From Siphonodentalium dalli (Eukaryota > Mollusca > Scaphopoda > Gadilida > Siphonodentaliidae): a stretch of 64,000 nucleotides of DNA. The DNA lies in contig CP136068.1 of assembly GCA_032622095.1 (NCBI GenBank), positions 53,314,443 through 53,378,442 of the forward strand, written 5' to 3'. A program made the translations under genes and the position numbers. Within the stretch, counting starts at the first letter, position 1, and each line of letters begins with the position of its first letter. Of this stretch, positions 1-64,000 are shown piece after piece. The notes beneath the pieces are model-generated. The model was given only the letters and a program-made list of their open reading frames with translations. It was not told the DNA's origin and did not search any database.

Positions 1-199
1 TTAATAAATATGATATTATTTGGTTGGTTTGATATCAGGTCTAGGTTGGTTTGATATTAGGCCTGATTTCAAACCAAGCAATATCCTCTAAATATTATTA
101 CTGTTGTGTTTCGTATTGGGGAGAGGATGGAACTCTATATGTGTTAAGCGCGTCTTGCCCCCCCCCCAGTCCGTTTGTATGAGCAAATCAATATATTTA

Positions 200-640
200 A
201 AGATACATAATCCGAATTAATGGTCGCAAATTACTGTTTCCTTGGCTTCGGGGGTAACAAATATTTGATTCGATGACCCTCCCCCCATAAAAGCTCAGAG
301 TGATCAGATATCGATTTTTGTAATCAATTATATTTCACCACCGTTAATTTTTGTGGCCCATTAAACAGTCGATGAGAAGACGGTCTCGGGCCAAATTTCG
401 AATGAAGATGGATAACTCTAAATCCAAGTGGCTTTTTTGTGTCAGATATTTGACAAACTGGCAACATTTCGTTGAACAAAATGTTGATAAATAACAGGTT
501 TTGGGCAATATTATAGTTGACTATGGTTAGCATTATTTTGGGCAATTATTCTATTCTGATAACTGAATCGGCATTTAAAAATTGTTGTTGTTGTTGGAAT
601 CTATTGATATAGGGATCATCGAATCAAATTGAGTACCTTT
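200..640. repeat. Dispersed fold-back family, copy 1
   Basis: Contains GGCTTCGGGGGTAACAAATA, AAAGCTCAGAGTGATCAGAT and, near the end, TTGTTGTTGTTGGAATCT followed by TTGAGTACCTTTAAACC. The same blocks recur at 34210-34440 and at both ends of 46043-47407. Degraded. Confidence 0.6.
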
Positions 641-959
641 AAACCAACTTCCCGACATGTCCTGCGAAAAACATTATGGGGAAAACGTGACATATTGGAT
701 GCTTGCATCTCTGTTTTATTTTATACATCGTAGCTTTATGTCACAGAGTGCACCTCGTACTATTGATTTGGAGGCTGAAGATTACTATACTTACCCATCC
801 CATATAATATTGATGAAAGAAAGGTTATTATGCGACAAACACTATATCAGCCACCTGTGGAATTACGTTTTATTGAGTATAGGATTATTACTTACAGTAA
901 GATGCATCATGGGGCGTGTTCTGGTCCAGTATGAATAGTCTTGGTGCCTGCAAGCATGA

Positions 960-1335
960 ACATGATAAGTTTAGACTTGTATATATATATCCTTTATAGA
1001 CTCGAAAACGGCTCGACCGATTGAGCCCAAACTTGCTGTGTAAGGGTAAAAATTCACAGTTAGTGCACTCGGACCATTCGCGAGCCCGTGCGACCACTCC
1101 TTCATCATTCGCCCTGCCACCGTCGTTGGAATTGATGGGTTAAATACTTGCCGAAATTTTAGAGTTACTTGGCCTACATCATACAGAAACATTATCTTCG
1201 ATACAATGTTAAAAATTATATGGAAGCAAAAATGGTCAACTCGGGACGGGTACCTTGAAAAACAAAAATTAATGGATCGACCAAAGCCATGGGACCAATC
1301 CCGCCAGTGGCGGGCTAATCTGCTAGTATAATATA
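960..1335 (-). repeat. Dispersed repeat, inverted relative to 24725-25850
   Basis: Includes CCCGCCAGTGGCGGGCTAAT and TTTATAGACTCGAAAACGGC, which read as the complement of blocks at 24740 and 25110. No coding content. Confidence 0.6.
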
Positions 1336-2410
1336 AAGGAGAGCTGCATTAACCTATATTAGGGCTGTAATAACATATAGGAGGTCAAAATTAACGTATA
1401 TAGGAGGTCTATAAAGGCAGGCTGCATACATGGGACTATGAGATCGACCTTAGGCGGGTGGATTGGGTTGGTCCACCTCAGATATGTCCATGTCGACCTC
1501 TCTCCGTTGTTCGCCGAATTTTCTGTCTATGTAAAACGTTTTATCCCGTGTATTGCCATACTCCAGGTGTTCCTGGGTTTTTTTGTTGATAAATGTTAAG
1601 ATGGAGAAAAGTCGAAAAATTTCGTATACCTTTCTTGTATACGAAATATGTATAAAGAAATTTATACCCAGCCTATACTCATATACTTGGCAGTCCGTGT
1701 CATGTGTATTACTACATGCTAATTTTATTCCAAATATAGGACCAATGCAGCGGATCTCGATATCTGAGAAAATGTGACCACTCGGTGGTATTAATGGTCA
1801 TTGGTCAGCTTCTGAAATATACCTCTTGGATTTCAGCCGAACCACTACCACAACTTTCATAAATTGTCATATGGGTAATTCCATTTCGATTTAAAAGTCT
1901 ATTCTAACAGAGTTCTATAGTATTTTCATAACTGAGATGTCCGCCCTTTATGATTCTATCCTTTCAAATTATTCTTTCAAATGCTACACCTTCACAATGG
2001 CGTGGAGACACCAAACGAGTCAGTCGTGCACATTGATCAGTCTGACGGCAGCACGCCGCTGTTCGCATATACATGGGTGGTGTTTTCTGCCGGCCTGTCT
2101 GTCTGTCTGTCGGCCTATCAGGTATACGGAGTACGTAGATGGTGAATATATACTTATTATACATACCATGCAACAACCCCGCCATGTTTCGCCGGTTTTG
2201 CAAACAGCTGGTCGTGCCAAAAACGAACGCCAACACGTTTGTCTTCACAAAGTAGTTTTGAAGCTGGGACCTGTGGTTACAAGATTATAACCGAGTGAAA
2301 GCCTAGAATGCGTATACGAGATTCGATATTAAACTTGACAGTTAATAATGCATTCAGTCACATGTATTGTCAAATTAATTCCTTGTGTCCGCATGCCATC
2401 AGTGAAATAT
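1336..2410. other. Sequence without recognisable feature
   Basis: About 1 kb downstream of PhyH-like exon 3 in transcript terms. I searched it for a further PhyH exon with an HxD motif and found none. Short frames here lack splice sites and family resemblance. Confidence 0.4.
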
Positions 2411-2477
2411 TGTTGCTGTTGTTGTTGATGGTGTTGTTATTGTTGTTGTTATTATTGTTGTTGTTGTTGTTGTTGTT
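2411..2477. repeat. (GTT)n microsatellite
   Basis: Imperfect run of TTG/GTT trinucleotides with ATT interruptions. Confidence 0.9.
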
Positions 2478-2591
2478 AAATCATGTGACTTTTCCCACGA
2501 GACCCTTCTATATAGCATCAATATAACAAACGTCGAACGTGCGTGTGACTGGATGTTTAAATTGATACTATATATATATATCGAAACTTAC

Positions 2592-2741
2592 CACAACACT
2601 GGGTAGAAATGGTAGGTCGTGAAACAGTTTCGTGAGGCGCCAATGTCCCAGACAATGCATCAGGGCGTTTTCTGGGTCACCGGTTTGATTACGGTTGTAT
2701 TCGTAAAGCATATCCATTCCGGGGTGGATACATTCTTCGTC
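2592..2741 (-). CDS. PhyH-like dioxygenase, exon 3
   Basis: Exon of 50 codons, phase 0 at both ends, with acceptor TTTTTACAG|GAC and donor GTTGTG|GTAAGTTTC on the minus strand. The peptide runs DEECIHPGMDMLYEYNRNQT, then GDPENALMHCLGHWRLTKLF, then HDLPFLPSVV. The run GDP-x-N-x-L-M-H-x-L-GHWR-x-T-x-x-FHDL matches what I recall of animal PhyH-domain proteins just before the HxD iron-binding segment. No downstream exon with a W-H-Q-D type motif could be found in positions 1-2585, so the gene probably continues outside the window. Intron 2 (2742-4210, 1,469 bp) carries nested fold-back elements. What is visible is the exon structure; the enzyme family is inference from remembered family patterns. 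Confidence 0.78.
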
Positions 2742-2872
2742 CTGTAAAAATGCTCAATATATATGGAAACTGCAAGGCAGAGTTCAGTCGTCATACCAGC
2801 TTATAGGATACTAAAGTCTGCCTTGCACTTTGATTTATATGTAATCAGAGATGTCTATGCTGTAATCAACCG

Positions 2873-3674
2873 AACTGTAAGGCAGAGTTCAGTTCCTTAG
2901 CTACGCTGGTCTGACCATGCACGGCCGTGGCGAATACATAATGTATTAAAGATGGTCTGTCTTTTCCTATTTAGAACAAGTTTTATAATTTACATGGTTT
3001 ATATATGTATAAAATAATAATTATGAATAGAAGACCCCTGTCCGGAAAAGCTTCTATCAATTAATATTGATTTTATTTCCAATTATATGGTATAATACAT
3101 ATTTTACATTTTGCCTTGGTGGAAAGTGCTGACAAGATATATGTAGAGTTATCCCGCTTGCTACGCTCCGAACGTTCCCGCGAGCATCGCGTAAACGTTC
3201 TGAGCGTAACGAGCGAGGTAACTCTATCTCTATATAAGATCACCTGATCTGTTCTGGCCGATCTGTTTTAAGAATAGCCCGTAAAAAATGCCCCAATTGA
3301 TTGTTATACGTATTTTGCCAGAAAATTGGAAATAGAATCAATAATAATTGATATAAGCGTCTCCGGAGAGGGGTCTTCGATTCTTATTTATTATTTTATA
3401 CCGCGCTATATAAACGATTTTTATAGGAAGAGATTTTAAATCTTAGATCTATTTAGGATCTAGACAATTTCAAAAAAATATTTACATTTCACTTTCTCAG
3501 AATAAATGCAGAATTATTGTAATACTAACAAAAGACTTAAATAAAACATAAAATGTTCCTTACATTCTGTACATGATGGCAGTGGTCAGACCATAGACTA
3601 ATTATAGGATTTCTTCATATATGCATGGTCAGACCATGCATCATAGCGAGGAGACTTAACTCTGCCTTATAGTT
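2873..3674. mobile_element. Fold-back element (outer) in PhyH intron 2
   Basis: Inverted ends of about 50 bp: left AACTGTAAGGCAGAGTTCAG with CTGGTCTGACCATGC, right the complement of AACTATAAGGCAGAGTTAAG with GCATGGTCTGACCATG. No open frame; a MITE-like non-autonomous element. It contains another fold-back element at 3008-3400. Confidence 0.7.
3008..3400. mobile_element. Fold-back MITE (inner), family copy 1
   Basis: Imperfect inverted ends of about 75 bp with the words TATAAAATAATAA, AGACCCCTGTCCGGA and CTTCTATCAATTAATATTGA. The same family occurs at 59318-59740. The centre includes a GC-rich hairpin around 3150-3230 (GAGTTATCCCGCTTGCTACG and its imperfect complement). Confidence 0.75.
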
Positions 3675-4210
3675 TGGTAATCGACTTCATCATTTTAAGA
3701 GATAATAAAATAAAATAATAAAACTAAATTATAAAAAAAATAAGAATAATATTTACGTTATGTGGAGGCCATGCAAGAAAATGAACGAAATGTAAATCTG
3801 TTTTGTTTTTATAATTCATACGCATTGGTAAAATCTCATGATAAATGTGTTATCAACCATTCTATGACTGGACACACGCTGCATGATTGGTAGTTCACTT
3901 TGGACATGTTCAGATAAGTTCAGGAGCATGCATTTGTACTATTTAATCACACATCAAAATAAATAATAGGCAATTGTAATGTAGACTTTTATAACTGAAT
4001 GGATAATATATAACCCATAGTGAGATGGTTAAGCCACATGGCACTGGCAATTATTGTACACACATATTATATATGTGCATACAAATCTTTAAAATACAAT
4101 TATATAATTTCAAACAGAAGAGTTTGGATCCTCTTCAAGTCTCATTTCCATAATCGTATATAAAGTCTTCGTCTTCGATACCATTTGTGATTATTCCATA
4201 ATGCACTTAC

Positions 4211-4348
4211 CACAAAATATTTATAATCATTCAACAGCTTATCACATTGCTCATGGCTGAGTACCGGGATGTTCGTTAGAAAGCCATCTTGCCAAAATAC
4301 CTCCTCTTGTTCTCTAGAAAATTCATACTTCTTAAAATCAGTCCGATC
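4211..4348 (-). CDS. PhyH-like dioxygenase, exon 2
   Basis: Exon of 46 codons, phase 0 on both sides, with acceptor TCTTTTTCAG|GAT and donor GTG|GTAAGT on the minus strand. It encodes a stretch beginning DRTDFKKYEFSREQEE, followed by VFWQDGFLTNIPVLSHEQCD and KLLNDYKYFV. The pattern of a short charged lead, then F-x-x-D/N-G-F-hydrophobic, then L-x-x-E-x-C-D-K-L is typical of the start of the PhyH fold, where the enzyme begins the double-stranded beta-helix scaffold. The true frame differs from the long open frame that runs through the adjoining satellite, so the exon is defined by splice sites and not by that frame. The 27-bp array starts only 16 bp upstream of the acceptor in transcript terms. 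Catalytic residues (HxD...H) would be in later exons. Confidence 0.78.
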
Positions 4349-5448
4349 CTGAAAAAGATTTTGTGGAGATGGTTCAATCTAACTTCACATCGGAGATGAT
4401 TCAATCTAACTTCACATCGGAGATGATTCAATCTTACTTCACATCGGAGATGATTCAATCTTACTTCACATCGGAGATGGTTCAATCTAACTTCACATCG
4501 GAGATGATTCAATCTAACTTCATATCGGAGATGATTCAATCTAACTTCATATCGGAGATGATTCAATCTAACTTCATATCGGAGATGATTCAATCTAACT
4601 TCATATCGGAGATGATTCAATCTAGCTTCATATCGGAGATTATTCAATCTAACTTCACATCGGAGATGATTCAATCTAAATTCATATCGGAGATTATTCA
4701 ATCTAACTTCACATCGGAGATGATTCAATCTAAATTCATATCGGAGATGATTCAATCTAACTTCACATCGGAGATGGTTCAATCTAACTTCACATCGGAG
4801 ATGATTCAATCTAACTTCATATCGGAGATGATTCAATCTAACTTCACATCGGAGATGGTTCAATCTAACTTCATATCGGAGATGATTCAATCCAACTTCA
4901 CATCGGAGATGATTCAATCTAACTTCACATCGGAGATGGTTCAATCTAACTTCACATCGGAGATGATTCAATCTAACTTCACATCGGAGATGGTTCAATC
5001 TAACTTCATATCGGAGATGATTCAATCTTACTTCATATCGGAGATGATTCAATCTAACTTCATATCGGAGATGATTCAATCTAACTTCATATCGGAGATG
5101 ATTCAATCTAACTTCACATCGGAGATGATTCAATCTTACTTCATATCGGAGATGATTCAATCTAACTTCATATCGGAGATGATTCAATCTAACTTCATAT
5201 CGGAGATGATTCAATCTAACTTCACATCGGAGATGATTCAATCTAACTTCATATCGGAGATGATTCAATCTAACTTCACATCGGAGATGATTCAATCTAA
5301 CTTCATATCGGAGATGATTCAATCTAACTTCACATCGGAGATGATTCAATCTAACTTCACATCGGAGATGATTCAATCTTACTTCATATCGTAGATGATT
5401 CAATCTAATTTCATATCGGAGATGATTCAATCTAACTTCATATCGTAG

Positions 5449-6933
5449 ATGATTCAATCTAACTTCATATCGGAGATGATTCAATCTAACTTCACATCGG
5501 AGACGATTCAATCTAACTTCATATCGGAGATGATTCAATCTAACTTCACATCGGAGATGATTCAATCTAACTTCATATCGGAGATGATTCAATCTAATTT
5601 CATATCGGAGATGATTCAATCTAACTTCACATCGGAGATGATTCAATCTTACTTCATATCGGAGATGATTCAATCTAACTTCATATCGGAGATGATTCAA
5701 TCTAACTTCACATCGGAGATGATTCAATCTTACTTCATATCGGAGATGATTCAATCTAACTTCATATCGGAGATGATTCAATCTAACTTCATATCGGAGA
5801 TGATTCAATCTTACTTCATATCGGAGATGATTCAATCTTACTTCACATCGGAGATGATTCAATCTAACTTCATATCGGAGATGATTCAATCTTACTTTAT
5901 ATCGGAAATGATTCAATCTAACTTCATATCGGAGATGATTCAATCTTACTTCACATCGGAGATGATTCAATCTAACTTTATATCGGAGATGATTCAATCT
6001 AACTTCATATCGGAGATGATTCAATCTAACTTCATATCGGAGATGATTCAATCTTACTTCATATCGGAGATGATTCAATCTAACTTCATATCGGAGATGA
6101 TTCAATCTAACTTCACATCGGAGATGATTCAATCTAACTTCACATCGGAGATGATTCAATCTTACTTCATATCGGAGATGGTTCAATCTAACTTCACATC
6201 GGAGATGATACAATCTAACTTCATATCGGAGATGATTCAATCTAACTTCACATCGGAGATGGTTCAATCTAACTTCACATCGGAGATGATTCAATATAAC
6301 TTCATATCGGAGATGATTCAATCTAACTTCACATCGGAGATGATTCAATCTAACTTCATATCGGAGATGATTCAATCTTACTTCACATCGGATATGATTC
6401 AATCTAACTTCGTATCGGAGATGATTGAAGCTATCTTCACATCGGAGATGGTTCAATCTAACTTCACATCGGAGATGATTCAATCTAAATTCATATCGGA
6501 GATGATTCAATCTAACTTCATATCGGAGATGGTTCAATCTAACTTCAGATCGGAGATGATTCAATCTAACTTCACATCGGAGATGATTCAATCTTACTTC
6601 ATATCGGAGATGATTCAATCTAACTTCATATCGGAGATGATTCAATCTAACTTCACATCGGAGATGATTCAATCTTACTTCATATCGGAGATGATTCAAT
6701 CTAACTTCACATCGGAGATGATTCAATCTTACTTCTTATCGGAGATGATTCAATCTAACTTCATATCGGAGATGATTCAATCTAACTTCATATCGGAGAT
6801 GATTCAATCTAACTTCATATCGGAGATGATTCAATCTAACTTCACATCGGAGATGATTCAATCTTACTTCATATCGGAGATGATTCAATCTTACTTCATA
6901 TCGGAGATGATTCAATCTTACTTCATATCGTAG
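5449..6933. repeat. Higher-order satellite block 1 (55 units)
   Basis: A block of exactly 55 monomers (1,485 bp) delimited by TCGTAG variants that break the plus frame. It starts with an ordered set of variants, including a GAGACGATT monomer in third position. The same order recurs in the blocks starting at 6934, 8095 and 9580. Confidence 0.85.
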
Positions 6934-8094
6934 ATGATTCAATCAAACTTCATATCGGAGATGATTCAATCTAACTTCACATCGGAGACGATTCAATCTA
7001 ACTTCATATCGGAGATGATTCAATCTAACTTCACATCGGAGATGATTCAATCTAACTTCATATCGGAGATGATTCAATCTAATTTCATATCGGAGATGAT
7101 TCAATCTAACTTCACACCGGAGATGATTCAATCTTACTTCATATCGGAGATGATTCAATCTAACTTCATATCGGAGATGATTGAATCTAACTTCACATCG
7201 GAGATGATTCAATCTTACTTCATATCGGAGATGATTCAATCTAACTTCATATCGGAGATGATTCAATCTAACTTCATATCGGAGATGATTCAATCTTACT
7301 TCATATCGGAGATGATTCAATCTTACTTCACATCGGAGATGATTCAATCTAACTTCATATCGGAGATGATTCAATCTTACTTCATATCGGAGATGATTCA
7401 ATCTAAATTCATATCGGAGATGATTCAATCTAACTTCATATCGGAGATGATTCAATCAAACTTCATATCGGAGATGATTCAATCTAACTTCATATCGGAG
7501 ATGATTCAATCAAACTTCACATCGGAGATGATTCAATCTAACTTCACATCGGAGATGGTTCAATCTAACTTCACATCGGAGATGATTCAATCTAACTTCA
7601 TATCGGAGATGATTCAATCTAACTTCATATCGGAGATGATTCAATCAAACTTCACATCGGAGATGATTCAATCTAACTTCACATCGGAGATGGTTCAATC
7701 TAACTTCATATCGGAGATGATTCAATCTAACTTCATATCGGAGATGATTCAATCTAACTTCATATCGGAGATGATTCAATCAAACTTCACATCGGAGATG
7801 ATTCAATCTAAATTCATATCGGAGATGATTCAATCTAACTTCACATCGGAGATGGTTCAATCTAACTTCACATCGGAGATGATTCAATCTAACTTCATAT
7901 CGGAGATGATTCAATCTAACTTCACATCGGAGATGGTTCAATCTAACTTCATATCGGAGATGATTCAATCCAACTTCACATCGGAGATGATTCAATCTAA
8001 CTTCACATCGGAGATGGTTCAATCTAACTTCACATCGGAGATGATTCAATCTAACTTCACATCGGAGATGATTCAATCTAACTTCATATCGTAG
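6934..8094. repeat. Higher-order satellite block 2 (43 units)
   Basis: 43 monomers (1,161 bp). It repeats the opening order of block 1, including the GAGACGATT third monomer, then diverges and carries extra TCAAAC monomers. The shorter length suggests unequal exchange within the block. Confidence 0.8.
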
Positions 8095-9579
8095 ATGATT
8101 CAATCTAACTTCATATCGGAGATGATTCAATCTAACTTCACATCGGAGACGATTCAATCTAACTTCATATCGGAGATGATTCAATCTAACTTCACATCGG
8201 AGATGATTCAATCTAACTTCATATCGGAGATGATTCAATCTAATTTCATATCGGAGATGATTCAATCTAACTTCACATCGGAGATGATTCAATCTTACTT
8301 CATATCGGAGATGATTCAATCTAACTTCATATCGGAGATGATTGAATCTAACTTCACATCGGAGATGATTCAATCTTACTTCATATCGGAGATGATTCAA
8401 TCTAACTTCATATCGGAGATGATTCAATCTAACTTCATATCGGAGATGATTCAATCTTACTTCATATCGGAGATGATTCAATCTTACTTCACATCGGAGA
8501 TGATTCAATCTAACTTCATATCGGAGATGATTCAATCTTACTTTATATCGGAAATGATTCAATCTAACTTCATATCGGAGATGATTCAATCTTACTTCAC
8601 ATCGGAGATGATTCAATCTAACTTTATATCGGAGATGATTCAATCTAACTTCATATCGGAGATGATTCAATCTAACTTCATATCGGAGATGATTCAATCT
8701 TACTTCATATCGGAGATGATTCAATCTAACTTCATATCGGAGATGATTCAATCTAACTTCACATCGGAGATGATTCAATCTAACTTCACATCGGAGATGA
8801 TTCAATCTTACTTCATATCGGAGATGGTTCAATCTAACTTCACATCGGAGATGATACAATCTAACTTCATATCGGAGATGATTCAATCTAACTTCACATC
8901 GGAGATGGTTCAATCTAACTTCACATCGGAGATGATTCAATCTAACTTCATATCGGAGATGATTCAATCTAACTTCACATCGGAAATGATTCAATCTAAC
9001 TTCATATCGGAGATGATTCAATCTTACTTCACATCGGAGATGATTCAATCTTACTTCACATCGGATATGATTCAATCTAACTTCGTATCGGAGATGGTTC
9101 AATCTAACTTCACATCGGAGATGATTCAATCTAAATTCATATCGGAGATGATTCAATCTAACTTCATATCGGAGATGGTTCAATCTAACTTCAGATCGGA
9201 GATGATTCAATCTAACTTCACATCGGAGATGATTCAATCTTACTTCATATCGGAGATGATTCAATCTAACTTCATATCGGAGATGATTCAATCTAACTTC
9301 ACATCGGAGATGATTCAATCTTACTTCATATCGGAGATGATTCAATCTAACTTCACATCGGATATGATTCAATCTTACTTCATATCGGAGATGATTCAAT
9401 CTAACTTCATATCGGAGATGATTCAATCTAACTTCATATCGGAGATGATTCAATCTAACTTCATATCGGAGATGATTCAATCTAACTTCACATCGGAGAT
9501 GATTCAATCTTACTTCATATCGGAGATGATTCAATCTTACTTCATATCGGAGATGATTCAATCTTACTTCATATCGTAG
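8095..9579. repeat. Higher-order satellite block 3 (55 units)
   Basis: 55 monomers (1,485 bp), the same length as block 1. Comparing the encoded nonapeptides one by one, nearly every monomer variant is in the same place. Differences are a few point changes and one monomer gained plus one lost near unit 35. Confidence 0.85.
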
Positions 9580-10929
9580 ATGATTCAATCAAACTTCATA
9601 TCGGAGATGATTCAATCTAACTTCACATCGGAGACGATTCAATCTAACTTCATATCGGAGATGATTCAATCTAACTTCACATCGGAGATGATTCAATCTA
9701 ACTTCATATCGGAGATGATTCAATCTAATTTCATATCGGAGATGATTCAATCTAACTTCACATCGGAGATGATTCAATCTTACTTCATATCGGAGATGAT
9801 TCAATCTAACTTCATATCGGAGATGATTGAATCTAACTTCACATCGGAGATGATTCAATCTTACTTCATATCGGAGATGATTCAATCTTACTTCATATCG
9901 GAGATGATTCAATCTAACTTCATATCGGAGATGATTCAATCTAACTTCATATCGGAGATGATTCAATCTTACTTCACATCGGAGATGATTCAATCTAACT
10001 TCATATCGGAGATGATTCAATCTTACTTCATATCGGAGATGATTCAATCTAAATTCATATCGGAGATGATTCAATCTAACTTCATATCGGAGATGATTCA
10101 ATCTAACTTCATATCGGAGATGATTCAATCTAACTTCACATCGGAGATGATTCAATCTTACTTCATATCGGAGATGATTCAATCTAACTTCATATCGGAG
10201 ATGATTCAATCTTACTTCACATCGGAGATGATTCAATCTAACTTTATATCGGAGATGATTCAATCTAACTTCATATCGGAGATGATTCAATCTAACTTCA
10301 TATCGGAGATGATTCAATCTTACTTTATATCGGAAATGATTCAATCTAACTTCATATCGGAGATGATTCAATCTTACTTCACATCGGAGATGATTCAATC
10401 TAACTTTATATCGGAGATGATTCAATCTAACTTCATATCGGAGATGATTCAATCTAACTTCATATCGGAGATGATTCAATCTTACTTCATATCGGAGATG
10501 ATTCAATCTAACTTCATATCGGAGATGATTCAATCTAACTTCACATCGGAGATGATTCAATCTAACTTCACATCGGAGATGATTCAATCTAACTTCACAT
10601 CGGAGATGATTCAATCTTACTTCATATCGGAGATGGTTCAATCTAACTTCACATCGGAGATGATTCAATCTAACTTCACATCGGAGATGGTTCAATCTAA
10701 CTTCACATCGGAGATGATTCAATCTAACTTCATATCGGAGATGATTCAATCTAACTTCACATCGGAGAAGATTCAATCTAACTTCATATCGGAGATGATT
10801 CAATCTTACTTCACATCGGATATGATTCAATCTAACTTCGTATCGGAGATGATTCAATCTAACTTCCTATCGGAGATGATTCAATCTAACTTCATATCGG
10901 AGATGATTCAATCTAACTTCACATCGTAG
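9580..10929. repeat. Higher-order satellite block 4 (50 units)
   Basis: 50 monomers (1,350 bp). It opens with the same variant order and contains internal duplications of sub-blocks. After it the array loses the block pattern toward 12216. Confidence 0.8.
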
Positions 10930-12216
10930 ATGATTCAATCTAACTTCATATCGGAGATGATTCAAGCTAACTTCATATCGGAGATGATTGAAGCTATCTT
11001 CACATCGGAGATGGTTCAATCTAACTTCACATCGGAGATGATTCAATCTAAATTCATATCGGAGATGATTCAATCTAACTTCATATCGGAGATGGTTCAA
11101 TCTAACTTCACATCGGAGATGATTCAATCTTACTTCATATCGGAGATGGTTCAATCTAACTTCATATCGGAGATGATTCAATCTAACTTCACATCGGAGA
11201 TGATTCAATCTTACTTCATATCGGAGATGATTCAATCTAACTTCATATCGGAGATGATTCAATCTAACTTCACATCGGAGATGGTTCAATCTAAGTTCAT
11301 ATCGGAGATGATTCAATCTAACTTCATATCGGAGATGATTCAATCTAAATTCACATCGGAGATGATTCAATCTAACTTCACATCGGAGATGGTTCAATCT
11401 AACTTCACATCGGAGATGATTCAATCTAACTTCATATCGGAGATGATTCAATCTAACTTCATATCGGAGATGATTCAATCTAACTTCATATCGGAGATGA
11501 TTCAATCTTACTTCATATCGGAGATGATTCAATCTAACTTCATATCGGAGATGATTCAATCTTACTTCATATCGGAGATGATTCAATCTAACTTCATATC
11601 GGAGATGATTCAATCTAACTTCATATCGGAGATGATTCAATCTAACTTCATATCGGAGATGATTCAATCTAAATTCATATCGGAGATGATTCAATCTTAC
11701 TTCATATCGGAGATGATTCAATCTAACTTCACATCGGAGATGATTCAATCTAACTTCACATCGGAGATGATTCAATCTAACTTCATATCGGAGATGATTC
11801 AATCTAAATTCATATCGGAGATGATTCAATCTAACTTCATATCGGAGATGATTCAATCTAAATTCATATCGGAGATGATTCAATCTAACTTCATATCGGA
11901 GATGATTCAATCTAACTTCATATCGGAGGTGATTCAATCTTACTTCACATCGTAGTTGATTCAATCTAACTTCACATCGGAGATGATTCAATCTTACTTC
12001 ATATCGGAGACGATTCAATCTAACTTCACATCGGAGATGATTCAATCTAACTTCATATCAGAGATGATTCAATCTAACTTCATATCGGAGATGATTCAAT
12101 CTAAATTCATATCGGAGATGATTCAATCTAAATTCACATCGGAGATGATTCAATCTAACTTCATATCGGAGATGATTCAATCTAACTTCATATCGGAGAT
12201 GATTCAATCTTACTTC

Positions 12217-12972
12217 TGAAAGAAAACCGAATATGTTACTTCAGAATTCTGCCGAAATATGCGAGGAATATATAATTCCACCGTTTTTAGCAGAAGCACT
12301 TCACATGCCAAAAATAAGCGATTTAGAGAATAACCGATCGCTGGAATATCTCAATAAAGTCCGGGAAGAATTAAAATGCGTTCATATTCTAACGTTCAAA
12401 AACGAAATATTCGATGACAACAAGAAAAATGGTATGAATAAATTAAGAACGTATCGTTGTTTCAAAGAACAATATGAAATTGAACCATACTTACTCCAAA
12501 TTACTAATTTTTATACGAGATCGTGTTTCAGTAAGCTTAGAGTAAGCAATCATATGTTGCAGGTAGAGGTTGGGCGACACGCTCAGCCAAAAATATCTTT
12601 CGAAAAACGCATATGTAAAAAATGTGAAGCAAATGAAATTGAAACGGAAGAACACTTTATAATGAGATGTGAAAAACATAACCATTTGCGGAAGAGATTT
12701 TTCACTGAAATAGGAGTTCACCAACCAATTTTCATAAACTTTGATGAAATAGAAAAGTTCATATTCCTCATGAAGGCTGAACACCCGAGCATATGCAATC
12801 TGATCTGTAACATGGTTCGGCAGTTTTCCGCAAATAATTGAGAATATAGTGTTGAGTTACAAATACATGTTATATATATTTATATGAAATTGTCTTGACT
12901 TGTGTTTAAATTATCTGTATTATGACAACTGCCCCGCGTGGGTGTATTATGTCAATAAAAATGTTAATGTTA
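12217..12972 (+). mobile_element. LINE 3' fragment inserted in the 27-bp satellite
   Basis: 756 bp of unrelated sequence interrupts the 27-bp array. On the left the array stops after ...CAATCTTACTTC and on the right it resumes with ATATCGGAGATG, exactly the next bases of the unit, so no satellite base was gained or lost. The insert contains the C-terminal LINE coding fragment at 12233-12841 and a short 3' UTR ending in AATAAAAATGTTAATGTTA, a typical LINE-type microsatellite tail. No target duplication is discernible, although one of a few bases could hide in the repeat. Confidence 0.8.
12233..12841 (+). pseudogene. C-terminal part of a LINE-type polyprotein (zinc-ribbon tail)
   Basis: 202 codons with a proper stop, 5'-truncated by retrotransposition. 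The middle (NKLRTYRCFK, then FSKLRVSNHMLQVEVGRH) and a C-x2-C-x10-H-x4-C cluster (ICKKCEANEIETEEHFIMRC) match the C-terminal domain found after the reverse transcriptase in many invertebrate LINEs, where it is thought to bind nucleic acid. No reverse transcriptase domain is left. The frame is also open leftward through the satellite, which is meaningless. A similar tail domain occurs at 36110-36556. Confidence 0.7.
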
Positions 12973-13743
12973 ATATCGGAGATGATTCAATCTAACTTCA
13001 CATCGGAGATGATTCAATCTAACTTCATATCGGAGATGATACAATCTAACTTCACATCGGAGATGATTCAATCTAACTTCATATCGGAGATGGTTCAATC
13101 TAAATTCATATCGGAGATGATTCAATCTAACTTCATATCGGAGATGATTCAATCTAACTTCATATCGGAGATGATTCAATCTAACTTCATATCGGAGATG
13201 ATTCAATCTAACTTCACATCGGAGATGATTCAATCTAACTTCATATCGGAGATGGTTCAATCTAACTTCATATCGGAGATGATTCAATCTTACTTCATAT
13301 CGGAGATGATTCAATCTAACTTCATATCGGAGATGATTCAATCTAACTTCATATCGGAGATGATTCAATCTAACTTCATATCGGAGATGGTTCAATCTAA
13401 ATTCATATCGGAGATGATTCAATCTAACTTCATATCGGAGATGATTCAATCTTACTTCATATCGGAGATGATTCAATCTAACTTCACATCGGAGATGATT
13501 CAATCTAACTTCATATCGGAGATGATTCAATCTAACTTCATATCGGAGATGGTTCAATCTAACTTCATATCGGAGATGGTTCAATCTAAATTCATATCGG
13601 AGATGATTCAATCTAACTTCAAATCGGAGATGATTCAATCTAACTTCATATCGGAGATGGTTCAAGCTAACTTCACATCGGAGATGATTCAATCTAACTT
13701 CACATCGGAGATGGTTCAATCTAACTTCACATCGGATATGGTT
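12973..13743. repeat. 27-bp satellite array, right part (about 28 units)
   Basis: Continuation of the same 27-bp array after the LINE insertion, ending with divergent units (CATCGGATATGGTTCACATC). It carries more GATGGTT and TCTAAATTC variants than the left part and no TCGTAG markers. Confidence 0.95.
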
Positions 13744-13866
13744 CACATCGGGTATAGCACGATTCGTTATTGTGAGATACTGGGAATAAAATGCCAAAAT
13801 GTTGTTAAAACAATTGGGAATTATAAAGATAATAGTTCAGAGCCATTATAGTTGTGTGTTGTTCGC
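13744..13866. other. Single-copy-looking spacer between two satellites
   Basis: About 120 bp of AT-rich sequence joins the 27-bp and 34-bp arrays. I see no gene or motif in it. Confidence 0.5.
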
Positions 13867-16800
13867 ATCCAACCACACCATTCATGGTCGCCCTCTTTAT
13901 ATCCAACCACACCATTCACGATCGCCCTCTTTATATCCAACCACACCATTCATGGTCGCCCTCTTTATATCCAACCACACCATTCATGATCGCCCTCTTT
14001 ATATCCAACCACACCATTCATGATCGCCCTCTTTATGTCCAACCACACCATTCATGATCGCCCTCTTTATATCCAACCACACCATTCATGATCGCCCTAT
14101 TTATATCCGACCACACCATTCATGATCGCCCTCTTTATATCCAACCACACCATTCATGATCGCCCTCTTTATATCCAACCACACCATTCATGATCGCCCT
14201 ATTTATATCCGACCACACCATTCATGATCGCCCTCTTTATATCCAACCACACCATTCATGGTCGCCCTCTTTATATCCAACCACACCATTCATGATCGCC
14301 CTCTTTATATCCAACCACACCATTCACGATCGCCCTCTTTATATCCAACCACACCATTCATGATCGCCCTCTTTATATCCAACCACACCATTCATGATCG
14401 CCCTCTTTATATCCAACACGCCATTAACGATCGCCCTCTTTATATCCAACCACACCATTCATGATCGCCCTCTTTATATCCAACACGCCATTAACGATCG
14501 CCCTCTTTATATCCAACCACACCATTCATGATCGCCCTCTTTATATCCAACCACACCATTCATGATCGCCCTCTTTATATCCAACCACACCATTCATGAT
14601 CGCCCTCTTTATATCCAACCACACCATTCATGATCGCCCTCTTTATATCCAACCACACCATTCACGATCGCCCTCTTTATATCCAACACGCCATTAACGA
14701 TCGCCCTCTTTATATCCAACCACACCATTCATGATCGCCCTCTTTATATCCAACCACACCATTCATGATCGCCCTCTTTATATCCAACCACACCACTCAT
14801 GATCGCCCTCTTTATATCCAACCACACCATTCACGATCGCCCTCTTTATATCCAACACGCCATTAACGATCGCCCTCTTTATATCCAACCACACCATTCA
14901 TGATCGCCCTCTTTATATCTAACACGCCATTAACGATCGCCCTCTTTATATCCAACCACACCATTCATGATCGCCCTCTTTATGACCAACCACACCATTC
15001 ATGATCGCCCTCTTTATGTCCAACCACACCATTCATGATCGCCCTCTTTATATCCAACCACACCATTCATGATCGCCCTCTTTATATCCAACCACACCAT
15101 TCATGATCGCCCTATTTATATCCGACCACACCATTCATGATCGCCCTCTTTATATCCAACCACACCATTCATGGTCGCCCTCTTTATATCCAACCACACC
15201 ATTCATGATCGCCCTCTTTATATCCAACCACACCATTCACGATCGCCCTCTTTATATCCAACACGCCATTAACGATCGCCCTCTTTATATCCAACCACAC
15301 CATTCATGGTCGCCCTCTTTATATCCAACCACACCATTCATGATCGCCCTCTTTATATCCGACCACACCATTCATGATCGCCCTCTTTATATCCAACCAC
15401 ACCATTCATGGTCGCCCTCTTTATATCCAACCACACCATTCATGATCGCCCTCTTTATATCCAACCACACCATTCATGATCGCCCTCTTTATATCCAACC
15501 ACACCATTCATGATCGCCCTCTTTATATCCAACCACACCATTCATGATCGCCCTCTTTATATCCAACCACACCATTCACGATCGCCCTCTTTATATCCAA
15601 CACGCCATTAACGATCGCCCTCTTTATATCCAACCACACCATTCATGATCGCCCTCTTTATATCCGACCACACCATTCATGATCGCCCTCTTTATATCCA
15701 ACCACACCATTCATGGTCGCCCTCTTTATATCCAACCACACCATTCATGATCGCCCTCTTTATATCCAACCACACCATTCACGATCGCCCTCTTTATATC
15801 CAACACGCCATTAACGATCGCCCTCTTTATATCCAACCACACCATTCATGATCGCCCTCTTTATATCCAACCACACCATTCATGATCGCCCTCTTTATAT
15901 CCAACCACACCATTCACGATCGCCCTCTTTATATCCAACACGCCATTAACGATCGCCCTCTTTATATCCAACCACACCATTCATGATCGCCCTCTTTATA
16001 TCCGACCACACCATTCATGATCGCCCTCTTTATATCCAACCACACCATTCATGATCGCCCTCTTTATATCCAACCACACCATTCATGATCGCCCTCTTTA
16101 TATCCAACCACACCATTCACGATCGCCCTCTTTATATCCAACACGCCATTAACGATCGCCCTCTTTATATCCAACCACACCATTCATGATCGCCCTCTTT
16201 ATATCCAACCACACCATTCATGATCGCCCTCTTTATATCCAACCACACCATTCATGATCGCCCTCTTTATATCCAACCACACCATTCACGATCGCCCTCT
16301 TTATATCCAACACGCCATTAACGATCGCCCTCTTTATATCCAACCACACCATTCATGATCGCCCTCTTTATATCCAACCACACCATTCATGATCGCCCTC
16401 TTTATATCCAACCACACCATTCATGATCGCCCTCTTTATATCCAACACGCCATTAACGATCGCCCTCTTTATATCCAACCACACCATTCATGATCGCCCT
16501 CTTTATATCCAACCACACCATTCATGATCGCCCTCTTTATATCCAACCACACCATTCATGATCGCCCTCTTTATATCCAACACGCCATTAACGATCGCCC
16601 TCTTTATATCCAACCACACCATTCATGATCGCCCTATTTATATCCAACCACACCATTCATGATCGCCCTCTTTATATCCAACACGCCATTAACGATCGCC
16701 CTCTTTATATCCAACCACACCATTCATGATCGCCCTATTTATATCCAACCACACCATTCATGATCGCCCTCTTTATATCCAACCACACCATTAACGATCG

Positions 16801-19512
16801 CCCTCTTTATATCCAACACGCCATTAACGATCGCCCTCTTTATATCCAACACGCCATTAACGATCGCCCTCTTTATATCCAACCACACCATTCATGATCG
16901 CCCTATTTATATCCAACCACACCATTAACGATCGCCCTCTTTATATCCAACACGCCATTAACGATCGCCCTCTTTATATCCAACCACACCATTCATGATC
17001 GCCCTATTTATATCCAACCACACCATTCATGATCGCCCTCTTTATATCCAACCACACCATTCATGATCGCCCTCTTTATATCCAACCACACCATTCATGG
17101 TCGCCCTCTTTATATCCAACACGCCATTAACGATCGCCCTCTTTATATCCAACCACACCATTCATGATCGCCCTCTTTATATCTAACACGCCATTAACGA
17201 TCGCCCTCTTTATATCCAACCACACCATTCATGATCGCCCTCTTTATATCCAACCACACCATTCACGATCGCCCTCTTTATATCCAACACGCCATTAACG
17301 ATCGCCCTCTTTATATCCAACCACACCATTCATGATCGCCCTCTTTATATCCAACCACACCATTCATGATCGCCCTCTTTATATCTAACACGCCATTAAC
17401 GATCGCCCTCTTTATATCCAACCACACCATTCATGATCGCCCTCTTTATATCCAACCACACCATTCATGATCGCCCTCTTTATATCCAACCACACCATTC
17501 ATGATCGCCCTCTTTATATCCAACCACACCATTCATGATCGCCCTCTTTATATCCAACCACACCATTCATGATCGCCCTCTTTATATCCAACCACACCAT
17601 TGACGATCGCCCTCTTTATATCCAACACGCCATTCATGATCGCCCTCTTTATATCCAACCACACCATTCATGATCGCCCTCTTTATATCCAACCACACCA
17701 TTCATGATCGCCCTCTTTATATCCAACCACACCATTCATGATCGCCCTCTTTATATCCAACCACACCATTCATGGTCGCCCTCTTTATATCCAACCACAC
17801 CATTCATGATCGTCCCTCTTTATATCCAACACGCCATTAACGATCGCCCTCTTTATATCCAACCACACCATTCATGATCGCCCTCTTTATATCCAACCAC
17901 ACCATTCATGATCGCCCTATTTATATCCAACCACACCATTCATGATCGCCCTATTTATATCCAACCACACCATTCATGATCGCCCTCTTTATATCCAACA
18001 CGCCATTAACGATCGCCCTCTTTATATCCAACCACACCATTCATGATCGCCCTCTTTATATCCAACACGCCATTAACGATCGCCCTCTTTATGTCCAACA
18101 CGCCATTAACGATCGCCCTCTTTATGTCCAACCACACCATTCATGATCGCCCTCTTTATATCCAACCACACCATTCATGATCGCCCTCTTTATATTCAAC
18201 CACACCATTCATGATCGCCCTCTTTATATCCAACCACACCATTCATGATCGTCCCTCTTTATATCCAACACGCCATTAACGATCGCCCTCTTTATGTCCA
18301 ACCACACCATTCATGATCGCCCTCTTTATATCCAACCACACCATTCATGATCGCCCTCTTTATATCCAACCACACCATTCATGATCGCCCTATTTATATC
18401 CAACCACACCATTCACGATCGCCCTCTTTATATCCAACCACACCATTCGTGATAGCCCTCTTTATTTCCAACCACACCATTCATGATCGCCCTCTTTATA
18501 TCCAACCACACCATTCATGATCGCCCTCTTTATATCCAACCACACCATTCATGATCGCCCTCTTTATATCCAACCACACCATTCATGATCGCCCTCTTTA
18601 TATCCAACCACACCATTCATGGTTGCCCTCTTTATATCCAACCACACCATTCATGATCGCCCTCTTTATATCCAGCCACACCATTCATGATCGCCCTCTT
18701 TATATCCAACCACACCATTCATGATCGCCCTCTTTATATCCAACCACACCTTTCATGATCGCCCTATTTATATCCAACCACACCATTCATAATCGCCCTC
18801 TTTATATCCAACCACACCATTCATATCCAACCACACCATTCATATCCAACCACACCATTCATGATCGCCCTCTTTATATCCAACCACACCATTCATGATC
18901 GCCCTCTTTATATCCAACACGCCATTAACGATCGTCCTCTTTATATCCAACCCCACCATTCATGATCGCCCTCTTTATATCCAACCACACCATTCATGAT
19001 CGCCCTCTTTATATCCAACCACACCATTCATGATCGCCCTCTTTATATCCAACCACACCATTCATGATCGCCCTCTTTATATCCAACCACACCATTCATG
19101 ATCGCCCTATTTATATCCAACCACACCATTCATATCCAACCACACAATTCATATGCAACCACACCATTCATGATCGCCCTCTTTATATCCAACCACACCA
19201 TTCATGATCGCCCTCTTTATATCCAACACGCCATTAACGATCGCCCTCTTTATATCCAACCACACCATTCATGATCGCCCTCTTTATATCCAACCACACC
19301 ATTCATGATCGCCCTCTTTATATCCAACCACACCATTCATGATCGCCCTCTTTATATCCAACCACACCATTCATGATCGCCCTCTTTATATCCAACCACA
19401 CCATTCATGGTCGCCCTCTTTATATCCAACCACACCATTCATATCCAACCACACCATTCATATGCAACCACACCATTCATGATCGCCCTCTTTATATCCA
19501 ACCACACCATTC
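13867..19512. repeat. 34-bp satellite array (about 165 units)
   Basis: Head-to-tail units of 34 bp containing CCACACCATTCATGATCGCC followed by CTCTTTATATCCAA. A 33-bp variant (AACACGCCATTAACGATCGCC core) recurs, nearly always after a TTCACGATCGCC unit, so the array has paired-variant structure. Around 18813-18850 and 19126-19160 the unit collapses to about 17 bp (CCATTCATATCCAACCA). The period is not a multiple of 3, and short frames across it are artefacts. It lies in intron 1 of the PhyH-like gene. Confidence 0.96.
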
Positions 19513-21640
19513 ATTATCCCTCTTCATATCCACCCGTATCATCGATGATGATCGTCGCCTATGATCGCCCTCTTCATATCCAACCACACCATTCATATCC
19601 AACCACACCATTCATATCCAACCACACCATTCATATCCAATCATATCATCCATGAGTTGTGAACCACACCATCCATGCTCGCCCTCTTCATATCCAACCA
19701 CGCCATCCGTGATCGCCCTCTTCGTGTCATACCACACGCCCTCTTCGTATCCAACCACACCATCCATGCTCGCCCTCTTCATATCATACCACACGCCCTC
19801 TTCGTATCCAACCACACCATCCATGCTCGCCCTCTTCATATCATACCACACGCCCTCTTCGTATCCAACCACACCATCCATGCTCGCCCTCTTCATATCA
19901 TACCACACGCCCTCTTCATATCCAACCACACCATTCATATCCAACCACACCATTCATATCCAATCATATCATCCATGAGTTGTGAACCACACCATCCATG
20001 CTCGCCCTCTTCATATCATACCACACGCCCTCTTCATATCCAACCACACCATTCATATCGAACCACACCATTCATATCCAATCATATCATCGATGAGTTG
20101 TGAACCACACCATCCATGCTCGCCCTCTTCATATCCAACCACGCCATCCGTGATCGCCCTCTTCATGTCATACCACACGCCCTCTTCGTATCCAACCACA
20201 CCATCCATGCTCGCCCTCTTCATATCATACCACACGCCCTCTTCGTATCCAACCAAACCATCCATGCTCGCCCTCTTCATATCATACCACACGCCCTCTT
20301 CGTATCCATCCACACCATTCATATCGAACCACACCATTCATATCCAATCATATCATCCATGAGTTGTGAACAACACCATCCATGCTCGCCCTCTTCGTAT
20401 CCAACCACACCATTCATAGCCAATCATATCATCCATGAGTTGTGAACAACACCATCCATGCTCGCCCTCTTCATATCCAACCACACCATTCATAGCCAAT
20501 CATATCATCCATGAGTTGTGAACAACACCATCCATGCTCGCCCTCTTCATATCCAACCACACCATTCATATCTAATCATATCATCCATGAGTTGTGAACA
20601 ACACCAGCCATGCTCGCCCTCTTCGTATCCAACCACACCATTCATAGCCAATCATATCATCCATGAGTTGTGAACCACACCATCCATGCTCGCCCTCTTC
20701 ATATCCAACCACGCCATCCATGCTCGCCCTCTTCATATCCAACCACGCCATCCATGATCGCCCTCTTCATGTCATACCACACGCCCTCTTCATATCCAGC
20801 CACACCATTCATATCTAACCACACCATTCATAGCCAATCATATCATCCATGAGTTGTGAACCACACCATCCATGCTCACCCTCTTCATATCCAACCACAC
20901 CATTCATATCTAATCATACCATCCATGAGTTGTGAACAACACCATCCATGCTCGCCCTCTTCATATCCAACCACACCATTCATAGCCAATCATATCATCC
21001 ATGAGTTGTGAACCACACCATCCATGCTCACCCTCTTCATATCCAACCACACCATTCATATCTAATCATACCATCCATGAGTTGTGAACAACACCATCCA
21101 TGCTCGCCTTCTTCATATCCAACCACGCTATCCATGATCGCCCTCTTCGTGTCATACCACACGCCCTCTTCGTATACAACCACACCATCCATGCTCGCCC
21201 TCTTCATATCATACCACACGCCCTCTTCGTATCCAACCACGCCATTCATATCTAACCACACCATTCATATCCAATCATATCATACATGAGTTGTGAACCA
21301 CACCACCCATGCTCGCCCTCTTCATATCCAACCACGCCATCCATGATCGCCCTCTTCGTATCCAACCAGACCTGTCATATCCAATCATATCATCCATGAG
21401 TTGTAAACCACACCAGCCATGCTCGCCCTCTTCGTATCCAACCAGACCTGTCATATCCAATCATATCATCCATGATCGCCCTCTGCGTCGATCGTTCATT
21501 TCCAACAACACCATCCATGATCGCCATCGTGATAGCCAACCACACCACCCGTGATCGGCCTCTTCATATCCAACCACACCACCCGCGAGCACCCGCTTCG
21601 TCGTTCATATACAACCAAACCATTCATGATCACCGGGCTG
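19513..21640. repeat. Composite satellite derived from the 34-bp family
   Basis: Longer, less regular units mix the 17-bp piece CCACACCATTCATATCCAA, the piece CATGCTCGCCCTCTTCATAT, a link ATCATATCATCCATGAGTTG, and CATACCACACGCCCTCTTCG. The shared words show common origin with the 34-bp array. It decays into unique sequence near 21640. Confidence 0.9.
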
Positions 21641-22079
21641 CCTGACATGGAATCATATTACGTTCGTCCTAGCCGTTCACAATTTCAATTTCGTTTCCAT
21701 TTTATAACTTTAGTTCCACTGAAAGGATGTCAATACAATTATAATGTTTGGTGTGTTGTTTAGCAATCACAAATAAATTATCATGTTCGTTTTCGGGTTC
21801 TGGTAGCACATTCTCACCAGAGTTATGGGACTTTTCGGCATATGCAATTAATCATTTTGGTTTCCGGATGATAAAACCATTTGAGGTATATAGCTTCATC
21901 GCCCCTAACTTGTCATTGTCTTGCTTTCCGGATGATAACTCAGTTAAAATTGGTCTAGAATAGCGATCGAGCTAGAATTTGTGGACATTTCCAATGATTA
22001 ATGCAGATATAGACTGAGATAGTAATGGGGTGTTTGCATTTCTCCATAAATATTTTGTTTAAAAGCGAACTGAAACTAA
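21641..22079. other. Intronic sequence without recognisable feature
   Basis: About 440 bp between satellite and minisatellite, within intron 1 of the PhyH-like gene. No conserved reading frame or repeat was recognised. Confidence 0.5.
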
Positions 22080-22330
22080 CTAAAGGGTGGGTTCGACGAC
22101 CGTTGGTGAGAACACACACACACACACCCTCACACACACACACACACACGATATAACGAGTGAGTTGAGTTCCACGACCGGTGGTGCACTGAGAACTGAA
22201 ATGAACTGACCGGTGGGTTCCACGACCGGTGATGAAATCTGAAATGAACTAACGCGGTGAATTCCATGACCGGTGTTGAGATCTGAAACGAACTGACAGG
22301 TGAGTTCCATGTGGTGCTCTGGTTCAGTCA
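22080..22330. repeat. Degenerate ~50-bp minisatellite with a CA microsatellite
   Basis: Four to five imperfect units with the core GGTTCCACGACCGGTGGTG and GAACTGA. Inside it, 22113-22149 is a run of CA dinucleotides. It lies about 55 bp downstream of exon 1 of the PhyH-like gene in transcript terms. Confidence 0.8.
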
Positions 22331-22386
22331 TAAAGCTCCAGAAAAGTGGTCCGAGTTCTGAGAATATATAACAATGCTGACATTAC

Positions 22387-22494
22387 CTTGATCGGGTCGA
22401 AAAGCGCTCCAAGCGGCTGGTGTACTGTGCTCCAATCTGGGACTCCTGGCAACCAGTCCTTTGCCATAAGGCTTCCCTCGGGTTGTGCCGACAT
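22387..22494 (-). CDS. PhyH-like dioxygenase, exon 1 (start codon)
   Basis: First coding exon of a minus-strand gene, 36 codons from ATG (complement of 22492-22494) to a phase-0 donor AAG|GTAATG. The peptide starts MSAQPEGSLMAKDWLPG and ends ALFDPIK, and it joins in frame to exon 2 (DRTDFKKYEF...). Purine-rich GGG precedes the ATG. The frame stays open upstream to 22575, but a possible acceptor (TTTACAAG or AAGCAG) lies just before the ATG, so the upstream part is probably 5' UTR or intron. The call rests on the spliced product: exons 2 and 3 look like the N-terminal half of a phytanoyl-CoA dioxygenase domain, a non-haem Fe(II)/2-oxoglutarate oxygenase family. This exon alone has no diagnostic motif. 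The intron that follows (4349-22386, 18,038 bp) is nearly all satellite DNA. Confidence 0.72.
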
Positions 22495-22791
22495 CCCTGC
22501 TTGTAAATTATGTAAATGTCTTACAGTAAATGCATCATATGTATGTATTTTGTTTTTCGGGTGGTTGACGATCAACCATGAAGCATATCTCTATAATGAA
22601 GGATCGGTCCCACGACACTATTTTCGCTGCTAATACTAGAGAAAATATATTTGTCCAGTGCTCAATGAAAGCTGCCATGTTGGACTTCTCACTACAGTAA
22701 GTTTGTCACCAAACACAGAGAAACAGTATATAACATAGTGTATATATAGCAAGGTTACCCAGCATTGTCATGGTTAAAAAGTACGAGGATG
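22495..22791. other. 5' flank of the PhyH-like gene
   Basis: AT-rich sequence upstream of the minus-strand start codon, likely to hold the 5' UTR or promoter. No convincing TATA-box or other core promoter element was singled out. Confidence 0.4.
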
Positions 22792-24614
22792 CCCATATAA
22801 AAAGCACCATGGTACCGCCATTGTAAATTACCACATAATTAAATGGCCAAATATATATAAAGTACCATAGTACTACCATGGTACTTGACAATGGTAGTAC
22901 AATGGTAATTTACCATGGTAGTATCAGGGTACTTTACCATGGTAGTACCAGTCTACGCTTTTAGAAGCCTTAACGTTTGTGACAATAGATTGGAGGTCAA
23001 TAATGACACATGTGATTGCATAAGGTGTTAAACTCTTCTTCACTTAGTCGACTTAGTTATAACAATATTCTTGTCCCATTCTGTTAACGTTTGAATATGA
23101 CACCGGGTACAATTGTATGGCACTAATTAACCAACAAATATGATTTTGTTCTCCCATAAAAAGATACCAAAAACACCTCAGCTGTGTAATGTGCTATTGA
23201 GAAATATCGCTTGTGATAGTACCATGGTAAAGTATCCTGGTATTGCCACGGTAAAGTACCATGGTATTACCGTGGTAGTATCATGGTGCTTTTTATATGG
23301 GTTGGTTCCAATAAGATGGATTTTGTGAATAACTAAGTTCTGCATTCCCTAGTATTAATATTATGTGGCAGCTAATAAACATGTGATTTTGAATGAAGCG
23401 AGGTAATACAATACTATGCTACTAAGGTAGTTTTATTTTTATAAGGGTTGTTTTCAAATTTCCTGACAAAAGTTGTCTAATTTTATTAGCATGTATACCG
23501 TTGTACTATAATTGCAGCTATTGTAAATTAAAGAATGTAGCACAATATCACCATAGTGGTAGCACGGTATACCATGTTATTTGATCACTGTAGCATGATA
23601 TAATAGTAAAATACAATGTAACATTGTGCTACTACGACAAAAGACAATACGCATTGGTATTACCACGGTAGTAACAACTGCAACATAAATTATTCAATTG
23701 AATAATCTAGTCTAATATGGTAGCAGCCAACAATAACATGGTAGAGTACACTAGTATAGTTCCATGATACCACGGAACAATGGTAAATATCCCTTTACCG
23801 TGGAAGTAACATGGTAGTACCATACAACCGTGGTAGTGCCCTGGTAGTAACCAACATTAACGTGGTAGAGCACGCTAGTATAGTTACATGGTACCACGGT
23901 ATTACCGTTGTAAATATCACTTTATCGTGGTAGTACCTCGGTGCTTTTCGTATGGGTGGTCTGACTGTAGAACCATGGTAGTACCAACCTTAACATTGTA
24001 GAGCAACCTAGTACAGTTCCATCATGATGGTACTACCATGGTAATTATCAATTTAGCATTGTAGTACCATGGTAGTACCATAATACCGTGGTAGTAACCA
24101 ACAGTAACTTGGAAGAGTACCCTGGAAGAGTTTCACGGTACCATGATAAATATAACCTTACCATGGTAGTACAATGTAATTACCATGGTAGTAACCAACA
24201 GTAACATGGTAGGGTGCCCTAGTCTAGTTCCATGTTACATATCACTTTACCGGTGTTTCATGGTACCACGGTAGCACCATGGTAAATATCACTTTACCGT
24301 GGTAGCACCATGATGCTTGTTTTTATGGGTGGACAGACTGAAGTGTCATGGTAGTAACATGGTAGAGTACCCCAGAAAAGTTCCATGGTAAATAATACTT
24401 TACCGTGGTAGTACTATGGTAGTACCATACTAACATGGTTGTATCATGGCAGTAACCAACAGTAACATGGTAGAGTGTCCTAGTATAGTTCCATGTTACA
24501 TATCACTTTACCGGTGTAGTACCACGGTAGTACCGTTCGTATTACCACGGTATAGTGCCATAGTAGTATCATGTACTATACCGGGGTAGTACCATGGGGC
24601 TTTTTATATGGGTG
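22792..24614. repeat. Palindrome field of TACCATGGTA words with CCCATATAAAAAGCACC ends
   Basis: Dozens of near-copies of the 10-bp palindrome TACCATGGTA and of TAGTACCATGGTA, spaced irregularly. A left terminus CCCATATAAAAAGCACCATG at 22792 is matched by inverted termini at 23281-23301 and 24591-24614, with weaker ones near 23935 and 24302. The simplest reading is one or more fold-back elements (the first about 510 bp) expanded by internal duplication. No coding capacity. It lies just upstream of the PhyH-like gene. Confidence 0.75.
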
Positions 24615-24724
24615 GTCGGACTGCAGAGTACAGTTAACCCGTACAGTATCTTTTATTGTGCGCCGACCACATCGACTCTGAGACTATGTGTACATCTTAT
24701 TAGCATGGAGATGGCTCTTTCTAT

Positions 24725-25850
24725 ATATAATACTAGCAGGTTAGCCCGCCACTGGCGGCATTCGTCCCATGGCTTTGTTCGAAAAAGCAATTGCAACAGG
24801 TTCCGAGACACTTGTGCTGCATTTGCACCAAATTTCGGCAATAGTCAGAAACATGACAATTTTAATTTAATTTTTTGTTTTTCAATGAGTTAATTTGTTT
24901 GTTTTTCAATGAGTTAATTGTGCCTTTTTAATTTTTTAATTTAATTTTTTGTTTTTAAATTTTACCCGATTTTTTTTGGTTTTTCAAGGAGTTAATTGTG
25001 CCTTTTTAATTTTGTTTTTCAATTTTACCCGATTTTTTTTTTCTTTTTTCAATGAACCCGTATGACACTTCCCGTATTTAGCAAGTTTGAGCTCAATCGG
25101 TTCGAGTCTATAAAGGACACACACATATATATGACACTTCCCGTAGGTAGCAAGTTTGAGCTCAATCGGCATTCCCTGGAATTTGCCAGTCAATATTTAG
25201 CAAGTTTGAGCTCAATCGGTACGAGTCTATAAAGGACACACTCATATATATGACACTTCCCGTAGGTAGCAAGTTTGAGCTCAATCGGCATTCCCTGGAA
25301 TTTCACAGTCACCAACGCGGCGTAATTTTGGTACATATATATAGAGACCAATTGTCCATCGGCTGTCATGTGTAGTAAAGATGTCATATAAGCCGACATT
25401 GCCGTGGGCAGATTCCAGTAGCTTTATAACGGTATATCTGGGGAGAAATGTGATGCTATATTCGTGATTATCTGGGATGATTTCGGTATATAACTATATA
25501 CTGTAAAAACAAAGCGCGCCATCCGTGCTCGCAGGGTTGGTCAGAAACAAATGTTTTTTAAATTTAATGTATGTTCCGTATATCTCTCTGCAGATGCAAT
25601 AACGTTGAATGGCAAACAGACGCTCTTTATAGCGATGCGTCAAAAACAAACGCTCATTAAATAATCACTTGATTAACCCACGCCGTGCCTTTGCGGTGAT
25701 TTGGGAGTGGATAAATGGTGCTCAGAGCTTCTCCAAAACCCGACAACTACGGTGTTCGTGGGTTTTTACCCTTAGATGGGAAGTTTGAACTCAATCGAGC
25801 GAACCGTTTTCGATTCTATGAAGTACATATATACGAAGTCTCAAAATATA
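24725..25850 (+). repeat. Dispersed repeat with internal ~126-bp duplication
   Basis: Starts with TAGCAGGTTAGCCCGCCACT and contains two tandem copies of a block with GCAAGTTTGAGCTCAATCGG, GAGTCTATAAAGGACACAC and GACACTTCCCGTAGGTAGC (25067-25310), preceded by T-rich low complexity. A diverged inverted copy is at 960-1335. No coding content. Confidence 0.65.
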
Positions 25851-26290
25851 TAGTATAGATAGATATAGGCTAAGTTTACTGAAATCGACAACAAACGTTT
25901 GTGCAGTAATTTTGGTACCCTATTCTCGGACCTCAATTCCTGAATCCGAGTTCCATGCAGTCACCTTAGCACTGACCAAGTGCGATGAATATATTATACG
26001 TCAATATACGAATCTGTGGATGTACATTGCACCCCTTGCCCTTTGAACCGTGCTTCCGTCGCCATGTCTGCATTGGGTCGGTTTACAGTGGTCACAAGCT
26101 GCGACGAAGCTATTGTTATGTGTTGTATACTTTAGTTACCGGTATCTATTATAATAATTCATCTTATCTGCAATCTAGTGTATTCTAAAAGAAAAAAGCA
26201 ACACGTGCCCTCGAAAGCGCTGTATTGTGATGAGTATGTGTTTCAAATTCATGCACATGTAATGGGGATACTATAAGCATATGTACTTAC

Positions 26291-26395
26291 CCAGATGCTG
26301 AAGACGTTCAGTGGCCGGTGTAACGTGTTGTGTAAAACGATAACTTCGGTCGTTATATAGTAGCCTGTGAGTGTTGGAATATTTGTTGATAATAA
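26291..26395 (-). CDS. Candidate orphan exon, unknown product
   Basis: A minus-strand stretch of exactly 35 codons, open in phase 0, between an acceptor (TATTTTCTACAG|TTA) and a strong donor (ATCTGG|GTAAGT). The peptide is hydrophobic with polar ends: LLSTNIPTLTGYYITTEVIV then LHNTLHRPLNVFSIW, like one membrane-spanning segment. I do not recognise the family. It lies about 3.8 kb upstream of the PhyH-like start on the same strand, but no neighbouring exons were found, so it may be part of another gene, a 5' exon, or chance. The matching splice sites and phase are the only support. Confidence 0.28.
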
Positions 26396-26710
26396 CTGTA
26401 GAAAATAGAACAGTTGTATATTTACTTGACCTTGATTCAACTTACGACAACACGAGCGCGTTGCGTTGTTCTACGTTCATATCTATATCTATATTATGCG
26501 TGATCATTTTTTTCTGTGAATGTATCAGACAGGTCTATGAACCAGAGTTGAATATGAGCTAACAATTTTATTTATATATTTTACTCGTTTTCTTAACAAC
26601 AATTTTAAGCCCTTGTGGTGATCTGTAAGATTTCCGCAGCAAATGCAACAAGTAGGTGTATACAGTTGCATGACATTTTTGCAAATTAGCATGTAAAATT
26701 TCACGCAAGA

Positions 26711-26860
26711 TTCCACCATACATGCAGTCGCTTAATTCCACCATACATGCAGTCGCTTGATTCCACCATACATGCAGTCGCTTGATTCCACCATACATGC
26801 AGTCGCTTGATTCCACCATACATGCAGTCGCTTGATTCCACCATACATGCAGTCGCTTGA
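26711..26860. repeat. 25-bp minisatellite, 6 units
   Basis: Six exact-length units of 25 bp (TTCCACCATACATGCAGTCG + CTTGA) at 26711, 26736, 26761, 26786, 26811 and 26836. Only one base differs (CTTAA in the first unit), so the expansion is recent. Confidence 0.97.
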
Positions 26861-27069
26861 TATTATATGCATATACACAGCGGATAATAAAGCACTAACT
26901 TCGAAGTGCAATAGATATAATCGTATACCCTACCAATTTGTCAGCTCGACAACAGTTTACTGTGACAATGTATTTGGCGTAGCCCAATAAGCACAATAAA
27001 ACTAAGATGCGTGCATCAGGTCGCCCGTGAACTAACTACCATAGAATTGGTGTAGCTATCGATTATACA

Positions 27070-27945
27070 TTTTGGAATACCCGTCTGTATGTATGTGTGT
27101 ATGTATGAATGCATGTGTGTATGTGTTATAGACTCTAACACTGCTCGACCGATCCGACTCGGATTTGGTATTTAACGTGTCAACTTGACCTCGCTCATAG
27201 GCATGTTTCTGGACCTTGACCGATCCGACTAAAAATTTGTGTGTAGGACTACTTCGATCCCTGGAGCAATATGGACGGGTCCAATTTCATGTGGGACCAT
27301 GTCCTCGAACGTGCTGATATAGGCATGTTTCTGGACCAATTGAACAATAGTTTGGCCAGACGCTGTATATACTGAGTACTGTCCAGATGGAGGCGATCAC
27401 AACAAAATCCCTAAATAGCCCGAACGAAGTCGAGTACATTAGCTAGTCTAATATATATTTTGGATATTTGTCTGTCTGTTTGTCTGTTGCTATGGCCGGG
27501 AAAACTGCCGGACAGATTTGACGAAATTTGATACCTAGGGGATATTATTTCCAGGGAGTATTTTGGACGGGTCAAATCTTGATCCCGACCTGACTTTGAC
27601 ATTAAAAAAGATCAATTCAAGGTCAAATCTGGTAAAACGGAAGGATTTCAACGAAATTTGATACCTACCGTTACTTTTGTCCCAGGAGTGTTTCGGATGG
27701 GTCAAATCATGACCCCGACCTGATCTTGACATTCAAAATTGTCAATTCAAGGTCAAATCGAGTAAAGCCGGGCGGATTTCGACGGGTACTTTTGTCGGGA
27801 ACTTTTGTCCGGGGAGTGTTTAGGACGGGTCAAATCGTGACCCCGACATGACCTTCACCTTTAAAATGGTCAATTCAAGGTTAAATCGCGCAATTCTCCG
27901 AAAATCAGAGGGGAACATCCCGGACGAAGTCGGGTCCACCAGCTA
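27070..27945. repeat. Dispersed ~120-bp repeat array, orientation 1
   Basis: Diverged tandem units with GGTCAAATCGTGACCCCGAC, AAATTTGATACCTA and GTCAATTCAAGGTCAAAT, preceded by a related block (CGACCGATCCGACT) from 27140. The reverse orientation is at 39250-39845. Confidence 0.75.
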
Positions 27946-28279
27946 CTATTATATATTTCTAGATTTAGTTACAAACTAAATACCTGTATATTGTACAAAG
28001 AAATGTTTGACAAATATATCTATATCAATATTACCATACGAGTCATTAAAATAGATATGACGAAACAAATTTTGAAGGGTGCATGTATCAGGTAAATTTT
28101 TATATTTCAAATGATGACAGGAATGCGGAAAGTTGAAGTACCTACGTAATACTGGCTATCCGCGTGAAGAGATATACATGTATATATATATAAACCAAAA
28201 TAGAAGATGACTGCTGGCGACAATGTTTTCCAAAAAAATTCAAAGCATTCGATAGCTACCATCTAGTTTTCAGCCCGAA

Positions 28280-28780
28280 GATCAATATGAAGTTTGGTGA
28301 CTATCAGATGAGGGATATGTCTGTACAGTTGCTAAACAATTCAGTCATGCAAAAGAGTAAAATACCAAATTGCTGCCTGTGGTCATGTTTTTTAACGAAA
28401 TTCGGAAAAATTAGATTACTCTCACCCTGCTTATCCAGAAGATCATTGTGGAATCTGGTGACGATCGGACGAGGGGTGTCGTCTGTAGGATCAACCAAAT
28501 TAATTAGCCATAAAAATAGTAAAATTCAAGATCACCGCTGGCAGTGATGTTTTTACAAGGAAAGTTTGAGAACAAAATAAGACTCACATCTAGCGGTGAC
28601 CCAAAATATCCACATGAGAAAAAGTTCTCCAATAAAAGCTGGCTGCAGGGTGCGCCAATTGATTCAAATTTGAAATTTAGCAGGGTGTACTGCTGGTGGC
28701 CATGTTTACCCCGCAAATTTGATAAACTGATGGACAAACCCACTGAATCCGTTGAATCAATATACATGTATACATGGATT
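28280..28780. repeat. Dispersed ~190-bp repeat, interrupted by the LINE
   Basis: Units with GAAGTTTGGTGACTATCAGA and GACGATCGGACGAGGGGTGT; the complement is seen at 54050-54790 (ATCATCACCAAACTTCA) and a related unit at 31840-31990. It gives the spurious N-terminal extension of the LINE frame. Confidence 0.65.
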
Positions 28781-28846
28781 CATTTATATGCATTGTTATA
28801 CACAGTATCGGTATATAAAGGTACTGAAAATAACTATATTACTATA

Positions 28847-31282
28847 GTAATATCATACCATCATGCCATCATACAGGAGGCTGATACCAACAATGTTGTT
28901 GTTCTTGGCGATTTTAACGCATGTGCGATCAGAAATACAGGCAACATGAGTGAATTAGCGGAGTTCTGTAAAGATTCATCTTTGATAATGTCGGATGTTA
29001 ATTTTTTCGGACAGGCATCCAATACATTCACATTCCTTAGTGCGGCACATGGCTCTGTGTCATGGTTAGATCACTGTATATGTACGACATCGATGGATTC
29101 CGCTGTTGCGGCAATGGAGATAAATTACGATTACCTGACCTCCGACCACTTTCCGTTAATTGTGTCGATAAAATCTGATCTTCTTCCTGTGTGTAGCCCA
29201 TCTACTTCTGTTTCGACAACAAGACATAATATAAACTGGAAATGTACCAACTCAGCGCAAATGGATAAATATTGTTATTTATCCGGACAATTATTGAGAA
29301 AAATTAATTTTGAAATATTAACGAATGACACTGATGGCAATCAGTTTCGAGACACCCATGATAAAAGCTCCATTATTGACAAAATATACGAACATATTAT
29401 CGACGCCCTAAAGAAATCTTCCACCGATTGTTTAACTGTAAACTCTAACGGAACAGACAGATTCAGTCCAATACCTGGATGGAATTTACATGTGAAGCGT
29501 TTGCACAGTGAAGCTAGGGAAATATTCTCTATATGGGTTAATCAAGGAAGACCTCGATATGGATACATTTATGACACTATGTGTCGAAGACGATCGATAT
29601 TCAAATCCGCTCTGAGAAAATGCAAATCGAACGTTGAGCAGATGAAGGCTGATGAACTAGCTAAGAACCTATGTAGTAACAATTTAAATGCATTTTGGAA
29701 ATCTGTTTCAAAAGGAGCCAAATGTGGAAACGCAAACTCGATAGGTGGAGCAAATGGCGAGGCTGATATTACCGAGATGTGGGGCGAACATTTCAGAAAC
29801 GTCTTTTCCAACAATGATGAATCAGTGGACAACAAGTGCATAGGTACCAACGACAACAATTTCGGGTCAACGCAAGGCGATGCAATCATAACTGTTACTG
29901 AAACTGATGTGATCGATGCGGTAAACAAACTTAAGACTGGTAAGTCTGCGGGACCAGATGATATAACGGCTGAGCACTTAAAATTCTGCGACAGCCATAT
30001 TTTCACGTGCCTTACGATAATCTTCAATGCTATAATCAAACATGGACACCTTCCCCCAAATTTGTTGAAAGTGACCCTTGTGCCAATCTTGAAAAATAAA
30101 GCTGGGAATATTGCCGACAAAGACAACTACCGTCCAGTGGCGTTATCCTGTGTTATTTCAAAAGTATTGGAAATGGTGTTATTCAATAAATGCTCTGAAC
30201 AATTATATACCACAGACAACCAGTTTGGTTTTAAAAAAGATCATTCAACGGACGGCTGCATATTTGCATTAAAAGAAGCGATACGACATTATAATTCTAA
30301 GGATACTCCTGTTTTCGTGTGCTTCTTGGACGCAAGTAAAGCGTTCGATCGTGTCAACCAGGAAATTCTACTACGACATCTAAAGCAACGATCAGTGCCA
30401 TCAGCTATTATTCGGATCCTTAAGAACTGGTTTCTAAATCAGATGTATCATGTTCGCTGGGGACAGACATACTCGACATGCTTCCGGCCCACGACTGGTG
30501 TTAGACAGGGCGCTATATTAAGCCCTTATTTATTTAATGTGTATATCAACGAGATTAGCGAAAGACTGAATACATGTGACGTTGGGTGCATTGTTGGCAG
30601 TGCAAAAATCAATCATTTATGTTATGCTGATGATATGTGTATTATTGCACCATCTTTGGAGGGACTACGTCGTTTGTTGAGAATATGTGAACACGAGGCT
30701 AAGAAGATTTATTTAACTTATAATATTATAAAAACTGTGGGGATGACTTTTATCCCTAAATCTCTTCATATTCGGTCATTTCCAAAACTATACTTAATGG
30801 GCAATGAACTCAAGTTCGTGTCCTCCTATAAGTATCTCGGACATATACTCAACAACGAATTTTCCGATGATAATGATATTATGCGCCAATATCGGTCTAT
30901 ATGCTCACGCTCAAATATGCTTATTAGAAAGTTTTACAAATGTTCGCCCAATGTGAAAATGTATTTATTTAAAATGTTCGTATCTCCATTATATTGTGCT
31001 CATCTTTGGATTAACTATACCAAACGTTGTTATAGAAAACTTACAGTTTGTTATAATAATGCATATAGAAAATTTATGGGTTATGAGAGATCATGTAGTG
31101 CGAGTGGGATGTTTGTAGGTGACAGAATGTGTTCTCTGACAGTGCTGATTCGAAAGGGTGTGTATGGATTTCGTGTGAGAATTTATAAATCTTTAAACAG
31201 TATTTTGAATGCTATTTGTAACTCAGATCTGATCTATCGGTCAAATCTATTCAATCATTGGAATCAACTTCTTTATATTTAA
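28847..31282 (+). CDS. Non-LTR retrotransposon ORF2: partial endonuclease plus reverse transcriptase
   Basis: An uninterrupted frame of about 811 codons. It begins inside an APE-type endonuclease domain: GDFNA at 28907, then SWLDHCICT and SDHFPL, which are the later catalytic blocks. After a basic linker comes a complete reverse transcriptase: the K-x-G-K-S-A-G-P-D-D-I block near 29940, D-N-Y-R-P-V-A-L, F-L-D-A-S-K-A-F-D-R (first catalytic Asp), G-V-R-Q-G-A-I-L-S-P-Y-L-F-N, and the active-site Y-A-D-D at 30623-30634, followed by thumb sequence Y-K-Y-L-G-H. The N-terminal part of the endonuclease and any ORF1 are missing, so this is a 5'-truncated copy. The frame is open further upstream to 28544, but that part is an unrelated dispersed repeat. 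No frameshift or stop in 2.4 kb suggests a recent insertion. Clade not assigned. Confidence 0.9.
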   Translation, partial: VISYHHAIIQEADTNNVVVLGDFNACAIRNTGNMSELAEFCKDSSLIMSDVNFFGQASNTFTFLSAAHGSVSWLDHCICTTSMDSAVAAMEINYDYLTSDHFPLIVSIKSDLLPVCSPSTSVSTTRHNINWKCTNSAQMDKYCYLSGQLLRKINFEILTNDTDGNQFRDTHDKSSIIDKIYEHIIDALKKSSTDCLTVNSNGTDRFSPIPGWNLHVKRLHSEAREIFSIWVNQGRPRYGYIYDTMCRRRSIFKSALRKCKSNVEQMKADELAKNLCSNNLNAFWKSVSKGAKCGNANSIGGANGEADITEMWGEHFRNVFSNNDESVDNKCIGTNDNNFGSTQGDAIITVTETDVIDAVNKLKTGKSAGPDDITAEHLKFCDSHIFTCLTIIFNAIIKHGHLPPNLLKVTLVPILKNKAGNIADKDNYRPVALSCVISKVLEMVLFNKCSEQLYTTDNQFGFKKDHSTDGCIFALKEAIRHYNSKDTPVFVCFLDASKAFDRVNQEILLRHLKQRSVPSAIIRILKNWFLNQMYHVRWGQTYSTCFRPTTGVRQGAILSPYLFNVYINEISERLNTCDVGCIVGSAKINHLCYADDMCIIAPSLEGLRRLLRICEHEAKKIYLTYNIIKTVGMTFIPKSLHIRSFPKLYLMGNELKFVSSYKYLGHILNNEFSDDNDIMRQYRSICSRSNMLIRKFYKCSPNVKMYLFKMFVSPLYCAHLWINYTKRCYRKLTVCYNNAYRKFMGYERSCSASGMFVGDRMCSLTVLIRKGVYGFRVRIYKSLNSILNAICNSDLIYRSNLFNHWNQLLYI

Positions 31283-31360
31283 TTTGTAATTATATGTTGT
31301 ATGTATGACTATATATGGGCATATCTTGCCTGAAATAAATACAATACAATACAATACACA
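28847..31360 (+). mobile_element. 5'-truncated LINE insertion with (AATAC)n tail
   Basis: The element comprises the ORF2 remnant, a short 3' UTR after the stop at 31282, and a tail with AATAAATACAATACAATACA at about 31335-31358, i.e. a pentanucleotide microsatellite and not poly(A). The 5' junction is placed near 28847, where recognisable endonuclease sequence replaces a repeat family also seen at 31840-31990 and 54050-54790. The exact 5' end and target duplication were not resolved. Confidence 0.8.
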
Positions 31361-32005
31361 AAATAAACCATATATCATGGCTATGGGTTCTAATATCCGA
31401 ACATGACAACTGAGAACTTGGTGTGAATTGAAGAGTGGTGGTGTCTCAAGCATATCTAACCCTCCACGTTAGAAACATGCCATTAAATGGCATAAGTATA
31501 ATCTAGCTTGAGGACAGAAGTGATCCATAAAACCCCCCTTAATTCAATCAGGTCCTCGCGCGCGATGTATGGTCGATCACATGATGATCTAGGGGGGGGG
31601 TAGGATTGTTGTATAAGACAGCACAACATGTAAATATAAAATAAAATAGTGCTACATCTTATTACAGACTATTGCCACATCTAATCAGTGACTATACATA
31701 CAGTCTGACAAAATAAAGTTTCAGTGACACTCTATCCGAAGAGGGGAATAATTTCATCTGTTACAGTCAATGGAGCAATTATATATCTGGAAAGGTGAAA
31801 TTTCTAAGTAATACTAGTTATCGACATGACGCGATAACATATAACGTAAATGCAATATGGTCGCTGGCGACCATTTTTTCCTATGACATTCAAAAAATAT
31901 TTCATAGCTCTCATCTGATAGATCAATATCAAGATAAATATGAAGTTTGGTGATGATCGGATGAGTGAAGTGGACTGTGGTCTGTGCTAAACGGTTTAAT
32001 AATGC

Positions 32006-32345
32006 TTAAAAAGATTCTTACCTTACTATTTTTATGTTCACTTTATAAACTTCACTGAGTCATCTTTGTCATGTATTGAATTTGATATCTTTTGTTAACA
32101 GTTTATAAATCATGTATGCCTCATGTTTGTTATTTTAATTTATGTGTTTATTATCATTAAATAAAGTTGCATTCCTTAAAAAGATTCTTACCTTAATGTT
32201 TTTATGTTCACTTTATAAACTTCACTGAGTCATCTTTGTCATGTATTGAATTTGATATCTTTGTTAGCAGTTTATAAATTATGTATGTCTCGTGTTCGTT
32301 ATTATATTGTATGTGTTTATTATCATTAAATAAAGTTATCATTTA
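32006..32345. repeat. ~170-bp tandem duplication
   Basis: Two near-identical copies starting AAAAGATTCTTACCTTA at about 32006 and 32179, each ending ATTATCATTAAATAAAGTT. The AATAAA-containing end suggests a duplicated LINE or mRNA 3' end. Confidence 0.8.
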
Positions 32346-32479
32346 AAATAAATGTATTCACGTCCTCAATTATTATTTCACAAAAAAGCTCAAATACCCC
32401 AAAACACAATAGTTTAGAGTCGCCAATTAGTTAATCCGATTACCTATAACACTAAGCACATAAGCCGCTTAACTTTTAA

Positions 32480-32850
32480 ATGGGGCCGACCGTTTACACT
32501 TTATAGAATGAAAGAACGAAAAGTTGAATAAAATCAACAAATTTGTGAATTTAAGAACAATTCAAACGTTAATGTTGTCCATGTCATAACCCGGACATAT
32601 GTACTATATTTCAGTCTTGTCCATTTATAAACAAAGAAGATAATGCGACATCAAGTCCGCTCACACCTTTTATTTTGGAGCCGGTCGCATACACTTTATA
32701 GTGTGTTTCAGAACGAAAAAAAATGAATAAAATCAACAAATTTGTAAATTTAAAAACAATTCAAACGTTGTTGTATTCCATGTCCCAGCCCAGCCCGGAC
32801 ATATACACCAAATTTCAATAATATTCATTGAGAAACAACGGACCAAACGC
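32480..32850. repeat. ~185-bp imperfect tandem duplication
   Basis: Two diverged copies share AATAAAATCAACAAATTTGT, ACAATTCAAACGTT and CCCGGACATAT. No coding content. Confidence 0.65.
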
Positions 32851-34209
32851 TATATAACACTCCGTATACACCTTTTATTCCGAGCCGGACTCAGCCTCGG
32901 GTACATTTTTAGTGTGTACCGAATTGGCACACTTCGACTGGGGCGAGTTGGCCCTGGGGACATTTGACTGATTCCGACACCTTCTATAATTTACAGTATG
33001 TACCCGTTTACGCGTAGTTTACTTTAGAAAGTTCCGCAATTAATACCGTAAATAGAGCGACTGTATTTGACAGAGAATGCCTCTGTTATTGAGTATCAAG
33101 TTGCTATACATTAAAAACGACAAATTCACATGCTCGTTCAAGCGCAGTAGTCTATTTTAGTTAAAGGACATCCACAAATACTAAATAACGCTAACCTACT
33201 GCAAATGTCTTACACGACAACTGTTAACATAATTGGGCTGAATTCATCTGATGCGGTATTATTCCTCAAAATAAACAACAAAACCATCGTTACTTGGAAA
33301 TGTAGTTTGGGCTAACATTTACATAAATCCTCCACATGATTTATCCCGACACACACGTCAGATGAAAAACAGCCACCAGAGAAACGCCCAAATTGGGCGA
33401 AATGAGAAGTTAAACATGTTTCATAATATATGGTTTATTTTGTGTGGCTTGGTGATGGGTACATTAATTCTTCATGACGATGGCATAGCCATATGTTTTT
33501 TTTATTATTAAATGGCTCTATAATCGCTAGCGTGCCATGCTGATGGGGGCGTTATATTATCTTATATACAAATCTTAATTCCCTAATAGCAGGCCAATAT
33601 ACATTTCCAGTCATTGGACGAGTTCCTGAAATTAAAATGAATTATCATTTGTTATATACACAACTTTAACTGTTTTGCTTTTGGTTTTTCTATCTCCAAG
33701 TATCATAATCTTGGTACGTGGTTTCGTGAATGCCACATATTGGTCCTATAGAAAGTGTCCAAGAATATAGCTGAGTGGATCCTTCCAACATCCTTCATTA
33801 TCTGTCACGATTCCATATATTGCGAAATAAGCTAGCATCTACATGTATACTTGGGATTACGAGATAATTCTCCCAAAAAGGCGGAATATGTATACGCAGG
33901 CTCTTAGAATTTGACGAAAGGCACAGAGCTTCCGTTGACAAATTAATTAGGATGAGTATATTTTGCTAGAAATTTCACGGTCTCTATTCTAAGTGTTTGC
34001 TTGATTCACATAATCCCAAAGATAATTTAAATATTAATTAGTATCAATATAACTAAATTAACATGGCAGTGATGTATATGATGTTAGCAACGCATTTACA
34101 AAACTCAGGCTGATCCCACACAGAGACGTACGTCATTACTAAAAATAAATATTGTATTACAAATCCACATCAATGTCTGTACCGGTATGTATCTCCATAA
34201 ACAATCGGC
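32851..34209. other. Intergenic sequence without recognisable feature
   Basis: About 1.4 kb of AT-rich DNA with no long frame, splice-bounded conserved exon or clear repeat. Confidence 0.4.
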
Positions 34210-34440
34210 TTAAATGTACTCAATCCGATCAGACCCTCATAAATTACTATTTCTTTGGTTTTGGGGGGTAAAAAATATTTGATTCGAGTCGAGGAACCTA
34301 CCCATCAACGCTCAAAGTGATCAGATATCAATTTTTGAGTTTTTGCTATATTTATTGTTTGTGGCACAGAAACACGTCGTCAAAAACAAATGGCTTAAAG
34401 GTACTCAATCCGATCAGACCCTCATATATATGCTGACACG
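34210..34440. repeat. Dispersed fold-back family, copy 2
   Basis: Contains GTACTCAATCCGATCAGACC at both ends in the same orientation, and the internal words TTTGATTCGAGTCGAGGAAC and CAAAGTGATCAGATATCAA. Related to 200-640 and 46043-47407. Confidence 0.6.
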
Positions 34441-34783
34441 GCACATACCAAATCGCTGTTGTCTGCTGGTAGTTGATCCATTTTTATGTCTGGCCTAAAC
34501 TGAAACGACTCCTAGTGAGTTGTCAATTACCAGAGTACTGGTCAGCGCGCGTTCACTATTAGTCATCATGTTGTGATGGCAGTAATTCACGACACGTGAC
34601 TTCATATATAGCTGTATACATATCTAACACAGTGTAGACGAATCCTTAATTACCAAAACATTGCATCCGATTGCATGGGTATATAGTCATCTTTAAAACT
34701 CTTATAGTACTGCCTTACATTCGTTTTTTATCAGCGATATAACGCAAAGAAATGTGATAATTTCTATAGTATAAGTGACCCGC

Positions 34784-35235
34784 CATATCAAATCCAGTCG
34801 TAAGTCTGGATTTTTGTACCCTGTGCCAATGCATTCTCTTATATATGCGAGTCGACCATATGTCGCCCTCGCATATATAAGAGAATGCATTGGCCTAACA
34901 ATTTTTTATCATTTTTTAAAAATAAATGTTTCTTAAAATTTTTAGGACATAAAATAAAAAACATCCATTACCCTGCAGGGAGCCCCACACATATATAGAA
35001 GCATATAGAAGAGTGTCATCTGCTCATGTTTGTCTGGGGCTCTGTATGGGTGAAATTATAAAATTGTTAAAGAATACAAGAAAAAATTATTAAAATTGTA
35101 AGAAATTGTTAGGCCAATGCATTCTCTTATATATGCGAGGCGACCTATGGTCGACTCGCATATATAAGAGAATGCATTGGCACAGGGTAAAAAAAAATCC
35201 AGACTTACGACTGGATTTGATATGGCGGGTCATAT
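34784..35235. repeat. Large inverted repeat built of hairpins
   Basis: 34784-34905 is repeated inverted at 35100-35235. Each arm contains its own hairpin: CCAATGCATTCTCTTATATA then TGCGAG, a short loop with GTCGAC, and the complement. The outer ends are GACCCGCCATATCAAATCCA and its complement. Related hairpins are at 51630-51770, 53090-53220 and 53426-53490 in GALNT introns. Confidence 0.85.
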
Positions 35236-35887
35236 ATAAGCCCACAAAGTTCAAGCTGGGTACACAAAACACCTTTTTGTAAAGACGGGTACCCAACACA
35301 CAAAAATGTGGCGACTACGACCCATTCAGTATATTTAAATCAGCCATTTATATGACCCCATTCATAATATTTAAATCAGCCATATATGACCCCATTCAGT
35401 ATATTTAAATCAGCCATTTATATGACCCCATTCAGTATATTTAAATCAGCCATTTATATCACCCCATTCATAATATTTAAATTAGCAATTTATTGTGACT
35501 GACACAATTATATTCTTTAATGAATAGGAATGCATTGGCACAGGGTAAAACAAAAATCCAGACTTACGACTGGATTTGATATGGCGGGTCATATATAAGC
35601 CCACAAAGTTCAAGCTGGGTACACAAAACACCTTTTTGTAAAGACGGGTACCCAACACACAAAAATGTGGCGACTACGACCCATTCAGTATATTTAAATC
35701 AGCCATTTATATGACCCCATTCATAATATTTAAATCAGCCATATATGACCCCATTCAGTATATTTAAATCAGCCATTTATATGACCCCATTCAGTATATT
35801 TAAATCAGCCATTTATATCACCCCATTCATAATATTTAAATTAGCAATTTATTGTGACTGACACAATTATATTCTTTAATGAATAGG
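35171..35887. repeat. ~358-bp tandem duplication
   Basis: Copy 1 (35171-35528) and copy 2 (35529-35887) are nearly identical, offset 358-359 bp, both starting AATGCATTGGCACAGGGTAA. Each holds about five ~36-bp subunits with CCCCATTCAGTATATTTAAA and TCAGCCATTTATATGA. Near-identity indicates a very recent duplication or an assembly effect. Confidence 0.9.
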
Positions 35888-36109
35888 AATCAGTTGTACG
35901 ATATGTATTCTATGATAATTATAGATAATAAATATATATGAATTCAACAAAATAGCAACTGATACCATTGTGTCTGCATCTTTACAAAGGAGTTTTTTCA
36001 TAACGTTATCTGACAAAGTGGTAATCAATATAGGCCTTATTCTTCGACATGGACATGCACTAACAGAAGTTATTGACTACTATTTATAAAACGTAAAGAC
36101 ACAATCAGT

Positions 36110-36556
36110 GTGCGATTGAATTTTATGAGCATTTGGAAACTGTTTGTAATTCTGGGGAATATCCTGCAGGTTATAATTTTACCACTAGAAAAGTCGCAGT
36201 ACCGTAGACAGTTGGTTATTATGTCCCAATGTATACCTCTTATATACATAATAGAAGAACCATCTCTGCACATTGAAACTGACAGACATACTCGTCCGAA
36301 AAAAACTGACATTAATGACAGAAAATGTAACATTTGTAACAGCATTGAAGATGACGCCCACCTCATATTGCATTGTAAGAAGTATAATTCACCAAGAACA
36401 GTTATGTTTGATGCTCTAAATAGTTTTATTGATAGATTTTATTTTCTACCGGAAAACGAGAAACTTAAGATAATTCTAAGTTGTAATGAGTATGATATAT
36501 GCACAGTTGTAACTAAGTTTCTAGGTGCAATATTAAAGGACAGAGGTCAAATATAA
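36110..36556 (+). pseudogene. LINE C-terminal fragment (zinc-ribbon tail)
   Basis: An open stretch of 148 codons of which the second half is recognisable: SLHIETDRHTRPKKTDINDR, then a C-x2-C-x9-H-x4-C cluster (CNICNSIEDDAHLILHC) followed by KKYNSPR. This is the tail domain of an invertebrate LINE polyprotein, as at 12233-12841. Nothing of the reverse transcriptase remains. The start codon is arbitrary because the copy is 5'-truncated. A close copy of 36340-36640 lies inverted at 44340-44700. Confidence 0.65.
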
Positions 36557-37226
36557 GTCCTGAAAGTGGTAATATACACAAGCATGTATTTTCTAATTAT
36601 GTTGTTCTCAGTTGTGCATTGTTCATTATCATTCCTACATAATTATATTTTCCCAGGTGGTGCAATGCTGACATGAATCATTCATCAAATTGCATCGTTC
36701 CATTTGACCTATCACTACCCCCTCTCAATTTCCTTTTAATGACTATTGAACTGAAATTTATTGGAAATAATATTCATTCAATAATGCATTTCTATGCACC
36801 TGTTTTTTTATATTCAATTATTGAATTTAATTTAGCCATTTCCTTTTAATAGCTATTTAACTCAAATCCAGTGCAAAAATATTCAATCATTAATGTATTT
36901 ATATGAACCTGCTTTTTGCTATTTAAGTATGTAAGTTCAAGTGATTAAGCCATTTACATGTACTTCATATGTGACAAACATTTGATATCTTCTTTTGACC
37001 ATACCTTATATAAGTCATATAATACTAATTATTGGTGCACCCAATAAGCTATTAGTAGGCTGTTAATACTTTTCCTTTCAAAAAACAAAATCTTTCACCC
37101 ATCTATATTCATTCTTCACTCTCACTTGTGTTTGTTTCTCATTCTCATCTAGTCAACTTTATATAGCTAAATATAATGATTATTATTATGAGCTAATAAA
37201 CAAATTCAATTCGATTCAATTCATAA
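36557..37226 (+). mobile_element. 3' UTR of the LINE fragment
   Basis: AT-rich sequence that ends in AATAAACAAATTCAATTCGA and further ATTCA units near 37226, consistent with a microsatellite-type LINE tail. End position approximate. Confidence 0.45.
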
Positions 37227-38039
37227 TTATTCCTATCACAATTTATATTTAAATTCAGTTGGAAGCCCACACCATCAGTGTCTCCGATACATTGAGACAT
37301 ATAACCGTAACGGGGTTACGAGGCAAACACTCATATTCAGGGGTATTATTATATTGAGATGCCATATCTGATAAAGATAAGGTTCTTGTCGAATCTTGCG
37401 CGCTGTTGATTATTGATCGAATGCACATGGAATATTGCATTCATCCAAAACAGGATGTCCATTTTCGGACCCGACTGGGACCCGACTGCATGGGACCCAA
37501 TTTTGCCGGAGATTTTTGTGGCCATCATTGAAATGCAACCCTGACAAACCGCTTCAGAGTTTAGACGTCACTATCTTCAGTTTGATATCGATTTTGCATA
37601 ATTACACACATCAAAACTGAATCGTCCCCATCCGGTGCAATACAGAAATAAGCGGTGTTCATCTGCCTGTGTTTTCGTGCTCTCAAACATGTCAAAACGA
37701 TAATTATCCGGATAATAAATTGAACTAATATTGGACACAATTTTTTTTATTTGATATATGATCTGCATTTGAGAAAGTCTAGACCAATTTCGAATTTCGG
37801 GCCGGTCTGTCTTTGGTGGAATTAAGAACCTTTTCGACTTAGAATTTGCTGATTATCAAAATGTGGGATTGGACAAACGTCTATGGTTTCAGGACGTGTT
37901 GTGGGTGACACATATCTTCTGGTTACTAGTGGCAATGACTACACATGCTTCCAGTCGACTGATATAGACGTTCTCTAATAGAGTCCAACGATTTGAATTG
38001 ACCAGGCGTATACAATAATTAATTTTGTAACAGTGAGCT
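37227..38039. other. Intergenic sequence without supported gene
   Basis: Contains a 61-codon minus-strand frame (37255-37440) with reasonable composition but no family match or paired splice sites. Nothing else seen. Confidence 0.4.
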
Positions 38040-38290
38040 ACGTTTGAATGCCAAGTGTCTGGAAAATTAAGAAGGCCCACAGTTTCTATCCATAAAAGTA
38101 AAAAAAAAGCTAGCTATATTCGACCACATAGGGAGTCGTCAACTTGAGCGGTAAATGCAATACTGGGTACGATTTCTCCATTTTGCCAAAGACTTGTACC
38201 ATTCATGACATTCTGGAAGTCTACATATTACCCGTTTTTTTTTAGAGTGGTAGGCCAATTATCGCTTTTTCACATTCATCTCCCATACTT
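38040..38290. repeat. Dispersed repeat, copy of 44720-45070
   Basis: Shares AATTAAGAAGGC, CACAGTTTCTATCCATAAAA, GAGCGGTAAATGCA and CATTCTGGAAGTCTACA in the same order with 44720-45070. Function unknown; possibly a retroelement fragment. Confidence 0.65.
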
Positions 38291-39239
38291 CATGCAGACG
38301 GTATGCTATCGTATATATACTTATATCATATAGGGCCTATGCACCGGATATACTTTTAAATTCAAGTCATAGAAATCATCACTTCAAAGACAAAACATTG
38401 GTCTTTTTTCCTCCAATACCGTGGCGCGGTATCGTCATTACGTGGATTCATTCATATTACTTGGTAAGTTGGAAGAAAGAGTTTGAAGCGCTATGTCGAC
38501 AAGTTCGTTCGAATCATAATTCATATTACGCGCGGGTGCCATATTGATGATATCCCTCATCCGACATGTGCAAGATTGTTTTCTCGTAAGTCAAGAGTTT
38601 AATAGAGAAGCATGTACGCCTATTTGTCGTACAATGCATTCTAAAGCTATATCGACACGAAATTGTCATAATACAATAATCATTGAGCTGACATAATTCA
38701 ACATATCACAACGTGTTGTTTAATTGATAGCATCAATTTAATGAATTGAATTGTTTATTAGATCGTAGTGTATGTACTTTATTTCAGACACGAGGTCCAT
38801 ATATAAGTTATAAATAATAAATAAACAATTAAAAACAAAATTAAGCACGTAAGATGCATGCAGTTCCACAAACACGATCACATCTTGCAACATAAAATTT
38901 ACGCACTAATGCGTTCGTATGCCATCCAGAAAAGTGTCCAGCAGTCCAACTGAACTTGATACATCTACTCTAAATGAAGAATAGCTGTCATGTTTCGTCA
39001 CTAATTTATGGCAGTTCACAACAACTGTATTAAATTCATCCCGGACATAAGTCAACAAGAAAACCATAGTCAGAAATGGTAACGCCACCAAGATCGTATT
39101 ATTAGCCATAAATATAAATAATAATACAATTATTCTATAAACTAGCTTTCAAATTTTATGCGGGAAATTTGCGTACTTCCATATTTCAAGTTTTCCCGTT
39201 TCTCGTGGCATACATTACTTTCATCAAACTGTCTTCTTT
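38291..39239. other. Intergenic sequence without supported gene
   Basis: Holds one minus-strand frame of 67 codons (38906-39109) starting with a hydrophobic stretch (ILVALPFLTMVFLLTYV). No homology recognised, so it is not called a gene. Confidence 0.35.
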
Positions 39240-39249
39240 ATTACACAAG

Positions 39250-39845
39250 CTGATAGGCCCGACTTCACCCGGGCTGTTTCCCATCTGCTTTCCGGTGAAA
39301 GGTGCGATTTGACCTTCAATTGACTATTTCGAAAGTCAAGGTCAGGTCAGGGTCATGATTTGTCCAGTCCAAAACACCCCCACCCGTAGAAAACTACCCA
39401 TAGGTATCAAATTTCGTCGAAATCCGTCCGTTTTACCCAACTTGACCTTTAATTAACAATTTTGAAGGTCAAGGTAAGGTCAGAGTCATGATTTGACCCG
39501 TCCAAAACACCCCCCCCGACAAAAGTACCCATAGGTATCAAATTTCGTCGAAATCTATCCGTTTTATCCGAGTTGACATTTGATTGGCCATATTGAAGGT
39601 CAAGGTCAGGCCGAGGTCACGATTTGACCCGTTCAAAACTCTCCTCGGACCAAAGTATCCCTAGGTATCAAATTTCGCCGAAATTTGTCCGTTTTACCCA
39701 AATTGACCTTGCATTGACAGTTTTAAAGGTCAAGGTCAGGTCGGGGTCACGATTTGACCCGTTCAAAACACTTCCCGGACACAAATACCCATAGGTATCA
39801 AATTACGTTGAAATCTATGGAAAGCCGAGGAGGACATGTTGGTTG
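39250..39845. repeat. Dispersed ~120-bp repeat array, orientation 2
   Basis: Four to five diverged units with AAGGTCAAGGTCAGGTCGGG, CATAGGTATCAAATTTCGTC and AAATCCGTCCGTTTTACCC. It is the reverse complement of the family at 27480-27945. Confidence 0.8.
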
Positions 39846-40259
39846 CTAATTGCTAGATATACGACGCGGTATTTTGAAGGTGTTTCAAACTAGGAGATAG
39901 AAGTATTCTGCCTTTCAAATGGTGATGAATTATAGTAGTTTATTCAAATTTTATGGCATAAATTGTTATTAAAACCGTATATACTATAAAAAATTAATGA
40001 CTCGAAAATTAAGTGGGCCTTTAAACAAAGTCACAATTGCATTTAGGCTCATCTCATACTCGTCCATTCAGCGATATTCTACTGCGCAGTTTGTTATAGC
40101 CTCCAGTATTTATTGAGCGTTATACCCCCAACTGTTATAATTCGCCTTTAGCAGGCGTACTCTTGCCTCAGATTATTGAGATATTAGGTCACACATAATC
40201 ACATTAAATCGCATCGTAACATAGCAATTGTGTGGGCTCCTTGGCGTGAATATGTAATG

Positions 40260-41045
40260 AGAAATAAGGTCATACGTAATGACATTAAACTCAAGAAAAC
40301 CCTCGAAAACAAAACAAAATCACATTTAATGTTTTACGTTATTTCCTTCATAAAAAGAATCTTCGTGATAATGAACCCTCTCGTTACTTTAGAATATAGA
40401 ATTAACCTTAAAATAAAAAAAATCTTTGGAACACAGAACCTTCGGAATAACGAACCTTCGGATTGGTGAACCTTCGGAATAGCGAACATTCAGAGAAATT
40501 TCGGAATAGTGGACGTTCGGGATAGTGAACCTTCGGAATAGAGCCATGCCCCCCAATATTCATATTATATGCCCAGAGTTCAGAGGTATGGACCCATAAA
40601 ATTCTAAACTTGGCCCTTAAAATAATGAACTCCAAATTGGAGCACACACAGAACACCACTTAAGTCAACTGAACCTATGTCATGTCCCAATGCGGGAGGG
40701 TCCATATATACCACAACATTCATAGTATATGCCAAGAATTCAAAGGTATGGGCCCACGTAATGACATAAAATCTCAAGAAAACCAGCGAAAACAAAATAA
40801 AATCACATTTAATGTTCTAAGTTAAGTTATTTCCTCCTGTATCTGTATCGGTGTGCGCGCATGATCAGTTCGGATGTGAGCGCACACTCCATATAAAGAA
40901 TCTTTGTGAAAATGAACCCTCTCAAATTAGTCTCAATACTTTAAAATATAGAATTAACCTAAAAATAACAAAAACCTTCGGAATAGAGAACCTTCGGAAT
41001 AGCGGACCTTCGGGATAGCAAACCTTCATAATAGAACCATGTCCC
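40260..41045. repeat. Direct duplication with CTTCGGAATAG minisatellite
   Basis: Two diverged copies (about 40260-40560 and 40755-41045) share ACGTAATGACAT, AAAATCACATTTAATGTT and TAGAATTAACCT, each followed by short repeats of CCTTCGGAATAGCGAA. Confidence 0.75.
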
Positions 41046-41216
41046 CACAATTACACCGGTGACGTAAACACATGTGCCAATCTTAGTTGTACTCTCGTAA
41101 TTATCGGTACGATGAAACGGTGACGGAATCTGACGAGGTTTGCCGAATGTACAATCACCCAGTGAATTATCGATCGACCATGCGACTCAAAAAAACCAAA
41201 AGCTATAAACACCACA

Positions 41217-42118
41217 CTACGGTGGCGTAACAACATTTTTCACAGTGGTATCTGGCGTTAATCGGGAAAGAAATATTGAGAAGGTGGAGTGTGATTTCGC
41301 CGTCTTCAAATTGGCTGACTGTCTTCGCGATGATCCAATAACAAGGCTTCGTCTTGTCCTTGATGACCGTGAGTTTCTGTTGTCTGGCAGAGAGTTTCGT
41401 TCAGACATAACAGGTGTTTTCAAGACCTCAGCATACGTTGTCTTACTTCTACTCTTCGTAGTTGACCACTCGATCATTCTCTGTGCTATTTACCGATGTA
41501 CATAATCCTTTCTGTCGCGTCTCCTCAGATGATATGGAAGTCACATTTTCACGGCGTGTAGGCCTACAATGTCATCGCTCCTGGTTGGATTGCAACAGAT
41601 CTGATCTGTTGCAATCCAACCAGGAGCGATAAATTTGGTTTTCCATTTACTCTCGTTATTAGAGACAGTCACTGGCATTTGCATTCCCTCTGCATTATTA
41701 GATTGATTGTTGTGATTATTCATTGGCATATTTGAAACATTATTGCGGTTTGATTCTAGTTCCTTTGCTGGTACGTCGACTTGCGTGTATCTCTCATCTC
41801 GCACAACACCACCACTACTCATATTTATCGTATTCGAAAGTACATCATTCGCACCTGGAATAGTCTTATTGAGGAGTCTCTCCAGTGAATCAATTTGTGT
41901 TTCATTCTATTTATCTCTGTTGATTAGCGACAAACACCACGATCAATCATGTTAATTGGCGGCAATTTTGACAGATCCCTTGCAACGAATATCGGTAAAT
42001 CAACACTAGGTATATGATGGATCATCTCGATAATACATTGCATGTTCACGACACTATCATTTCCTCTATCGGTGCGATGTCTGAGAACCTCATCATTAGT
42101 AATAATAATAATCATCAT
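41217..42118 (-). pseudogene. Remnant of a LINE ORF1-like protein
   Basis: Three minus-strand open pieces read in order from 42118: a stretch with LPIFVARDLSKLPPI, then a low-complexity N/Q/S-rich piece (41541-41822), then a basic piece ending STFSIFLSRLTPDTTVKNV (41217-41477). The first and last motifs resemble ORF1 proteins of invertebrate LINEs, where an N-terminal domain is followed by an RRM-like end. The frame is broken between pieces, and a perfect palindrome interrupts it at 41574-41630. Family assignment is from memory of such proteins and is moderate at best. Confidence 0.5.
41574..41630. repeat. Perfect 57-nt palindrome
   Basis: Two 28-nt arms, ATCGCTCCTGGTTGGATTGC + AACAGATC and its exact complement, separated by a single T. 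It lies in the LINE ORF1 remnant. The right arm continues into the ORF1 sequence, the left arm does not. Confidence 0.95.
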
Positions 42119-44339
42119 TGCATTTAGCTATATGTAGTTAATTAGATGAGAATAAGAAACAGACACGAGTGACAGTGAAGTATGAGTATCTAGATGAGTG
42201 AAAGGTTTTTTATATATAAAAGGTTGGAAAGGATACGTTTTAGTAACCCATTAAAAGAGTATTATGTGCAACAATAATGGTTATTATATTATTTATCTAA
42301 GGTATGGTCACAATAAAATATCAACTATTCGTTAATTATGAGTTTGTCCACCAATCTGATTAAGATATATCCTAATATTTGACACTTACGACTGTTATAA
42401 TCATCAAAAGAAGTCGTAAACGTCCAGATACAAAATAAGTTATTTCCCGACAAGTCTACTTTGGTGGGCCAATATGAAGTAAATGGTTAAATCAAATTCA
42501 ATATTCAAATAGCAAAGTGGGTTAATGCGTTAATTGTTGAATATTTTTGCACTAGATTTCGGTTAAATAGTTTTTGAAGGGAAAAGGGGGGAACATTGTC
42601 TTACCGGTATAGGCCCTACATAAAAATGATGATGTTAACGAAGTGAATGTATGACACAACATATGGGGTGTGGTTAAATTTACATTTTGTTTGTGTCGAA
42701 ACTTCTGCTGTAATGAGGGCCCCTCCCCCTCCCCCTTGAGTCCGGATTCCAGTTTTAAAATGACACTGGAATCCGGAATCCAGATTCAAATTGACCCTGG
42801 AATCCGGAATCCAGTTTAAGAAACAAATACCGATTTCACGTCCAGTTTACATGATATTATAGATTAGTTTTGTGATACCCATAATATATGAGCAGGTCCC
42901 ACATATAAAGGCACCCCCGTCTTGAACCCCGGTAGTGGAAACTTCACTAATGAGGTCCAGAGCAGTCTACCTTGCGGCAGTTTACAAAATGTTAGGATAA
43001 GAGTAACAAAGGTATAGAATATGCGTCTAGACTTCCTTGGATTAACCGATCTTTATCACATTCCCGCGTGTAAAAACTAATAAATTAAACGCTCTTTATA
43101 TGGGCGTGATATATTGACCCAGAATTAATACCCCGATGTGGTAACACATGTAAAACCCTCGGGTGGACCCCAAACTCGAAACCAACCTGCACCGGATCAG
43201 TAATCCCAGTAAAACCAGTTTGGACTTACCAATGCCCTTACATGGGGACGCACATGGAAGGAAATCCCAACAAAAAAGGGGGACCCTATTCTATAGCGGA
43301 AATTGGCCGGCGGTCACCGAACACGTGGTCTCGGCATGCACTCTATGTTAGAAAACCCAAATACTAAATTAAGTATAGAAAGTTGATACGTATCTTAAGC
43401 CACCACACATAAACCAATACCGAATGATGGATGGACAGACGATCGGACAGATCAATAACATAATGCGCACGCTCCACTAGAAATCATGGATTAATCGATG
43501 ATTACATATTGATTTTGATATATAAATATATGCATGTAGCACGGGAGTTGGAGCTCCCGATAATATGTATATATCCACTGGTAGTCAAACAATACACATC
43601 CATGTATTTGCATGCGTGTATATGGCCGCTTTGGGTCCCAGATAATAATATTAACAATCATGCTTAACACATCGCATGTAAACCGCCAAATAAACGCCAT
43701 TTGAATTAATGTGTTTGATGATATAGCTAAGTGTCAGAGAGTAAACAGTTCTACATATAGCATGGTTGAAATCCACACACTATCCTGGCAAGGTTATATT
43801 GTTTTAACTAGCCATCGGAGGTACCGTTGTTTATATGTTGATGGTAGCCCAATATAACATACACATTTTTGAATTGTGGGTTAAGTTTATGCCCACAGCG
43901 CATTTTCACGGAAATATAATTGGCAGTCCATCATCCAAATTGTTTTGCTATGTCTTTGGGGCCATTTTTTAGATATGTTGCCGCAAATAATGACCGGAAA
44001 GATAAAGAGCACCGTATACAAACTAATATATACGGACTAAGTCCTATAAGAGTGTGCATCAGATTGGATCCCATATAAATTTAAATTCATGATATTATGA
44101 TCTATTATGACCAAATGAGGAACCAAATCGCAATATTTCACCCGAAATGGAATCCGTTTATATAAATACATGAATCCGGAATCCAGCTTAATTTGTGTCT
44201 TGAATCCGGCGTACGGGTCCAAAATGGGTCGAATCCGGCGTACGAAAAGGGTGGGGAAGGGGCCCTCTGTAATGGTATTGATGTGTCAAATTGAACGATA
44301 TGCGAGTTGATGAATGGATCATGTCAGCAGCACCTATAG
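42119..44339. other. Intergenic sequence without supported gene
   Basis: About 2.2 kb. The only notable items are short repeats of GGAATCCGGAATCCAG at 42735-42830 with related words near 44165-44245. No gene or mobile element with ends recognised. Confidence 0.4.
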
Positions 44340-44700
44340 AATAATACAATTATGTAGGAATAAACATGAACAATGCACAACTGAGAGCAATATAATCTGT
44401 AATTACATGCTTGTGTATATTAGGCTTTTGGAACTCACATTTTACCTCTGTCCTTTAATATTGCATCTGGGAACTTAGTTACAACTGTGCATATATCTTT
44501 CTCATTACAACTTAATTATAAATATCTTAAGTTTCTCGTTTTCTGGTAAGAAATAGAATCTATCAATAAAACTATTTAAAGCATCAAACATAACTGCTCT
44601 TGGTGAATTATACTTCTTACAATAATATATATGAGGTTAGCCTCATCTTCAATGCTGTTAGAGATATTACATTATTAATATATTTATTATATTTAAATAT
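44340..44700 (-). pseudogene. LINE C-terminal/3' UTR fragment, inverted copy
   Basis: Reads on the minus strand as a close copy of about 36340-36640: TTCACCAAGAGCAGTTATGT, TTTAAATAGTTTTATTGATA and GACAGAGGTAAAAT match there with few differences. It carries a few extra bases that break the frame. Confidence 0.75.
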
Positions 44701-44719
44701 ACGTAGGCTATGCATGCTA

Positions 44720-45070
44720 TACGTGCCTGGCAAATTAAGAAGGCACACAGTTTCTATCCATAAAAGTCAACAAACAAAAACAAAAAAACAACAACAACAA
44801 AAGCTAGTTAAACAACATAGAGAGTTAATTCAGCCATGAACGTAGTGTGTATGCCTAGTAGTGCCTACCATTCTGGAAGCAGCAATCTGCGAAAGCCGTC
44901 ATGTTGAACAAATAGAGAGTCGTTGCAATTTTCAAGAGCGGTAAATGCAGTACTTACGGTACTTGGTAAGATTTCTCCCTTTGTCAAAGGCTGTGTAGCC
45001 TACTATTCTTCGCATTCTGGAAGTCTACACAATCCCTATTTTTGGTGAGAGTGACCCGTTCAACCGTAGG
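44720..45070. repeat. Dispersed repeat just upstream of the GALNT gene
   Basis: Copy of the family at 38040-38290, same orientation, with an extra A/C-rich insert (CAACAAACAAAAACAAAAAA). It ends about 290 bp before the GALNT start codon. Confidence 0.65.
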
Positions 45071-45361
45071 CCCATAGTAATTATTTAATGTGCAGTCTAC
45101 GTGTATAGTCTGTATATGAGAGGCCGGCCGTTTTAGCGGTCATTTTGTAATAAATACGCCCACAGCTGCGGATTCGATAGCCCATTGCGATGCACCCCAG
45201 CCCAATATTTTTCATGCCACGTCTCACCTGCCAGGTGTATCCCAAATTGGGTGACATGACGTCAACAAGGATTTCCCACCGAGATGATGGAGGACAGATA
45301 ACACGACTCAGTTGTTGTAGTTGTAATGAAGGCATTTAGGGGTGGTTAGACCGGAACAAAA
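45071..45361 (+). promoter_or_regulatory. Immediate 5' region of the GALNT gene
   Basis: Non-repetitive sequence between the repeat ending near 45070 and the ATG, probably 5' UTR with promoter. It includes an in-frame TAG at 45347 that fixes the start codon. No TATA box is obvious; core elements cannot be assigned. Confidence 0.3.
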
Positions 45362-45756
45362 ATGTTTTGGCGCTTATTTCGAAGACATCGATTATCCATC
45401 AAAACTTTAGTGGTGTTTTTGCTCGTGATCGGCATCATATATTATTTTTCTGAGCGGCTAAACTATGCCAACGGATCTGAATCTCAGTCGCACCAGCGAG
45501 AATCTGGCAATAATGAGAGGTTATCTCATTTGTCTGCACTCGGTGATAAGCATTTTGAACTGCGTATGAAACGTTATAGAGACTATCAGAAATCACAAGA
45601 CGCCAGGACGGGTCCTGGCGAAAAAGGACAGGCTTTAATATTACATGGAGAAGAAAAAGAAAAGGGGGAGGAACTCTACAAAAAAGAAGCTTTCAACATT
45701 GTTGCCAGTGATAAAATATCATTGGAAAGGTCTGTTCCTGATGTCCGAGACCCGCA
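45362..45756 (+). CDS. Polypeptide GalNAc-transferase, exon 1 (cytosolic tail, membrane anchor, stem)
   Basis: First coding exon of a type II Golgi glycosyltransferase that adds GalNAc from UDP-GalNAc to Ser/Thr of secreted proteins (mucin-type O-glycosylation, GT27). The ATG is the first Met after an in-frame TAG at 45347-45349, with A at -3. Residues 1-14 are basic (MFWRLFRRHRLSIK), residues 15-29 form one hydrophobic anchor (TLVVFLLVIGIIYYF), and a charged stem follows. The end (EAFNIVASDKISLERSVPDV) is the conserved F-N-x-x-x-S-D-x-I-x-L-x-R-x-x-P-D family signature at the start of the catalytic unit. Donor GCA|GTAAGT leaves phase 2. Subfamily is not assigned. Intron 1 (45757-50787) holds a hAT element, a MITE and other repeats. 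Confidence 0.92.
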
Positions 45757-46042
45757 GTAAGTTTCTTTTAATGATTCCTATTCATATTCCGTATGTATAA
45801 ATGTATTAGAACCTGCGTTCTTGGGGTCAGAGTCGGCCCCCTTTTGTGGAGAACCTTTTGAGGAGATCCCCGAATTCGCAGAGATCCTTTAAAAATCACA
45901 AATGAAAGAGATGACTTTTATAAAGGGAGGAACGAGCGTGTTCTGTATATAGGTCTAGTCATCGAGAATATACGTCAATGGTCTATTCAACATGCAGGAT
46001 ACACAACGTACCCTCATAAAACCTTAACTTAAAACTAAAACA

Positions 46043-47407
46043 TTAAAGGTACCCACTCAATCCGATAAAACTCCTCTCAGTCTCAATTACTATTTCAATG
46101 GCTTCGGGGGTCAAAAATATTTGATTCGAGTCGAGGAAGTCACCCATCAAAGCTCAGATTTGTTAGATATCGATTTTAGAAATCTATTATTTTTCATTAT
46201 CGGGAATACTATCTGGCCCAGAACTCAGTCAAAATTGCGTTAAAATTACCACTTGATTTTAGAGTTATCCATCCTTGTCTGTTTGAATAGATTTGGAGTA
46301 CACATCCAGAGCAGATTACGGTAGAGGTGCCACGATTATTGATTTTGATAATCGATAATCGGTTGTCAATAATCGACTATAATCGATTAATCGTACCTAA
46401 TAACTTCAGTGGAAGATTTCCGTAATATGGCCTATTGGCTGGGGGCTGGTTAAATGCACTGTCGCTGATTGTGGCATCGGCTGATGTAATTTTTTACATT
46501 AATAAAGTGCATCATAAACCACTGTTAATGACCAATGAACACAATGTATTGAATACCACCACAGTTCTCGGCGATGTTATGATTATAATATTTGTGAGTT
46601 CATTTGAACGAACGTTGCGATTGATTTCAGTTATGAATAGCCAAACATACAAACAATATAAAAGTAGGAAAGTTAGAAACTATAAGTTTCATCAAACATC
46701 CAGTGCGTGGTTAACAATCACAAACGTGTGCCCCCACCCGCAAATTACAGGACTTAGAACAAGTTAAGTATGATACACGATAACCTGTATTAGTAACATC
46801 TAAGGTGACAGTCGGCACATTTCAAAGCCATAGTGCCACCTGTCAAGTTTAAATTTATATACAACGACGTCACCATAAGTTCAAAGCTGCAGTGCCACCG
46901 ATTTGTAGAATATACAATGGGCCGAAGAGTAACCATGTCGCATCATCAAATGAACTGCCGAGTGTTTGCAACATAAGTTAGTAGTACTCATGTTGTCGGA
47001 ATCTCTTTGATTAAATTGATGTTGTTAACCCTTCGGTTGTAGATTAAACTGTGTAAAAGAAACACCGTATTCAATAATACCTGGCATTTTCCAACATCTG
47101 AAATAAATAACGCAGATTAATCGACTTATGGCAATGGTAATCGATTATCGGCTTTATCAACGGTTCATCGATTATACGATTAATCGTGGCACCCCTAGAT
47201 TACGGCAGTTATTAGTACTCATCTCGAGAACATAACAAATTTCAAAAATCTAATAACTCTGAGCTTTGTTTGATGGGTTCCTCGACTCGAATCAAATATT
47301 TTTTACCCCCAAAGCCAAAGAAATAGTAATATAGGACGCTCTGATCGGATTGTTGTTGTTGGAATCTGTTGAGATGGGGACCCTCTTTACGGATTGAGTA
47401 CCTTTAA
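46043..47407. mobile_element. Fold-back element in GALNT intron 1, split by a hAT
   Basis: Left end TTAAAGGTACCCACTCAATC and right end GGATTGAGTACCTTTAA are inverted copies, and the similarity extends about 160 bp inward (TTTGATTCGAGTCGAGGAAG versus its complement). The family is the one at 200-640 and 34210-34440. The hAT element 46322-47197 sits in the middle. Confidence 0.75.
46322..47197. mobile_element. Non-autonomous hAT-like element, 876 bp
   Basis: Ends TAGAGGTGCCACGATTA and the complement of TAGGGGTGCCACGATTA (16 of 17 bases), flanked by an exact 8-bp duplication GATTACGG at 46314-46321 and 47198-47205. Eight-bp target duplications and TA(G)G-type ends are characteristic of the hAT superfamily. 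Subterminal AATCGAT repeats are present on both sides. A 110-codon frame inside (46435-46767) has no recognised transposase motif. Confidence 0.9.
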
Positions 47408-47419
47408 ACTAAAAAGTCA

Positions 47420-47989
47420 ATATAGTCTTGCCTAATGGCATCGATTGAATATACTACCAGGTCAACGGGCTCCGTTACTGGACATAAAGTCCCAAAATAT
47501 TGCGAGTTGAGGGGACCAGAGGGGTACTAGTACCTCCCTTTAGGTAGCAATACACAATTTCCAGCAATTATGGCCAACCTGAGAGGGGTGCTGGATTTCA
47601 AATCTATGCTGAGCCATTATCTTTGGCATATGTAACATATGTAGATCCCATGAAGCATGTTTTATTTTCGACAGAAATGTTAGGTGTAGACAAATATCTG
47701 TACTTGACTCAAATTAACCATTTTCAACACAAAAACACAGAACATGACAGTTAATACATGTTTACAAGCTTCTTTCACATGGAGCTTTGTTAGAACTAAG
47801 AACTATTTGAAATAGAAAAAAAGTTATGCCAGCTATACCATAGTAGAGTAATTTAAAAAAAAACATCCTGCAAGCGATGACAGAATTCAGGGGAGAGAAA
47901 TCGGGCTATTTTTATGTTTACCCGTACCACAGTATGGTAAACATACTGTCAACATCCGGATTGACCACTCGTCGTGACATCGTCCATCT
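47420..47989. other. Intronic sequence without recognisable feature
   Basis: Part of GALNT intron 1; nothing beyond low-complexity AT stretches was recognised. Confidence 0.4.
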
Positions 47990-48780
47990 GTCTGTCCGTC
48001 TGTCTGTAGACACTTTACGTATAATGCGATAACTGAAATATTTTCTATCTGATCGGAACCAAATTTGGTATGTGAGTTTTTCAGCTCAAAATACAGATCG
48101 AATTCGAATATGGGTTTGATCCGAGTTTGTTTTACGGAGTTATGGCCCCTTTTCGACTTAGAATTCATGGATGCTATGACAGCCCTGGGAATTAAGGAAA
48201 ATTTGCCTAGGCAATATTTTTGCCTAGGTGAAAGAAATCGGCCTAGGTAAAAACAGATTTTACCTAGGCAACTTTGCAACAATATTGCCATCTCAAATCA
48301 ATATGATTCAATAATAACCTGAAATGCTTAGTTATTTTGGAGAACATTTCCAGGCCACTACTCATCATATATATACATTCCACAAATCATCTCCAAAACT
48401 AGTGCCCTTATAGGTAGCTAGTTAATGGCCCAGTGCCATGGAAACAATTTTAGGACAATATATGTAAAGAGTGATTTAAGGAAGTCATTTTGGCTAAAGA
48501 GGTTCTATTTCTGATAGACACAAATCAATTTTAGAAACCCAATGAACTTGTTTTACCTAGGCAATATAATTTCCTAGGCAAACTGATTTTGCCTCTGCTT
48601 TTACCTAGGAATTGCCTATTGCCTAGTCTAATTCCCAGGGCTGTATGATAACTAAAAAAACATTATTTGATCGGAACCAAATATGGTATGTGAGTTTCTC
48701 AGCCCAAAATACAGATCGAGTTTGAATATGGGTTTAATCCGATTTATTTTAAAGGAGTTATGACCCTTTTTTTTTAAATA
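47990..48780. repeat. Dispersed GGATGATAACTT-type repeat, split by a MITE
   Basis: Words CAAATTTGGTATGTGAGTTT, ACAGATCGAATTCGAATATG and GGAGTTATGGCCCC belong to the family abundant at 55440-58870 and 61500-61980. The MITE 48180-48643 interrupts it. Confidence 0.7.
48180..48643. mobile_element. 464-bp MITE with CCTAGG-rich interior
   Basis: Perfect 15-bp inverted ends CAGCCCTGGGAATTA, flanked by TATGA at 48175-48179 and 48644-48648. Near both ends are multiple TTGCCTAGGCAA-like palindromic words. No coding capacity. CAG-type ends suit a hAT-like MITE, but the duplication seen is 5 bp and not 8. Confidence 0.8.
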
Positions 48781-50669
48781 ATTCGAATAAAAAAAAAAAT
48801 TTAAATAGAATTTTTTTAGAAATTGAACTCCTTGCTTAATATAATTTTTTGTTTTAATTTTTATAATAATACAAAAAATTTAAATAATAAAAACAAAATT
48901 GTCATTGACACTTCATTCGTTTTAGTTTTATACCATTAATTTAATAGGTGTGATATCCTGTTTTGAAAATATGAAGATTTTATTGCAATAGTGACATGTA
49001 ATATAATGATATCAATAAATTACAATGTGAACATCCAATATCCAGAATATATGAGAGTACATTTTATAGATGGTGTCATTCCAAGTGAAATCTTGTTATT
49101 AATTGAGTAATGACATTACCAGGTATGGTACATAGCTGTGGGGTTTGGTTAGATGAAGTCAAAGATAAACAACAATTGTTGCTGGCTAATTGTTTATCTT
49201 ATCTGTCAAATTTGATTATTTGATTAATGGCAGCATGAGTCTCTTGTTTCTCTGTTTTTTTGAATTTCATTACAGGGTGTGATATGGGACCCTCACCTAC
49301 ATGTATATCAGTGTCTTCTATATTCCAATGATATGCTTATAAAATAATAAACCCTTTCCAAGCTTCCCATAGACACATGCTATAATGTACATGGACTCTT
49401 CCTCATATTTCTTATGTGTTGTTATCTTTGCACACTATTCACTTCTATCAATTTTGTATATTGACTGATTAATTGATTTTTGAAAAATATATTAACCCTT
49501 CAGACACATGCATTCAATTTGAAATTAATATAATTGCTGATAGCAAATATGATTTATCTATGCAATGTGTAACAGGCAGATAAATCTACATGACTCTTGC
49601 AGGTGATGCCTTGTTTTGAAAATCAAGATGGCAGATGTTGTTAATATTTCTAGAAACCTTATTTTCCCTTTTGTTCATATTGTTATGGTTGATTGAATTT
49701 TAGGGGCCACAGAGAGCTTAAAAGATTAACATTGAAGGTTATGGATTTTAGTGTCAAAGCTACAACATGTACTTGTAAAACATTGTAATGTGTGAAGCCA
49801 TTTTATTGAGGACTACTGAGGGTACTTTCTTTTATATGAACTATGGTAGTCTGTTTCGATTTAGGGGTCGTACGGACAAGCATCCTCATCATATAATTAT
49901 ATTTAGATAACACTTTTGTATTGTATAAACATAAACTACATATATTTTTGAAAACCATCCACCCCTGTTATGAAACACTTGATCTTGCATGTACCTGACA
50001 ATATAAGCATTCCTTTAATACACATGTCAGATCTGATCTTATCTGTCCATGTTTGATAAACTAATAACAACTTGGGAGAATTGGGGGGGGGGGGATTAAA
50101 GTACAATTTAAATATGAGATGGAATCCCATAAATGTACAATGTATGTTGTTTTAAGCAGTCTGGCTTGTCAACAAGTTATAATTTCTCTTTAGAAGTGAA
50201 TGAATTTTGAATATCTGGCAAGTCAAAAGTGGCAGAGATATTAAGGGTTTATCACTTTTGCTTCCAATGAGTTAACTCAAACTCGTAAACATATCATCCG
50301 AAATCAGTAAACTGTTGGATCTCACAGTGAGAGGTCCTTGGGTGAATAGGGACATACTTATGAGATTTAAAACTACTCCTCCCCCACCCCAAATACTTGA
50401 ACCCCTTTGTAAGACAAATTATTTGAGCTTTTGATTTCAAGTTGGGTACCGTACTGATATGGATTCCTGTGATTATATTTTAGACAAATTATCAGTTATA
50501 GCTAATTGCTATCGCCAAGGCATGGGTTAAACATCTGCCGATCGTGATCGGCCTCTTGTTATACAGTACCTGGATTTGGAATAAAACGTGATATCAGGCA
50601 AATATATCCCGCCAGGAATCCATATTATGGGAGAGCTTTCCGATGAATGGCAACAAGCCATATTTCCGA
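48781..50669. other. GALNT intron 1 sequence without recognisable feature
   Basis: About 1.9 kb of AT-rich intron. A G-run (50086-50095) and low-complexity stretches are present; no exon or element with ends was found. Confidence 0.4.
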
Positions 50670-50737
50670 CTAAATCCTGAAAAGTTACCCATAATTCTGC
50701 TGTGGTTAAGGAGTCGATTATTTAGGGCATTACTGTA
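50670..50737 (+). repeat. 68-bp direct repeat left of GALNT exon 2
   Basis: Matches 51013-51080 at 66 of 68 positions (both start CTAAATCCTGAAAAGTTACC and end GGGCATTACTGTA). Confidence 0.93.
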
Positions 50738-50787
50738 TATGATTGTAACAGTGTATATGAAGATGTGTTTACTTATTAAACTTTCAG

Positions 50788-50954
50788 ATGCAGGAGTCTA
50801 AGTTATCCCTCAGATCTGCCAACAGCTAGTGTAATCATCATATTTCATAATGAGGCTTGGTCACCTCTTCTAAGGACAGCCCACTCAGTCGTCAATCGAT
50901 CGCCACCCGAGTATCTACAAGAAGTTATACTGTTAGATGATTTCAGTGATCGAC
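50788..50954 (+). CDS. Polypeptide GalNAc-transferase, exon 2 (start of GT-A catalytic domain)
   Basis: Exon of 167 nt, acceptor TAAACTTTCAG|A, entering in phase 2 (CA+A) and leaving in phase 1 at GATCGAC|GTATGT. It encodes [40 protein letters not shown] and [15 protein letters not shown]. The V-I-I-x-F-H-N-E-A-W-S-x-L-L-R-T block and the L-L/V-D-D-F/Y-S end are hallmark GT27 sequences of the nucleotide-binding Rossmann-like part. It joins without gap to exon 1 (VPDVRDPQ-CRSLSY). The exon sits between two 68-bp direct repeats (50670-50737 and 51013-51080) that differ at two positions. Confidence 0.93.
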
Positions 50955-51012
50955 GTATGTATTAGTCAATACGAATAGCAGCCAAGCTTTCAGGATTTAG
51001 TCGGAAATATGG

Positions 51013-51080
51013 CTAAATCCTGAAAAGTTACCCATAATTCTGCTGTGGTTAAGGGGTCGATTACTTAGGGCATTACTGTA
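51013..51080 (+). repeat. 68-bp direct repeat right of GALNT exon 2
   Basis: Second copy of the repeat at 50670-50737. Just before it, AGGATTTAGTCGGAAATATG is the inverse complement of sequence at 50658-50678. Confidence 0.93.
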
Positions 51081-51629
51081 CTGGTACAAATGTTCTCAAC
51101 TTTGAATATTGAACAGACACGTGGCTCATTTGAATCTCATTATTATGTCAGCTTTATTTTGAGGGAGGGGTATCTACACATGTATAAGGTAGATCGAGAT
51201 ATACATCAAATATCAATCTACTTTATTCTGTTGTCTTATTTGATATTCATGTCAGAGTGTTCAACATCTCTTTAATATTTATATTTTTATTATGTAGTTC
51301 AGATGTTACATGTAAGTTTTCTGAAGTGGTACAGAAAATTAGATTTGTCGCCATTTCATGTTCTTCAGTGTGCTGTCCAAATTATCAGATTGAAACAAGC
51401 TCATGACATATAAAGTATACTCATGCAACACCAGTTTTTAACATCATGCTATTCTTACATTCGACGCTTTGAATATGTCACTTTTAATGCTTGTGATGAG
51501 CGTCATATGAAATCCTCATTGTTTTTAGTTTGTTCTAATTCAGCATCATACTCTGAGCTATCAATTATCAAATTGTTCAACCCGTTCATGACTGGAGTTG
51601 CCTAAAATTTTGCGAAATTCCTGTGGCAA

Positions 51630-51770
51630 TGCATTCTCTTATATACTCTCCCTTTAAGAGAATACATTGTCCTAAAAAAAATTACCTTCACTTTTTAAGC
51701 CAGTGCATTTTCTTATATACATGTATACGAGGCTCCCTATGGGCGAATGCACTGACACAGGATCTTTTAT
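51630..51770. repeat. Hairpin-family fragment (GCATTCTCTTATATA)
   Basis: Two degenerate hairpins with GCAATGCATTCTCTTATATA and GCCAGTGCATTTTCTTATAT, related to 34784-35235. In GALNT intron 2. Confidence 0.7.
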
Positions 51771-52481
51771 GCTGCACCAGCATCACGAAATGGTTAATAA
51801 TGTTCACAATGCCGTCTGTGAGAACCTTAAAGGCATGGATGACCTTCGGGTGGGTATTACTGTTAAAATAGTCACATCCATTAAATTAAAACCACCATAA
51901 ACAGAAAGAATATTAAAATATAGACAGATCTTGTTCTTATACCAATCATAAATATTGCGTAAATAGTATGTTATTGTCAAGTTTGTATGCTTTGTTATGT
52001 AAACACAAGCCAAATTATGCTAGTCAAGTACGTAAAGAATATGCGACAAGCAATCCACTGAGGGACTTCAGCTAAAATTGTCACTAAGTTATTTATAACA
52101 TACTGGTATAGCACTCACTAATCCTCCCCAATCAAGATTTCGGCTTTGAATCGGTCATGATGTATCACTCTCCTAAAATAATTGCTACAGTGTTTTGCTT
52201 ATCGCTCGCTCTTTTCTTGCTGATTACAAACAAACGCTCGGCTTTGACACACAAAATGTGTTTTGTGCATAATATCGCATTTATACTATATATCGCATTA
52301 TACTACATGTATATACCCCTGTATGCTATTAGTATATTCTTGAGAAAATTTTCATTATTTTGTAACTCTAATTTTTAAATTATACCCTATAACGAAGGTC
52401 ATGCATGCATTTGACCCTTCTCTTGATTTATCTCATAAAGATACATGTACCGCTATCATCAAAGTAATTGATTTAAAAACA

Positions 52482-52829
52482 GGGTGATACCCCGGTAACT
52501 ACCGCAGTATTACCGGTAATATATGATATTCACAGTGGTATCAAGACGGTCACTGCGGTGAGTTACCCCACCGTGTTGCTATGATCCTGCGGTCTATTAG
52601 CGGGTCGTCACACCAAAAGTTGAAGAAAATAATTATGTACGTCCATGAGGATCGTGTTAAGTTCCACAGATACTGTGTAAGGAGAATCACTGCATTTTGT
52701 TTTTATGTCTGTGAAACTTGACCGCATGCATCGTGGTGTAACCACGGTATATGCAGTGTTAAAGTGGTAACCTTACCATAGTGTTGAAGTTACCGTGGTA
52801 TAATACTGCAGTATTACCGGGGTGGCACC
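52482..52829. mobile_element. Fold-back MITE in GALNT intron 2
   Basis: Ends GGTGATACCCCGGTAACTAC and the complement of GGTGCCACCCCGGTAATACT, about 350 bp apart, with GCAGTATTA next to each. Interior words (TACCGTGGTA, ACCACGGTA) recall the palindrome field at 22792-24614. No coding capacity. Confidence 0.7.
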
Positions 52830-53089
52830 ATGTTAGAGGTGCTCAATTACTATAAGTATATCTGTATACTAGTAAATGTATTTAAATCATGTGCTGTCAT
52901 TTGTCGTGATGTTTAGATTCAATAGCTGAGGATCCCAACTAATGACCAAATTGAATCAAGTAAATACTCATCAGCAAAAATTCAATATTCATCAGTGAGG
53001 ATCAATTATCAAAGTGTTTAATATACATGTAGGCCTACTCATGTGTCTTTATGTAGCCCTTTCATGGTGGGAGCTTCTAAAGTTTTGCG

Positions 53090-53220
53090 AAAACCCTGAG
53101 CCAATGCATTCTCTTACATGTATATGCTCCTATAGGGAGCCTCGCATATATAAGAGAATACATTGGCCTAACAATAATTACCTTGACAGCCAGTGCATTC
53201 TCTCAGGCCAATATAAATAC
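53090..53220. repeat. Hairpin-family fragment in GALNT intron 2
   Basis: CCAATGCATTCTCTTACATG pairs with TATATAAGAGAATACATTGG around a CTCCTATAGGGAG core. A further part of the family is at 53426-53490, about 50 bp before exon 3. Confidence 0.75.
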
Positions 53221-53541
53221 ATTTCTAGATTTATATCAAAGATTTTTCAGAAAATGTCCAGTTTGATCAAAATAAACTGATTAATGGGTCATTGAAATGT
53301 AATTTGACAGTTAAGGCATGAGAAAAAGGTTTACATAAAAGATATTCAAAGAAAAAAATTGAGGAGGACAATACAAATATGGTTGGGAGGGGATGTAAAT
53401 CTAGCAATATTTTTATATTGCATTATATATGCGAAGCTCCCTATGGAGACGTCCATATGTAAGAGAATGCACTGGCACAGGATCTTAAATGCTGCACCAA
53501 TGCAGCTCCCATCTTGCTCAAACTGTAGTTTATCTTTGCAG

Positions 53542-53719
53542 CTGAATTAGGTGAGAAACTGAAAAATTATGTGGCAGAAACATGGCCAGATGGTGTGGTG
53601 AAAATCGTCAGGACGAAGGAGAGGAGTGGCTTAATTCGGGCGCGGCTTGCTGGAGCAAAGGCTGCCGTTGGTGATGTGCTCATATTTTTGGATTCCCATT
53701 GTGAGGCTGGACACAAATG
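53542..53719 (+). CDS. Polypeptide GalNAc-transferase, exon 3 (DxH metal-binding motif)
   Basis: Exon of 178 nt, acceptor TATCTTTGCAG|CT in phase 1 and donor CACAAATG|GTAAGT in phase 2. It encodes [20 protein letters not shown], then [20 protein letters not shown], then [20 protein letters not shown]. The S-G-L-I-R-A-R-x-x-G-A segment and the D-S-H (the D-x-H that binds Mn2+ and the UDP diphosphate) are the diagnostic GT27 features. The last two bases (TG) need a G from the next exon to complete Trp, and both alternative exons at 62943 and 63206 begin with G followed by Leu-Glu-Pro-Leu-Leu. Intron 3 is 9.2 kb to the first of these. Confidence 0.93.
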
Positions 53720-54049
53720 GTAAGTCTGTGTGTAGTAGGTTTTACATTATAATTGAAGGTGGTGGTGATTATGATGATGACATCAAGGGGGGATCTAGGG
53801 GGCCCCTGGTGCACCCCCTCTATATTAAGCTGGATAATATAATAAGCAACATGATCTACATGTACCTGTTATGAATTGACTGCATAATGTATAATTATGC
53901 ATGAAAGTGACTTCTTTTTGGCGACTAGCGCTTTTTCATGCTGATTTGCTCATTTAGAGATGAAAGTGAATTGAACGTTATATAACTGATATAATAACCA
54001 TTAGATCAAAACCATTTGACAGTTATACCAATTATCGGATTTTACACTT

Positions 54050-54790
54050 TTAATGTATCCGATCATCACCAAACTTCACATGGATCATCAGTGTGACCTC
54101 TAAATGGGAGCCATCAATTTTTTCCGAAATTCATTAAAAAACATAGCCGCCAGCAGCCATCTTGGATTTCAAATATTAATCCATCGGCACACCCTGCATT
54201 TATTGGAGAATTGTTTGAAAATTTACGGACATGTTTAGAATCACCTCTAGATGGGAACTGTCAAATTTGAAATATTTTCGATGTAAAACATGGCCGCAGG
54301 CACCCATCTTAGATTTTACTCTTTGCATGACTGAATCCTTTGGCACACCCTACAGACTACATCACTCATCCAATCATCACCAAACTAAATATGGATCTTC
54401 GAGGTGATCTCTGGATGGGAGCAATCAAATTTTTCCAAATTTTGTTGAAAAACATGGCCGCCAGCAGCCATCTTGGATTTAAAATTTTAATTCATTGGCT
54501 CACCCTGCAGTCTGCATTTATTGGAAAATTGTTTTGAAAATATACAGGCAAGTTTAGATTCACCTCTAGAAAATTTTTTGCTGAAAGACATAACAATTTT
54601 CAATGAAAAACATGGCCGTCGGCAGCCATCTTTGATTGTACTCTTAGCATGACTAACTCCTTTCGCACACCCTACAGACCACATCCTTCATCTGGTCATC
54701 ACCAAACTTCATATTGATCTTCGGGGTGACCACTAGATGAGAGCATAATTTTGTTTTATTTTATTGGAAAACAGGGCAACAGTGGCCATC
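54050..54790. repeat. Dispersed ~190-bp repeat array in GALNT intron 3
   Basis: Three to four units with CATCACCAAACTTCAC, GGTGACCTCTAAATGGGAG and ATGGCCGCCAGCAGCCATCT; a further partial unit is at 55140-55350 beyond the insertion at 54799. Related units at 28280-28780 and 31840-31990. Confidence 0.8.
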
Positions 54791-54798
54791 TTGGATTT

Positions 54799-55090
54799 TA
54801 TTATACCCCCACTTTCGAAGAAAATGGGGGGTATACTGGATTGACTGCATCCGTCACGCTTTCTCCCTCCATTTGTCCGTCCGTCCGACCTCATAACTCG
54901 AACAACTATGAACCGATTTCAATAATGTTTTGTATGCAATCTCCTTAGGACTGCCTCTCCGCATGATGCTAATTGTGGTTCGTCCAAATTTTTCTTTAAA
55001 GTTAAAAATCTTTTTTGTTGGGTTTACGGATAATGCGGGTTGAATTTTCCACGGTGGGGGTATGCTAGCACTCGAGTGTACACCTCTTAT
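54799..55090. mobile_element. Small TATACCCCC-type element
   Basis: Starts TTATACCCCCACTTTCGAAG with an immediate complementary hairpin (GAAAATGGGGGGTATA), and ends GGTGGGGGTATGCTAGCAC. It splits the 190-bp repeat array. Family unknown, no coding capacity. Confidence 0.55.
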
Positions 55091-57206
55091 ATATATATAT
55101 ATATATCTCTTCATTGTTGACATCTAGTATTACTTAAACATTTAACTTTCCACATTCCTAATTGCTCCATTGTCTGCGAGATATGGAATTTGAATGATTT
55201 TCATTGAAAATCATGGCCGCCAGCGCCCATCTTGTAGTTTACTCTTTGTATGACTACATCCTTTGGCACACCCTACAGATGACATCCCTTGTCCGATCAT
55301 CACTAAACTTCATATGTATCTTCAGGATAACCACTAGTTGGGAGTCATCTAATTTTTATACGCCCGTTTGAAAAAACGGCCGTATTATAGTATTGGTCTG
55401 TCCGTCTGTCTGGGCGTCCGTCCGGGCGTCCGTCCGTCCATTAACCTGGTTTCCAGATGATAACTTTAGTTAGAGTTAACCAAATTTAATCAAATTTGGT
55501 ATGTGGGTTTATTAGCCGAAAAGTAAGTTCAAGTTCGAATTTGGGTTCCGCCCGCCAATTTTCACCGGAGTTATGCCTAGAGCTGAAACGGTTGACCCAT
55601 TCTTCTAACCGGTTAACCATCGGGGTTAAATTTCTAGCGGACTTCTCTCACACTAATTATGTCGACATTATGCCATGCTCCAGGGACAAACCTAGGTGAG
55701 AAGTAGTAGCTGAAATAAAGACCTTATTCACGGCATTTAACGATATTATAAAACACGCATTCACTGTTCTTTTGCTGGCTCTCGTGAGTCGTGATGGGGA
55801 ATGAGCAAGTGAAATTTGTGAATGGCAGGGGAGATCGCTTATTTGCCGTGATCAGCATATGTTTGGGCATTTGTAAAACGAGTAAAATAGTATGGGTATT
55901 GGTAAAACGAGTAACAAAACTATATATTAAAGATCTGTAATATATCATTATCATCATTGGTATATCCTCCAATGCATTATATATAAAGACAAGAAAGTAA
56001 TAACTAGAGAACAAAAAGGAAGGTCAGTTAGGTCAGACTCGCAGTCCTATTCAGTATTCGAGCTATTCGTCGGTATCATGATAGCGGACACTAGTGTTGG
56101 GAGGTGATATAATTTACATTTCGGTTTTAGTATGCAATCACTTAACATATAGCAATTACTGCCAAATAGAGTGTTAATTAGTCCCACAGGCACAACCAGT
56201 TACAGAGTAGCATGGAGCATCAATTTCCTTGATAAAAGGGAAGATTATTGAAGAAGTTTTGGGTTGCTTCAACTACGATGTCTGTTTGGTCACTCAATTG
56301 AATTGATCATATTAAATCACAACATGGAGGAAGAACGGGAAGAGTGAAGACATTGTGCAGCTCAATCTTCAAACTTTGTTGACTTACATAGTTTTTATAA
56401 ACCCCACTGTAAAACAGTTTTATATATAGTATGTCGTGGTGTGATTCCAATTTGAATCCATGTTGCTTCGTGCAGTATTAACTATTAAGTTACGAAAGCA
56501 CGCATTGCCACACAACGCCACTTTTACGTTGTCACTTCCTTGTGTACATTCAGACTTGATACACAGCGACTGCACACATGCTTTTGTCAGAAGAAAACTT
56601 CAAAGGGTCGGAATTGATTGAAGGTCGCCGACACTTCCAGACAGTTCGAGAATTGCTACTAAGTATCTGATACTACCGCGTGTACCAATTAATGCTTGCA
56701 TTGCACTCTACTATCGGTGACACGGGATTTAGTATTAGTTTTGCATCATTTAACTAGGGTCCTGCGAATATTCGATATTCGATTCGAAAGTTAAATTCGA
56801 TTCGAATTCGAGTCGAAATTTCCAACTCGAAATTTCGAATATATATGGATGAAATTATTAGCTGCTTACGAACACGTACACATGTCGATCTGAGCTGTTT
56901 CTGTGCCATTTAATTCCCTAAAATTATGAATATGTGCGCTTTATAATTCTTATTGTACATCACGAATGTACGCATGCTATTAAATATATTTATGGCCAGT
57001 AATTAGCCACCAGATTAGGACCACTAAATACGTCTGAATTCTAGCTTTGAACATGGTTGCCAAAAGCTCTGAAATCGCCGTTGGACCGACGACGCACGTA
57101 AATTATAATAACTATGAGACTGAGCAACTGCTAGCGTTATCCACCGACTGTCTAGCTCAGGTTCCGCGTTATTTGTATGTGACATCGTTCATGATGTAAA
57201 CTTCAC

Positions 57207-57665
57207 GTGTTTCAGGGGTCGAAAAGTGCATGTTGGTGGAGTTTTCTTTTGAAGTTGACTGTCAGTTGCGAAGCGTTCCTTTGGCACTTGACAATAAGTC
57301 GTCCGTTATTCATGTTTATTTTAAACATGATAAGCTTCTCAGGCAGTACAAGAACTTACACGTGTGACGAATACAACATGGTGTATAAATCGCAAGCATC
57401 TGGGACAACGACCCATCTATGGAATCATCAGTTCCAGAAGCACCCAGTACTACATAAACAGGCTACCCTGCGACTGTTGTTGTATCTTCAAGTTTACAAC
57501 AACGGGTGTTTCCGAATGCCCATTTGCAATGTTGCATGTACATGCAAACTGTACAAACTTTGCGTGATTTTAGTTCCGATAGGCCGGTTATATATTAATC
57601 GTCGTGACGTCCGCATGGACGTTTTGATCTGTTTTTTTTCTTTCTTCTCAACAATAATCAATTGA
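57207..57665 (+). pseudogene. Degenerate hAT transposase N-terminus (BED-finger-like)
   Basis: A 152-codon frame. Its middle, TCDEYNMVYKSQASGTTTHL then WNHQFQKHPVL, has the layout of a BED zinc finger (C-x2-C ... T/S-x-x-L-x-x-H-x4-H), with the second Cys replaced (CDEY). BED fingers at this place bind the ends of hAT elements. The piece before it (SSVIHVYFKH) is in the expected position for the S-x-V-W-x-x-F lead, but in a shifted frame. The catalytic RNase H-like core is absent, so the element is internally deleted. Confidence 0.5.
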
Positions 57666-57796
57666 AGTTAATAGTATCGCGATCGACGGTTGATCGCCAC
57701 ATAAGTTATGATGGAACTTCATGGAAGTTCATAGAACGTTTCAAACATCTAATCGTTGGCAAAACATGCCTAATTGAGAATGCAACACACCTGTAT

Positions 57797-57975
57797 AATT
57801 CGATTCGATAATCGATTCGATAATCGATTCGATAATCGATTCGATAATCGATTCGATAATCGATTCGATAATCGATTCGATAATCGATTCGATAATCGAT
57901 TCGATAATCGATTCGATAATCGATTCGATAATCGATTCGATATTCGATTCGATAATCGATTCGATATTCGATTCG
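57797..57975. repeat. 12-bp array CGATTCGATAAT
   Basis: About 14 perfect or near-perfect 12-bp units next to the right end of the inner hAT. Since 12 is a multiple of 3, both strands show short repeat frames, which are artefacts. Confidence 0.95.
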
Positions 57976-58920
57976 AATTCTTCAATTCGATTCGATATTC
58001 GATTCGATCAAAATCTCCAATTCGCAGGACCCTACATTTAACCTAATATTTTGAGGATTATTCACGTTCACATTCAACTGACAACGGGATGCGGTTACGT
58101 CCGGTTCATTTTTTTCTAACCGGTTACGTCGCTAACCGGATGCTAACCGGTTAACCGTCTAACCGTTTCAGCTCTAGTTATGCCCCTTATTTGACGTTTT
58201 TTTACTTAGAAAATCCTTGAAATTTGTTGTCCGGATGATAACTTTAGTATAGTTTATCGGAATGAATCCAAATTTGGTATATTACTTTCTCCCACCAAAA
58301 CACAGGTCAAGTTCGAACTTGGGTTCTGTCCGACCATTTTTGGCAGAGTTATGCCCCTTTTTCGACAGTTTTTCTTATGTTTTTTTGTTTCCGGATGATA
58401 TCTCGATTTTGGAATGTTTATATGCAAAACCCGTTTTTTTGTGGATTACATATATCGAAATACAGCTCAAGTCCGAATTTCGTTTTAATCCGATAATTTT
58501 TGCGAGAGTTATGGCCCCTTTTTTTTACGTAATTTGACTTAGAAAATCCCTGAAATTTGTTGTCCGGATTATAACTTAGTTAGAGTGAACCGATTTCAAT
58601 CAAATTTGGTATGTGGGTTTATTAGGAGAAAAGACAGCTCAAGTTCGAATTTGGGTTCCGTCCGCCAATTTTCACCGGAGTTATGCCCCTTATTTGATGT
58701 AATTTGACTTAGAAAATCCCTGAAATTTGTTGTCCAGATGATAACTTTACTAGAGCTTATTGGTTTCAATGATAATTTGGTATATTACTTTCTCCCACCA
58801 AAACACAGGTCAAGTTCAAATTTGAGTTCCGTCTGCCAATTTTTACCAGAGTTATGCCCCTTTTTTACCAGTTTCCGCCGACCCAAGAGAGGGCGTATTT
58901 TGCACGCCCAGCGTAGCTCT

Positions 58921-59317
58921 TGTTCTAAATGGTTTATCGTGATCGGCCTCTCGTTGTGTTAAGAATTACATGTGCACAGTAATTAAATTACATTCAGTGT
59001 GGCAGTAATAACACTCATGGTGTAATTTAGCTAGTTCCGCCCCTACCTTGGGTAACGGACACTGATATGACTTTCACTGTGTTTTATGCTAATTATTTTC
59101 CCAGAGGATTACACCTAAGAACTTTGTTAATTAATGAAGAAGCAATCCCAGCAATAATGCAATCATGTTCTTTTATAAATCATCAGTCATTTAGCTACAT
59201 GTAGCCTTTCTACTTTGATCAATGACCCTTAGTAATTCTAGTCTACATGTACTTCTAATATGTTTGTTAAAGATGGATTATCTCTTTATATAACAATTTT
59301 GAATAATTTCAGGGCTC
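58921..59317. other. Intronic sequence without recognisable feature
   Basis: Part of GALNT intron 3; nothing recognised. Confidence 0.4.
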
Positions 59318-59740
59318 TAAAATAATAAATATGTATTGATGACCCATGTCTGGAAACGCTTCTATCAATTAATATTGATTTTATTCCGAATATTTTATTA
59401 TAAAATGAGATGATAAATTGGGACACTTTATTGTTTCCCATAGCTATGATCCGAATGTCAAATATCCCAGTTTGATTGTTTGTATTGTTTTATAAGCGAT
59501 AATGAGTCTAATTATGAGTCTAATTGTTTTATAAGCGATAATGAGTCTAAATTAACATTTATTTGTGATGAAATTACACAATAAAAGTTATGGTCTCTGT
59601 TAACAGTAACCACTATTGTTCGTTAGCTAAACAACCACACATTTTCAGACCAGAAAATATTTGAAATACATATATAATCATTATTAATCAATAGAAGCAT
59701 TTCCAGACAGGGGTATTTGATTCATATCTAATATTTTATA
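59318..59740. mobile_element. Fold-back MITE, family copy 2
   Basis: Inverted ends with TAAAATAATAAATATG / TATAAAATATTAGATATG and CTTCTATCAATTAATATTGA, the same family as 3008-3400. The inverted region is about 70 bp per side. The 50-bp array starts at its right edge. Confidence 0.75.
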
Positions 59741-60930
59741 CCTGGTAACTATATAACACATGTTTACAAAGAGATAGACCATGTTTATACCCCAGTAACT
59801 ATATAAAACATGTTTACAAAGAGATAGACCATCTTTATACCCCGGTAACTATATAACACATGTTTACAAAGAGATAGACCATCTTTATACCCCGGTAACT
59901 ATATAACACATGTTTACAAAGAGATAGACCATCTTTATACCCCGGTAACTATATAACACATGTTTACAAAGAGATAGACCATCTTTATACCCCGGTAACT
60001 ATATATCACATGTTTACAAAGAGATAGACCATCTTTTTACCCCGGTAACTATATAAAACATGTTTACAAAGAGATAGGCCATCTTTATAACCCGGTAACT
60101 ATATAACACATGTTTACAAAGAGATAGACCATCTTTATACCCCGGTAACTATATAACACATGTTTACAAAGAGATAGACCATCTTTAAACCCCGGTAACT
60201 ATATAAAACATGTTTACAAAGATATAGGCCATCTTTATACCCCGGTAACTATATAACACATGTTTACAAAGAGATAGACCATATTTATACCCCGGTAACT
60301 ATATAACACATGTTTACAAAGATATAGACCATCTTTATACCCCGGTAACTATATAACACATGTTTACAAAGAGATAGGCCATCTTTATACCCCGGTAACT
60401 ATATAACACATGTTTAGGCCATCTTTATACCCCGGTAACTATATAACACATGTTTACAAAGAGATAGACCATCTTTATACCCCGGTAACTATATAACACA
60501 TGTTTACAAAGAGATAGACCATCTTTATACCCCGGTAACTATATAACACATGTTTACAAAGAGATAGACCATCTTTATACCCCGGTAACTATATAACACA
60601 TGTTTACAAAGAGATAGACCATCTTTTTACCCCGGTAACTATATAACACATGTTTACAAAGAGATAGACCATCTTTATACCCCGGTAACTATATAACACA
60701 TGTTTACAAAGAGATAGACCATCTTTATACCCCGGTAACTATATAACACATGTTTACAAAGAGATAGACCATCTTTATACACCGTTAACTATATAACACA
60801 TGTTTACAAAGAGATAGACCATCTTTATACCCCGGTAACTATATAACACATGTTTACAAAGAGATTGACCATCTTTATACACCGGTAACTATATAAAACA
60901 TGTTTACAAAGAGACAGACCATCTTTAACT
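59741..60930. repeat. 50-bp minisatellite, about 24 units
   Basis: Exact 50-bp period (CCCCGGTAACTATATAACAC, ATGTTTACAAAGAGATAGAC, CATCTTTATA) with very few differences. One unit near 60410 lacks 13 bp. Located in GALNT intron 3. Confidence 0.97.
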
Positions 60931-61495
60931 GTATCTTTACTTAATACTCATTGACAAGAATCGTAGTTCCCTTAGGAAATGTTCAGATAATAAGTTCAGC
61001 AATCATAGGCCGTATTTTTAACATATTATCTAAAAAATTCCCACCAATGAATATGAATTATTCTGCACTTCTTTCTATTATCTTTTCGTATGTCTGTCTT
61101 TGGCTCATATTTCCTGAACACCCCTCCTGATGAAGAATAAACCATTCAAATTTATAATTTTATCACTGTTGGGAGAATCCATTTAGTAAAGAAAGAGTTA
61201 ACCGAGAATAACATATTCACTTCTGAATGGACTCTGCTATTCAGTTCTTAAAGTGTACATTGAAAATGCCAAAATGGTTTATTTAATTCCACATTTATAG
61301 GGATTTTGAGATAATATCAACAGACGACACACAGAGAAACTTCCTGTGTTTTTTCCATTCTTTCATTTGTAGCGCTGTTCATCAGGTGCACTCAGCAAGC
61401 TGCATTGCTGATTTTATATTGTTGTCCCCGGAAAGTATTTCCTATAGAAATCATTGGTGTCTGTCGTGGTGTGTATGGATCTGTCATCCATCCAT
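60931..61495. other. Intronic sequence without recognisable feature
   Basis: GALNT intron 3. Words TACTCATTGACAA and TTAGGAAATGTTCAGATAA recur near 62325-62375, showing a diverged direct duplication; otherwise nothing. Confidence 0.4.
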
Positions 61496-61985
61496 TCATC
61501 CCAATTGATTTCCGGATGATAACTTTAGTTTTAGTTATAGGATTGTTTTCAAATTTCGAATGTAGATTACCCACATGGAAATACAAGTCAAGGTTTTATA
61601 ACTTGATGATAATTTGGATTTCCAGGTGATAGCTTTAGTTATAGTTATCTGTTTGTTTTCAAATTTGGCATATGAATTAGTCTTATGAAAATACAGGTCA
61701 ATATTGAATTTGGGTTCCGTCAGCCTAGTTTTACCAGAGTTGTGGTCCTTGCTGATTGATAACTTGATGATTATTTTGGTTTCCGGATGATAGCTTTAGT
61801 TATTGTTATCTGTTTGTTTTCAAATTTGGTGTATGGATTACTCATATGAAAATACAGATCATGTTCGAATTTAGGTTCGGTCTGCACATATTTGCCACAG
61901 TTGTGGTCCTTGTCAACTTATAATTTTTCAACTTAGAATTTTGTTGATTTTGTGCAAATTTTAAGTTATATTTCGACTTTTAAAG
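61496..61985. repeat. Dispersed GGATGATAACTT repeat, three units
   Basis: Units at about 61505, 61615 and 61780 share TTCCGGATGATAACTTTAGT-like starts and CAAATTTGG; same family as 55440-58870. Confidence 0.7.
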
Positions 61986-62404
61986 AGGTTTTTCAGATTT
62001 GGTTATTTGTATGCAGCTCAGTTATGAGACATTGGACAAGTATTTTATCCATATAATATATTTCTATATGGCCCGGCTCCAAATGAAGCCACCGTTTCGG
62101 GGGACACTGCGGCTGAGCGGCCTTTTGTTTAAATTATTATCTGAACATCCCTAAATATGAAAGAATAGGACCCCATAGGAAGTTTATCTTTCATTTACGA
62201 TATATTCCTAGCAAACAAAAAGAAAGGCCTATTGCAATTTAACTTTCAGAATAGAATGTTATCAACCTCAAAGTCCCAATTAGCAAACAGAACGTTTTTT
62301 GTTTAACCATTTCTTTACTAAATACTCATTGACAATAGCTCCTTTTAGAGTCCTTTAGGAAATATTCAGATAAGAAGTTCAACAAACAACAAAAGATTAT
62401 TTGT

Positions 62405-62836
62405 ACTAATGGTATCCAGAATGTACTTTATATATCTAACAACCTGAATTAATGGTATCCAGAATGTACTTTATATATCTAACAACCTGTATTAATGGTA
62501 TCCAGAATGTACTCATACATTGTACATCTAACAACCTGAATTAATGGTATCCAGAATGTACTTCATATATCTAACAACCTGAATTAATGGTATCCAGAAT
62601 ATACTTCATATATCTAACAACCTGTATTAATGGTATCCAGAATGTACTTCATACATTGTGTATCTAACAACCTGAATTAATGTTATCCAGAATGTACTTC
62701 ATATATCTAACAACCTGAATTAATGGTATCCAGAATGTACTTCATATGGTATATCTAACAACCTGTATTAATGGTATCCAGAATGTACTTCATATGGTAT
62801 ATCTAACAACCTGTATTAATGGTATCCAGATTGTAA
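62405..62836. repeat. ~44-bp minisatellite just upstream of exon 4A
   Basis: About ten units with AATGGTATCCAGAATGTACT, TCATATATCTAACAACCTG and A/TATT; some units are longer through an inserted ATTGTA or GGTAT. It ends about 105 bp before exon 4A of the GALNT gene. Confidence 0.93.
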
Positions 62837-62942
62837 CAAAAGCAAACTATTGCTAGCTTCAGTTGAAGACTTGAAGATTATATACATGTATTTCTTGTTA
62901 ACCTCCAGAATCATGAGTCACATGCATGTTTCAAATTCTTAG

Positions 62943-63146
62943 GTTAGAACCACTCTTGTCTCGAATAAAGCAAGATAGAACAGCTGTACTTTGTCCAGAA
63001 ATTGATATGATAGACAAGATGGACCTGCGCTATGCCGGCACGGGGAGTTATTCTGTGGGAGGCTTCTGGTGGAGTCTTCATTTCTCCTGGCGACCGATGC
63101 CAGAACACGAGAGAGCTCGTCGACGATCCTCTACAGATCCTATTAG
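62943..63146 (+). CDS. Polypeptide GalNAc-transferase, alternative exon 4A
   Basis: Exon of 204 nt (68 codons), acceptor TTTCAAATTCTTAG|G and donor CCTATTAG|GTAACT, phase 2 in and out. It encodes LEPLLSRIKQDRTAVLCPEI ... YSVGGFWWSLHFSWRPMPEH and ends DPIR. This is the GT27 block directly after the DxH motif (W-L-E-P-L-L ... V-x-C-P-x-I-D ... GGF-x-W-x-L-x-F-x-W ... P-I-R). F47 and W49 of the exon correspond to what I recall as Phe280/Trp282 of human GALNT2, part of the acceptor-peptide pocket. Its paralogue exon 4B starts 59 bp downstream. Both join the same upstream exon in frame, so exactly one would normally be used. A degenerate ~44-bp tandem array ends about 105 bp upstream of this exon. 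Confidence 0.93.
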
Positions 63147-63205
63147 GTAACTGTTTGTCATGAATAAAAATATTCACATACCCTGTTTACCATTTGAATC
63201 TGCAG
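63147..63205 (+). other. 59-bp intron between alternative exons 4A and 4B
   Basis: Begins GTAACT and ends CTGCAG. It contains the polypyrimidine region of exon 4B and little else; such a short distance makes joining 4A to 4B difficult in many animals. Confidence 0.8.
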
Positions 63206-63409
63206 GCTGGAGCCTCTTCTAGCAAGGATCAAAGAAGACAGAACATCAGTATTATGTCCAATCGTTGATCTAATTCATGATGTAAATTTGGGATACTCAT
63301 TGAATGGAGGTTATCAGCCTGGCGGGTTCTCATGGAGTTTACATTTTACATGGGAGGAAGTTCCTGAACGTGAAAAACGTAGGCGTACGAAAACCACAGA
63401 GCCTCTGAG
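63206..63409 (+). CDS. Polypeptide GalNAc-transferase, alternative exon 4B
   Basis: Second version of the preceding exon, also exactly 204 nt and phase 2 in and out, with acceptor TTTGAATCTGCAG|G and donor CCTCTGAG|GTAAAT. It encodes LEPLLARIKEDRTSVLCPIV ... YQPGGFSWSLHFTWEEVPER and ends EPLR. By my manual alignment 38 of 68 residues equal those of 4A with no gaps. Invariant family positions are kept in both (LEPLL, DRT, CP, GGF, W-S-L-H-F-x-W, R-R). Differences cluster at exon residues 19-38 and 50-64; after the shared Trp, RPM in 4A is replaced by acidic EEV. No stop or frameshift is present, so both look functional. The rest of the catalytic domain and any lectin domain lie beyond the window. 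Confidence 0.92.
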
Positions 63410-64000
63410 GTAAATTGTCAAAATGTTCCATAGAAAATATATTACTGTCAACATGTTCACATAATATTCAGAACATTACTCTTATTCTGGCATAAAGCTT
63501 CAAAGAGTTATTCCAGGTTTCTGACCTGACACCAGAACACGATAAAAGGAAACAATTACTCAATTTGTACCTACATGACCGAACATGCAAAACTGACAAG
63601 AAAGTTATGCATGTACGCGTTTCAAACCATGAAAACACTAATCTGAGACACCTGCAGCTCTGTTCATCGTTTTGCGTATTCTACCACCCCAAGAATGTTA
63701 GTTAATACATGGAGAAGAAAGTAGCCTAATGTGTACTATTTTAATTGATGTGTATATTTGCATGGATGAAAACTATTGACAATTATTGGTTGCTACTTTA
63801 TATGTAATCTACCTTTCTGCATATTTCATGGACTTTGACTCCGTGACAATGAACACATGCTTAATGCTTTATAACACATATATAACAGGACCTGGGGGAT
63901 CTCGATGTGATATTTTGTGTAACGCATACAAAACAGAATAACAACGATGTCAGGATAGGAGTTGGAAACATTATGTTATAATATGTTACATATAAACACA
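63410..64000 (+). other. GALNT intron 4, partial
   Basis: No third copy of the alternative exon and no other feature could be seen before the window ends. Confidence 0.5.

Follow-up and report, generated by a model that had tools for sequence, protein, structure and literature searches.

The window analysed here is the whole 64,000-nucleotide stretch of the scaphopod Siphonodentalium dalli genome from position 53,314,443 to 53,378,442 of contig CP136068.1 (forward strand; GCA_032622095.1); the source assembly comprises 2.23 Gb in nine contigs. A GalNAc-transferase gene of 36.6 kb lies on the + strand and was traced beyond the window end. Four relatives were compared by tblastn with 122 kb (the window plus 58 kb), the results given being those for two of them. 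The features of the gene are as follows, coordinates above 64,000 being window-extended and beyond the window.

45362-45756, + strand: exon 1, with start codon, transmembrane anchor and stem; open reading frame with a hydrophobic segment, donor gtaagt; 43% identity to the relative P0028 (tblastn)
50788-50954, + strand: exon 2, start of the catalytic domain; ag/gt borders; 89% identity to P0028
53542-53719, + strand: exon 3, catalytic domain with the DSH (DxH) motif, the last TG being part of the shared Trp codon; ag/gt borders; frame fits exon 2 and exons 4A/4B
62407-62835, no strand: minisatellite with a 43/135-bp unit (Tandem Repeats Finder), ending 107 nt upstream of exon 4A
62943-63146, + strand: exon 4A (A type, GGFWWSLHFSWRP), a putative alternative exon for the acceptor groove, 204 nt long with ag/gt borders; identity of 75% with the A-type relative P0038 and 82% with the Pinctada A segment
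63147-63205, + strand: intron 4A/4B, 59 nt, a possible steric block to 4A-4B joining, from its length, the branch-point-like A at 30 and 43 and the threshold in PMC7969005
63206-63409, + strand: exon 4B (B type, GGFSWSLHFTWEE), a putative alternative exon for the acceptor groove, 204 nt long with ag/gt borders; identity of 68% with the B-type relative P0028
65997-66114, + strand: exon 5
69083-69170, + strand: exon 6
70725-70822, + strand: exon 7
76861-76995, + strand: exon 8
starts at 77611, 78244 and 81793, + strand: three lectin exons, borders read by eye; the stop codon ends at 81933

Exons 2 to 8 have ag/gt borders throughout and their joined frame is open. Among the 12 coding exons, counting 4A and 4B, exon 4 is the only doubled one: with one A-type and one B-type relative, each coding exon was matched once by tblastn and exon 4 alone twice. 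The predicted product has an anchor, a GT-A domain with DSH and WGGEN and a C-terminal lectin domain, as expected of a GT27 polypeptide GalNAc-transferase. The best whole-sequence PDB match of the joined exons 1-8 was GalNAc-T1 (E 1.1e-132), followed by PGANT9, and relatives are annotated as GALNT9-, 1- or 13-like, many of them as GALNT9-like. The fly PGANT9 segment, together with a Timema row, fell outside the A/B group in the tree of the segment. A genome search with 4B returned 4B, 4A and four weaker GalNAc-T-like places on the same contig (G000:C8:157134583, 157387632, 28604161 and 33752733).

The minisatellite upstream of exon 4A is perhaps without any role. Further minisatellites were found at 57795-58008 (12 bp) and 59735-60927 (50 bp). 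A stop-to-stop frame of 919 residues at 28523-31282 has reverse-transcriptase-like motifs, and we take it to be probably a LINE-like element. Long short-repeat stretches extend over about 4276-13851, with several frames open on both strands and a unit of about nine codons, MIQSNFISE.

Exons 4A and 4B are each flanked by AG and GT, are each 204 nt long and have equal phases. The G from either exon completes the TG|G (Trp) codon after exon 3; both exons end in AG, and the A of exon 5 completes an Arg. The preliminary description of this DNA had proposed two adjacent 204-nt exons of equal phase that both complete a Trp, encoding versions of a 68-residue segment with 38 identities. Borders and frame bear out the former, and the latter agrees with 37 of 67 identical residues in BLASTP (E 9e-30), or 38 of 68 when the shared last Arg is counted. 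Its placing of the segment directly after DxH is right as to downstream position and loose as to distance, some seven residues lying between the His and the shared Trp. The two exons are homologous neighbours that share their phases and have valid splice sites, which is the structure of a mutually exclusive tandem pair. Searched alone, each exon matched 15 distinct GalNAc-T sequences in the PDB (best E 8.3e-17 for 4B and 2.4e-16 for 4A); a Pfam search with each 67-residue piece by itself assigned no family at E up to 0.1.

At the nucleotide level 110 of 201 positions are identical, and at third codon positions 21 of 67, so the duplication is old and a recent or assembly copy is argued against. 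The idea of collapsed gene paralogues, raised in the same description, was looked at and not upheld: an assembly or collapsed-paralogue artefact is ruled out by these two figures and by the position of both exons within one traced gene. Joining of 4A to 4B keeps the frame and doubles the segment, whereas skipping of both joins exon 3 to exon 5 and yields a TGA stop; the reading frame thus polices skipping and not double inclusion.

We consider it probable that the locus holds an old tandem-duplicated, mutually exclusive exon pair of a protostome GalNAc-transferase, kept exclusive sterically and switching the acceptor groove; exclusive use, steric mechanism, substrate difference and tissue regulation are what we infer. 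Splicing would place one of the two, 4A or 4B, between exon 3 and exon 5. Joining of 4A to 4B would be hindered by the shortness of the 59-nt intron, in which the 5' splice site and the branch point lie too close together, and skipping of both would be blocked by the stop codon. The two resulting enzymes would share anchor, catalytic core and lectin domain and differ in the wall of the acceptor-peptide groove. The family starts mucin sugar chains, and one gene would here probably give two enzymes choosing different proteins.

Exon 4 corresponds approximately to residues 234-301 of GalNAc-T2 (PDB sequence) and 219-286 of T1. The peptide groove of T2 is described as eight residues, Val255, Leu270, Phe280, Trp282, Tyr284, Phe361, His365 and Phe377, and the change Trp282Ala almost eliminates activity (PMC4432651). 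Five of the eight (255, 270, 280, 282 and 284) fall inside exon 4; between 4A and 4B, Phe280 and Trp282 stay and 255, 270 and 284 switch. Residue counts come from 51 rows of each type. All 51 A rows and 50 of the B rows have F at position 280, and 51 A and 50 B rows have W at 282. At 255, A rows mostly have L, M or N (21, 10, 8) and B rows A or V (29, 10); at 270, A has S (45) and B has Q, A or N (27, 14, 5); at 284, A has P (39) and B has D, N or S (22, 6, 6). Position 281 is mostly S in A (31) and T in B (50), and 275 is W in A by definition and T or S in B. At 283-285 the window has RPM in 4A and EEV in 4B, directly after the groove Trp, as the preliminary description had it.

Residue 253 of T2, when changed together with 310, lets bulky donors be accepted (PMC7276986). 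It is I in all 51 A rows and I, V or P in B rows (33/17/1), with Ile in 4A and Val in 4B. In a modelled Biomphalaria enzyme, which from its residues we judge to be a different GalNAc-T, three of the four direct peptide contacts lie in the segment (Ile281, Phe308 and Trp310, equal to T2 253, 280 and 282), and none of the listed UDP contacts does (PMC6994419). With peptide contacts inside and the listed UDP contacts outside, the exon would be mainly an acceptor part plus one donor gatekeeper. The proposed swap would thus keep the gripping Phe and Trp and exchange T2 positions 255, 270, 275, 281, 283 and 284 together with the gatekeeper 253 (Ile/Val). The earlier suggestion of two enzymes with different acceptor or donor handling is sound on this basis, the exon apparently covering most of the published acceptor groove and one donor gatekeeper.

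Splicing might be exclusive and the substrates nevertheless the same, the switch serving expression control or folding. The identity of the critical residues 280 and 282 in both versions speaks for this; it is unlikely, however, given the type-specific majority residues kept over phyla at 255, 270 and 284, and given that the fly pgant5 and pgant9 switches alter acceptor preference (PMC12776162; PMC6115407).

Under the reading of a switched acceptor groove, the direction of the change may lie in charge. The net charge (K, R, D, E) is +2 for 4A and 0 for 4B, a small difference. B was more negative in 12 of 18 named pairs (Pinctada, Magallana, Liolophura, Littorina, Batillaria, Biomphalaria, Physella, Mya, Elysia, Lingula, Candidula and Hypsibius; the mixed row 'tx' set aside), and the difference was absent or reversed in six, being nil in Argopecten, Octopus and one Rotaria and opposite, with B less negative, in Gigantopelta, Adineta and the other Rotaria; the A and B of Gigantopelta, like those of Candidula, belong to different genes, and none of the rotifer first copies is a clear B type. 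In the fly, basic mucin repeats are preferred by the isoform whose switched part is negative (PMC6115407; PMC12776162); by analogy, we predict a preference for basic acceptors in B and for neutral or acidic ones in A.

AlphaFold models of Argopecten X1 (A) and X2 (B), made with 42 aligned sequences each, had mean pLDDT values of 90.6 and 86.9. The lowest ten-residue block in the segment reached 85 in X1 and 76 in X2, with the same order of elements. By E-value the top PDB match of both models was fly PGANT9B (TM by target 0.90 and 0.82); GalNAc-T1 (8v9q) had a higher TM to both (0.93 and 0.92). The models suggest that both versions are compatible with the fold; specificity is beyond their reach.

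Relatives were collected in three protein searches, the best 120 of several thousand matches being used from each, which together gave 223 distinct proteins. Between DxH and PTMAGG, mollusc relatives carry an A-type segment (GGFWW...SW), a B-type segment (GGF[ST]W...TW) or both. Annotated A/B isoform pairs with flanks identical at every aligned residue were found in five species, four molluscs (Argopecten, Biomphalaria, Physella and Littorina) and the brachiopod Lingula; in Mya the C flank of the pair differs at 3 of 272 positions. These A/B isoforms of relatives are already in public annotation. Among the best 120 matches of one search, 28 had no ncbi, uniref or nr tags; three of them lie on contigs above 13 kb and the remaining 25 on contigs of at most 3.8 kb. 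Because the gene spans 36.6 kb here, we take the 25 for assembled transcripts. They comprise 13 A, 12 B and none with both, and are not independent, P0017-P0020 and P0025 (five of the 13 A) being near-identical oyster-type sequences and P0097 and P0112 (two of the 12 B) resembling proteins of crustaceans, in which B alone was seen.

Both exons in tandem occur in at least 14 of the 223 proteins, all 14 being among the 92 other matches listed, with ncbi, uniref or nr tags. They include numbered isoforms of Argopecten, Biomphalaria, Physella, Liolophura and Octopus, and in the tardigrade Hypsibius one protein has both, A first, in the order of 4A and 4B. A Nucella model fuses half an A to a B. 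The double models may be prediction artefacts or real transcripts. They would agree, as would the kept frame, with both exons standing together in some or all transcripts and a 68-residue duplication in the catalytic domain. We hold this to be quite improbable: single-exon isoforms with identical flanks stand beside the double models in Argopecten, Biomphalaria, Physella, Liolophura, Octopus and Hypsibius, none of the 25 short-contig entries has both, repetition of a core segment would presumably disrupt the fold, and the intron between the exons is 59 nt long with branch-point-like sites at 30 and 43 nt. The preliminary description's suggestion that the exons are used one at a time is favoured by the relatives' isoform pairs, the short-contig entries, the stop on double skipping and the short intron, and has the gene models with both against it.

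The ten other introns of the gene are far longer than these 59 nt, at 525-9223 nt (5031, 2587, 9223, 2587, 2968, 1554 and 6038 nt, then about 615, 525 and 3417 nt). In the 59-nt intron, two branch-point-like sequence matches (YTNAY) put their A 30 and 43 nt away from the 5' splice site. Between 17 adjacent chaperonin exon pairs of the same genome the gaps were 887-12313 nt, a rough sample taken from profile matches to exons (53 rows), which includes near-copies of the same gene and in which a very short intron read through inside one match would be missed. For OGDH exons 4a/4b, branch points at 25-41 nt from the 5' splice site, a restricted intron size and a proposed steric threshold of about 50 nt are given, and studies of tropomyosin and actinin are cited (PMC7969005). 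The present intron would resemble OGDH 4a/4b, with its alpha-tropomyosin and actinin precedents, in a short distance from 5' splice site to branch point, which was mapped there and is a matter of sequence matches here; we infer that an OGDH-like steric exclusion may operate between 4A and 4B. Splicing does occur at some human introns in the 37-65 nt range (PMC4463651), so the block would not be absolute.

In the land snails Bradybaena (P0052 and P0063) and Candidula (P0219 and P0069), A and B are annotated on different contigs and the flanks have diverged, as if the gene had been duplicated and each copy had kept one exon. The flanks of A and B are 69-80% identical within a species and those of the same type 83-89% identical between species, the Candidula A protein being partial; the A and B paralogues seem to have split before the two genera parted. 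That one exon is likewise a relic in S. dalli, with 4A alone or 4B alone in use, would be in line with these one-type paralogues and with the tree rows, in which all arthropods are B and the one named nematode is A, but is very improbable, since both exons have open frames, splice sites and groove residues conserved despite nearly randomised third positions, which points to continued selection on both.

Isoforms of Procambarus clarkii (P0106, P0107 and P0113) differ at 265-296, the first half of the same groove segment, which suggests that the groove region was made switchable more than once. Separately, they differ at 474-513, at the lectin domain start and near the place of the fly pgant9 switch. 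In models from a butterfly (Danaus P0212) and a moth (Pectinophora P0129), blocks around the DxH region are repeated, possibly as further alternative exons or fused tandem genes.

The age of the pair was approached with trees of the segment, which is only 68 residues long, from 104 of the 223 proteins (118 segments), hand-picked. The A label was defined by the FWW motif, and phyla were assigned from species names. Twelve rows were dropped before the trees (11 isoform repeats and the hybrid Nucella model). In the 112-segment tree A and B separate with 100/90, except for five B-labelled rows on the A side (three rotifer first copies, Solemya P0104 and P0102), and A needs five label changes when the odd rows are included. 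Six odd or long rows (Solemya P0104, P0115 and P0102 and the three rotifer first copies) were left out of a 106-row tree, in which all 51 A rows fall on one side with 100/99. None of the six is in a set of 50 hand-picked rows, for which a site-mixture model also places A on one side (99/99). With the six rows again left out and the five GGFWW columns removed as well, A needs two changes and is one-sided in 0% of bootstrap trees; a tree holding A together then scores 1.05 log units higher. In AU tests in which the own A and B were held together, p was 0.298 for tardigrades, 0.278 for Lingula and 0.132 for the window pair, and separate duplications were not rejected. In the 112-segment tree, exon 4B shares an unstarred branch (94/89) with Ruditapes, Mya, Dreissena and a short-contig entry. 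In the bdelloid rotifers P0095, P0101 and P0109 there are two copies, the A type second; the first is no clear B and was placed beside unnamed A-side rows.

The A side holds molluscs, Lingula, nemerteans, a flatworm, annelids, tardigrades, rotifers and a nematode, and the B rows molluscs, Lingula, annelids, a bryozoan, tardigrades and arthropods. This split across phyla points to a duplication before the separation of Lophotrochozoa and Ecdysozoa. It is likely, as far as the sequences tell, that the A/B pair is ancient and of single origin, and probably older than the split of molluscs and tardigrades; an independent duplication within each phylum would be disfavoured. A fuller history, which we advance tentatively and hold to be somewhat short of probable, is that the groove switch predates the mollusc-tardigrade split, that molluscs, brachiopods and tardigrades kept A and B together in a single gene while arthropods (orthology being assumed) retained just one type and land snails divided the two between two genes, and that one gene gives two O-glycosylation specificities, the choice being made by tissue and independently of the fly switches.

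It is a long-standing question how GalNAc-transferases share out their many acceptor sites among themselves. Two natural enzymes that differ just in the acceptor-groove wall could reveal which groove residues set specificity, and whether splicing, besides gene number, sets mucin-type glycosylation in molluscs. The Biomphalaria enzyme is described as the only characterised mollusc member, and its authors speculated that far fewer forms are expressed in molluscs than in vertebrates (PMC6994419); the 4A/4B pair suggests that splicing adds more mollusc enzyme forms. Literature searches on GalNAc-T splice forms and mollusc exclusive exons, in a library with few subscription journals, listed no paper on this pair.

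Among GalNAc-transferases, three known systems are close to the present one. Tandem duplicated exon substitution in three phyla is reported for GALNT13, Pgant5 and gly-5 (PMC9741552). The genes are named there without their segments, and the portion of that text examined does not say where in C. elegans gly-5 the event lies. The pgant9A/pgant9B switch of the fly, exon 8, is alike in being an alternative homologous exon and a charge switch (PMC6115407). It lies in the lectin alpha repeat, as the preliminary description stated, whereas here the segment is catalytic and the lectin exons are single. That description cited it as the known precedent, but a catalytic-domain switch is already known as well: in fly pgant5A/pgant5B (PMC12776162, a preprint) a segment of the catalytic domain is also swapped and alters peptide preference through charge. 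The pgant5 switch covers PGANT5 398-457, a catalytic loop plus helix-turn-helix, which is about T1 327-386 when the pairing of PGANT5 S420 with T1 A349 in PMC12776162 is carried along, whereas exon 4 is about T1 219-286 (T2 234-301). Exon 4 ends before PTMAGG and WGGEN, and the exons that follow are single, so it is not the Pgant5 catalytic-loop switch. Next to these systems, the 4A/4B pair is new in the segment that it concerns, in how widely it is spread over phyla and in the age it probably has.
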